Shown piece after piece: positions 1-64,000 of a DNA stretch of 64,000 bases; position 1 is the first letter of the stretch; the number at the start of each line of letters is the position of its first letter. The notes beneath the pieces are model-generated. The model did no database searches and had not been told where the DNA came from. It worked only from the letters and a program-made list of their open reading frames with translations. Position numbers and translations under genes: made by a program. The DNA is from Cladochytrium replicatum (Eukaryota; Chytridiomycota; Chytridiomycetes; Cladochytriales; Cladochytriaceae): NCBI GenBank assembly GCA_025526935.1, contig JAHLKD010000074.1:1-64000 (forward strand), read 5' to 3'.

Positions 1-1469
1 TTCAAAGAATCTTCAATCCAGCATATTTTGTCCATTGCCTCTCGTAGCTGTAAGGCTCGTTTGACCATATAGAACGTGCTATTCCAGCGAGTTGTCACAT
101 CGATAATTGGTAATAGAGGAACCAGTTTCACAAATCGGCACGAATCAATAAATGAGCTTCGTCGTTTTGGGGAAGACCGGATTCCTCTGACTAGCCGTCG
201 AAGAAGGTTTATGACATTAACGCCGGAGTTATCGTCATTTGCGACTGTGTCCCCTGCGGGCGCGAATGTATCGATAAATCCTTTGCTGCAAGATTGATAA
301 TGTGTGCCATACACCGCATGTGTTGAGTTTCTGCAGACCACGCAATATCCCTATCTTCCAAGAGCGTCCTCCAGCTTAGCACTCATGGTAAAGTTGTTTG
401 AACCGTTGTCGGTTGTAATGCACAATAAGCGTTCACCCGATAGCATGCCAAATTCATCCAGACACTTGACAAGCTGACTAGCCATGGCGACGCCTTCATG
501 CTTTCCAACCATCGGAATCATCTGCAGCAGCAAGTCCTGCGGCTCCCATTCTTTCGTGATGAAGTGGGCAGTAATTCCAAGAAAAGAAATCTGGTTCTTC
601 GATGTCCAACAGTCAGCTGTTATTGATACTTTTGAAGGCGAACCAACAATCAGACCTTTAATGAGCTCCTTCTGCCTATCGTAAAGATCCATCTCCTTTT
701 GCTTCACTGCTTTTGCCGTCTTTGGTGTATAGTTTGGCTGAAAAGTCTTCAGCATGCTGACAAAGAACTCGTTCTCCACAACAGTAAAAGCCTGATTGTC
801 TGCAGCAATCCAGTCCAAAATCGACCGCCACGCTACGTCTGGATTGAACACAAAGTTTTGCTCCTTCTCCTGCGAGCCGAAATTCAATGTCTGTTGTCCC
901 TTGGGGACGATGTCCAACAGTCCAAGCGACCTGGCAATACTTCCATGGTGGTTTTTCAGATGCCGGAGGAAGTTTTTTGTTGATCCCGTCTTATCGACCT
1001 TCTGGCTCCACTTGCATTTCGCAACCAAACATGTTCTCAGACCATTATCAACCTTATAGTAATCCTTCGCTATGCCGCCTCGACTACCTCTACAGTCCGA
1101 CATGCTATCAACATCTGCGTCTGATGAAAGCATTGATGGTTGAACTGATCCAGCTGCAGGCTCCTGTCGCACTGAAGAGTCAGCAAAACTAACGTCGGCA
1201 GGAAGCTGTGGTGCATGCTGAGAAGCCGGGCCCAACTCGCTGGAGTCATTGGAAGAAGATGTGGAGCTCGGCTCTCGAGCGCTGTTGTTGCCACAGTGTC
1301 CTGATACACGTCTGCGTTTGTCCTGCATGATGTTCCCCTCGCTGGACGCCTCTGAAATTTGGGGGGCTGGCAGACTTCGCTTCCGTGTGTCAAGCGGATG
1401 ACTGTCCACTAGTCTTTGGCTTGCGTCGGACGCTGCCTTACGCTTTGGTTTAACAAAGGCGGCGTCCAT
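1..1469 (-). pseudogene. hAT transposase (BED finger), frameshifted and cut by the window edge
   Basis: The frame opens at the ATG at 1469 (MDAAFVKPKR) and stays open to a stop at 351. After a basic, serine-rich N-terminus there is a BED-type zinc finger (CLVAKC, then HLKNHH), then hAT core blocks: ITADCWTS with SFLGITAHF, and LLCITTDNGSNN. Near 355 the reading frame shifts by one base. The continuing frame encodes HMRCMAHIINLAAKD, the usual hAT CxxH-x-x-NL block, before more stops towards position 1. The product would be a cut-and-paste transposase binding the subterminal repeats. The frameshift and later stops make it non-functional as read. An ORF that extends upstream of the ATG runs through the satellite and is not part of the protein. 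Confidence 0.8.
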
Positions 1470-1504
1470 TTTGCTGTGGTGTGGCTGGAACGTTACCGAC
1501 TCTA

Positions 1505-2375
1505 ATGTCCAGGTGCACAGAAAGCACAGCTCTCGAGGTCTGTCGTGGTAGAAATTGTTTGTTACAGAACTTCTGTTGTGACTTCTTGGAAAGTGTCCGG
1601 GTGGACAGAATCGTATTGCTAGTAACATTGATAGAGGTTAGTTGTACTGGGTAGAGATAACTGAAGTACGTCAATGAGTTGAGAAAGTGTCCGAGTGGAC
1701 AGAATCCTATTGCTAGTAACATTGATAGAGAGGTTAGCTGTATTGGGTAGAGATAACTGAAGTACGTCAATGAGTTGAGAAAGTGTCCGGGTGGACAGAA
1801 TCCTATTGCTAGTAACATTGATAGAGAGGTTAGCTGTATTGGGTAGAGATAACTGAAGTACGTCAATGAGCTGAGAAAGTGTCCGGGTGGACAGAATCTT
1901 ATTGCTAGTAACATTGATAGAGATGTTAGTTTGTACTTGATAGAGATCACTCAAGTACCGTCAATGAGTTAAGAAAGTGTCCGGGTGGACAGAATCTTAT
2001 TGCTAGTAACATTGATAGAGAGGTTAGCTGTACTTGATAGAGATCACTGAAGTACCGTCAATGAGTTGAGAAAGTGTCCGGGTGGACAGAATCGTATTGC
2101 TAGTAACATTGATAGAGATGTTAGTTGTACTTGATAGAGATCACTCAAGTACCGTCAATGAGTTAAGAAAGTGTCCGGGTGGACAGAATCTTATTGCTAG
2201 TAACATTGATAGAGAGGTTAGTTGTATTGGGTAGAGATCACTGAAGTACGTCAATGAGTTGAGAAAGTGTCTGGGTGGACAGAAAATACATGCCTTGATG
2301 TCCGTTGTGATGCAAAATTGTTTGATACATACAAAACTTATATTGCGTCTTCTTGGAAAGTGTCCGCGTGGACAG
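1505..2375. repeat. tandem satellite, about 96-bp units with a TGTCC-n4-GGACA dyad core
   Basis: A core reading AAGTGTCCGGGTGGACAGAA recurs at 1591, 1685, 1781, 1877, 1975, 2072, 2169, 2265 and 2358, with a worn core near 1505. Spacing is 93-98 bp. The core has perfect 5-bp inverted arms (TGTCC/GGACA) around 4 bases. Seven central units share one body (TATTGCTAGTAACATTGATA followed by a CTGAAGTACGTCAATGAG-like end). The outermost units have a different body containing CTTCTTGGAAAG. Such subterminal arrays in hAT elements are typically transposase binding sites; here that role is inferred from position and the dyad. Confidence 0.9.
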
Positions 2376-2408
2376 AAAGAACAATAGCTTCGTTTTAGAT
2401 TCTCTATC

Positions 2409-2584
2409 ACATCGGGTTTTACTCGGGTCTGACTTTTGACCCGAGAAGGGTTTTCCTACTGGACCCGATACCCGACCCGGATCCGACCCGAAAATTTTCC
2501 ATGAAAACCCGGCACTCGGGTCGGGTACATTTAGTCAATGGACCCGGACCCGACCCGAAAGACCCTAAAACCCGCCGATCCTTA
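2409..2584. repeat. hAT terminal segment, degenerate ACCCG repeats
   Basis: The segment is dominated by GACCCG/ACCCGG motifs in both orientations and ends GCCGATCCTTA at 2584. A diverged copy in reverse orientation lies at about 46,690-46,830. The two align without large gaps from the GGGTTTTACTCGGG block to GGGTACATTT, so this is transposon terminus rather than simple sequence. Confidence 0.7.
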
Positions 2585-2598
2585 TGACTGAGGGGGTG

Positions 2599-3197
2599 TG
2601 TTAAGTATTTCGATTGATGGACTTGGCCAATCCAGTCATTGATAGTACAAAAACACAAACGCCCGATATACAGAAATGTCACTCTTCACTGAGCAACATT
2701 TCTAACTATTGAACTAAAGCATATAGATGATGATCTATTACGAGTTTGGATACCTCCGGGTATTTCTTCATGGGTTATATTTATTGCGGCCATAGGTATA
2801 GTAAACTGTCATTACTTTTCTATCATCCACTTGTAGAAGTGAAGCCCGGATCAGATCACAGCAAAGGTTTACATATGATTAACGCGTTCGTGGGAATCAT
2901 GTGTGAGAACAATCCTGTTGAGGAGAGCTAGATCTCACGCACAGCTTAGCATGATTATGCTTCGCTACGCCTGTGAGAAGAAGAGTCAAACCTTATCGCT
3001 TCGATCCAGATCTTCCGGAAGGAAAAGCCAAAACGACAGTACACTTATTTAAGGAGCCTGTGGCGATACACACAAGGAGCATTCTCTTGCGCTAGTACTT
3101 GTGACTCGCAATCTTCTTTATTCATCTCTTAGAAACATTAACCCGTGAATTAGCAACACACACAACCTGAGGATCCAGACCACAGCTTTGTTCAACA
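2599..3197 (+). repeat. copia left LTR
   Basis: A 599-bp repeat beginning TGTTAAGTATTTCG and ending TTTGTTCAACA, with short inverted ends TGTT/AACA. It is nearly identical to 8556-9154. The sequence CACTTATTTAAGG near 3041 is a possible TATA-type promoter element. No canonical initiator-tRNA primer-binding site was recognised directly downstream. Confidence 0.92.
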
Positions 3198-3248
3198 CAA
3201 TAGTTACGAATCGTTGCTTAACACATTTCTTTGGACAACAACAACAAG

Positions 3249-6200
3249 ATGGGTTCAGGATCGAATGACGCCACATCTTCGCGGCCGAAGCCATTCACCG
3301 GTAAAACGCTGCAGGATTTCGATCTGTACATGGAACAAGTGCAGACTTACGCAAACTTACGTGGCGGCGCTGGCACTATGCTTCTCCAAGAACCAATGGC
3401 TCTTCCTGATAGTCCGAATTACGAGGCGGAAGGAAATCGCCCACAGCGTCCGATAGTCATCGCCGGAGCTGCTGGCGGAGCTGCTAACGAAGCACGAGCA
3501 CAATGGGAAGCAGAACTACGTGAACATTTGGCGATCGTCACACACAACAGTCACTTACGTACGCAATATCGTGCTGAGATGCAAGATTACCGTGCACAAC
3601 AAGCGGACAATAACGTCGCAGTTGGAATTCTATGCGAATGTTTCCCAAAACGCGACATGAATCGAGTCAGAGCTTATGCGTCAGCAAAAGGCAAAGTCGA
3701 TGGACTTCGCCGAATTTTCAGTGCTGGCGGTCAAGCTCCGATCGAATCGTCTATGTGGGAGCAACGGCTGGTAGATCTGAAATGTACGAACGGTCAGTCG
3801 GCAGAAAGCGTTCAGCAGTTTGTGACCGACCTCACTGAGTTATTCGAACTCAAACTGAACTCTTTACCGGACGAACTCGTAATCAAGGATCTACTAAACC
3901 GGTTAGTCGCAAAAATCACGATGCAGACAATTGAACTACGGACCCTCGTACCTTTTCTCGGAAAAATGATCACTTCTGCGTATGCCGAATGGGAACCGGC
4001 GTTAATACAAGATCCAATTGATGCTGCAAACCCGAATGCTCCGCGACCATTCCACCAAAAGCCAACGCATTACTTCGAAACAGTGTCAAATATCTTGACC
4101 GACCTAAACCAATTGGTCCAACTCAACGTCACCATGGATGCCGGTGGGCCGAATGGGACAAAGAAGGCCATGAAGGCAAAGGCGAAGAAAGCGAAGGCGA
4201 AAGCGAAAGCCAAGGTTGCGAAGTCGGAGGATATTTGTACCTTGCATCCGAACTCATCTCACACCAATGCTCAATGCCGTAAGCAGGGTGCCTCGGGTGG
4301 CTCAGGCAGTAGCGGTGGGAGTAGCAGTTCCACTCGGACCAGGCAGTCGCAGGACTCCAGGTCGTCCACATCTTCTTCTGCAAAGAAGACAGATCTCACA
4401 TGCAATTTCTGTGGCAAACGAGGACACAAGCAGTCGGCGTGTAAACGCTATCTCACTGCAAAGAGCCTTTGTTTAGACACGGATTTTCGTGCATTCATTG
4501 CCAGCCGTGGCGATGCAGGTGATGATTCGTCGGAGGACGAATCTACCGCCAAACCGGTGTTGACCAAGAAGGTAATCTTTGACCTTACCCAACCTACTTC
4601 TGTTGATAAAGATGCTGACACATACATCGGAAATATGTTTTCGATAGTGAACGCACACTCGGCACAGAAGGTTGTCCGTGTACATGTTCAAGCAAAGGAT
4701 CGTGTGGGTTTGCTTGATACAGGCGCAACTGTTTGGATGACACCTAATCGTCATGCCTTTAGTTCGCTGACGTATACGAATGACGAGGACGTGGTGGAAC
4801 TAGCGGATAGTCATACAATTCCAGTTTGTGGTTTTGGAGATGTATCTGTAGTTTTACCCAATGGGCGAATTAAGATAATACACAACGCACTTTATGTTCC
4901 TGATCTCGAAGACACACTTGCATCAGTGTGTAGTATCATTGGAGACTCCGGGGACATTGTGAGTTTCACCAAAGACAAGGTTATCCTCACGCATGGTGAT
5001 ACGGATGAACACGTTATTATTGGGCGACGGGAAAGAGATTTGTACTATCTCTATGCTGATGTTAGTACCGTCGGAACTCACCAACCGCGGCATGCGATTG
5101 CTCAACGAGCTAAAGCAGTAGCGGTATCCGCAGAAGGTCTCAATCAGTCGATGGACTTTACGTCCGGTGTACGATCTTCTCACGCGATGGGTCTCGATGT
5201 AATGTCAGACAACAACATTCGTCAAACGAACGATGATGAATGTCAACGAGCATCTCAAGATACAGTTGGAGTGAGCACCAACTTATCGCCAGTGACAGTA
5301 CACGAACTTGCAAAGTTACACCAGCAGTTTGGTCACATCCACTTACGGACAATCTTTCGAACGGCAGAGAAGCTCAACATCAAAATGCCCAAGGTTGAAC
5401 CGGATGCATTCAATCTTGTCAACAAATCAATTATGCAGAATTGTTTGGTCTGTAGTCGCACGAAGCTGAAGCAGAAGCCGATTTATTCTACAATAAGTCG
5501 AGCTCCGAGGAAACTTTTCCGTCTGTTTTCCGATGTCGTACGTTTAATCTACGACGGACAGAAGAAGAGATATTGGCAGATCATTGTCGACGAACAACCT
5601 CGTTTATCACAATCTACTTCCTGAATCGAAAGAGTGATGCGGTGGATAGTATGATTCGACATATCGCTGATGTGGAAAATCGCAATCACCCATTACACGT
5701 TGCTGAACTACGTTCCGATTCAGGAGAATTGATTACTAAACGGTTGATCCAATGGTGCAATACCAAGATTCCTCGCATCCGCGTCCACCCAGCTCCTCCG
5801 TCAGTAAAGGAACTCGATGGTCTATCAGAGCGGAATATACAATCGATCAAGTATATGTCGGACGCGATGCTGCTACAAGCTGGACTACCACGAACACTTC
5901 AATTCGTGCAACTCTCCATCCTATACGCTGCGGTCGTCAAGAACGCTACTTTCCATTCAGCTGTGAATGCGATTCCGTACTGTGCTTACCTTGACAAGCG
6001 GATAGATTTGGCAACTATCCACGCCTTTGGAACACTCGTTAGTTTGTGGATCTCACACGAACAAAGGTTGGCGCGCAGAATCCGAGACAAGTCTGAACTA
6101 GGTCTGTTTCTCGGATACAAGGGTGAAGACCTGAAGATCGTCATAGCACTCAATTTTCGGACAAACACAATAGGCGAATACTTCCATGTTACGTTCCACG

Positions 6201-8428
6201 AGGGAGTTTTTGTTGGTTATAATCCTACCCGACAGTTACTCGACGATCTTACGGTACAATATCCACTGAAGGCCGGGACATATTTCGATGTTGATCAAAT
6301 ACCAACCGGGGATCAGGGGGTGCAAGAGACGACTGTTGAGTTTGTCTCAGACAATTTCCCGATTTCTACCGTTGCAGACGAAGAAATCGATGAGGATATA
6401 AACGACGACCCCATATATTACCGCTTAGAAGAAGCCGGTGACATGCATGTTGTTGAACATTTACATGGACTAGACGATGATGACCCAGACGATGCTGATT
6501 ATGATCCAAATGCTGATTTATCGACTCCACAATCCATTACTGAAGAATCTCCGAATTTGTCTTCCGTATCTCCTGTAGAGGAATATGATGCACAACTCAA
6601 AGTGATCTTCAATTCATTGGAGAAGATGTCGACGAAGCATATGCAGCAAGAAAACGAAAACGTCAAGCAAGTGCAAATTTGTCGAACGCCAAAAGGAAAC
6701 AAAATTCCTTGTTTACCCGGTCCGTTCCTAATATCGATTGGACCCTGAAGGCCGATTCCTCATATCCAACACAACCAATTGCGAATGGAAATATACGGAC
6801 TGCACCAAAGACTCTTCGTGAGGCTTTATCACGATCCGATGAGGCTCCATTCTGGTTAGCGGCGATGAAGGAGGAAGTCACACAACTAGTCGGCAACAAT
6901 ACTTGGGCCGAAACGTTTACCTGATGGATGGAATTTATTATCGGGCAAATGGGTTTTCACATATAAGCTTGACGAACATGGCAATATTACTCGATTCAAA
7001 GCACATTGGGTCGTACGAGGATTTTCACAGATTGAAGGATTGGATTTCGATGAAACCTATTCTCCAGTTACGAAAACGTCCACGATCCGTTTTCTGATTG
7101 CATTAGCAGCATTAGTCGGCATGATAATATTCCAGTTTGATATCAAGGGTGCATATCTCAATGCTATACTGGAAGAAGAGAACTACGTCGAACTCCCTCA
7201 TGGTTTCGGACGAGTAGATTTCCAGAATCGACCCATCGTCTGCAGACTTATCAAAAGTCTGTACGGTCTACACCAGGCAGCTCGAGAATGGTACAAAACT
7301 CTTTGGAAACAATATCTCAGTGTTGGTTTCGTGAGGAATATTGCAGACATCTGTCATTTCTGGCGATACAATCCAACAAATAATACCCGCGAACACACTA
7401 CCGTTCATGTCGATGATATACTACATTTTTCCACAGATCCAAACGCATATCATCGGTTTCAGACCGATTTGGAAACTTCGTTCACAGTAGGCAGTACTTC
7501 GAAGGCGAAATGGATTCTGAAAATGGAGTTATTGCAGACAACGGAAGGATATTTCCTTAGCAATGCATTGTACGTAAAGAAGATTCTCGAAGAAGCGAAT
7601 TTATGGGGTACCAACATCAAACCGACCAAAACACCGATGTCAAAATCATATATCTTTGATGAGACCACACCAACACTGTCCGATGCCGAGGCAACACAAT
7701 TTCGATCAATGTTAATGAAGATATCGTACGTGGCGACTAAGACACGACCGGATATTTCATACGCAGTCAATATTTTGGCACAACATCAGATTGATCCTCG
7801 ACAGTCAGAATCAAAGGCTCTCTATCGATTACAACGATATTTACTCGGTACTTGGGATTACGGTTTACACTATACACGGACTGGTATCACGTCTCCGATG
7901 CTAAGACCCGACGGTCTCTACATGTTTGATTCGGCTAACAACCCACAAGGTTATGCCGATGCAGACTGGGCGGGCGATGCAGATAGATACTCACGAACCG
8001 GTTACGTGGTAATGTTCGCTAATGCGGCAATCAGTTGGCAATCGATTCGACAACAGACTATTGCGGCCTCGTCGTCGGAAGCCGAACTGTATGCGCTGAA
8101 CGAACTATCGCGTGAGATGAAGTGGATGAAAAATCTTATGACGGGTATCGGAATTACGTCGTTCAATCCGCTCTGTTTATGGCAAGACAATCAATCCACC
8201 GAGTCTATCGCAAACAATCTGTTCAACAACAAACGGACTAAACACATGGACGTTCGCGAGAGATTTGTGAATCTCCAAGTTGAACAGAAACATCAGGAGT
8301 TACACCATATGGATACTTCTGATATGATCGCGGACATCTTAACTAAACCTCTTGGAAGTAAATTATACCTTAAACACAGGGGCTCGTTGGGGCTAGTCAG
8401 TCAGTCTTCACTTAATATACTATCTTGA
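3249..8428 (+). pseudogene. copia gag-pol polyprotein with three frameshifts
   Basis: The first frame starts at the ATG at 3249. It encodes gag with a CCHC knuckle (CNFCGKRGHKQSAC), an aspartic protease motif (LLDTGATVWM) and the integrase HHCC zinc site (HQQFGH, then CLVC). A one-base loss near 5595, just after the WQIIVDE block, moves the integrase core to another frame. That frame holds the second catalytic Asp (RSDSGE) and the Glu (LSERN), followed by the copia-type GYKGEDLK region. Further shifts lie near 6615 and 6905. The last frame runs to 8428 with RT (FDIKGAYLN, then HVDDI in place of YVDD) and RNase H (YADADWAGD, then TKHMDVRERF). Positions of shifts were placed by comparison with element 2. 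Without repair of the frame no full polyprotein can be made. Confidence 0.88.
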
Positions 8429-8540
8429 ACGACCGACTGGCGATGTCCATACAACTCACCTTTATTTCAATAGAATATCAACTTCAGCATTTACAGAAAG
8501 TTATGATCGGTTGAGTGATACTCTCGGTTGTACCTATCTA

Positions 8541-8555
8541 ATGACTGAGGGGGTG
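8541..8555 (+). other. polypurine tract before the 3' LTR
   Basis: ATGACTGAGGGGGTG immediately precedes the right LTR and has the G-rich form of copia polypurine tracts, which prime plus-strand DNA synthesis. The last 14 bases also occur at 2585-2598 before the left LTR. Confidence 0.65.
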
Positions 8556-9154
8556 TGTTAAGTATTTCGATTGATGGACTTGGCCAATCCAGTCATTGAT
8601 AGTACAAAAACACAAACGCCCGATATACAGAAATGTCACTCTTCACTGAGCAACATTTCTAACTATTGAACTAAAGCATATAGATGATGATCTATTACGA
8701 GTTTGGATACCTCCGGTTATTTCTTCATGGGTTATATTTATTGCGGCCATAGGTATAGTAAACTGTCATTACTTTTCTATCATCCACTTGTAGAAGTGAA
8801 GCCCGGATCAGATCACAGCAAAGGTTTACATATGATTAACGCGTTCGTGGGAATCATGTGTGAGAACAATCCTGTTGAGGAGAGCTAGATCTCACGCACA
8901 GCTTAGCATGATTATGCTTCGCTACGCCTGTGAGAAGAAGAGTCAAACCTTATCGCTGCGATCCAGATCTTCCGGAAGGAAAAGCCAAAACGACAGTACA
9001 CTTATTTAAGGAGCCTGTGGCAATACACACAAGGAGCATTCTCTTGCGCTAGTACTTGTGACTCGCAATCTTCTTTATTCATCTCTTAGCAACATTAACC
9101 CGTGAATTAACAACACACACAACCTGAGGATCCAGACCACAGCTTTGTTCAACA
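8556..9154 (+). repeat. copia right LTR
   Basis: The second 599-bp LTR ends TTCAACA at 9154 and abuts the gag of element 2 in mid-gene. About five single-base differences from the left LTR were seen by eye, for example CCGGTT for CCGGGT and CTGCGATC for CTTCGATC. Confidence 0.92.
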
Positions 9155-12100
9155 GATTCTGGTCAGAAGATACAATCAGAACACCATTACCTGAGAACAA
9201 TGCAGAACTTACTTGCTGAGATGAGAGAAATCATTCAAATGGATGTAACTCGCGATTACACTCCTTCAGATTCACCTCAAATCAAAGGCAAAGCCATGCG
9301 AGCAAAGACCAAAAGACTACCGAAAGCTCATGCTGCTCATGAGGTTTGTGTTTTACATCCCAACTCTTCTCATTCTTCTGCAGAGTGTAAACAACTCAAA
9401 CATTTGATTGAGAAACATGCTTCCTCACATAAAGGAAATGCCAACAGTAAGACTGCAAACAATCGTGCCGCATCAATATCAAAGGATGCGAAGAACAACA
9501 AATTCTCTTGCGATTTCTGTGGCAAATCTGGCCACACGCAGAATTTCTGCAGGAAACGCAAACTAGCCAAAAGTTTGAATGATGAGGAATGGAAACAGAT
9601 AAAAGCATCTCGTGCTTCCTCCTCAACATCCCAGAACATGGATATCGATTCTCAGGAATCAGAACCTTCCAGCAAGGTACAATCAATCAAATCCTTCTCT
9701 TCAATCTTCAAAGCTAATAATATTGTGGATTTTACACATCCCTCTATTATCACAGCATTGAAGAGTACCAACTGCAATCTACACGTAAATGCCAAACCTC
9801 TCGGTTTGATTGACTCTTGTGCTACTGCTTGGATGACTCCAGACAGACATGCATTCAAGAATTTATTTTACGTTAATGATGCAGGAGATGTTTACTTGGC
9901 AGACAATCATCCCATTCCTATTAAAGGCTATGGAGATATTGCACTTGTTTTGTCAAATGGTTCAATAAAACACATTCAAAATGCACTTTTTGTTCCCGAT
10001 TTAGAGGATACACTTATATCTGTCTATAGCATCATCGGGCATGAAGGTGATATAGTCAGTTTTACCAAAGACAAAGTCTATTTGTCAAACAAAGGAACTG
10101 AACAATGTGTTGCCATTGGTTTAAGACGTGGAGGTTTATATTATCTCCATGGAAGTTTCGATACCAGTAATCCATTACTTAAACACTCTTTCAAAATAGG
10201 TGCAGCTAATTTGACGAATCTTTCTAATTCTGCACTCTCTGTTGGCAAACAGAATGTTTTACCTGGTACCACTACAAACACTGCCCAAGAGCAGCAGACA
10301 ACCACGTCTGGTGTAAGGTTTGACACAGTGAAGGACAACAATGTTTTCCCAAAAGATTCTAACAAAACTAGAAATTACTGGGGTGAAGTTTTAGACGGAG
10401 CTTCATCTGCAACATTAAGTCTATACTCCCAAACAATGGCTGATAATGGAGTAAACAACGTTTCAGCTGTGACCATCAACAAATTCGCTAGATTACACCA
10501 GCAATTTGGTCACATACATTTGCGGAAAATCCTGCAAACTTTACATTCTCTGGGAAAGAAACTGCCCAAAGTCAGGTGCACTTGATTTTGTTAACTCGTC
10601 TATTTTACAGAACTGCATAATTTGCAATCAGACTAAGGCTGTACAAACTCCAATTTACTCAACGCTAAGTCCAGCACTGAGGAAATAATATCGCCTACAT
10701 ACTGATGCAGTACCGATTGTCAGAAATGGCAAAACAATAGGTCACTGGCAGATTATCGTAGATGAATACAGTTCTCACATCACAATCTACTTCTTGCAAC
10801 GAAAGAGCGAAGCCTCTGATAGTATGCTAAGACACATCGCAGATGTTGAAAATAGATTTCTGCCACTTCACGTCTATGAAGTTAGATCCGATTCTGGAGA
10901 ACTATTGTCAAACCAATTCTTGACTTGGTGCAGTAACAAGGTACCACGCATACATGCACATCCTTCACCTGCATCAGTCAAAGAGCTGAATGGTCTTGCT
11001 GAACGGAATGTCCGTTCAATGAAAGAGATGTACAAGTCTATGCTGAAAACAGCTGGTCTTCCACATACTTTACAGTTCATCAAATTTGCCATCCTTTATG
11101 CTGCGACTGTCAAAAATTGTGTTTACCATTCTAGAACTAAGAATGTACCACATGCTGTTTACTTTGACAAGCTGATTGATCCGGCAATCATTCACACCTT
11201 TGGTACCCTGGTTAGTCTCTGGATCTCTCCAGAACAAAGGTCTAGTCGCAAAGTATCAGAGAAGTCAGAGCTAGGACTATTTCTGGGTTATAAGGGTGAA
11301 GATATGAAAATCATTCATGCTTTGAATCTTAATACCAAATGCATAAGCGAATATTTTCATTTTACTTTTCATGAGGGAGTATTTGTTGGCTTAAACCCAA
11401 CACCACAAACTTTAAATGACCTCACCAAACACTATCCTATTCCTCAGGGTCAACATTTTGATATTTCAAATTTACCTGATATGAATAGCGATAATGACAA
11501 TACTACAGACTCAGATTCTGATGATAGCGCTAACACCTCATCTGATAAGGAGTTGGATCCCAACCAACGATTTTATCATCGAATGGATATCTCACAAATG
11601 CGTGTTATTCCTATGTCCCAACATGATTCAAATGTTGATGACGAGCACGATACCACCAACGACTATAACCATTCGTTAAACATGAATGATAACACTTATG
11701 TACCACTTTCTGTACAACACGTACAAGAACAAAATGAAGATGATTCCCAAAGTGATTTGGAAGATTTACAATGGATTGGTGAAGATGATGACAACGATTA
11801 TGGATTTGTTGCACACAAAGCCAAACGTCGCAAACTTAAAGGCAAACAACCTATGGTTACTCCAACAAACAGATTTCATCCCCAGCAAAGACATCCTTTG
11901 TTGAGACGTAATATCCCCAATGTCAATGTAAATGAGAAAGCAAAATCGAGTACACCCGACATTCCTATACCTCAAGGACACTTGAGAAGTATTCCCAAAA
12001 CAGTCCAGGAAGCTATGTCGCGACCTGATGAATGGCCATACTGGCTTGCAGCCATGTGTGAAGAAAATCAACAACTTATCAATTTGGGAACATGGAACAA

Positions 12101-12318
12101 ACGCATCTTGCCAAATGGGAACAACCTTCTCACTGGCAAATGGGTTTATTCATACAAACTTGATGAAGATGGCAACATCATCCGATTCAAGGCACGATGG
12201 GTAGTTAGAGGGTTCTCCCAGATACAGGGAATGGATTTCGACAAAACCTATTCTCCTGTGGCGAAAACCACTACAATTCGATTACTAGTTGCTCTTGCTG
12301 CAATTGTCAAATTACACA
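9155..12318 (+). pseudogene. second copia gag-pol copy, truncated at both ends
   Basis: Coding begins abruptly in mid-gag directly after the LTR. Its first residues (HHYLRTMQNLL) align with an internal gag stretch of element 1 (THYFETVSNIL). Next come a CCHC knuckle (CDFCGKSGHTQNFC), a protease-like motif with Cys in place of the usual Gly (LIDSCATAWM), the HHCC site (HQQFGHIH, then CIICNQTK), the integrase core (RSDSGE, LAERN) and the start of RT (FDKTYSPVAKTTTIR). A one-base shift lies near 10577 and an in-frame TAA at about 10687. RT is cut off before its first catalytic Asp, near 12318, where a minus-strand element begins. It is clearly AT-richer than element 1, so it is a separate lineage. 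Element 1 seems to have landed in this gag, with later loss of the left part. Confidence 0.85.
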
Positions 12319-12528
12319 TCTTGCCAATCTTGAGGCTCCATCCCCAAAAACATCTACTGTTGGGGAGACGTTGAAATGTGTACATAATGCTCGGTAATAC
12401 TGTGGATTTAACTGAGCGCTCGGATGCTGATTCTTTCTAGCAGGGGGAGGGGCATCCGCCAACGGCCTGCTGTGTGTTGTAGTGAATATGGGCTTTGAAA
12501 GAGAATCTTCTAACTCGACTAAGACCAC
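12319..12528 (-). pseudogene. truncated pol-side frame after gag
   Basis: An open minus-strand frame follows the gag stop closely and encodes VVLVELEDSLSKPIF, then NVSPTVDVFGDGASR, before meeting the copia junction. It has no recognisable catalytic motif and is read as the truncated start of pol. Protease or RT identity is not supported. Confidence 0.35.
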
Positions 12529-12570
12529 CCTATTGCCCTCAAGGGGGGCCCCAGTAAAAATCCTCCTCAG

Positions 12571-14204
12571 TCAAGAATCTCCGCTCGCTACACTACTGCT
12601 GAAAATTGTGTAAGATGAGGAAGTGGTAGCTGGAGCACCACTACTATTGTCTCTCTGATTCCGATAATTGGGGCAGTCCAGTCTATAATGCTTAGCTCCT
12701 TTGCAAGCAGCGTTTCGACATGGGAAAGGACTGGGATTTGCTTTTAGCCACACAGGATCTTCAACCTTCACTTTGAACTCTTCTGCTGGCAGAAAGGGGC
12801 GTTTTGACTTTTCGGACAGCTCTTTTTTAGGCTTTTGTTGAGATGATGATGGTCGCTGATTCCCAGCTGAGTCATTTTTGACATTGGGATCCTTTGCCGT
12901 ATTTATCCACTTAGCATGTGCATCAGCGAAAGGGTTTGACTTCAGGTGAGAAAACTTCTTAGCACACCAAACTCCAAATATATCCAAGTTTGTTACAACA
13001 GTGCGACTTGGATATGGTATAGCCAATTTGGACCTTTCTTGGTCCCATGATTCCCGAACTGTTAATGGAAAGCTGAATGATCCACAATACGTTGAATCAA
13101 TGTGTTCTCTGAGATGCTTCCTGTTGGCAAACTTTCGGCACGTTGGTTAAGACGTGAAATTTCATTTAACAGCTGATCCAATGATGGGAATGATTCAATG
13201 GGCAAAAAAAAAAAAATTCCAAAGTTTGCCTGGTGTGGATCAAGAAATCTGGGGAGCGGAAGCGACCAATCAAAGCTTCCTTCAACTTTTATAAATCCTG
13301 AACACGCTCATGCCTCCACTGTTCATCACGATCGTCCCACCAGCGTGACACTGCAGAATTATCTTTGAACCGTAGCACACCTCGCTCCCACGCCTGCTCT
13401 GGTGCGCCATTTCGCCATCAGGTATGTTGGCGAGATCCAAACGAGTGTGAAGACTGGCTCCAGCAGCCTTCACTGAGGCCAATTCCGCCTCTACCAGTTC
13501 GGCCTCGATGCGGAGTTGGCTGGCAAGCTCTTGGGACGACTTCAACTGCTTCTCCAAGTCATCCAAGCTGAAACTCGCTTTGCCTCCACCGATCGAGCCG
13601 TCTCTAGCTCCGCTGCAGCACTGGCTGCCTTGCGTTGTGCTTCCGCTGCCTTGCGTTGTGCTTCCGCTGCATTCTCCTGTGCAACGCGAAGCTCTCGACA
13701 AGCACTCGCCAGTTCCTTCTGCAGATCTGTCAGGTTTTTGCCAATTACATCATGATTCGATAAATTGGCATCCCAAAAATCGGTCTGGGTCTGGGAATCA
13801 GTCCAACGCTTCTCTCCATCGTCCTCGACATCAGGAACATCAATGGGATCAAGCTGATCCGTCGCCAGAACCAAGTTATCCGCAAGCGCCGCGCTCTGCA
13901 TTGTAAGTGCATCGTTCTCGATTTCAAGCTGCTCAAGCGATACAGCTGATTCAGTAAGTCCCTCTTCACATGCACGGTTTAGCAATTCCACAAGTGCATT
14001 CAGGACAGCGATCTGGCCAGATCCAACATTGGCCAAAAATCCAGCAACGTCCTCCAATGAATACATCAACAAAAACGCATTCCTCCACGCATCGCGAGGT
14101 TCCCCCAAGCGCTCTGCAAGATGCCGCAATTGTTCCCGAGGTTGCAAAGGCTGTCTAACATGAGCCCTCGCCAAGCGATCCTGAACCCTCGAAGTTGTCG
14201 ACAT
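12571..14204 (-). pseudogene. gag-like gene with coiled coil and zinc knuckle
   Basis: The probable start is the ATG at 14204 (MSTTSRVQDRL). The N-terminal part resembles a gag capsid region (DAWRNAFLLMYSL). It is followed by a coiled coil with an 8-residue tandem repeat (AQRKAAEAQRKAA). The frame shifts near 13,560, continues as a second coiled coil (LKSSQELASQLRIEAE), and shifts again near 13,280. The last frame ends at 12571 with a CCHC-like knuckle in the form C-x4-C-x4-H-x4-C (CRNAACKGAKHYRLDC). Several breaks are present, so it is scored as a pseudogene. The exact family is not known. Confidence 0.6.
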
Positions 14205-14351
14205 ATTGTGATCAGAAAAATGCGTAAAATAATCGAAACTGATCGCCTGTAATTCTGAGTAATCAGGGAGGTGTTTGTGTAGCCGGTAATACGTTCCTGA
14301 GTGAACGCACAAAAAGGTCCAAAATGGTGGGTCCTGGATGAAACCACCACC

Positions 14352-14678
14352 TGTTAAAAACCAAGGGCTTCTCCTAGCAGCGGTGGGGCGTCCCTAGCTG
14401 TACTTTAGCTAGCACAACAGCTCCAGGTTCTGTCTCTTGGCCTAGTTGAATATGGGGTGATGGTAAAGCAAATTCCCTTGTTGCACACAAGCACTCTGTG
14501 GCTAATACACATCAAGGCTGGGATTGCTGACCACGAAGACTGTGGTGTGTGAGTGTTTGGTTTGTTCCACTGTCTCCTTTATTTATACCTGTGGTGTGTG
14601 AGTGTTTGGTTTGTTCCACTGTCTCAAGGAACCAGCCACTCTCACACAGAATATTCCCACACAGAAGAACATTCAACA
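14352..14678 (-). repeat. LTR of the minus-strand element
   Basis: Read on the minus strand it begins TGTTGAATGTTC and ends TTTTTAACA. It contains a TATA-like GGTATAAATAAAGG near 14,580. A roughly 37-bp direct duplication (CTGTGGTGTGTGAGTGTTTG and following bases, at about 14,540 and 14,590) lies in the promoter-proximal part, as often seen for U3 enhancers. Only one LTR copy is in the window, so the boundaries rest on the TG...CA ends alone. Confidence 0.55.
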
Positions 14679-14769
14679 ATGACAATAAAGAAAATAAACA
14701 GCATGACTGCCCAAAACATAAACCGAGCAATAGCATAAAAACCTCTCAAGCCCGAGAGAAAAAGCCTAT

Positions 14770-17350
14770 TGCACAATTTTGGAAGAAATTTTCTCTAATT
14801 GCCCAATCATAGTCTGAATAGCCTGATTGATAATCATAACCTCTGCCCAAGAGAGAAGATGCTTTTGGCAGAAGCTGTATATTTTACTCAATCCAGCTGA
14901 GGGAATGTCAGAAATGTCAGAAACCCAAAGAAAATGCTCAATCCAGTAAAGGCAGCAATATATGAGAGTTTTGGGAATCCTATTCAGTGCAGAAGGAGGT
15001 ATTTTATCATAGATTGTTGTTGAACTCAAGTCACCAATGTTTGATTTAAGACTGGACATCATGATATCCAAGCATCTGTCAAGAATTACTGTCTCATAAA
15101 TTGATAAATCAATTGAAATCAAAATCACTGCAACGGCTGAAATTGGTCAAGAGGTCACTCACACTCTTGTGCATAAACTTGATCGCTCCACCTTGCATAA
15201 TCTCAATCAAAAAATCTATATCGCAGCAGTTCAGCTGATGCAAGGGTCTCTTCTGTATTGAGAAGCTCTGCCAGGACACTTAAAGAAACCGGTACTCTGA
15301 TGACACAGAGAATTCCAAACACTCTTCTGAAATTCTCAGCTGATCCTCCAGTAGTTTGGAGAGCATTTTCCAAGAGTTGGTGATACTTTGAGTCAATACC
15401 TCTGCCCTGTGATGATATGATAGACTTAGCTTCATCTTCAGTTTGTGGAGATTCTGATCTGATCAGGTCACACACAAGCCTCATACATACAAAAACCCCT
15501 TCTGCTGCAGCACTGAGATAGTCAATTGCTTCTTCTAGCAGCTTTTTATTCTATCCAAGAAAGATTTTAAGGCGCTCGTGTGAGTAGATTTTGATGTCCT
15601 TCAAATTGTCTTCATCAGTTGGGCAAAGCTCTGTGCAGTGAATGTCATAGAGCACGGAGAAGACATCAGGCTCTGGCCTTCCAGTCACCAGAAGCTTCAC
15701 ATTCTTTGGAGTCTTGTTGGTAGAGTTTGCAAGAGCTGACGATAATCTCTTGCAGTTTTTTGTACCAGCTTGTCTACATTCATCAAGTGCATCCAAAATG
15801 ATCACAATCTTCTCACTGGTACCATTTTGCGCATAATGGTATTGTAGGGGCTGAAGCATGAGTTTGTCAAATTTGGTTAGGACATCTTGGTGTAACAGTG
15901 AAAGTTTGGAACTCTTATCTTGCTCACAGAGGTCCATTAGGAAGGTGCAAATTTGTGCATCAAACTGACTGAGTTGATAAGCAATTGACTCAATCACACG
16001 ATGAGGATCATTTTTTGAGCTATCATTAAACTTGCAGAAAAACTGAGCTCCAAGGATGAATTAACTGGTGGTTCATTCTCCAGAGATTGCTCTGCTTGTT
16101 TTGGTAGCCTGCGACTGAAGTAGGCTCCCACAAACCATCCCATGATTGATTTCCCAACTCCTGCCCCACCTCAGAGCCACATAACTTGACTGGCTTCAGG
16201 GTCCTCAATCCAAGTGTTGATCTTCTCTAGTTGCCATGGCGTGTTCCACTTACATAGGATTCAGCATATGACTTGATGTCAGATTCAATGTCAACTTGTT
16301 TCAACCACTCTTTCAGCAAGTCGGTTTGTTTTGGCTGAATAGACAAGACTGGTAGAACTGGGTTCATTGTTGAAGCTGATGCTCCTCCTGAGTGTTTCAT
16401 GGCCAAAAGGCACTTGTTGATCTCAAGTTTCAGGTCTGCCATGTTAGATTCCCATTCTGTTTGACCAGGCTCCACCATTGAGAAATCCACAAAGAACCGG
16501 CCAGATGTCATGAAGCCAGCTTCATTAAGTTCGGCAAAAATCTCATCAGTTGTTGCCTTTGGATGAGGTTTCCAAAGCAAATTTGGAACCACAGTTTTCC
16601 GTAGCACAGATGCATACTCTATCTCCCGCAGACAGTTGTAAGATTTCTGAACAAAGAATCAAATCAAAAGTCAAACAACAAACTGCTGTAAAACTTACTG
16701 AATAATCCAAGGTCAGGCATGGAGAGAAGATTGTGCTTTTCTTGACCGCTTCGGTCATGCGTTTATAAACGTCGCCACTCATTTGGTGTTTGTCCATCCA
16801 GACTTTGAGTCCGCTCGCAGTGAGCTCGTCATAAATGCGATGCACCTTTTCTTTGCTGCCCCACCTATCAAACGGAAAATCAGTTAACATTAAAAGAAAA
16901 ATTTTGTCGTTGCTCACTGGTAGGACAGCATCAGATCAAAGGTCTCACCAGTAGGAAACTGGGATTCTGCACCGGATGACGGACTCGCGAACGGAGTAAC
17001 AGGATTCGTTCGAGGCGGCGTAGTTGGCACAGTTGCGGTCGCTCCAACAACCTCAACGAAAATCGTGGGAGCCTTCGAACGAGATCCAAGCAAGCGACCT
17101 TCGACCAGCTCAATGACATCCTCTTCGCGCTCAAGATTCTCGCGATTCTCTCCCAACAAAACGTAAAGGGAAAATTCGGCGTCACCTATATCACACTCTT
17201 TCTTCACCTGGAAAACAAGCATGAGTGAATTTGTTCGCGCTGCCCCGGTGTTCTTACCTCCTTCCGCAAAAAAGCAATTGACTCATCCTCGTAGATTGTC
17301 ACGATAACCTCGTTACCAGCATGGGTGAAACTGCTGGGCCAATATCCACC
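14770..17350 (-). pseudogene. TIR-NACHT NLR-like gene, decayed
   Basis: Upstream exons (about 17268-17350, 16918-17207) encode a possible beta-grasp or ubiquitin-like N-terminus (VIVTIYEDESIAFLRKE), then a Pro/Ser linker and the start of a TIR domain (FDLMLSYQ). Clean GT-AG introns lead to 16699-16864 (GLKVWMDKHQMSGD) and an exon from 16646 (SYNCLREIEYA), which keeps the Glu position used by TIR NADases. The NACHT domain follows: GGAGVGKS (about 16,145-16,170), NDPHRVIESIAYQLSQ, Walker B (IVIILDALDEC) and KLLVTGRPEP. A helical region similar to those C-terminal to fungal NACHT domains ends near 14,770. Breaks are a frameshift near 16,235, TGA at 16,171 directly before the P-loop, a frameshift near 16,045, TAG near 15,551 and a shift near 15,200. 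No WD40, ankyrin or TPR sensor repeats are seen. Such proteins act in immunity or heterokaryon incompatibility. Confidence 0.75.
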
Positions 17351-17710
17351 CTAAATCACAATATTCTGATTGCTCTGATTATTGTTGGCCTTGACGTTGC
17401 AAGAACGCCACACACAATTCCCACCCAAACGAACATCCACTCACTCGATCTCCGCAATGGGAAACTCTCAGTCGCAGCGGACCAAATTCTGCAACGTTTG
17501 CATCAACACTGGCATGCTTGGATCTCCACACAAATGAATGTAATGAGGGATTGCAGTAGAAAGAAAATTTGCAATAATGGTCGCTGGTATCACGTGTCCA
17601 TCCAAGCTCAAGGTGGCCCAGGGGATACAAAACACCATCAACCAGAACTTGGAACTGGAGCGGGAGGAGGAGGACATTACTGGAGATATCAGCTATTCTA
17701 CCCACAAGAA
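17351..17710. other. region between the NLR relic and ARP1
   Basis: No gene can be supported. Short open frames exist on both strands, including one reading MGNSQSQRTKFCNVC on the plus strand from about 17455 and a 108-codon minus-strand frame. The minus-strand frame could be a first exon of the NLR relic, because a good donor (GATCGA|GTGAGT) lies near 17,437. The region must also hold the ARP1 promoter. Confidence 0.4.
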
Positions 17711-19310
<1,600 letters not shown>

Positions 19311-19379
19311 ATTGCAGCGTTAATAGAATCGCCATATTACCATGTAGGGTAGCTAGGGTTAGTCAGTCCCACCGAGGCC

Positions 19380-20416
19380 ATGAGCGCACACCACGATGAC
19401 CAGGACGATCTCAACCCAACCTTCACCAGCGGGTACAGGCCTGGTGCAAAGAAGAGTGCCGCTGAACTCGCTCAGCTAGATGCTCAGGACGGTGAGCTGG
19501 GATATTACTTGAAACAGCCTTCAGTCCCCAACCCTTACCTATTTCTGTTCGGAAAATGGTGCATCCCCTGGCGACACCACTTTCGAATGATTCTTGATTT
19601 GCGTACAAAGAGTCTCTGCAGAAATGGAAGGCTTCGTTGGGCCTCAAGGCCGCTGGCACTTCCGACAGGGCTCGCGTCATTATTGAGTCGATGTCTCTCG
19701 AAGTTCCGGATCGTGCTGACGTCGTAATGCGCACAGGCTCTGAAGGTATGCTTCGTTTACAAAATGGAAACCTGTCGAATCTCTTCAATAACTTAACCGA
19801 TCCCGCTTGGATTTTGTTCACAGAGGACCTCAAGAGGCTCACGCAGATTTCCATGACGATTAAGGAGGGTGTCGAGTACCGCCTCAAGGTCAAGTTCAGG
19901 TCTGTTACACAAGTGGACCATGTCCCCAATACGAATCACTCAATGACATGGTGATCTTTAAAGGGTCGAGGGTGACGTAGTGTCGGGATTGAAATATTTG
20001 CACCTCGTAAAGCGCATGGGCATGAAAGTCGACCGTACGGAAGAAATGTTGGGATCATACGGTCCTGCTCCTCGTGAGTTGTTCAATATGTGAACGCGTG
20101 ATGGGGTCTGATGAGTTGTTCTTTGGCTTGTGTCCCACTTCAGAGCCGTACGAGAAGAAGGTCGGTCTCACCTTTCGCACTGTTATATCAGACTTGTAAC
20201 CTTTGCTTTTTGTTAAGTTCCTGCCTGAAGAAGCACCAAAGGGAATGACTGCTCGTGGCCACTACAACGTTCAGAGCCGGTTTGTTGATGACGACAATGT
20301 TACCCACCTGCTCTTCAACTGGGTAAGCCTTAACCCTCCCCGGGAAATGATTCTCATTTATTCTGAATCTCGCGTTACACTGACAGTCGTTCGACATCAA
20401 GAAGGACTGGGACTAA
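19380..20416 (+). CDS. RDI1: Rho GDP-dissociation inhibitor
   Basis: Seven exons: 19380-19491, 19611-19745, 19824-19899, 19964-20073, 20144-20160, 20218-20322, 20387-20416, giving 194 residues. The N-terminus is acidic (HHDDQDDLNPTF). The immunoglobulin-like prenyl-binding domain shows SLQKWKASLG, FRVEGDVVSGLKYL, SYGPAP, EEAPKGMTARGHY and VTHLLFNWSFDIKKDW, all typical of RhoGDI. It extracts prenylated Rho, Rac and Cdc42 GTPases from membranes and keeps them GDP-bound in the cytosol. Exon 5 has only 17 bases, but all junctions close in frame. One acceptor is AAAG rather than CAG or TAG. A C-terminal length similar to yeast Rdi1 supports completeness. Confidence 0.95.
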
Positions 20417-20764
20417 AGCGTGAATAAATTTTGCTGGGTTGTGTGTTTTCCCGTTCTGCATTTCGTTTTTCTTGGCGGCCAGATCTTCACTGTTTTCTGT
20501 TTGTGAGAGGCTGCGCCAATGTTTGAGTGCTTTTGGACATCGACCAGTGCCTTTTGAATCAAAGTGTTCTTTTCTCCGTAAAGTTAAAATCTCCCTGTGA
20601 AACCAACCGCTGTTTCAGCCACGGGTCCGCTGGTGGGGGTGCCGTGGGACCGTGCCAGACACCGGGTCTGATTTTCATTTTCATTTGTTTAGGGGAGCGA
20701 CTGTCCATCGTGGCAGAGACAACAAAGGCTCGTGCTGGAGAATCGACTCGTTGCCATCATCACA
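20417..20764 (+). other. intergenic, upstream of the reductase gene
   Basis: 348 bp between two same-strand genes. No coding potential was recognised. It presumably holds the RhoGDI 3' end and the promoter and leader of the next gene. Confidence 0.5.
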
Positions 20765-23700
20765 ATGAAGCGTTTCTGGCTATCATCACTCGGCTCGCTG
20801 GCCTCCCATTTCGCACTCCTGTGGATCCTGTCAGCACTTCTTCCATCAAATGTGTCCGCTGTCTTCATCAAAAAATATTTCATCGACCTCCCTACAGCAT
20901 CTGATGTCTCAGCTCCATCCGCCTACAACCGAAACGAAGCGTCTTTCAGCACCAGCAATGTTGGGGACTCAAACTACGAGTTCCACTGGAGGGTCAATGA
21001 CACCAGGTTATATGTCTGGATGAAAATGCGGGTTGACCCGGCATCGGGAAAAACCATCGGAGTGAATAGCTCGTGGATGGGGATAGCGTTCGGTGCGACA
21101 ATGCTCAAGTCGCAATTCATCATCGCACATCTCGATGCGACACCAACTGTAAGGATTTGACATCGGTTAACTTACCGCCTAGGTGACCTAACACTTTGCT
21201 TCAAATCAGGGTGTTCCATTCTCGAATTTCCATGAACACACTTCCGTTCTAGGTGGCGTCTACGCTTCCCCCGAGAAGAAGCAGGAAGTGGTTGATTCCT
21301 GGGTCATCCGTCCTGTGAGCAGCACTTACAACGGCAAGAACTGGACAGCCGAGTTCTCCCGAACACTCACCCCCCGCGATTCCCTCCACATCGACCTCTC
21401 AACAACCGGCCAAACCGACATGCTCTTTGCCTTTTATCCCGGTTACCCGATCTCCTCAACCGATTTCGTCTACCACGGTGCAAACACTGCAACTTACACC
21501 TCACACGGCTACCTACTCGCATCCCTCGACGGCTCCCTCCGACCGGTATCCGTCGGAATCCCAGACTCGACCTTCCGCTCCGCACACGGCATCATCATGA
21601 TGACCCTCTGGCTCTTCTGGTTCCCCGCCGGCGTCGTCATCGCGCGCTACCTCCGCTCGTTCCCAGGCTGGAACATCATCCACATCATCTGGCAACTCGC
21701 CGGCATCTTTGCCTTCATCGTTGCCGCCTGCCTCGCAATCTTCACAGTCGACTTTGGAAACCCAAAGAAACTCGTCAACATGCCGCACTATTACCTTGGC
21801 CTCACGATCCTTGGCCTTGTCGTCATCATGGTGATCCTGGGCAGCATCGCAAGGAGTAACCTGACAACCGCCGAACGGGGCTACGCAACAGCACTGTTTA
21901 TACGCTTGGCGCACAAGGGTCTCGGATGGTTGCTGGTTCTCGCCGCATTTGTACAGATGTATCTCGGCATCAACGCGCTGCACCCGTGCTGGACCCAACC
22001 GGACGGGTGTCCTGCGGGCAGAGAAGACGGGATCTATCGCTGGGTCCTGTACGTCGGCTTCGCACTTTTGTTGGTGCTCGGGTTCATCATGGCGGAAATC
22101 ACGATGGCGGTGGTGTTCAAAGGGGGGCTGGCGGGGTACTTGTTTGAGAGGTCGCAGTATCGGAAAGGGCTGAGTCGGGTGAGCGAGGATGTGGGGAAGG
22201 CGAATCGGAAGGAGAAGGGGGATGGGTCAGCCGCGCTTATGGCCAAGCATGCATCGCAGGACCTTCGGAGCGAGAAGGAGAGGGGTCTGCAGAAGAGGGA
22301 GTTCCTTGAAGCGAAGCTTGCGAAGGAGGAAGGGTTGAGGAGCTTTACGTGGCAGTCTTTGGACGATAGCGTGAAACAAGGGTGAGCAAATTGTGCAATT
22401 CCTTAGTTGAATTCAATTCAACTCGCTCATTTTCCGACTGCTTAGGAAAGTGTATGTCGTTGGAAATGGAAAGTACGTCTATGATGCAACATCGTGGATT
22501 TCCAGCCATCCCGGTGGAACAGGTAATGAATGTGGTCGACGTCCGATTTACTAACAACGCTGACAATTGACCTTTCACCAGTGATCCTCCATTCTGTATC
22601 CGGAACCGACATTACCAACGATTTCTTCTACAGGTATACTTACATTTCCTCTCCATCGGACGTGTTGGGACTCATGATCATCCCATTTTCTGTGCAGCAC
22701 ATTCTTCGATGCAACAGAGATGCAACTCCCGCCATCGATCTACCCATCTGCTCGACGTGGCAACCCCCGCCAGAACCCTCTACCCGCTCAAGGCGAGAAT
22801 TTTCCTCCGTCCGAAGGCGAACTCGCACGAACAGCCGATCTCGATCCTGCTGCGTACCCGATGGTTACGCCGTCCGATTGGAGCGTTTTATCGCGGGCTC
22901 GAAGGACGCACGTTCACAGCAACGCTGCAATTCGAAGGCTCGCGTCGCTTCGCGTGGGAGAGCTCAAGGTTGATAGTGAGGCCGTTCGGAGGGCGATCGG
23001 AAACAGACCACTCAGCTCGCGACCCGATGCCGGTAAAGAGTATTCTCACACTCATTCTTGTTCACAGCTGACAGCTTGCTCTCCTTCAGTCCATCCATTT
23101 GATCCGTTCGAGTTCCGAAGATACGCGCTCACCTCCACAGCAACCCTCGTACCGCCTCAAAACAAGGAAAACAACCGCTTGGGCGGCATGGTCGTCCGCC
23201 TCCGTTTCTGCCTCTTATACCCCAACGACACCCGCGTCAACGAGCCCGCGACCTTCCTCCCCGGCGACACCATGCAGATCCAGATCCGGCAAACGGGCAA
23301 CCGCGCCAGCAGCATGTTCGGCGTCAGCGATTCCGGACCCAAAGTCGTCGACTTTACAACACGGTACTATACCGCCATCAGTGGGTGTCCGATTGCTTTC
23401 GAGATCATGGTCAGGGTGCCGGAAAAGGGTGGGGCGATGGCGAACTTGTTGGCGAAGCAGGTGCCGGGACAGAGGCAATATAAGATCCGGGGACCGTTTG
23501 GGATCAATTTCCTTGCGATAGCGGGGAGCGTGCCGAGACCCGTGGGATCTGTGCATCCGCCGATGTGGACGACGTTTGTGTCGAGAGGTAGCGGTTTGAC
23601 GCCGTTCTTGCAGTTGCTGCATTATTTGTTCCTTCCTGAACATGCTAGGACGAGAGTGAGCAAAAGAAATGTCTTGCGGAAAGTGGAATGCGCAAGCTGA

Positions 23701-25030
23701 ATTTGGGTTGCCACAGGTTCTTCAAGCATTTACGGTGACGGAGAGAGAAGAGCTTCCCCTACAAGTTGGTGATCTGGTTGTTCCGCGTGCCCAGAGCATG
23801 GATGGATGGTGCTTTGCTGAGAGTGGTATGTAGATGTACCTCTCCTATGTCCACTTCTTAATAAGCTAACTATCGCTTCCAATAGTGTCAAGTGGGGCCA
23901 CTGGGTACGTGCCACTTTCGTTCCTAGCACCACGGTTTGCCAACTCTCGTGGCGCTGGAGAGCACAAGTTAGTCTTGCTTCATTACACGGATTCGCCAGA
24001 GACGCTATGCGGTCTCACCGAGCTCACCGGCGCCGCTCTTGCATATCCTGGCCGCGTCGAATACCACATAGTTTTCACTAAAAGCACGCAGTCACTAGAC
24101 TCGATTCTTGTCGAGCGTGACCGTCGTCGTCAGCGAAACCTTCCCAACGGCGATGCAGATCTTATCTGCGGTATTGGCACCGAGCAGAACCTTTCCCCAA
24201 CTGACCGATTGAAACATCAGTTCTTCTACTTGGACTGCACGCATTTGTACGATCGTACCTCGCTCGACGGCGGTCGTGTCCGCAGCATCCTAATGAAATG
24301 GGCAGCATCGGGTAGATCATCCGGCTTTGCTGATTCGAAGGTGGCGGTTGTGTGCGGCCCGCCCGCGTTCCAGGACCTGATGATTGAAACTTTGGTGAAC
24401 TCGTGCAGTTACGGCATGAGCGATGTACACGCCTTGGCAGCATCGGCGTCCGCATACGACGACGAGTTGCTCCGTGTCGGACAGATTACTACCGCTTCAC
24501 CGCCCCAGTCACCGCAATCTGCGTCAGATTCCGATGTAGCTTCATCCGTTGCGACGTTCAGGCCCCGACCCGCATCGCATCAACCTCCAGCACGGTACAC
24601 CCAGCCTCCAGAAGAACCCTCGCGCCGACCGTTATCGTACCAGCCGCAACCAACCTACCTCGCTCCACCATCGCTCGCACCGCCAAACATGCAGATGCAG
24701 CAGTTGCCCCACCCGGGAGTCATGGGCTACGCTGTTGTACCCGTCACTTCAGCCCCCATGCAGTACGGACAGCAATATCCGGCCCCGCAGGTGTACCTCC
24801 AGCCTACACCGATGCAGCAGTACGGCTCGCTGCCGCCGGTGCCGACGCAGCAGTACGCACCGCTTCCGCCAATTCCAACGGCTTCTTACTTACCAGTGAC
24901 AAATGATCCGGGCCTTCGGACGGACTTGAATCTCCCTGGGCAGCCAATGCAACCGAAAGGAACTTTCCGCCCGCCGCAGCGCTTTTCGGTGCCTGTTGCC
25001 AACAGGGGACAGCCGAGCGGCACTAATTGA
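20765..25030 (+). CDS. DOMON-cytochrome b561-cytochrome b5-FAD/NAD reductase with embedded SH3-like domain
   Basis: Eight exons: 20765-21148, 21210-22381, 22446-22522, 22582-22633, 22698-23032, 23090-23655, 23717-23825, 23886-25030. They close in frame into 1,279 residues. Order: signal peptide (1-32); DOMON-like domain (about 35-225); cytochrome b561-type membrane domain (about 250-440; HGIIMM, HIIWQLAG, MPHYYLGL, AHKGLGW); cytochrome b5-like segment (about 520-562, SSHPGGT); and a reductase (from about 674) with a flavin motif (RYYTAIS), a nucleotide-binding GSGLTPF, and VAVVCGPPAF near 1056. An SH3-like stretch of about 52 residues (863-914: REELPLQVGDLVV, DGWCFAE, GYVPLSFL) lies between GSGLTPF and the rest of the NAD lobe. 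The second b5 heme His appears replaced by Thr. The tail (from about 1090) is Pro/Gln-rich. The likely role is transmembrane electron transfer from NAD(P)H to an external acceptor such as ferric iron or ascorbate radical. Confidence 0.88.
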
Positions 25031-25216
25031 ATGTGTAGTAAATTAACTCCACGGTTATTTGTGTTTTATGACTCTATGTGCTTCATAGCTCTTCATTTAC
25101 GACTGTGCTCTGCACTTCATTATCTTTTTAAGTATAGTTATTACAAGCTAATTGAAAAACATATCATATCAGATCCTGGCCTCTCCGTCACACCGGGAAC
25201 GATGAAACAATGACCG

Positions 25217-26200
25217 ATGAATCCAAAGCTTCCCTACGAAATTATCGATGAGATATTGTTGGTCCTCGGAATGAGGGCAGGCGAGCTATCGCTTGCAAAC
25301 AAACTCGCCCATATCTTGAAGAGGAGTACAGTGGAGATGAAGCTGGCCCGACTGTTCTGCAGTTTGGACGAAGCAAGCGAAAGAGGATACGTGGAGGTAC
25401 TCGACCACCACATCCGAACAATGCGCTGTCCAACGAGGTTAACAACTGGATGCACCGCAACGTACACCGACGATGCAATGGATTCGGCGAGTCGCTACGG
25501 ATACGTCCAAGTTCTTGAATGGTGGAAGTCGAGTGGACTGACATTGAAGTACCAAAACGCAATAGACTTGGCAAGCACGTACGGACACGTAGATGTACTC
25601 GGATGGTGGAAACAAAGCGGTCTCCGAATGGAGTACACCTCGGATGCAGTCAATAGCTGCAGCAGGGCTGGCCATATTGACGTACTTTGTTGGTGGATAT
25701 CGAGTGGGTTGCCTCTCAAATTCAGCACTTATGCAATGGATACGGCGGGAACTGTCGACGTGCTGGAATGGTGGAAGAGTAGCGGGGTTCAGTTGGAGTG
25801 GAGTACATGGTCGATGGATTACCCAAGCCTAACTGGGCGGATCGACATTCTCGAGTGGTGGAAACGCAGCGGGTTGGACGTAAAGTATTCGGAGTTTTCA
25901 ATGGACTGGGCAAGCGAGTTTGGATTCGTGGACGTTCTAGCGTGGTGGAAAGAGAGCGGGCTGCCGCTAAAATGGTCACAACAAGCAATGGACTGTGCAA
26001 CCACCAGAGGGAACGTGGAGATTTTGCAATGGTGGAAATCAAGCGGGTTGGAGTTGAAGTGGAGTCGAAAGTCGATCATCTGGAGGACATGGCAGACTCA
26101 TCCACATGTTGCAGAGTGGTGGACATCAAGTGGTTTGCTCACCAGTCCATCCCAAAGAGCAGCAGCTGGAATATTTCGTATGATCTACCACACAACATAG
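25217..26200 (+). CDS. F-box-like protein with WWK ankyrin-type repeats
   Basis: A single-exon frame of 327 residues. The N-terminus (LPYEIIDEILLVL) looks like an F-box. From about residue 70 a unit of roughly 29-33 residues repeats about eight times. Its form is MD-x-AS-x-xG-x-VDVLEWWKSSGL followed by about six residues ending in a hydrophobic-K-[FYW] pattern. The unit matches the helix-turn-helix spacing of ankyrin repeats but with a conserved WW in place of the usual second-helix core. Family knowledge suggests a substrate adaptor or protein-binding scaffold; the substrate is unknown. The start is the ATG at 25217. A decayed relative lies 1.4 kb downstream on the same strand. Confidence 0.8.
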   Translation: MNPKLPYEIIDEILLVLGMRAGELSLANKLAHILKRSTVEMKLARLFCSLDEASERGYVEVLDHHIRTMRCPTRLTTGCTATYTDDAMDSASRYGYVQVLEWWKSSGLTLKYQNAIDLASTYGHVDVLGWWKQSGLRMEYTSDAVNSCSRAGHIDVLCWWISSGLPLKFSTYAMDTAGTVDVLEWWKSSGVQLEWSTWSMDYPSLTGRIDILEWWKRSGLDVKYSEFSMDWASEFGFVDVLAWWKESGLPLKWSQQAMDCATTRGNVEILQWWKSSGLELKWSRKSIIWRTWQTHPHVAEWWTSSGLLTSPSQRAAAGIFRMIYHTT

Positions 26201-27579
26201 AATTGAAAATGCTTCTCGTAAACTGTATTAATATTGTTCGGGTATCACAGCGGTTGCGATGTCCTATTGTTGCACCAGCTATTCTTCAAACACCTCAAGG
26301 CTCTCGACATTCTATTAAAATCTGTTATCACAGCGTGACCTTCCAACAAACATTGCTGTACAAGGCATTGCTTCAACTTTGTTCTCGACTGATTCGAATG
26401 CTTTCGGTGACTCGTCTTGGTCCAATATGATAGCCTTATATATTTGCGCGTGGTTGATATGGGAATGAGCCTTCCTTGGGGGGATGGACGAGGAGTATCA
26501 GTCTCATTTTAAGCTATTATAGCTGCCGCGGCACTTTTTAGTTCCCTCTGTTTCATGTGATCTGAGCAAGGTTGTCAGATTGAACTCATTAGTAGCATTA
26601 CCACAACATAGATGAAGAGTCCAGCAATTATATAAAGGGGCATGTATTGCTCCAAACGCCATTCCAGAGGATCAGAAGTGTTTCATCAGCCATTGTGTTG
26701 ACAGTCCATATCCATATTTCGATTGATCCCGCTGTTTTCTTTTTAATTTTTTCTTTAGTGCTGTCTCGAAAGCTCTGCATTACTCACCGAAATATTGAAA
26801 TAGAAGGATTGGCAATGGACAGCTGGACAGCTGATACTCTAAGGTGAGGTTCGTTACTTAAAGGGGTAAACAGAGTACGTGGCGAATCATATTTACCTTA
26901 CCAAACTTTCGGCAGTTCTTTGAATCTTGTGCCTTCGATATCCCTTGATCTGGTTCCAAGAAAGGACCTTGTGTGTTGGTCTGTTGTGTACGAAAAAGGG
27001 GTCTGCTCTCTGCCACAAGGCATCGTACTGACGGGTTTCCTTTTCTTTCTAGATATCGCACCGGAGTTCCGTAAGCCTTCAGTTGGGCCCGCTGGCGGTC
27101 AAAGTGTGGAGACTACCCAGCGATCAAGTACAGCGACTTCAAGCTGTCCCTTGGCGCTGAACCCGGTCTTTGTTTTCAGCTTTAGTGTGTTTATCTCCTG
27201 AAGGATCGTTTCTCACCGGGTCTATTTCTTCTCTTTTGTCTGCCTCCACCTCCATCTCTTCGGTAACGCTGATAGCTGGAGCGAGGCACACTTCTGGCGG
27301 ACACCGCGAAACTGGCTCCATCGGACTTCCTAAGGATACGAACGGATAGAACGGAGAAGAATGCTTTGGACGACTTCCGAGAATATTGCTTCGGACGACG
27401 ATCGGAAAACATCGGCACCGCAGCGACACATACCAACACAACCATAAAGAATCTGCTCAAACCGGTGCCTTATGTTATTTATGAAAATACATCATATTTT
27501 ATCAGCGATGTCCACGTGAATTCAAATCAGAAAATTTGCAAATCTCGACCCTCAAATAATATTTGGACCTATCAACAAT
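26201..27579. other. intergenic, no supported gene
   Basis: About 1.4 kb with only short open frames that resemble no family and show no consistent splice structure. A purine-rich plus-strand stretch near 27,350-27,450 was examined and left unassigned. It separates the WWK-repeat gene from its decayed relative and may contain older, unrecognisable copies. Confidence 0.5.
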
Positions 27580-27589
27580 AAAGAATCTT

Positions 27590-28376
27590 ACATGCCTTGA
27601 AGAGATCTGCCGTCCACAGGAGCTTTCCCGTCTGGTCTTCTTCTACATCAAAGCCAGCAAGTTCGGATACGTCGACTCTCTCGAATTCCGCCTCTCTTGG
27701 CGTAACAAAGCCGGCTAGTTTTACAGGAACGATGTGATTCTTTTTGCGAGCCTCAACGACCATGTCGATGTGCTGGAATGGTGGAAGTCGAGTGGAATGG
27801 AATTGCGCTGTGGTGCTCGATTTGTGGTATCAAATTCTGAGATGGATCAAGCGAGTTCGAACGGGCATGTCGATGTACTCGAATGACGGAAACGCAGCGG
27901 TTTGTACCTCCGCTATTCGATAAAGTCGTTTGAGTTGGCGAGTTGGGAATGCTGGAATGGTGGAAAAACAGCGGGCTTGTTCTGACGTCGATGGGAAATG
28001 AAATGGATCGGGCGAGTACGTCTGGCCGACTCAAGGCTCTTGAACGGTGGAGATCGAGCAGGTTGGAATTGACTTGTTCGCTCGTTTCCATGGATGGTGC
28101 GAGCCAGAATCGAAACGTAGAAGTGCTTCAATAGTGGAAAGAAAGTGGGCTCACTTTGGAGAGGACAAGTTGGGCGATGGGCATGGCTTCACAGGAAGGT
28201 TTTTCTACCGTCCTGCAATGGTGCGGTCGAGCGGGCCAGAATTGAAATGGGCTGGACGCTCAACGAACTGGCACGTTTGGAGGAGGCATCCGCAAGTCGC
28301 ACGTCGAAGAATGGTGGAGAACAAGTGGGCTGCTCACTCCGTATCAACAAGTCAAGGCCATGGCATTTGATATGAT
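27590..28376 (+). pseudogene. decayed WWK-repeat relative
   Basis: Pieces of the same repeat as at 25.2-26.2 kb occur in order but in different frames: HVDVLEWWKSSGMEL (near 27,765), NGHVDVLE followed by a TGA (near 27,885), MLEWWKNSGLVL (near 27,950), ALERWRSSRLEL and NRNVEVLQ followed by TAG (near 28,135), and VEEWWRTSGLLTP near 28,330. At least three frame changes and two in-frame stops are visible. No intact N-terminal F-box was found. It is a dead tandem or segmental duplicate. Confidence 0.75.
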
Positions 28377-28464
28377 GGAAAGCAAGTAATGGTAATGGTG
28401 GTCGGCAAATTCAAAAAGTTCAATTGATTCTTTTTGCATCCGCATGATTCATATTTGTCGTTGT

Positions 28465-29183
28465 TCATTCAAATACCACCACGGCACCAACCGCTTCCAG
28501 TGCCTTCTTCATCTTCTCGGCTTCCGCTTTCGGTACACCCTCCTTGATCACCTTTGGTATGCTCTCGACGAATTTCTTGGCCTGTTAATTTGATGTTTGG
28601 ATTATTTTGATCAACGATCCCACTTTCGAAATAAGATATACCTCAACAAGGTTCATCCCTGGGATAATTGTCTTGATTTCACGAATAACCTTCGCCTTAG
28701 CAGTCTCGTCAATCTTCTCGAGTTTCACTTTCACTTCGTTCTTTTCCTCCTAAATAGTTGCATCAGCACCGTCGTCCGGGAACCAACACAGGTCAAAATA
28801 CCTTTGGTGGTGGTGCAGGCTCAGCTTCGGCTGGGGCGGCAGCAGGTGCGGCAGCTACAACCTGTGGAGCGGCAGCAACTTGAGGCATTGAAATCTGCTG
28901 GATGTTGAGCCTCATCTAAATCACCACATGTCATAAAATTCAGCCTATGGCACCCATTAAAAACGTTTTCAAATTCCACCTTCAATGCTTCGACGAGCTC
29001 GTTGGTCTCAATCAACGTGAGCCCAGCAATCTGTTCCGTGAGCTGTGAGATCTTTTCTGTCGATGCAAATCGAGCGTGTGTTCTCCGAGCGTGTGTCGCC
29101 CCCACTGGGATCACGCATGACCTCGACACTGCACATCGCACACCAGCGCTCCGTGCAGCCCTCGCAGCGATCGAGTTCATCAT
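28465..29183 (-). CDS. MRPL12: mitochondrial ribosomal protein bL12m
   Basis: Four exons (5' to 3'): 28980-29183, 28802-28915, 28642-28749, 28465-28581, giving 180 residues. The N-terminus is a mitochondrial presequence rich in Arg, Ala and Ser ([13 protein letters not shown]). An N-terminal dimerisation helix follows ([20 protein letters not shown]), then an Ala/Pro hinge, then the conserved L12 C-terminal domain ([54 protein letters not shown]). It forms the flexible ribosomal stalk that recruits translation factors in mitochondria. Two adjacent ATGs (29183 and 29180) are possible starts. It is divergent from the phosphodiesterase gene with only 75 bp between start codons. Confidence 0.95.
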
Positions 29184-29258
29184 TTTCTGCCTCTTTTTTT
29201 TTAGAGCGCGAGTCAAGCCACGCGTTTTGGGAGTGTGAGAAACTGGAATTCCAAGGGG
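29184..29258. promoter_or_regulatory. divergent promoter bL12m / phosphodiesterase
   Basis: Only 75 bp separate the two start codons, so the core promoters and 5' leaders must overlap. No TATA box is obvious. The strand has a T-run (CTTTTTTTTTTAG) near 29,192-29,204. Confidence 0.55.
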
Positions 29259-32160
29259 ATGAGCGAGTCCAGCAACTCGAGTCTGTACGTCCCGGGGAAC
29301 AGTCCGGGCGAATTCAGGAGACGAAGACGGAGGAGCGCAGTGGAGTCAATGAGCCAGCTGCTGGCTGTCAACCCCACCCCGGCATGGTCGACCCACGGAT
29401 CGTCTTCGCTACACATAGACCAGCTTTCGCGATTTCCTGATCTAGTTGCAACATTAAGGGCGGAAATCAAGCTCGGTGGTGTACCAGGCGGGACAAGGAT
29501 TCGTTCTGGGAGAATGGCAACGCTATTTCGATCCGCGCAGGAGCAACCACCCGCATATTTGTCGGACACACTGCAGGGGCTGCTAAGGCTCGCAACTCAT
29601 TACATCGCTGCGGAGTCTTTTGGGATCTTTTTGGTGGACGAGCAGAGGCGACTTTCGATCGTGGATGTAAATATGAAAGACGAGGGAGTTGAAGACGACG
29701 AAGAGGGATCTGCGTTCAATCAAAAAATGCAGATCTGGAGGAGCAAAGGTTCCATGATGCAGTTCGATATCGGCTCGCAGAATGACGAAGAAAAATCTAC
29801 CAAAGTCAACGACGATGACGCAGCGTTCCGGCGAGAAATGGAGGTGATGATGTCAGGTGGATCGAGGGTAAGTGACAGATTGCCATCGGAACCTACAAAT
29901 ATCAGGCTTCCATTCCACTTGATCGAGAGGCTTGAGGAGAATGGACCTATAATTTTAAACACACCAGACGATTTGCGTTGTGTGCTACCGTGTTGGTCTG
30001 CAATTACAAACTCCAACTCAGAGCTTCGGAATGCGCTGTGTGCTCCCATCTTTGGGTCATCGGGCGGAGATCGAAAAGAAGAGCAGGATGTCGTTGCACT
30101 TATTCTCTTTGGCAACAAATCTCCTGCAACTTTCACCGTCGACGACATCCACATCATCGAGAAATTCACTCAATGCATATCAACACTTTTTGAAGACAAC
30201 CAGCGACGAGAGAAAGACAGCGCGGCATTCAACCGCTCAAACTACTTCTCAAATCTCAAATTCGACCTCGTCCTGGAGCTCGCCCAGCAGCTCTTTGTAG
30301 AAGATGAGCTCGAGGACTTGGAGAAGGCCATCATAGTAAAAGCACAGAACCTGCTACGAGCTGACCGCGCATCGTTCTTCATCGTCGACACGGAGAAGAA
30401 TCAGATGACTTCGGCTGTGTTCGACGGGCAAATCACGGGTCAGAGGCTCGTACTTCCGCTCGGTGGCATTGCGGGATGGGTTGCGACAACGGGGCAGCCG
30501 CTGAATCTGCCCGATGTATACCAAGATCCCCGATTTAATAAGGAAGTTGATTTGAGGACTGGGTATAGAACGAAGAGCATGCTCTGTATGCCGGTGCTAG
30601 GTGAGCAATATTCAAGAATATTATGAATTGTGTACTGGTTAACATAGTACTGTTTTCCGATAGGACCGTCGAAAAAGATTGTTGGTGTCACCAATCTGAT
30701 CAACAAGAAGGCATTCGAAAGCGACGGGAAGTTTACTGTATTTACTCGCGAGGATGAGGAGCTCCTGTCCGCATTCAGTCTGATCTGCGGTCTTGCCCTT
30801 CACGTAAGTCTCCAACAAACCGCAACCTCTCCCCAAATGAATAAATCGTTTGCCCAGAAAAACTTTCTCCTGGCCGAAATCAGCAAGAAACAAAAGACCC
30901 TCACGCTGACCATGGAAATCATGTCTTACCACGCCATCGCTAACGCGCAAGAAGTATCACGTTACCTCTCCACACCCCGCCTCTCCGTCCCCATCCCAGA
31001 TCTCCGATCGCTAACCTTCGATCCCCACGTCTACTCCCTCACCGATGACACACTCGTCACCATCGTCCTCGACATGTTCAAAGACTTAGGGTTCGACATG
31101 CTCTTCGGGATCTCCGAGTCCATGCTCCAGCCATACGTCCTCACCGTCCGCAAGAACTACAGGACCAACCTCCCCTACCACAACTTTGTCCACGCGACCT
31201 CGGTGACGCACTCGATCTACTTGATGATAAAGACCCTCGGAGTGGGCGAGATCATAACGGACCCGATCGAATTGTTTGCGTTGTTTGTGGCGGCGTTGAA
31301 CCATGACGTGGACCATCGGGGACGGAGCAACGCGTTTGAGAAGAATGCGAATTCGGTGCTTGCGGCGTTTTACTCGACTTCGACCCTCGAGGTACGCTAC
31401 AACCCCCCACGGAAAGTTGAAAGGGTCGCTCATGTTTTGAGAACGCTAACTCTATAGCGACATCATTTTCACCATGCCATGACGATCTTGCAGCGTGACG
31501 AGTACAATTTGTTCCGAAATCTGAGCCCTGGAGAGTACAGCCGTGCATTAAAGTCGTTCGAACACGCAATCCTCTCCACGGACCTGGCGATCTACTTTGG
31601 AAACCTGAAACGTCTCAAGCGGCTCAATGTCGAGGAACCCTTCGATCCATCCAACCAGGAGCACTTGGAATTGGTACCACGTCACGCTCTTTTTGTCGGC
31701 CAACAGATCCTGATTGACACCACGATATTGTTCTCTTCTTTCCCCCCAGTTTAAAGGTCTCATTATGACAACATCCGACTTGATCGGACTCACAAAGAAC
31801 TTCCATTCCTCGCAAAAAACAGCGGATTCCGTGTATGCTTTCGAATTTTTAGCAATTTAACGGACTGTGTCTTACTTGTTTCTGTTTCGCAGGTACACCG
31901 AGTTCTTCCTGCAAGGAGATGAAGAACGCCGTCTCGGCATGCCGTACTCCTCCCGCCTCACCGACCGTTCCCAGGAATCGTTCATCCCAGAGCTCCAGGT
32001 CGACTTCCTTTCCCACGTGGTGCGACCCGCTTTCGAGGTGCTCCGCAACGTGATCCCGGCGACAGGGGTCCTTCTTCAGAGTGTCGACGAGAACATCGGT
32101 TGCTGGAAGCGGTGGGTGGATGCAAAGAAACCATACGTCATCGGCCAACCGTTTTCATAA
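29259..32160 (+). CDS. GAF-GAF class I cyclic nucleotide phosphodiesterase
   Basis: Six exons: 29259-30600, 30664-30803, 30858-31391, 31458-31673, 31750-31832, 31893-32160, giving 860 residues. GAF-A spans about 105-320, with an acidic insertion. GAF-B spans about 345-500 and keeps the full NKFDE signature (NKKAF..., FTREDE) typical of cyclic-nucleotide-binding GAFs in PDE2/5/6/10/11. The catalytic domain (about 560-850) has all metal ligands: HNFVH, NHDVDHRG and the later Asp in TTSDL, plus ERHHFHHAMTIL and FFLQGDEERR. It should hydrolyse cGMP and/or cAMP, with allosteric control by GAF binding. Substrate choice cannot be read from the sequence. The start is the first ATG after the leader (MSESSNSSLY); a GTG-initiated extension upstream was rejected. 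It ends in PFS without a prenylation box. Confidence 0.93.
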
Positions 32161-32299
32161 ACATTGAGAAACTTGCCTTGTGATTAAGAGCTTCTCCTTT
32201 TCATAATTATTTTGAAGGATATGTTTGTAAGGAAGGGAAACAAAATTTGCACATACGTATTAGATGACCTATTCACGAAACAGCAAACCCAAAAGTTGA

Positions 32300-32760
32300 T
32301 CGGTTCCCCCATCTCCGCGACCCTGAGCCTCGTCCATCTTTCCCCCTTCCCCACAACCTTGATCTGCTCCATAAGCTGCGTCCCCACGCCCGTGCACTGA
32401 TGCTCATCGCTCACCAGCACCGTGAACACCGCATCATTCGAATCATGGAGCTTCGGGTGCGCCCTTGATCTCGCCCTCGTGGCCATGGGTCCCCATTCGC
32501 ACGAGGCGGTCGTGGTCCCTATGACAGATCCTCGCCAACCGCTTGTGCGAGATCCGCGGCTCGAGCGTGTGCGGGTCAAAACACCGCTGCGTCACGCTCC
32601 GTGTCGAAAGCGCGGTGTGGAACCGTGCGAGTCCCGGCTCGTCTTCGGGCCAAATTGGTCAGTCGGTTGATACCAAGGAAATTACCCACGGGAGCCACCC
32701 GCCCAAAAGCCACAATATCACCCAAACGCGTCACGGTGTCCTGACGTCCCCAACCAAAGT
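32300..32760 (-). pseudogene. GNAT acetyltransferase relic
   Basis: Two minus-strand frames together resemble a GNAT domain. One (about 32,455-32,745) encodes RISHKRLARICHRDHDR, like the segment before the acetyl-CoA site in bacterial-type Pat GNATs. The other (about 32,340-32,440) encodes NDAVFTVLVSDEHQCTGVGT, followed by QLMEQIKVV, matching motif A (V-x-x-x-x-Q/R-x-x-G-x-G). A frameshift near 32,450 separates them, and no start or stop structure is intact. The family call rests on motif A and is moderate. Confidence 0.4.
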
Positions 32761-33171
32761 CCCCGACCAGATCCAAAGGGAAAGTGGGCGATGCCATCCC
32801 CACTCGGCGCTACTGCCCTTGCAGCCGTTCTTGCAAACCCAGTCGGGCCCATTGGTGGGCATAAGGTGGATGCTCCACAGCGTCAAGGGATTGGCAGCCT
32901 TGGCTGTTCCTTCGCCGAACAGCAATCACAGCACGTGGAGGACATCTGGAGGGCCGGGGTTCGATGATTACACATGGACAAATCACACCTGCACTCAAAA
33001 CCATGCTTTGTAGTACTCACTTGTTGAATATACATTGACACTTGTTGAATATACATTGATAGTTAATACAGACTCAAGTTCACCTTGTTCAGCTCCTTCG
33101 TCACAGCAAAGTCCTAATTACTTTTGTGCCACATATGCGATGTCTTGTTCACCATTTGCTGTGGAGTAGTC

Positions 33172-33455
33172 CTACGAGCGTTCCACTCTGAAGGTGTTCA
33201 AGAACCTGTCTGTCATCGTTGTTGCCCTTTCGATAGGTGCTCGATCTGCGATCTCCGGTGCGAGTTTGTCGTAGAGAGTCAAAATGACCCTGAGCAGAAG
33301 ATGAGCTTCCCAGTAGCAAAACTATAAGTAGAGCAATCAAAAGGAAGCACCGGATTAGACCAACTTACCCATTCCTTGGTTGGCACGTTATAGTCAAATG
33401 TCGGCACAACAGCCGCAGCAGAATCTGAACTTCTCTCGTGAGCCTCAGCGTCTCG
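33172..33455 (-). CDS. candidate small two-exon gene, unknown
   Basis: A possible exon pair, 33369-33455 and 33172-33321, joins in frame over a clean intron (TGG|GTAAGT ... TTATAG|TTT). It encodes AVVPTFDYNVPTKEW, then LLRVILTLYDKLAPEIADRA and a Thr/Arg-rich C-terminus ending VERS. The upstream boundary is an acceptor (CGATAG), so at least one more 5' exon is needed; it was not found. No family was recognised. It could equally be a fragment of a decayed gene, since the region next to it contains relics. Confidence 0.3.
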
Positions 33456-33646
33456 CTATCGGCACGCTGTTTGCCCCTCGCCTTCTATGCCATCCCGGTG
33501 TCAATACTTCTTCGTGTCCGCATAATTGTTTTTCACGGACCCGTGGTTGCACCCACATGCAAACCGCGGTTTCCCTGACCTATTTCAGGTGTGCTGCGGC
33601 TGTCCCTCTTCGCTTGTGCCACTCGAAAACAGCCGGTGAAAACGAC

Positions 33647-34385
33647 ATGGCGCGTGGAAAGCTGAATAAAGTACGACGGGGAGGCGGAAAGCACTTCACA
33701 CCCTCGCGTGCGCTACAAGCTCAGGAGTTTGAGAAGGCTGAGGAGGCGAATGAGGAGGAGGAGGAGGAGGAGGCGGAGGAGGACGATGAGCTTGCTGCTT
33801 CTTCATCCTCGTCAAAGAAACCCGCTGCCGCAAAAGAGGACTCTTCTGGCCCTATTATCGAAGTCGCAAACCCCAACCAGCAATCGCAACGGAACCTGAA
33901 AGCGTCGGACCTGGATGGCAGCGACCAACCACGAGAGCTTTCAAGAAGGGAAAGGTATGAATGTTGGAATGCATTAGAGGACGGCAGGGCGGAGTGCGAG
34001 CGACACATGCATGGATGTAGAAAGGCTGGCTGGAATAATGGAAGGCAGTACTTCCATGACATTTAGGTTAACTGCTTCATATTACAGGGAAGCACTGGAG
34101 AAGGAGCGAGCAAAGGCTGCATTCTGGAAGGCCCAGAGCGAGGGCAAAACTGACCAGGCCCGTGCGGATTTGGCGAGATTGGCCATCATCCGTAAACAAC
34201 GGGAGGAAGCTGCAAAGAAGCGCACAGAGGAGGAAGCAGGTATGAACAGAAGGATTCCACTTTGTTACATAGCAAATTGCTGACGACCTTTTTTTATATT
34301 ATTTACAGCAAAGGCTGCTACGAAGGCTGCGAAGGGTGGCTCTCTTGCTGCTCAGACAGCGACGATCAAGAAGGCTCTCGGTTAA
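33647..34385 (+). CDS. PDAP1/PP28 family phosphoprotein
   Basis: Three exons, 33647-33954, 34088-34239 and 34309-34385, give 178 residues. The order matches 28-kDa heat- and acid-stable phosphoprotein (PDAP1): a basic Gly-rich start ([16 protein letters not shown]), a long Glu/Asp run, a Ser-rich segment, and the conserved core ([49 protein letters not shown]). The core is the casein-kinase substrate domain. The biochemical role of the family is poorly defined; it is a cytosolic, disordered, heavily phosphorylated protein conserved from fungi to animals. The acidic run is encoded by GAG repeats and could vary in length between strains. Confidence 0.88.
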
Positions 34386-34842
34386 GAAATTTTAGTTTTT
34401 TTTTGAAGTTTTTTTCGGTCTTTTTTTGGCGATGATAAAAACAGAGTTACATCTGCGCCATGCAAACACGTGACTAACGCGGTGATATCGCTTCTTACCG
34501 TGATCCAGTTATCGCTCCAAAGCGTCCCAGTCATCGGGATCACACTTGATTTGTATCGGGTTTACCTCCAGTAAAGTGTCGCTCTAAAAGAACTTAGATC
34601 TTGGCACCTGAGCTCAGATCCACTTCATTCACTCGCTCAATCAAGGTGAGAATGAGAGAAAGCCAGGTCTCTATTACATCCTTGATCTGATCTCCTACCA
34701 CTTGTGTTCTCACCGAACCACTTCACAGGATCCCCAGAAATGTGAGAGCTAAAGATCACTAACGAGCTCCCCATTGACAAATTTTCTGCTATGTTCATTC
34801 AGATCAACAACCGCCACATCGAATAACAGCAACTGTAGCACG
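34386..34842 (+). other. intergenic, PDAP1 3' region and mucin-gene leader
   Basis: No gene seen. T-runs just after the PDAP1 stop (34390-34430) may be part of its 3' end. A non-ATG frame runs into the next gene from 34774, but its first ATG is at 34843. Confidence 0.5.
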
Positions 34843-37433
34843 ATGAGAGAACTTGCAAGGGTTCTCCTCTTCGTGTTATATGCAGTCTTTATCCTCTCCC
34901 CAGAAACTCATGGAAGCCAACTTGCACAGGTAAACTCCCACGACCTTCAAGAACAGCAAGACCTCCCACCTCCTTCGCGGCTTCTCCAACGAATCCTGGG
35001 AATCCGCAGCAAAATCCTTCAAAGAGTCCTGTTCGGTCGCGACGGTGCTATTTCCAACGACACCTCGGCTTCAGATACCACGACCACCACTGATCTGCTG
35101 GACGATGACAGCGATGACGAGTACGACCCAGACGAGCTTTACGTCGTCAATCCTTTGGGATCAGGACTCGTCGCGCGATTCGACAATGGTACTGAATCAA
35201 ACTACACGAGCGTCGCATCAACTACCCCGAGCATGATGTCCCGCAACACCACGACATTCACCACCACGGTTTTCAACACCACCACGAATAGACACAAGCA
35301 CAGGAAAAGGCGCTGGAGAACCGTGAACGGGACACTTGTGCCGAGAAGGAAACGCAAGAGGAAGACCAGGTACATCACAGTCACGGTGAGCTTGGGCAAT
35401 GAAACGATGACCACGCCTGGAGTCGAGACGACTTCGTGGGTGACGTCTACGTCTTTGGTCAACGGGACGAGCAGCACTATTTTCAACGGGACGGTATGGA
35501 CTACCACGTCAGTCACTGTTACAATGACCAACACAACCTCTGAGATGGAAACCACACCTGTGCCCCCGACCATCACCACATTCACAACATCCGAAAACAC
35601 GGAGACGGTACCCACGCAAACTTCAACAGAGCTCACTTCGCCACCGACCGTCGCACCGACAACATCGGAATTCCTTACAACGCCGGAAATCTCCACATCT
35701 CCGACAACTTCTGAGGTATCAGTCCCCACAGAGACATCTCCAGAAGTCACTTCCACCACTGCCGTTTCTCCAACAACATCTGAGCCAACTGTCACCGTGC
35801 CAACCGAGACCGCTCCAGAAGTCACACCGACCATGACAGAGGCATCAAACACTTTTCCAACAACGACTGAAGTGACGCAGACTAGTTCAGAAACAAAGTC
35901 AGTTCCTGCCACAGAGACTGTGGTTACGGATACCCCTACGGAATCCACCTCGTCGACAACGACTGAGACGGAGACATCCACTGAAATCACCTCCCCCACC
36001 GCTGTATCCACGAATATGACTTCAAGTACGGAGCTGTCCACTGCCTCTGAAATCCCAACGACGACAACCCCCCTTGCGACCACAGAGAGCACCACGACGG
36101 CGCTTGTCACAACAACCGAGACTACCACCTCAGAGTCCACGAAGAGTCAAACTGGAACCGAAACACCTTTGACAACTACATCGGCAAGTGGCGAGACCAC
36201 AGTCACAGATGCAACTTCAATTCTGACCACTACCTCATCGTCTGCCACTGGTGAGACCACTGAAACCACGACAACTGTCCGTGTCACCACCGAATTTACG
36301 TCCACGACAACAACGACGCTTGAGCTCACTACCGTTGAGGAGAGCGAGGCGTCGGAGAGCTACGAGAGCGAGACGGTGCCAGAGACAAGTGAGATGACGG
36401 TGTCGTCGACCGAGACGGAAACGAGGGGAACGTCATCGTCGGAGACAACGACGGCTGCAGAGACAACCACGATGAATACGGGGACTTTTGAAACCACGAC
36501 TGAGACAGTGTCAACGACTGCAGGGACTGTTGAAAGCGCGACTGAGACAACTACAACCACTACTGGGACTACTGAGACCACGATATCAGAAACAACTGAA
36601 ATAACCACAGGCAAGTAGCGCAATACACGGTTTCCTTGGATCTTTAAAGTAACTTTTTGATTACAGAAACCGAGGTTACGGAAACCACAATCTTTGAAAC
36701 CGAAACTGAATCGACGACAGTTGGGTCCAGCGCGACAGCCACAACTGCTGTAGAGACTTCAACCACCACCACGGAGGCGACCGGTTTGCCGACAATCACC
36801 ACCGAAACAACCTTTCCCCCGAACCCAATCACCACATTTCTCACCACCCAGCCGACCACCACACTCACCACCACGACCACCACCGCAACCACCGCATTTC
36901 TCACCACCACCGCCGCCGTTCCCTCAACCCCACCAACCACGACCACAACCACCTTTTTTCGGCCCCCCACAAACAACAACAACACCAACTCGATCCCGCA
37001 GACGCCACCGTCCACCACGAATCCGTACCCGTCGCACAATCACACGTCTCCGCCCAACACGTCACTTTTTCCCACAACTCCCCACTCCACTACAACCCTA
37101 TCGTACCCCAACGGCACGACAACACGCAACTCGACGACCCTTACCCGCACAAGGAAGAACAAGCACAAGCGCAAGTGGAGGGTTTACGACTCGAGCTTTT
37201 TGGCGTCGTGGAAAAATAAGCGGCCATTGGTTACGAGGGTTCGGAATGGGACGACGTATGTGAGGCCGAAGAGAAAGGTAAGGACCGGTTCGTTGGTTTC
37301 GCGTGGTGGGAGGAAGAGTAAGACCACGGTGGTGCAAGCGACGACGAGTGTGAGCACGCAGCCGGCCCGGGTTGTGCCGCAAAAGAGGGAGGTGCAGCAG
37401 TTCAAGCCGAGGAGATGGTTCAGTTGGTTCTGA
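34843..37433 (+). CDS. secreted Thr-rich mucin-like protein
   Basis: Two exons, 34843-36610 and 36667-37433, give 844 residues. The N-terminus is a signal peptide (MRELARVLLFVLYAVFILS) followed by a short charged region. From about residue 130 to 770 the sequence is dominated by Thr, Ser, Glu, Pro and Val (TETT, TTTE, SPTTSE), as in heavily O-glycosylated stalks. Many N-x-T/S sites lie in the first third. Two very basic clusters, one near residue 160-190 (KHRKRRWR, RRKRKRKTR) and one near the C-terminus (KHKRKWR, RPKRKVR), bracket the Thr-rich part. No C-terminal GPI signal or membrane segment is seen; it ends FKPRRWFSWF. The intron uses a GC donor (ACAG|GCAAGT). Function is unknown; a surface or cell-wall coat is an inference. 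Confidence 0.78.
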
Positions 37434-37896
37434 GGTGAGGGTGGGTGAAATGCATTTGCTTTCTTATTTCATGATGATGATCAGCACTCTAAGGAGCTAT
37501 TTTGTGTCTCACTCCCCATTCCCCATTTTGGTCTCGTCTCATTTCCGTCTCTGACTTCATTTTCAAATGTTTTATAATCACCTTTACTATGCTTATTTTG
37601 TTGACCGCTTTTTGGGACGAGGATGCTTGGTACACAAATAGAAGTTGAAGGATGTTGTACAGGTGCTGGGAAATTGGAATGGTGTTGGGGATAGGTACTA
37701 TTAGTTGGGTCTAGTGCAGTTTTTTACCTTCCTTCCTTGTTTCTCTATCCCATTTCTTTCCTCCCTACAAGCCATGAAGGTAGTCTCTCACCCCTTCGTG
37801 CCACCGTAGTGTCAGGCATATCATACAAGCCAGTAATAAAAAAGTGTATTTGTTTTCTGCAGATATCAGGTGCAAACCACACAATAACCCAGAATT
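37434..37896. other. intergenic
   Basis: No gene supported. Pyrimidine-rich and AT-rich plus-strand sequence follows the mucin-like gene; only short random frames are present. Confidence 0.5.
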
Positions 37897-38562
37897 TTAA
37901 AATCCCTCGAGCTTTTGCCTCTGTCTGTATCTAAGTACCAACGTGTCGATGGTCGAAAACGAAACTGGCGAGTCCGCCGGGCGTCCTCTCACCCAAACGA
38001 TCTGGTTCTCCTCAACGCCCGGCCTCAACGACGCAGCATCCACTTTCCCATTCTCGAACAACTTTTTCGGCGGGCCTGAGAGCTGCCTCAACTTCAGCGT
38101 TTGGGACTCGGTCATCCTCTTCAACACGACAATTTTTTGACACGAGCGGCGAGAACACGCGGATAACAAGCTCGACGCCGGTACCCGCAACGTAATTCCT
38201 CAGGATCATGTGTGTCATGATTCCCTTCCTTCTAACCGCGATGACCAACCCGCAAACAGCGATGGTTGTGGTCTCGAGCGCGAAGAGACGAGCTCGACGG
38301 CGACGACAGCGCCCGGTACGATCGCTTCGGGCGAGTCGGATTTGAACATGGTTGTATAGCGGTCGTCGAAATCGTGGCGGGAGCGTTCGTCCAGGTCGAT
38401 CGCTCGCATGAGACGTCGGGGACGGGTTCTGGCCGAGGGGGTCGTAAGGACGGTCGGAGAGGTTGGAAGTGCAGGCTTCGGGGAAACGAAGGGGACTTGT
38501 GGGCGGCTTTGGAGCGAAGGGAGGGAGTGAGTTGATCGGCTTTTCCTGGGTAGTTGCACCAT
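37897..38562 (-). pseudogene. mitochondrial ribosomal protein bL19m, two frameshifts
   Basis: Three minus-strand frames in order spell a bL19 protein. Frame 1 (from 38562) encodes RAIDLDERSRHDFDDR, SPEAIVPGAVVAVELVSS and PSLFAG. Frame 2 (from about 38,250) encodes GLVIAVRRKGIMTHMILRNY and GTGVELVIRVFSPLVSK, the conserved bL19 core. Frame 3 (from about 38,135) encodes VVLKRMTESQTLKLRQL to a stop at 37897. The breaks are near CCCG at about 38,250 and in a six-T run at 38,133-38,138. Both are single-base in size. It is either a recent pseudogene or a real gene with two sequencing errors in homopolymers. bL19 sits at the subunit interface of the ribosome. Confidence 0.7.
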
Positions 38563-39040
38563 TCCAATCGGCTGGATCTACATCAGCACATTGTCGCTGC
38601 CTTCTACGGCCAACTTTCGCTCAACTGGAAGAGAATGTCCGTCACAGGCATCTCCTTCGATTTCCTGGCCCTAAACTTCCTCGGTTTCACCTTCCACGTT
38701 GTCTTTTTCACATGGACGGCCCTCCAGAGCAGTACCGCAACCTCGTTGGCACTGAGATCAGCGTCGAACGGAACGACGTCGTCTTTGCTTCACACGCAAT
38801 CACAATCACCCCACCAGTTCACAAACACAGGTTTCCGCACCTGAACGCGCGTTTGTGGGTTTTGCGGTTTGGTGTGTCGTAGCTCTGCCTGCGGAGAGCG
38901 TGCTCGGGGGATCGCCAATGTCAGCAGCTTGGTTTATTTGAACCTGGTGAAACTAGCCACGAGCTTGGTCAAGTATATTCCGCATGGTGTACCTGAATGC
39001 CGTGCGAAGCACAGAGGGGTTGGTGCGTTCATAATGTAAA
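38560..39040 (+). pseudogene. cystinosin (PQ-loop transporter) fragment, frameshifted
   Basis: Plus-strand pieces match cystinosin in order but in shifting frames: AFYGQLSLNWKRMSVTGIS then FDFLALNFLGFTF (38,590-38,700); LVGTEISVERNDVVFASHA (about 38,745-38,810); LVYLNLVKLATSLVKYIP (38,931-38,985); VYLNAVRSTEGLVRS (about 38,983-39,027). In cystinosin these are the first PQ-loop, the NDV-x-F-x-x-HA loop and the later K-x-x-x-x-LVKY-x-PQ helix. At least two frame changes occur, and the helices between the third and fourth pieces are missing. Cystinosin exports cystine from lysosome or vacuole together with protons. The start is divergent from bL19m. Confidence 0.65.
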
Positions 39041-39359
39041 CTAGATGGGGTCGATGATCCGAAACACCACGGATTTTGTTGATTCGACGATGCAGGTGGT
39101 GGGAGAGAAGGAGGCTGACGAGGGGGCGAGGGGACGGGAACGATGGTAAAGAGGAGAGCGGAATGATGATGTGGACGGGAGTGAGGTGCTTGATGTTGTG
39201 GGAATGGAAGAGATTGGCATGGTCGACGTGATTACTATAGGACGAGCACGGTCTCGGTCTGGCAGCTTGGGATGTTTCGCAAGGTGTTGGGGACTCCGCC
39301 AAACACAAATCCCTTTATCTGATCTCTTGTTTCCCGAATATGCTCTCTTCTGTCTGGGC

Positions 39360-39834
39360 ATTTTAGACCCTCTCGCAACACTACAGGAAATTCAGAATTG
39401 CGCTCTACGAAAAGCGCAAGCAGAAGCTGATCCAGCGGTACCGCAAGCGTCGCAGGCTTCCCAAGGGTTTCTTGGAGCACGAAGAGGCACAGATAGCAAG
39501 TCTTCTGAATCTGTGGCAGGATCTCGAGGTGGCGCTTTCATCAGCTTCGGACCATATAGCAGAAGTGACAAATCTTTGCGGTGTTGATCTCGATCGGCGA
39601 GCCACCAAGTTGTTGCGGCGGCCAAAGGAGCGAAACGTCAGTATCGTAGCTAAAGGCCGTGATGGCGACGATGAGGAATACGAGAATGCGATTCACGATG
39701 GGTTTTTGCGTTGGAAGAAGGGGACTCTGTGGGGAACGGGAAAGCGACCAGTTTGCTGGAATTTTCTCTGCGAGAAGGGGTCGGGTCTGAAAATAAAGAG
39801 CCACATTTTCGGTTCAGAATCTCTTCTGGTTTAG
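39360..39834 (+). CDS. possible exon of an unknown basic protein
   Basis: After an acceptor (GCATTTTAG) near 39,366 one frame stays open to a stop at 39834. It encodes a basic helix (ALYEKRKQKLIQRYRKRRRL) and then SLLNLWQDLEVALSSASDH and DDEEYENAIHDGFLRWKKG. Codon pattern and helical character suggest coding sequence. No start, no downstream partner exon and no family were found. An overlapping minus-strand frame is also open, so this remains uncertain. Confidence 0.3.
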
Positions 39835-39840
39835 AGAACA

Positions 39841-40740
39841 TGAGAAATGAAAATGAACACAACCAATTTGGACCGCAAATTTTACCGAGTCATACTTCGG
39901 TTCGTATCGAAGATCAACACCTCGTTCAGAAATTCGCGAGCACAAAGCTTTGACGTAGCCGACAAAATGAGTAACCGCATCTTTCTCGAAGTCCGGCTGT
40001 ATGATTGCGTATCTAGCCAGGGCACACTGTTAATGAGACTATCCCATTTTGGGACCCGTTCCAAAAGTTTGGGAACGTGTGAAATCGAACGGTAGGTTAC
40101 ATCACTGCATTGATCAGAAATAGGGCCAACGTAAAAAGCAATTAAATACCCAGAAAATGAATGTGTCACTAACGTACCTTAAGATTGCATCGTTGATCCC
40201 CTGTTTTAGAGACTACGGCGTTGTTGCGATCGGCCAGGATCTGGTACAACGCATCAGCTTGTTCTGCATGAATTATGGTCAGGCTAGACCGTTCGATCAT
40301 TTCGATTCGATTCGTTGAACAAGTAGAATGGGCACGAATCTCGCTTCATCAACTGGAACAAACCGAGCGACGTCATCCGCGATCGCCCTCCATTGTGCCT
40401 CTCTGGCTGACATATTAAACTGCAGAATTTCAATGGTTATTCGATTTAGCTGATTGGCATGCATACCGGCACCCGCACACACGCATCCTCAGCGGCCCGC
40501 ACAAACTCTCTCTCCCAAAACCCTTTCACTGAAAACCAGTAACAGGAGTGTGTTGAGCAACGGGCTATCTGTTTTCCTGGACAAAGAGAGCCAGCATAGC
40601 AGGCTTCTTCTCCTCGACATATCGCGCCAGCGTGGTGTTCGGTCCATTGACCCGCCAAATCCGGAATCCCCACGCAAGCCACCCGCCAATCACCAGTTCG
40701 TCGAATTAATTAATAGAATTAAATCATATCCCTCTTCAGT
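39841..40740 (-). other. minus-strand gene-like fragments, unassigned
   Basis: Coherent peptide segments occur with plausible splice sites. One is LTIIHAEQADALYQILADRN to TGDQRCNLK, ending in a good donor (AAG|GTACGT) near 40,178. It is followed after an acceptor (TTAACAG) by CALARYAIIQPDF and AVTHFVGYVKALCSRI to PKYDS near 39,890. Upstream is AREAQWRAIADDVARFVPVD. A stop or frame change near 40,297 breaks the chain. No family recognised. It may be a real multi-exon gene whose exons I could not join, or another relic. Confidence 0.25.
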
Positions 40741-40860
40741 GGCTTTGACATATTCATTCATCATAGTGGTTGCAAAAGACAACACTGCGAGTGAGATCGC
40801 CTTCAGCCCTGAACACTCAGGTAAAGGCGATAGCTGCTAGAGATGTCGGAATAAACTGAA

Positions 40861-41442
40861 ATGCCTTTCTTTTACAGAACTTGGAAACTACGACCCGTCC
40901 ATCGCAAAAGGGATTCTTCGCAAGCACCGCGAAATGTACGAGTACCGAATGAAGAGTCAGAACGTTCAGTTTCCAGTATCAGAACCTCAAGCACGCAAAG
41001 CACTTCTTCATCTCCCCCACCATCCGAACTCTCGGCTGGTGATACACTGAACAGGATCATTCTCCTCACGTCCGACCTCGCAAGACACGTCCAGAGACCC
41101 GACGCTCAAACAGTATGGCATTCGATGTGCAAACTTCTTGATATCGCAATCCCGGCAGTGAGAGCAGATTCCGAAGAGCTTTTAGCGTTACGAACCAAGT
41201 GCACCATGCTCGAGGAGGAATCAAAAAATCAGAAAGGCGAGCTGAACGATTGTTATGAGGCCATCGAGATTTTAGAGTCGCAGCTGGAGGAGAAAGACGA
41301 GGCGGTGGACTCTATGCAGTTTGGTAACGATGAGCTTCGAGAGAAAGTGCAGGACTTGGAAGGGATGTTGGTGGCGGCACAGATTGAGGCGTGTAAGGCG
41401 GATCATGAGAAAGCCTGTTCTGAGATGGCTCTTGCTTGGTAA
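40861..41442 (+). CDS. coiled-coil protein, unknown function
   Basis: A single-exon frame of 193 residues from the ATG at 40861. The N-terminal third is basic then Ser-rich (SSTQSTSSSPPPSE). From about residue 85 it becomes helical, and a clear coiled coil runs from about 118 (ALRTKCTMLEEESK, CYEAIEILESQLEEKDE, LREKVQDLEGMLVAAQ) nearly to the end. An acceptor-like CTTTTACAG overlaps the first codons, so the ATG could be intronic and the true 5' end elsewhere; another frame upstream (NYDPSIAKGILRKH) is also open. It lies 71 bp before the next gene on the same strand and could be its 5' part. Confidence 0.5.
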   Translation: MPFFYRTWKLRPVHRKRDSSQAPRNVRVPNEESERSVSSIRTSSTQSTSSSPPPSELSAGDTLNRIILLTSDLARHVQRPDAQTVWHSMCKLLDIAIPAVRADSEELLALRTKCTMLEEESKNQKGELNDCYEAIEILESQLEEKDEAVDSMQFGNDELREKVQDLEGMLVAAQIEACKADHEKACSEMALAW

Positions 41443-41513
41443 AAGTGATTGTTGGTGTTCTGCGTAAGATTTTTAAAGAACACTCACCGTGGGAATTTTG
41501 ATTCACGTGTACC

Positions 41514-43637
41514 ATGGCTTCAGAGGCATCTGTTTTTGCGACAAAAGTCCTGGACGAACACTTGGGAGAAACGGCAAGCAGTTCCAGCAAGAATAGCCAA
41601 AGCAGCAGTGGTAAAACACGGATTGTAGGCAAAATGTCGCCCAGAACTCCAAACAAGGACGATGATGAGGAGTCTGTCCCGCTGTGGCAGATCAAGAAGC
41701 CCTCGAGCGATGACGATCTTCCACTTTCAAGGATCGATTCTAAAGGTGAATTGTTTCTTAACAGATTTGGAGAATCGTTTTCATGGAGAGCCAGATCGTT
41801 TATCAAAGGCGAACAAAGATATTGAACAGCCACAAGATCAGAGGCAAAATGCATCCCCGAACGACGACGAAGATTTACCTCTTTCGATGCTGGATAAGAA
41901 AGGTTGGTCAGCTCGACTGTGTGGTCCAAACAAACTTAAAACCCTCGACTAGTTCGGTCCTCGGTGCTAGTCTCTGTCAAAAAGGGTAAAATATACGCAC
42001 ACAGCATTCAAAAAATGAAGTGATGATCCATAATTTCGCAGAGGTCGTGTCACAAATAACTGGCCGGGCGGAATTCGAAGAAGGATCACTACTTGCTAAG
42101 AAAATGGAGAGCGATGCTAGATCTGTCCGTAAGTATGAGTGTGACATCTATTGCTTTCCTTGTGCAATAATCTACGTTAAAGGGAGCAGCAAAAGTAATC
42201 GACAAAGTCATCTCAGCGATGGAAGTCCCAATGGAAGTCCTGCGGGCTCCCGACCAAATTCGAGACCAGGTTCAACAACGCAGAGAAGCCTCGGTAAGGA
42301 CTTCATGATCACGCGCTGAGGAGACTGATGGTTTTTTTCACAGAGGGTGACGAGAAAGGCATTCCTAGATCAGATAAGCCTGCTCCCATCATCATTCCAG
42401 GTGGCGAAGAGGGTAATGTCAAACTTTGTGCAGAAACTTGTTCCTTATGGAACTTCCTCCAGAGGACAGGAGATTGATATTTCAAAAGCCTGTATTTGAG
42501 AGTGGTTCACTTCTCGCTCAAAAAGAACGGGGAGGTGTCTCTGCCAAGTCAGACAGTAATTAAAATTGTGCTGATGGAATGTATTAGTTTCTGATTTATT
42601 TCAAGTGAGTCTTAGAAGCGATGGAAGTGGGCCGCTTTTACGACCCGACCAGACCAGGAACAGCGTCCCGGCCCTGACCGGGCTCCTCCAGCAGCATGCT
42701 CAGTACGGTGGTTTGACACAAGAGGCTATTTCCGCAATCGCAGACCAAGTTTCGAAACAAGTCCTGGAAAAATTAGAGCCGATTCTGAATGAGTTGGTAC
42801 AGACGGTGCGGAGGACTTCGGGTACAGCTAGTGAAACTGGAAGCGGTAGCTCTGCACCAACAGGGGATCGGGTGCAGACATCCGTAGCACCACGGGAATC
42901 TGTTGTTGGACAATCTGATCCTAGCAGAAAGTCCGTAGGTAAGCTCATGAAGCAGAATAACTTCAAATAGTTATATTAAAATGCTTCCAAGCTGCAAGGG
43001 GATCACACGCAGTTCCGCCTCCTCAGCAGCCGCCTTCTCTCGATGGAGGATTGGTGGCCACAATCGGAAAAAAGCAAGCCCGCAAATCGACCGGATTTCT
43101 TGTCGACAACGCTACAAATTTCGTGAAGAAGGAGCTAGATGTGCCAATTGCCCTTGAGGATTGGAAACGAAGAACAAGTTGCCCACGCTGCAAGGGAGCA
43201 GGATTTCGTCACGAAAACGGTGGTAAGCACGATAGGCCAAAAGAGGTGAAGTGCAAGAGTTGCCAAACATGCCAAGGTAAAGACTTTGGAGTCCCTTGGA
43301 ATTCGAGACGTTTCTCATCATCTGCTAGCTTGCAGCGGTAGTGGGGTGGTCGTTGATAAGTCACCGTGCCCAAAATGCAACGGTAATGAGATTCAGATGT
43401 CTTCACATAAGTTTACTCATTGTTGGAGCAGCTCTTGGGCATGAGCACAAGAATAAGGAGCGGGAACACGTTGGGGATATAAGCATTCGTTGCGTATTTT
43501 GCACCGATTGCCGAGAATGCAAGGCCCTTGGAGTAGTACAGACTGCCTCTTTTCCAGAGAGCTCGAAAGACCACTCTGAGGCACCAACGAATCCCCCTTC
43601 CCTTGAGCCCCAGCGAGTCAAACTTCAGCAATCTTGA
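41514..43637 (+). CDS. protein with two CxxC zinc modules, unknown function
   Basis: Eight exons, 41514-41745, 41819-41902, 42042-42128, 42183-42293, 42344-42412, 42606-42938, 42992-43276 and 43329-43382, plus a ninth, 43432-43637, close in frame into 486 residues. The N-terminal half is acidic, Ser-rich and low in complexity, with a repeated DDLPLSxxDxK motif at both sides of intron 1. A helix of about 35 residues follows (IADQVSKQVLEKLEPILNEL). The C-terminal 150 residues hold two related modules of about 40 residues. The first runs from CPRCKGAGF through HENGGKHD to CKSCQTCQACSGSGVV. The second runs from CPKCNG through HEHKNKEREHV to CVFCTDCRECKALGVV. Both resemble the CxxCxGxG zinc site of DnaJ but lack a J domain. 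No known function. It lies 250 bp upstream of TTLL9. Confidence 0.7.
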
Positions 43638-43887
43638 ATCCGAGAATGTATCCGTATTAAACGATTTTGGTCCCAATGAAAAAAAAATGAAAGAAGCCCT
43701 TTTCAATTTAACGTAGATTTTGAAATTGAAAATATGTTCGCGGTAATAGTGGCGTTTATCAGATCAAACAGATGAGCGACGTGACATTGGGTATTGATAT
43801 AGAAGTGGAGGCGAAACAAAGTCGGGATCACTGATATTCACTGTTGCCACCGCAGATCCGAGGCAGCGGGCACCCTCCCCAGCCGGT

Positions 43888-45796
43888 ATGCTGCGCATTG
43901 CTTCAAATGAAGAAATCCCGTTAACGCAAATCATGACAGTAGTTGGACCGACCAATAAAGTAGCCCAGCTGAAGGGGTATCTCGAGAATCCTGCGCTGAT
44001 CCAGCGAGATTCTTTGATTTCCATCACACCGACTCCCGCAGTTTCTTCTGCGCCGATTCGGTTTAGAAAGAGCTTGCGAACTACAGTTTACGAGGTCATG
44101 AGGGATCGTGGATGGAAAGAGACAGATAGGTCACAGAAATTTTCTAACCCAAGACGTTGACTTCAGTACTCAATGTGCTCTGATGTAACAGCGAATCGGA
44201 TTGGGACTTCTTTTGGGCGGACGTCCACTGGGTACATGAAATGTTTGACCACATTTATCTTAGTGAGAACCAGAAGATCAACCATTTTCGTAACCATTAT
44301 GAGGTCAGGCAATTACTTGCAGGAGATCATTATTTTCTGAAAAGAATTTTATAAGCTCACTCGAAAAGATCTTCTGGTGAAAAATGTGAAGAGGATGATA
44401 AAAACAATGGAGAAAGAATATGGGAAGGTGGAGGCGGCAAAGTTCGAGTTCATATCCACTTCCTATGTGCTTCCGCAAGAGCATGCATTGTTCCAAGAAG
44501 AGTTTAAGCGCAATCCAGGATCCACTTGGATCATGAAGCCAGTCGGAAAGGCACAAGGAAAAGGCATTTTCTTGATCAACAAAATGTCACAGATTTCGCA
44601 GTGGAGGAAAGATCCACGTGTAAAGGCGACTTCAAAGGGAGTTTCTAGCCAGAGCGACGAGAATGAGAAGGGTAGAGATGAAGCACCAGAGGCATACATC
44701 GTTCAGAGATATATCGACAATCCATATCTCATTGGAGGTTAGGGTGAAAGGTCGATACATGTCGCAAATGCTTATGGCAGAAGTTGATTTAGGAAAGAAA
44801 TTTGATATTCGGATTTATGTGCTTGTTACGTCGTACTACCCTTTAGTTGTCTACATACACCGTAACGGGTTCTGTCGATTTTCTAACTACCATTTCACGA
44901 TGAACGTGAAGGATATTTCCAACCTGTGTGAGGAACCCACAACAAAAATGTGCTTAAGCCCTGTGTCATCAAAATACTTTTAGATATTCATGCAACCAAC
45001 GTTGCCATCCAGAAAACCGCACCAAAGTATGACAGCGAGAAAGGTTGCAAGTGGTTACTTCGCAACTTGAAGTTGTACCTGCTGTCCAAGCATGATTCCA
45101 ACACAATTGATGAGCTTTTCACAGAAATGGAAGCGTTGATTGTTCGAAGCCTTATGGCAGTCCAGAAAGTAATGATCAACGACAAACATTGCTTTGAGCT
45201 GTAAGAGGAGCAAAATTTTAAACCAGAAAACATGGGACTGTTAGTGACTTCTTCGTTTCATAGATACGGATATGATATTCTTATTGACAACAATCTGAAG
45301 CCGTGAGCGCCATGTCATATCTATGCGTATTATGCAAAATTCTGACTGCTGGACTATAGTTGGCTTTTGGAAGTCAATGCTTCACCTTCCTTGACCTCAG
45401 AAACACAGTTTGACTATGAGCTTAAGCACTCAATGCTCAATGATACATTCGACGTCATTGATCTGGAGAAGAAGTAGGTGAAAAAATTCAAGGTCCAATT
45501 GTTCTATCGATGAAGAAAATGTCAGGGTTTCAGGAGTGAAAAACCGAACGCGCGTTGGTGGATTTGATCTTGTGTACAACGATGGACCGGTTAAGCATGA
45601 GCGAACGAGCAATTACATTTCATATCTCGGTAAGAACATCATCAAGTAGAACTTTGTTTCATTGTTGGTTCTAGGGTGTTATCATAAGATTCCTCGTGCA
45701 CCAAGAACAAAACGGCGCTTGGGGATGGGGGAGGGTGGTCATGCAAATGTGGTGTATGCGCAATCGCCAACAACTTCTGCCAATAATGAAGATTAA
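43888..45796 (+). CDS. TTLL9: tubulin tyrosine ligase-like protein, TTLL9 type
   Basis: Nine exons: 43888-44129, 44192-44303, 44356-44737, 44793-44927, 44984-45200, 45264-45302, 45360-45473, 45526-45629, 45675-45796. They join in frame into 488 residues. TTLL9-like signatures run end to end: [122 protein letters not shown] and [13 protein letters not shown]. The ATP-grasp lysines and the EVNASPSL magnesium loop are present. It adds glutamate chains to axonemal tubulin. The first intron donor (AG|GTCACA) is weak, and an in-frame extension upstream of 43888 is open, so the N-terminus is the least certain part. Confidence 0.9.
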
Positions 45797-46650
45797 GACC
45801 ACTTTTGAACCAGTACAACTTTGATGTAGAAATGGCATAGCACATCCTGTTTTGTCAGCACATGTCCCATTGAACAGTCGTACAGTCCCTGCAAAGCATT
45901 TGAGGGCTTGATGTGTGAGCCGCTCAAGAGATAGCAAGAGATTTACATATCTCTAAAGAGACCACGAGCGAGGCATCACACACAAAAGTTTACTTTACAT
46001 TTGATGTTTTGCAGGTTATACCTTTGCACTTGAGGCCCTCAGCAGTAATTGGTGAGCCCTGGAAACAATTAAATTCTCGAAATAGTGGAAGGAAATAGTA
46101 GAGCTATTAAAACAATCCATTTTCCAAACAATAATACTGTGCGAAAAGTCTTTAGCTCTCTTAGCAGTGCTTCACATAAGAGAAGGCACCTACAGGATTA
46201 TGCAAAATTGCATACACACTTATTTGAAACAAGAAAGGTTTATAAATTATGTTGAGTTTTATAAATCTATGTTGAAATATTGATCACAGATTCAATAATT
46301 GCAGGCAAACTGAACTCAAATTGCATAATTTACCAACTTGTAGCACTAGAACTTCAATGGCAAAGTAATTGTTTGTTTCCTAGTTCCAGGCTGCCAACAA
46401 AAGCATAGGCCAAATTAAGAGGGAATTTGTGTATTGATATTTTGTACAAGTCTAAGAGATTCTGAACAATTTGGAAATTAGCTTGTATTAAGCTCCATAA
46501 AATTATTGGGAAGGAAACTCTGAAGCTTTGAAACGTTTACGTCATGTCCTTATGTGTATTGCTATAGCTAAAAGCAATTTGAACAGGATAATGAAAGTAA
46601 GAGCATATTGAGCATATACAATGTATCATTAAAGACCCTGAATTTTGTAA
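45797..46650. other. AT-rich intergenic
   Basis: No gene, tRNA or recognisable element. The sequence becomes clearly AT-richer from here on than the 17-39 kb region. Confidence 0.5.
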
Positions 46651-47178
46651 CAAGTCCTGAAAGTAATTTTCATCCAATGGGTGAATTGACAAAATGTACC
46701 CGATCTGATAGGCGTGGTTTTCAGGAAAGTTTTTTGGGTTGGATCCAGGTCAGGTGTCAGGTCCAGAAGCAAAACCCTTATTGGGTTGAGTTTTAGACCC
46801 GAGTAAAACCCAATCTCATAAGAAAAGATAGAAGGAAGCCGTTTATATTTTCTGTCCACGCAGACACTTTCAAGATGACAATTTAGGTTTTGTGACGATA
46901 TTTTTTCTATCCACAACAGACCTTGAGAGCTACACTTTCTGTCCACTCAGACACTTTCCAAGATGACACAATCGAGATTTTGTTTGACCTTCTTTTCTTT
47001 CAAGTTAAAACACAAAACGGACAGGGTCAGGGTCGGGTACAGGTTTCGATAACTGCGTGTCAGGTTTGGCACTGCTACCTGCAGTGACCCGGCGGGTCCC
47101 CAGACATACATTACCCAACATTAGGGTTAGTTTCAGGTCGACTCTCACCTGGACCTGACCCGGACCCGTCGAACCTTA
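46651..47178 (-). mobile_element. non-autonomous or truncated hAT copy
   Basis: The reverse complement aligns with the terminal part of the hAT element at 1.5-2.58 kb. It has two TGTC-n-GGACA cores (near 46,865 and 46,945) about 90 bp apart, the following GGGTTTTACTCGGG block, and the GGGTACATTT block. The other side (46,990-47,178) is also rich in degenerate ACCCG motifs and ends CGAACCTTA, a match to the CGATCCTTA end at 2584. No transposase sequence and no 96-bp satellite units are present. Most CpG sites of the other copy are TpG or CpA here. The left end is worn. Confidence 0.65.
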
Positions 47179-47500
47179 GACTGGAGACATCCAGGAGTTC
47201 TCAATGCAGGATGCAGAGAGACCTGTTGGTTATAATTGTTGACCTGATAAATTGTTTATTCAGGAAGAATAATATGTATTTATGATGGCAAGTACGTGTG
47301 TTACATGTCTTCTATGATGTTACCACATATGTAATATTACCTACATTACATATCACTTCATTCCGTGGGTATTCTTTGTTCCCAATTAAGAACAAGAATC
47401 CATTGTCCAATTGAAACATTATTTAGTAATCAAGAGTAATATCTACTTATTGGGAACAATAATTTAGTAATCAAACCAGTATCTTTATAAAGGATACGTT
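47179..47500 (+). repeat. LTR-like direct repeat, copy 1
   Basis: GACTGGAGACATCC, GGATGCAGAGAGACC and TGTTGGTTATAATTG recur, diverged, at 48,108 onward, and similarity continues for about 310 bp to a TTTAGTAATCAA block. The TGTTGG start (47,224) behind a purine-rich stretch suggests an LTR. The repeat begins exactly at the end of the hAT copy, so the hAT insertion probably interrupted it. Confidence 0.5.
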
Positions 47501-48107
47501 CGATGGTTGAATGGAGTGTAAGAGTCTCAGGATCGACTCTACTCAACCTTGACACAACAGATTATATCCTACTCCTACTACACCAATTCACCACAATATT
47601 CAACAAGTTTTAGTCGTAGTGAGTTACGTGTATGGTTACTAAAGTGACTGTAGTAGTAGAGTCCTTTTACATTCATAATCCAACACCTCTAATAATTTTA
47701 GTGACATTGTCCTATTGTAATATAGAATCATTAAATCCCTTATCTGTTGTATTAGCACTATGCTCACTTTCGGAGTTCTATCTACAAAGCAATCATATCT
47801 CCCTCAGTGAAAACTCCCAGACTCATTATTATTTTGATGTCCAACACATTGGTTAAACTAGTCTAGACAATCTGGCAGAACCTTCATTTTGTTATTTGTT
47901 GAAAGCACGAATATACTCCACTTCTGTTTTCCCATAGATCATTCCGATGTTGGCTCAAGAGCCCTAAAATCCCTGTATATACTTAAAAATTGTACTGTGG
48001 AGATTTCTACTTGCAGAGAGAAGGACATGACCTAGGGAAGATATACTCGTCACAATATTTTCCCACTTGTCAGTATCAAATTACAGAAATGAATTATATA
48101 ACAGATG
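47501..48107. other. sequence between the two LTR-like repeats
   Basis: About 600 bp, AT-rich, with only short frames. No gag or pol motif. If the repeats are LTRs the interior has been lost. Confidence 0.4.
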
Positions 48108-48436
48108 GACTGGAGACATCCAGAAGTTCTCTACGTAGGATGCAGAGAGACCTGTTGGTTACAATTGTTAAGGCGATCGGAATCGTTTACTCAGGAAGAG
48201 TAATATGTATTTATTATGGTGGAAACGCGTACTTACGTGTCTTCTATGTTGCTTCCAAATATGGTGATATTACTTACATTATGTGTTACATTAGTCCAAG
48301 GATATTCTTTGTTCCTGTTTAGGAACAAAGAATCCATTGTCTGATTGAAGCACTATTTAGTAATCACAGTAATATTTACTTATTGGGAATAGTAGTTTAG
48401 TAGTCAAGCCATACTGCTATAGAAGAGTATGCAACA
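48108..48436 (+). repeat. LTR-like direct repeat, copy 2
   Basis: This is the second copy of the repeat. Its putative LTR part would run from TGTTGGTTACAATT (48,153) to ATGCAACA (48,436), with TGTTG/CAACA inverted ends. It keeps several CpG sites (GGCGATCGGAATCG) where copy 1 has TG or other bases. Confidence 0.5.
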
Positions 48437-48449
48437 CTGATTGAATTGG

Positions 48450-48960
48450 TCACGAGAGTGATATAGAGAAGTGGACTGAGAACAGAACCTTGAAACAAAC
48501 CTCTAATCAACTCAAAAGCATCTGAAAAACAAGTTGCAAACAACCACTCTGGAAGAACAAAAATCAAACAGAGACTTCAAAACAAAAACAAATCGCCCCT
48601 AGAAAGAAGCTCAGCCCAAAGAATTGCACGATTTGTGGTGTCATAAGCTGCTTGAATATCTAAAAAACCAGCACCCAAGGAACCTTGGCATTAGGCGCAC
48701 AGGAGATACATGCCTGAAGACCAAAAAGACATTCCATTCCTGAGCAGTGTGACTGAAATCCAGCTTGGGCAGCAACAAGTGGGCGTTGAGACGTGATAGT
48801 AACTACAGTAGATAACATCACTCGTTTGAGTTCTGCTGTGTGTAATTACGTTGAATACTTATCATGATACAACACTACTGGCAGCTTCATGAGATAAAAT
48901 GATGTAGTCATGGAGTTATTGCGGCACAGCATCTATTTCACATTTTATTTGTTTACACCA
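48450..48960 (-). pseudogene. non-LTR retrotransposon (LINE) reverse transcriptase fragment
   Basis: Minus-strand frames encode ordered LINE RT blocks: VAAQAGFQSHCSG (about 48,760), VFLDIQAAYDTTNRAILW (motif A, near 48,650), and ELIRGLFQGSVLSPLLY (motif B, near 48,490). A stop lies between A and B. Motif C (YADD-type) and the endonuclease are missing. The fragment is dead and abuts the LTR-like repeat. Confidence 0.7.
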
Positions 48961-49365
48961 TTAGTTTATCTCGAGACGTTGATGTTCTTGGATGTCTTGC
49001 TTCCTTGAAAAGTACGCTCCAGAAGGGAAGTTTTTTGGATGACACTTCATCCACGCAATGAGAAGCTTAACTGCAAGAATTTGCACCCACAGAGCACCCA
49101 CCTTTGCAGCCCTCTTAGTAAAGCTCATTAATTGCCTATACAACACCAACGATCTGTTTTCAACAAATGGCGATGAAACTCACCCAATTAAGATTTTAGT
49201 CTGAAGAATCTCGAAAAAACAGAGCCAAGCATACTCAAATAGTTCACCATAAATAGCTCAACACTAAATTGGGGGAGTATCAGAGCTGGTTCATTATGAC
49301 CATTTAAAAGTTCTCTATATGTTCTTTATTATGAGGTACCAGCCTCTATAATAATAGTGCACATA
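48961..49365. other. intergenic downstream of HYDIN
   Basis: A 62-codon minus-strand open frame (48961-49149) starting MVLYRQLMSF has no family match and no context; it is not called as a gene. The rest is AT-rich and probably contains the HYDIN 3' end. Confidence 0.4.
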
Positions 49366-52300
49366 TTATTGCCCAGAAAGATAAATTATCCAGTTAACAT
49401 TGGTGACTGAATGCGAAATTGTAAGTCGACCAACAGCTTTTCTGGTTGATTGACTTGGTTTGTAAGTTATAGATATATGGATATTCTTCTTTGCCGGAAT
49501 GGTCTCAACTTGTTTCACAGTAAAAACTGGATTATCCTTAATAAATGTGAGAAATTGACTGGGCAGATCATGTTAACATACCACTGCAAGATTAAATGTC
49601 GCTGATTGAGCGAAGACATTCTTGAATCCGACAGTGGAGCTTGTGCCTGCCTTTATTAAAATTGGACCTTGTGGTTTGGGTACACCACAATGTCCAAAAA
49701 GTGGACAAAAATACTCTCCACCGATTGGAGAAGATATTAACAATTGTGTCCTAACATCACCTAACTTGGATGGCTCATACAATATATCAATACTAATCTC
49801 AATCCCAGAGGAAGATGCTAAAAGAATAATCTTTAGACGTTCTTTGTTGCAAGCTTAATGAAAATATATTACCTGGCGGAGCAATAACTGACTTGTCAAC
49901 CACAAACTCAGTACTGTCAATTTTTATTGAATATTCTGTGCGAACTTTTGAAAAGCTGATAAATCTAAACGTCTGAGTTTGGTTTCCCCCCAGGTTCACT
50001 TTAAAATGTAGACTTTTCTCAGGACTTGCTGGGCTTGCGTTGAGCTTCAAATCATACTGATATGCCCCAAGATCACTGCTCAATAACACAAACCGTGCAA
50101 TACTTTCTCTAGGGTGAAGAGGGCAGTACTCAACTTGACAGACCCCTTCACTTCTTCATCAATATTTTAGCAAATAAACATAGTTTCAATTCTTACTCAT
50201 ACTAACCTTGGCAATACTGAAATAGGATGTGGAAACAAAAGATCTGGATGATTACATGTTGCACTGAATGTAATTGGGATGGTGAGTGGATTTGAGATCA
50301 TAATATCACGTAAACAAGACTGTCGTACTACTGTTGACATATCAATCATTCCAATAACACCTGGTGGAGTTGATTTGAACGTTATAGAATATAGAAGATA
50401 TTCTTGCGTGCTTTCATTCTTAAAAATAAGTTTAAGATTTGTAACTCCCTCTTTGTAGGCAAAGAATTGCAGTTTATACTCTTTTGAAACATGTCCTTGA
50501 ACATCAATAAAATCATTCCCCTTCAGAACAATAGATGGATCTGCCTTTGGAATGTCCATTATTACTTTAAATCTCTGGGGTCTTTTAAGCCAATTTTCTA
50601 CATTAAAAATCTCAGTATATAGAGTCTTAGATGGAAGCTCGCGGCTGATGACTCCAGCAGGGACAGGTTTGTCGGCAAACCCAGACAGCTTATAAAGTAT
50701 GCCATTTCCATCAGGAAGTGGGAAGAAAAGTGTACCTTCATGTCGACCATTTTCACCGTCACCTGTCATAGTTTGTGGATTGAATACTACATCGTAAGTT
50801 CCTGCTTGTCCTGCTTCTATTTCCAATACTTCTTGTCCACTCCAATAATCATTTTCTATAATAGGATGAAGGCGCCATATTGATGTAGATTTATTGACAA
50901 GAGAAACACTTTTTGTCTCTGATTGACGAACTGGTGTTGAGAATTTAATAATCTCAGTTTGTGTTGGTTGTGGTACACATATACCCGAAAGAGTCAATGT
51001 AACTGGCAGTGAGGAATCAATATGACACAAAATATTCTCATATCGAATGTCAGGATTCACTTCAGTAGGATGAAAAGTAATTTCAAGTGCAATTTCCATT
51101 CCAGGTGAAATATATCCTTCAATCGGAGTAATTGAAAAATCTGGACTAAATCGTAAATAATCCCAATGAAATTTCACACCGATATCACCAATATTTTGTA
51201 ATTGCAGCCGTCTAGTTGTTGAACTTTTTTGCACAACTGCACCAAATGGTAATGTATCGTTTTCCAGCTTCACCTCAATCCCTTGACATGCACCAATGAT
51301 AATTAGCAGCGGTTGAAGAATTCCAGGAGCTTCAATTGATAATTCATGTATAAATGGTAAGAGTCGGGCAACTGGTTGAAACTTAAATTCAACGTTTATG
51401 ATGCCTTTTGGAGGAAGTGATATTTCCATGTTTGGGAATACCGACACAGCACTTGCAGCAAGTTGCTCAAGGAGAGTTTTGGGCCCAAGTTTGAAAGCTG
51501 CTGGGATTGGACTATTATTAATTAATTTGGCAGTTCTTTTTACTATTTGTCCAATATGAAGTGAGCCAAAGTTCACATTCTTGTTTTCATGACCAATGAG
51601 TTCAACACTAAATAGAACACCTTCACCTTGTAATACAACATCAAATGCAGAAGTAGAGTTAATCTGTATTTTAACAATTTCATAGTATTTGCGTTTCTCG
51701 CGTGGTAAAAAGCGGAACTCTATCTCTGTTGACTGTTTTGGGGAAAGCACTGCAGACACCCCTTTCTGAGCTTCAAATACACTGCCATCAGCGAAGATGA
51801 CATCAAAAGCTATATCACAAATATCATCATTCGTTGCCATTATAATAGTAGTTGAAGAAGTTACTCCTGGTTTATATAAAAATTGAGAGCCAAAGTCATG
51901 CGAGAATTTTGATAGAGTCAAAACAGGCATGGATCCAATTCCTTGGAAAGAAAGTAAATATTGTTTTCCATTGGCAATTTGAAGAATTGCATTCTGTCCT
52001 TTCAACGAGCAAATTGCTGACGGGAAAAATGTGATCTCACATATGAGTTTTTCACCTTTTGGTACTGTCCCGATTTCTGGTGTAATGCTCACATATGCAC
52101 GACTATTCCTCTGAGGATTGAGATATTTCCATGAGAAATCAAAGTTAAACTTTCCAGAGTTCATAATGATAATACGCTTGATTCTTTTCTCCATAACTTG
52201 CACTTTGCCAAAATCAACTACATTATCCCGTACTGTAGTTAACTCATAGGTAGCACCATCAATTAATTCACTCATAACTGTCTCATGTATTAAATATCCC

Positions 52301-55300
52301 TCTCCTTTAACATTGAGAGTTACTGGAGTTGGTTTCTGCTTGATAATGCACATCATATTAAAGTTGTACAGTTTCTCAGCAGCAGGTGTGAAGATAATTT
52401 CCACTGGTACTTCACCATTTCCAGAAATAGTTCCACTATCGGGGGAAAATTGCAGAACAGGGTCTCCATTTGTACCCATTTCAAGAGACATATCACTGAA
52501 TGAGAAAGAAAATGGGACATCCTCCATGTTCATAAGGTTCACAATTTCTTTTGAATGTCTTCCAACTAAAATTGATCTAAAATTGATATGGGCTTGATTC
52601 ATAATAATATTAGGCTCTCTGGTACATCCCACTACCAAAAACCTAACAACAATATTGTGTGCTGGGATAGAAAAGTCCCATAAAGCTTCCTGACATGAAA
52701 AAAGTTAGGCACAAAATGTGCAATAAATAGAAATAATCACCTTTGTCTGAACACTATCAGGGAAGTATTCAAAAGTAACTTCAAACTTCTTTTGTGGAAG
52801 AACAATACCTCTGGGTGTTAAACATCTAAAGTTTTGATCCAGGTTCCCTGCCGAACAATTCCATTCAATTTCATACATTGCATCAGTTGGATTAAGAATA
52901 AAGAATTTCTTCAAATTTTTTGATCTGATTCCACATGCTTGAAATTCAATTACTCTAGTTTCATTATCTAACATCGGAATCCCATTTGATATTCCAACTT
53001 CAGGATTGCGGCGTTCTCCAATCAAATAGTCACTGTTTTCAAGCTCAAAGTGGCAAAATGGTCTCAGACTGGCTCCAGATAGCGGTATGTTGTATTTTCT
53101 AAATTCTTTTTGAGTATTTGGCAGAATAAACTCAAGCTGACCTTTGTATACAGCAACGTCTGTTGGAGAAAATTTTACAATCAATGGTGCAGAATCTCCT
53201 GCTGCGACAGTTCCATTTTTTGGTGAAACACTGAAGGGGTGACTAGTTACTTCAGAAGCAAGAATGCAAGTTTTAAAGCTCAGCGCTATTCTTCCAGTAT
53301 TCTTCAGGTACATTGTATAGGAGCGTGTTTGATACATTAGAGTATTTTTGAAACTAATAGCATGCACACTACATTCATAAGAGCAATAGTCAGCTAGTAC
53401 ATTAGCATGCAGTAAATATTCATTTGGAGTTCCAATTAGCTCTAACGTATCTCCAGCAAGCAGTGGTCGCTTGTGTTGCAAAAGCTTATCATTCATAGCC
53501 AATTTTGTGTAATTTTTCAACGTATTCTTATCTTGAACACGTATTTTTGATGCTTTGCATAAAAGAGGTTGCTTAATTAATTCTGTTGGTTGGCTTGCAA
53601 TAAATTCAATACAGACTTCTTGTTTCATTTTTGGTAAGAGAATGAAAGTAAAGGGTAAAATTGTAAAATATGAATTCTCAGCCCATTGGATAGAAAAGTA
53701 ATGGTCACTGTTATTGCACATTTTTATCGATTTACTATGTAAGTGATCAACATAGCAATCTCCAAAGTTAATCACATTCTCCTCTTTCCCTTCACTGATC
53801 TCATCAAAAGAAATATCATCAAAATATCCTTCACCTGATATATGAACTAAGTGCTCGTCGAACATGTTATCAACAATCTTAATACGTAGTTTTCCCTCTA
53901 CAAGGTGTGCAATTGTTGGCCTGAATTCAATATCTAGCACTCCAATCTGGAAAGGTTGTATCGTGACATAAGAGGAAGCTGCTTTAAGTTCAAGTTCGGT
54001 AGAATTATGAACAATCCATTCTGATTGGATTTTTGCTGGAATCACACCATCATTTCGAAGTATAATCTGTTTCATGTTTGAGCTCCCTATAAGTTTTCGA
54101 TGAAAGTCGAGTAAATAAAGCCCTGCAGTTGTTTTCCCAGTTGGATTTTCAACAATTATGTGAGGTAATGTTCCTTCTCCTCGAAGCTCAAACGTCAGTG
54201 TTTTAAAGCGAGACTCAGCGACATTTTCAACAGTTGCCTCAAAAACGCCAGCGTATGATTGAATTGACATTGGGTGGAAAGAAACAACTACGTATCGATG
54301 CTCATGGCTTGGAATTACCAGTCGTTTGGGCTCTACATCAAAAGCAAAATCAACAAGATCTGACTTAACCCGAGTGCGAGGTTTTGTATTTATCAACACA
54401 TCACAGGTTACTTTAAATGGATTTGATATCTTAAACCTTGCTGAAACTTGATTGCCAGCTAGAAAAGCCCCAAAATAAAAAACTCTCTCTTCTTCAGCAT
54501 AAATATTTGTTTGAGTTGTAAAGAGCTCAAGACGCTTACACATCATGTGTTCTTCAAATATTGATGCAAACTCTAAGGTGTTGATTCCAGGAAGACAGCT
54601 CTCTCCTATTATTCGATACCCAATGATTTCAGCAATTTCATTAACTGATCTCTCAGATATATCAATAGCAATAACTTCTTCAAAGTTCCCTGGATTCTCG
54701 GAGTGAAACTCAACAGTTATAGTTTGTCTTGTCGATGGAGAGACCACACCACTATTTGGGTAAATTGTAAATGGTCCAAAATTAACAGCATCAGCTTGTT
54801 TAACAATATCTTTCCTATTTGAAGGCCTGCTGCCTGGAGGGGAATTAGGTCTCACAGATTTTGAAAGTCTAGACTGTGTCCTCAGCTTCCCAATGCCTTT
54901 TGCTTCACCTACACCTTGAGTAGCTTTGAATATTGCAAATCTAAAATCGAATTCACCGGTATTGTCAATTGTAAATTGCCTCAATACTTTTCCACCATGA
55001 ACTACAGCCCCAAAATTAAGATCTCGCATGGGAAGGATCAAAAATTTACTGAAAACAGATCTTGCACAAATTTTAATCATAGTAGTAGATGTAACTTCTC
55101 CAGTGCCAGGTTCAAAAAATTGACATTTAAGCCCAGCATTATCTTTTACTGAAAGTTCTTTATTTGCTTTGAACACAAACTGAACTGGAAATGGTTTGTC
55201 TGAGGGCTGCATTATACCTTGTTGTGGCTGAATAGAAATTAATTCAGAAAAATCTTTTGTTTCAAAGTTAAATCTAAAGCCAACTTCATACTTTCCCTTA

Positions 55301-58300
55301 TTTTTCAATGAACACATTTGTTTTACTTCCTCACAAACTCTTGTGACTCCAAAGTCAAAGCCTCCGTCATACCCTTTTGGAAAGTGTAAATCCATAGCTA
55401 TGTCATAGGCTTCAGCAGTAACTACTATAGTGTACTCTTGGAAAATGCCACCAACTTTGTCTAAATCTGATACCTCAATTTTTATAACTTTCTTAACTAC
55501 AATGGGCTTAAGTCCTTTAAATTCTGCTGAAACTATGCATTCTTGAAATGGATCTATTATGCCCTCTATTGGACTGATAGAGAATTCTTCTCCTAATCCC
55601 TCTATCCCAATCAATTTCCACCAAATAGGCATCCATGTGGGGTTTTTTAATTTCATTTCACGTTTTTCTGTTCGTGATAGAAGCAATTTGTCAAATGATA
55701 GTATTTTTTTATCCACTTCTAGCTCTGGTTTAACTCCAATGCAAGAAATTTTGAAAATAATTGGTTCAGGATTATCTTTTACACATATTACAATAGTGTC
55801 TTCACAGTAGTTATGCTGTCTTGGATAAGCCCATATTGTCAGAGGTATGGTCTGGCCAATGCTTACATCAATTGAAGATGGATCAAAGAAAAATACATCC
55901 CCTCGTATATCATTCTTGATATAGATATTTATTCTACAATCGGCTGACGCTATGTTTGTGAGATTTACAACACATCTATTTTCTGGGAATTTTTCCAAAT
56001 ACTTTTCCCTTGGTTTACTGTGGAGAAGTGGGCCAAACTCAAAGGTATTGGTATTTAGCACATATTCACCATGAATGATAGCGCGATCGTCCTTATTTGC
56101 TCTCACATTTGTGAACATGTGTTTTGGATCAGAAATAAGTGAGGAGTATTCACATATTCCTAAACATTCAAAAGAATATGTATTGCTAGCTCCATTAATT
56201 CTGAACCTCATGTTTTGCTTAAATCTTCCAGTACAAACGGACATAAACCGTACAGTCAATTCTTTCTTTTCATGTGGAAGGATTCTCCAACGATAGCTAT
56301 TCTGTGCTTGCTTATCAAATTGGTCTGAGTCTTCTGGAGTATTGGCTTCATCTTGTATAGAGATTGGAACTTGTTGTTTCCCAACTTGAGCAATTTTTTG
56401 TTTCTTATTTGAATGATCTGGTTTAAGAGTAGCATTTGCATGTTGTTGTGTTACAGGATCCAGTAAAGATTCTTCATCAGTCTCGTTTTGATATGAACTA
56501 GGAAGGAGGGAAAAACAGGGGAGTATATTTAACTCAGTAACGGACTGAGTTGGATACCTCACAATCTGTTCTAGGAGTGGATCAGGCAATGATACTTCTT
56601 TCTCACATGAATCTACTTGTTTTAATTGGATAGGAATGATGTCACTGATAGTTTTAAAAACTGCTTCTTGATCTAGATTTGCAGATATCTCATATATACA
56701 TATCCCACATTGCTCATCTAACATATGACTATCACTTTCATTTTGGTTTGCAAGTGAACTTTGTATTGTATCAAATCCAGTCTGGTTTGATCCTGGGAGA
56801 ACAACATTGGAGATTTTTCCTTTCGGTGCTCGCTTTTCTGGAGTAGTTGATACATTCAAAATTCTTTGCCCATTTGTCAGTGATTTTTCTGTGTCTTTTG
56901 CAACTGCAATGACTCCATCTACATTATTTTGGTAATGCTCAAATCTTCTGAATATGCTCTCACTGCCAAAAATATCATTTCCATCATTCAGTGTTATTCT
57001 AGAGGCATATTCTTCTCCTTCCTGAAGCCGGTCGGTCTTTTCCAGAAACTTGCGTGACTTAGGTGTTGTAGACCCTCTTTCACTCACATTTGCCTTTGAT
57101 ATCTTGATTTGACCACCTGGCGAAGGTGCTGTTTTTTCTGGCTTTTCAGTTTTTAAATCACGATTGACATTGGAACGTCTTCCACCTCCTGCTCTTTTTC
57201 CTTTTCCTTTACTTTCTTCGTCTTTTCTATCACCAAGTCTAATAGCTAGCTCTTCCTCCCACTGTTGGCGTTCTAATTTTTTTCTATTTTGAAGTTCTTT
57301 CATTCGTTTCCTGAACTGCATTAAAGTTGCATTATATGTCTCTTTCTCAAGGTCACTCAAACTATCATATTCCACCTCTGTAATGCTCTTAAATCTATTT
57401 GCGCGTTCTTCCTCCTTTTCAATAATAACTTTCTGAATATTTGATTCGCGCTCTCTAATATGCAGAATATCTAATGTCAAGTGAACCAGGAAACACTTCT
57501 TTTTCTCTGGTATAGCATGAAGCAAAGATTTGAGAATAGACAGAACATTGGTGTGCATTTTAGATTCAAGACCATCAATAACTATCACTTTAGCACCTGA
57601 ATCATTACAAAAAATATAACGCAGATTCTCAAAAATAGTATCATCAGTTGTGTGATCAATTGATTCACTATGTCCTACTTCAGTCCTATCAATTTCAACA
57701 GTAACTCGAGGGTGTTTCCCAATTTCAAAACTTGTGTCAGGTACTTTCTGATAAAGAGAAGTATCAGAGAGAATATCTCCTGCTCTTTCAAAGAGATCAT
57801 CTATTTTCAACACCTTGAAACCATATCTAGCTTGGAGCATTTTTGCTTGTGTTGATCTTCCACTCAGTGGAGGCCCATGAAGTATTACTACTGCCGGACA
57901 TTCTATTGCTGGTTTTCCATCAACTTGTTCTACAAGTACATCAGATTTTGTCAGATTTGCATTGAATGTTTCTTTAGGGGAGAGTTTTGAATCAATAAAG
58001 TACTTTATTCTACTCTCATGAAAGTCAGTACATTGGACATAAAGTGGTGCACCTGGACCAAAACCTTCAATCTTCTTAAGTGCAGTCTCCTCATCAACGT
58101 ATTGCTTATCATACTCAACAGAATAAAACTCAACTAGATAATCTGTCGGATTGGAAACTAGAACTTTACTTTCAACTGCTTCTGCATATGGAAGAACAGG
58201 ACCCATAGAAAGCATATCAGGATCAAAATTTAATGTGAGACACTTCCCAGCCCCCTGTACATGTATTTTCAGCAATTTCGAGTTTAAAGTTATCTTAATC

Positions 58301-61300
58301 TGCAGCCACTGCTCATAGAGTCTCTCTTCATGGGGATAAAACTGAACTGCTAGAAAAGTAGATTCACCTGGCTGTAAAATGCCTGATTCAGGAGAGATAT
58401 CAAACTCCCTGCGTGTCACACATGATTGTACATTTTGCTGGTCATGATTCAAAGTTGAATGCCATTCACATGGGACACTTTTGGGGTTTTGTATATGGAT
58501 TGTAATAGTTTTACGGAATCCGCAGACTACTTCTCCAAAGTCTAGAGAGGTTGACGATATTAGTAATTCAGGGACTGTTAATTCAGCTTTCAATCTTAGT
58601 ATTGTGATTGGACCTCCAGCAACACATATCAGAACTTCCTCCTCAATAGAGTTCTTATCAGATACATGATTTTTTGCCTGGAACGTTATTATTACATCAG
58701 CAGATTCACCTTTTGGGATAAGTTTCAGTCTTTCTGGCTCAATGGAGAATCCGCTTTGAGAAAGGGACTCACACTCAAAGTGAATAGAAATTGATTTACT
58801 GCTTTGATTTGTAATTCTGATAGATTTCCGCTTTGTAGTACTTCGAACTACATTAACAAAATCACATATATAGGTTGAAATCTTAATTTTTGAAAGCTCA
58901 TAGAGACTTGGTTGTATCTTTTGTCCTTTATTGCTCTTCTTAGCTGTACGCCATCTATTGATAATGACTGGCGATCCTGTGTAGTTAAACTTTGCCATGA
59001 TTGGATAATTGGCCTTACTTTCAGCAAGTATTTGTTTCAAGTGGGTATTTATTTGCTCGCACAGTCTCACTTTCTCTCTTTCATCATCTTGGACTTCAAT
59101 ACTCATATTCTCTTCGTTTTGCTTCTCATTTCTATGAGTTTTACTAAGTTCTAATTCCAATATCTTTTGATTCTTCACTTTTGGTATGGTAGATATGTCT
59201 TTAACTTCATGTAAATCTAGAGATATTTTAGGGTAAATACCTAAACCCATTACTATAATCTTGATTGGCTCTAAATGGGCAACCTTGATGTAGAATTCAT
59301 CTCTGATTTGTTTTGGTAAACATAAACAGAATTTAACTGTTATTTTCTGCTCTGAAAAGGCAGCAAGAATTGCGGTAGCTGGTTGGAGTGCAAGTCTAAA
59401 GTCATTTGCAATTGAGTCAAATACATGTAACGAAAACTCAAATGGAACATTGCCCAAATTGCTTAGCACAAGTTCTTTTTCAACTATAGCTTGATACAAT
59501 TGTGTACCAAAATCTAAAATGGTGTGACCCACCTCATATTTTAGTTCTGATGCTTTTCCACGTATTGCTAACTCATAATTTGGGCCGCCTTGAATTGTGC
59601 ATATTGCAGTAGCCTCGTAAACGCCTGCATTCTTTGTAAAGAAACTTATTTCTACATATTCTGTGTGACCAGGCTCTATTAGACCACAGAGAGGAGAAAT
59701 ATCATATATCTGTTCACTATCGCAATTTGCAGAAATAGTTTTGTGAAGTTGCCATTCATAATGTACAGGCAAACTGGATGTATTCTCCATTTTGTAGGTT
59801 TGTCTATGTTCAGTCTCTACAATTACAGACCCAAAATCTGCCACAGAGCTTGAAAATGTTATGTTTGGGAAAACTACTGAAGAATGTACCTCTACAAAGT
59901 CACTTTGTGAATGTTCCTCATATGCTATAAATATCTTTGACTTAGTGTCACATGAAATACAATCTTCATGAAATAATGTATCAAAATTAACCGACAATGT
60001 TGTCTCACATTGTGGATCCAATACCACAGATGTTCCAGGGGTCACACTATAGGGAGCAAATGCCTTGATACTTATTGAAAGAGGCAGGGGGGATAAATTC
60101 TTTAATGTTAAAGGTTGAGAAAGCAATGGGAACTTGTTTGAGTCAGAATATAGATATGAAAACTCCAAAGATGTTGATGAAAGTTCTATTAGAGGATCAA
60201 TAAATCTGGCTGCAATATGACATGCTAAAACTTTCTTCTTAATTGGATCATTATTGAGTAGTGCATTACAAATAATAATCTCTTCACAATCTACAGGACA
60301 CAATGAGGTACCTTCTACTTCAATTTTGTGAGAAGCACCAGGTTCAAGAGTCAATCTTTTCGGAAATACACTGAAGTGAAGTTCAGATGGTGGTAGTTTA
60401 ATTCTACCCTTTTTAACCTGGTGTATCCAGTGTAAAGATTGTGACCGTCGACCACAGTTTGTCACAGTAAAGGATGTAGCACACATTTTCTTGCTAAAAA
60501 CATTGCCAAAGTTAATATGTTTTACTTCTTTGTCATACACAATAGTTGTTCCATTGCCTTTAGCACTTATGTTCAGATTAAATGTTTGGCCATGTTTTAT
60601 CTTGATTTGTAAAATGTCACTGAACTGGATAACATCGTCCAGATAAGCAGAAACAACCAGTTGATTTGAAGTGTTTGAACTTATGGTTCCTTTGCTGGGT
60701 TGAACATTAAAAACAGTATCATCTTTGAGCAAAGAACACTCAAATTCAGCAATGATTGGAGAATTGTTTGAGATTTCTAAGGGAATAGCACAATTCTTCA
60801 AAACATGTATCTTCCCGAAGCAAATTTCATTTGTGTTGATTGTAACATCTGGTCCAATCCCTTGTCCATAAATGGAAAACAACAGTGGGCTCACAGTGCC
60901 ACTTATTGTTATCGCTACATGAGACTCAATGTGCCCAATAGTGATAGCTGTGAACTTCAAACAAATCGATTGAATTACGTGAGGTTGGATTATTCCAGTT
61001 GGTATATCACACTCGTAGGTGCAATTTGCTTCCTGTTCATCTTGTTGTTTAACAGTATACTGAGAAAATAAGCTTGACTCATTAATGAGATTAATCTGAA
61101 TAAAGTAGGCATGATTTAAGAAACAGTTGCCCAAGTCATAGCAAGATGCCTCTAATGCAACCTAAAAGTACAACATTTAGATGAGGATATTCACTTACAA
61201 AGGATAAGGTACCTGAGGGACAACACTTTCAGCTTTAACTGGAAGAATCTTTGGTACAGTCCCAGTTAAGCCAGTATCAACAAACAGATTACAGAGGTAC

Positions 61301-63697
61301 TTGTGTAATTTTTTGGGAGTAAAGTGAACAGTGATCAAGGTTTCATTGAATGGGTCAATTTTTCCATTTGAAGGAACAACCAAAAACTCTGAATTTTGAC
61401 TATCATCCTCAACACCATCTATGTGCATATAAATGTTAAAATCCATTGAAATTTTCGAATTGTTTTGAATATGAAAACATTTTGAGGTTAGAAATCCATA
61501 AGAAACATCTGAGTAATCTAATTCTTGAATATCAAAACTAAATGATGGCCCTATGATGTTTCCACAGCAGACCAATAATAAAGGATCATTTGATCCCTTT
61601 ATTGTAACGTGAGTAAATATTCACAGCAAGCATGACGATGTTCACCTCAAAACTCCATTTAAACTCTTCATGAAAGCTGCCGATAGTATCACAGTAGACG
61701 TTGATAACTATAGTTTGAGACTGTCCTGCACTTAATACACCCGAACGTGGTTTAAAAACAATATTATGTCTCGAGAACTCAGATGGTTGAACTAAATGGT
61801 ACTTTGCATCAATCTTGCCAAAATTCTCCAATATTACCTAAGAACTTTATTCACGTTACTGTGCAGTAATAAGCTTTGCATTGATACCTCATATTGATGT
61901 ATCGAACTAACATAAACTTCTTCAATGTCCAAGAAGTCAAATGAAAATCTCACTTTTGGGCCTATCCCCTCTCCCTTATTGATAATTTAGTGAGAGAAGT
62001 TTGAAGTACAAAGACTTTTACCTTCAAGCAAAGAGGAAGTCTTGTCTCACGCCCACCAACTTCACAATATATTGTCTTTGATATCAATCCAGCATCAATA
62101 GGAGAGAAGGTTACAGAGAATTCAAACGACTTGTTTGGCCATATAGTTCCTTCCTGTGGTTCAACTTTGAATATCTTATCGGAAAATAACAGGTGTTCTT
62201 CTAGTATTGACTGATAACAATTCTAGAATTGAGTCAGGTTTAATATCTCTGTGAGCTGAAAACTTTAACTTTGAACATACTCTCATTAATCGTAGGGCAA
62301 GTGAATTATCTGAACCTGAGCCAAGAATCTAATTGCATGTTATTAACTATGTCTAACCTATGACTCACCAAACCAACCTCTCTCTCAGCTAGCTTATTGT
62401 CGATTAATATGCTTGCTTGTCGTTCTCTATATTGTAACTCTTCATCTTCTGTTGGGAAATGTTTCCAATGAAACTTGACCTGAAGAACAAAAAAGACTCA
62501 GTCTTTCATTAGAGATATGATGTCTGTAAACTGACCATCAAGTTGCTGTTGTTCAGTAAAGTAATCTTTTTGGAAGACTTCAAAGTGATATATGTATCAT
62601 CCATCTTTAGTGAGCCTTTCTCAAGTCGAACGTTCATATTTTCTGCTGTTCCAACAAGCTGCACCAATATTTGCTCTCCCGTATCAAACTCGACACATAG
62701 GATCTGTGAATGTGTTCCAGTATCCTGATGATGACACATGTTGTGAACTTCATGTGAATTTGTTCAGCTCGTTAATGAGACTAACCTTTGGTTCATATGT
62801 AATATCAATCTGACTGTGATCACCAGTCTGAATGTATCCTTTATGAGTATCAACATCAAAAGGTTCATTTGTTTTCAGCTGAAATTTTGCGTTCTTTTGT
62901 CCAATGTTACGAACAAGCAATGTTTTGATTGATTTGTATCGTACAGGTGACTCTCCAAAAGTGACTTCATCTGGAAAATCAAGTATAGCTAAACAAATTT
63001 AAGTAGAATGAGAAAAAACAGATCAGAAACCAATCTTTTCGATCTCAAACCTCGAGCCCCAATCGCCCTGACTGGTAGCAGAAACTTTTCGCGTTCCGTC
63101 ACACAAACAATGTCAATGCTGTAGTCGTTGAGCTCTTCAGGCGTGAATCGAAGAATGAAATCAGTCTCCATCCCAGGAGCTACTTTTCCGCTACTCTGAA
63201 GAGACCCTGTCTTGTCCAAGCTCGATATTGAGAACACCACTGACGCCAAAGGGTCGATTCTGAATCTTCTAGCAACCTGACCAACAAATCACGCGGTAAG
63301 TGTACCATGAAAGGGTGAGGATGAACGTCGGGTATACTTTGTCATTGTTTCGGAAACGGACCACCACCTCGTATGTCTTGAACGGGGTGAACCCTTGCAA
63401 GATCACATGGTTGGGGAACGGTTCGAACAACGGCGTATCATTCGAGACCGCTGAGCCGAGAAATGACGATTCATTGTCCGAAACGAATTCAATGATTGGA
63501 GTCTTGAACGACAACGCGCTGTGATGGGACAGGAAAGTAGCCGTGGACATGCAGCGTTCAGCAATGTAGTCGGATGGTTTGTACGATGTCGGCAGCAATC
63601 CAGAGAGAATGGGTGTCATTGATGGATAGTCCCTCGGTGCTTCCGGCAATGGTGGCAGCCTTTCAGCGACACCAACACGCGTTCCCGCGTCCAGCAT
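49366..63697 (-). CDS. HYDIN: HYDIN, axonemal central-pair protein
   Basis: Fifteen exons (5' to 3'): 63338-63697, 63051-63276, 62786-62988, 62536-62724, 62378-62479, 62281-62328, 62022-62210, 61888-61974, 61646-61837, 61213-61596, 52741-61161, 50207-52689, 49873-50153, 49582-49817, 49366-49536. They sum to 4,523 residues with no stop. The protein is a long chain of ASH/MSP-type immunoglobulin-like repeats (patterns such as DFG-x-V followed by ISP-x-x-G-x-I-x-P). Mid-protein it has a P-loop nucleoside-kinase-like domain (HGPPLSGRSTQAKML, near 57,860), as in animal HYDIN, followed by a charged coiled coil (RKRMKELQNRKKLERQQW). Further HYDIN-type landmarks are NNDKVAR, ARAILDFPDEVTFGES, GREIRLPL-like CEVGGRETRLPL, and a C-terminal GFKNVF. 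HYDIN builds the C2b projection of the central pair. One exon is 8.4 kb; the others are small. Confidence 0.95.
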
Positions 63698-63825
63698 CGA
63701 GCGTCGCGTTGGCAATGGTTAGGTCACGTGTGCGAGTAGCACGGTTAAAAATTAGAAATGGTGGGTTCGGTTTTATATTTTTTATCGCTGTTGGTTGGCT
63801 GACCAGTGCTCGTTTCGGGAAGGCA
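63698..63825. promoter_or_regulatory. divergent promoter HYDIN / AP-2 alpha
   Basis: 128 bp separate the start codons. It contains a CACGTG E-box (GGTCACGTGTGC, near 63,722-63,733) and an AT-rich stretch (TTTTATATTTTTTATC, near 63,770). No RFX X-box was found. Confidence 0.55.
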
Positions 63826-64000
63826 ATGCGTGGGCTCAACGTTTTCATTGCCGATTTAAGGAATTGTGAGTCCTGTTGCGGTAATCTAGCGTTTCGGTGG
63901 AACTGATTGTGTTCACAGGTCGCGCAAGAGAGCTCGAGGAGAAACGCATTCAGAAAGAACTCGCAAACATTCGTTCAAAGTTTCGAGGTCAGTATAGTCG
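63826..64000 (+). CDS. AP-2 complex subunit alpha, 5' part
   Basis: Exon 1 (63826-63865) and exon 2 (63919-63987) encode MRGLNVFIADLRNC and then RARELEEKRIQKELANIRSK, ending FRG, an almost exact fit to the start of alpha-adaptin. A donor (CGAG|GTCAGT) at 63988 leads out of the window. Alpha-adaptin is the large subunit of the clathrin adaptor AP-2 and binds PIP2 and cargo at the plasma membrane. Only the first 36 or so residues are present, so alpha versus gamma type rests on the N-terminal block; alpha fits best. Confidence 0.85.

Follow-up and report, generated by a model that had tools for sequence, protein, structure and literature searches.

In the window, a 64,000-nucleotide stretch of Cladochytrium replicatum DNA analyzed at its full length, a predicted gene of eight exons (20765..25030, forward strand, as are all features of it given below) codes for a putative protein of 1279 amino acids. 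Splicing was inferred from sequence alone: joining exons 20765-21148, 21210-22381, 22446-22522, 22582-22633, 22698-23032, 23090-23655, 23717-23825, and 23886-25030 across GT..AG introns yielded one open frame, and paralogs matched the product along much of its length. The adjoining open frame (25214-26200, 328 amino acids) carries ankyrin-like repeats (Pfam Ank_4, 3.9e-11) and shows a repeated pattern like VLEWWKSSGL.

In the hydropathy profile, a signal-like stretch marks the N terminus, and five hydrophobic helices lie between residues 255 and 430. Between them, a DOMON domain was matched at residues 68 to 202 (20966..21431, with one intron inside; Pfam E of 1.2e-4 and 22.7 bits, under the cut-off of 32.7). 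The b561-like membrane part that follows (approximately residues 251 to 430; 21576..22115) scored 12.1 bits with Pfam Cytochrom_B561, under the cut-off of 23, and contains His residues at positions 254, 286, 321, and 363. All four align with His in L009, L010, L017, and L018; in L015 and L016, Lys replaces His 286, several loci are only partly covered, and L020 to L023 are without a sound match in this part. Since an odd number of helices follows the DOMON domain on the outside, the C-terminal reductase would be cytosolic. A cytochrome b5-like domain at residues 508 to 560 (22347..22628, with introns inside) exceeded the Pfam Cyt-b5 cut-off (E of 6.5e-9, 36.1 bits). It has the HPGG motif, but Phe occupies the place of the second heme His, which, judged by spacing, we assume to lie 24 residues past HPGG (within 22446-22720). 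The paralogs with a frame through the b5-like part, among them L011, L013 to L016, L020, and L023, do not have a second heme His either. Lacking this residue, the domain may not bind heme in the customary way.

The C-terminal half has the features of a b5 reductase-type unit. Enzymes of the b5 reductase-type FNR class are marked by the motifs RxYT..S, GxGxxP, and CGP, and the window protein has RYYTAIS, GSGLTP (residues 840 to 845; 23587..23604; GSGxxP in the paralogs), and CGPP (24353..24364; the readable paralogs have CGP, except for L020 and L023, which have CGG). In the FAD-binding subdomain and the start of the NAD lobe (approximately residues 674 to 839; 23090..23586), a family profile matched the Physarum b5 reductase 2eix, and the core as a whole, an FAD barrel with an NAD lobe, matched 2eix, 7rom, and 9v6a. 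With the Pfam FAD and NAD profiles, the window protein stayed below the cut-off, and the window exon by itself had no Pfam match; scores over the cut-off were reached in paralogs, by FAD_binding_6 in L017 (1.1e-8) and by NAD_binding_1 in L015. No Pfam match at E <= 1 to the ferric reductase membrane domain of the NOX superfamily was obtained with the full window protein.

An SH3 domain interrupts the NAD lobe between the GSGLTP motif and the lobe's second strand, HKLVLLHY (23963..23986). Pfam SH3_9 matched residues 863 to 912 (E of 1.7e-8, 34.6 bits versus a cut-off of 30), taking in positions 1 to 48 of the 49 in the profile, and a PDB sequence search with the insert retrieved 55 distinct sequences at E <= 0.01, led by the SH3 of p47phox (1.5e-7). 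Once the insert was cut out, a test that was run on five proteins, the NAD_binding_1 match reached as far as HKLVLLHY. The original prediction placed an SH3-like domain inside the NAD lobe of a b5 reductase-type unit, and at the sequence level this is confirmed by these profile and PDB matches and by the presence of the domain in 16/16 loci examined, at the same place in the lobe in each. The predicted start, exactly at a phase-0 intron, held as well: intron 6 (23656..23716) is a phase-0 intron, and residue 863 is the first one encoded after it. The proposed span, 23717-23930, contains a 60-base phase-1 intron (intron 7, 23826..23885), likewise present in C145 and C76. In the splice model, the window SH3 is therefore encoded by two exons and not by one: exon 7 (23717..23825) supplies the first two-thirds (residues 863 to 898) and the start of exon 8 (23886..23935) the remainder, to residue 915, both within the SH3_9 match. 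Skipping of exon 7 (109 nt) would shift the frame and lead to a stop 13 codons past HARTR. In the n-Src loop, 15 of the 16 family SH3 domains have a His three residues before DGW, where the window copy has Gln.

The fold was judged on a predicted structure of paralog L017, which stood in for the spliced protein of the window. In this model, contrary to the refuting case named in the original prediction, the Rossmann lobe did not run on through the insert: a lobe strand (197-203) and helix (204-218) were followed by the insert strands between residues 223 and 272 and then by the next lobe strand (298-305). The paralog model thus showed a predicted reductase fold left intact around the insert. 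Within the latter, four strands of at least three residues were modeled (223-227, 246-252, 257-262, and 267-272), where the canonical SH3 barrel is five-stranded; folded alone, the insert gave three strands at a pLDDT of 66.8. The Foldseek matches listed for the insert were SH3 chains or FUT8, the best E being only 0.011.

To place the gene among its relatives, its own genome (50.5 Mb in 198 contigs) was searched with the SH3-NAD piece (15 matches) and the reductase piece (20 matches). These matches reduced to 16 loci and one fragment (C19:293795), which matched just the final portion of the NAD lobe, contained a stop, and was not counted among the 16. The family has at least 16 loci, as the genome search scores only the best candidates. 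About eight lineages can be distinguished, and the 16 loci are not a count of independent events because many of them are close pairs. Pfam was run on 10 of the 15 paralogs, and all 10 matched an SH3 model at E <= 2.5e-4, two of them (L011 and L012) reaching a cut-off. The frame of L014 no longer matches its relatives past the SH3, whether through a shifted frame, an intron that was missed, or decay of the copy, and this locus was used only up to that point. Many family genes are paired across contigs (C145/C76, C37/C32, C80/C135, and C67/C22), with dS of about 0.4 to 1.6 in the compared pieces; this pairing suggests a duplicated or hybrid genome.

Nested SH3 domains as a trait of all reductases in this genome were ruled out: of 17 matches to PF00175, 11 extend over 90 or more of the 109 profile positions in 98 to 125 residues of frame, and none of these has room for an SH3 (4 of the 11 hold stops and may span introns; partial matches are outside this count). 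PF08030 also had 17 matches, and in 6 of them 141 or more of the 156 profile positions were taken up by 135 to 145 residues. SH3_9 itself matched the genome 118 times, with clusters on C82 and C130 and many matches in frames of approximately 400 to 550 amino acids. Outside the genome, no relatives were confirmed in prokaryote and viral contig collections (one paralog protein and 10 pattern stretches each), and no reductase was among the 50 matches listed from a viral structure library.

Distances between the SH3 domains tracked the distances obtained with the remainder of the NAD lobe, both across the 16 loci (r = 0.93, reached in 0 of 5000 permutations) and across 8 representatives (r = 0.65, 14 of 5000 permutations). 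With the L012 SH3 as a query, the eight best of 56 matches belonged to the family; from 1.2e-7 on, SH3 places other than the 16 loci appeared. The copies on C93, C76, and C145 ranked far below some 30 of these places, and the window copy and L020 to L023 were not among the matches; these copies are split by introns, and such splitting lowers the scores. The simplest reading of these comparisons is that a single SH3 insertion would have preceded diversification of the family. Exon shuffling, which the original prediction took the phase-0 intron to indicate, was rejected as unsupported. An intron at the SH3 start together with one inside was seen in only 3/16 loci, the window gene and two close relatives (C145 and C76 for intron 6, which was not seen in the other 13 loci), and these form one branch of the tree (support of 100/99; the deep forks of this tree are weakly supported and it has no outgroup). 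Five of the 16 loci have one elsewhere inside the SH3, and 8/16 have none in or at it. Because the SH3 is a single exon in none of the 16 loci, the exon-shuffling reading is not supported.

We assigned the peptide groove, by our own reading of the SH3 pattern, to the ALYDY aromatic, the Trp, the Pro, and the last Tyr. The first aromatic was found in 14 of the 16 loci, and Trp and Pro in all 16. The last position was aromatic in 3/16, as Phe in the window subfamily alone, and aliphatic in 13/16. Only in this subfamily is the NAD lobe followed by a long tail rich in Pro (197, 343, and 336 residues when counted from AAS; in the window, residues 1086 to 1279, 24446..25027, 21% Pro); other loci end 33 to 41 residues past CGP or CGG (L014 was not readable here). 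The occurrence of a Phe-containing groove and a long Pro-rich tail in one subfamily suggests that the SH3 binds the tail. Self-binding through PxxP motifs received no support from motif counts: the three tails contain 7, 7, and 5 PxxP, versus shuffle means of 8.3, 7.7, and 8.2, and thus no excess, and anchored motifs numbered one in the window tail, none in L009, and one in L010.

From its architecture, we infer that the protein would work as a transmembrane reductase. Cytosolic NAD(P)H would reduce FAD in the b5 reductase-type unit, and electrons would travel via the b5-like domain, or past it, and via the b561 hemes to the extracellular DOMON domain, where they could reduce an acceptor, for example, ferric iron. 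Most simply, the SH3 would have been inserted once, before the family diversified, in the loop that joins helix A to strand 2 in the NAD lobe, presumably leaving the catalytic fold intact. There it would most likely serve as a built-in docking site that ties the reductase to a Pro-rich partner, possibly its own tail in the window subfamily, and thereby localizes or switches the reductase; any influence on hydride transfer would then be indirect. Electron route, topology, docking role, and the single insertion are inferred, and we consider a membrane reductase with a once-inserted NAD-lobe SH3 that docks a Pro-rich partner to be the probable, though by no means certain, reading.

The main rival to the docking role that we favor is that the SH3 does not bind peptides and is instead a dimerization or packing module that brings together the cytosolic halves of a b561-type dimer. 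Loss of the third groove aromatic in 13/16 loci would fit such a role, and among the best structural matches to the insert were the SH3 of JIP1/IB1, a dimerization domain by its entry titles, as well as FUT8, an enzyme that has an SH3 of its own. In addition, the b561 protein Dcytb is called a homodimer in the available text of PMC6123691. We nevertheless hold this role to be unlikely. Still less probable is gating of hydride transfer, as put forward in the original prediction, with ligand binding to the SH3 closing or opening the NAD lobe: nesting of the SH3 in the catalytic lobe, where it is not merely appended, would suit it, but general Rossmann topology would put the insertion loop, which connects the far end of helix A with strand 2, on the side of the lobe that faces away from the nucleotide, and gating is less favored because of this presumed position.

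Docking also has to be weighed against the view that the insertion is merely tolerated, with the SH3 playing a passive part and being retained since the fold now needs it. The insertion sits in a loop that connects two core elements, the match of the core to b5 reductase is retained, and in L009/L010 the SH3 was roughly twofold less constrained than its flanks (dN/dS of 0.064 versus 0.027 and 0.029). However, SH3 constraint in other close pairs was similar to that of the flanks, and the groove Trp and Pro are invariant. Over ten pairs, dN/dS of the SH3 was 0.04 to 0.09 in eight and 0.21 in L021/L022, dS being saturated for the window versus L009; four of the ten, drawn from the four C37/C32 copies, are not independent of each other. 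A purely passive insert thus appears improbable, to much the same degree as gating.

Animal NOX2 requires separate p47phox and p67phox subunits. If the docking role is true, the protein of the window would be a compact counterpart of the NOX/p47phox system, and the whole gene family would couple extracellular electron export to cytosolic SH3 signaling in a single chain. The SH3 domains of p47phox, vinexin and sorbin, and JIP1 resemble the insert in sequence and in its predicted fold; those we know of reside in adaptor proteins, never nested in an enzyme lobe. To our knowledge, NADH-cytochrome b5 reductase has no SH3 in its lobe and is not fused to b561, although it shares the fold of FAD barrel and NAD lobe (2eix, 7rom, and 9v6a). 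The family represents a naturally conserved example of a catalytic Rossmann-type lobe with a domain built into it; since 16 loci are available for comparison, the effect of the insertion on catalysis can be tested directly.

CYBDOM proteins (Arabidopsis CRR, PMC10784552; HYP1, PMC10784544) have a signal peptide, a DOMON domain, and a b561 part described in PMC10784552 as having five helices and four His, features that the signal-like stretch, the candidate DOMON domain, and the b561-like part of the window protein would share. In contrast, CRR is ascorbate dependent and consists of DOMON and b561 only, according to the available part of that paper, whereas the window protein adds the b5-like domain, the FAD/NAD reductase, and the SH3; DOMON fusions to FAD/NAD-binding oxidoreductases are also mentioned there. 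Among the papers listed, judged by title and start of the abstract, none joined an SH3 with a DOMON-b561 reductase. An SH3 within such a lobe was reported only in PMC3591440 among the papers listed (most subscription papers being outside the search), and the original prediction was right to call the arrangement unusual. According to the available text of PMC3591440, two NOX orthologs of the amoeba Naegleria gruberi have an SH3 within their C-terminal NADPH-binding domain, for which an unknown Pro-rich partner is suggested. Like the window protein, they are membrane FAD/NAD(P)H reductases that carry an SH3 in the nucleotide lobe; unlike it, with its DOMON, b561-like, and b5-like parts, they belong to the ferric reductase/NOX superfamily. 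It is conceivable, if rather doubtful, that SH3 insertion in the nucleotide lobe is recurrent, having occurred independently in the DOMON-b561-b5 reductase family and in Naegleria NOX, and that it gave both a single-chain control of transmembrane electron export by cytosolic Pro-rich partners.
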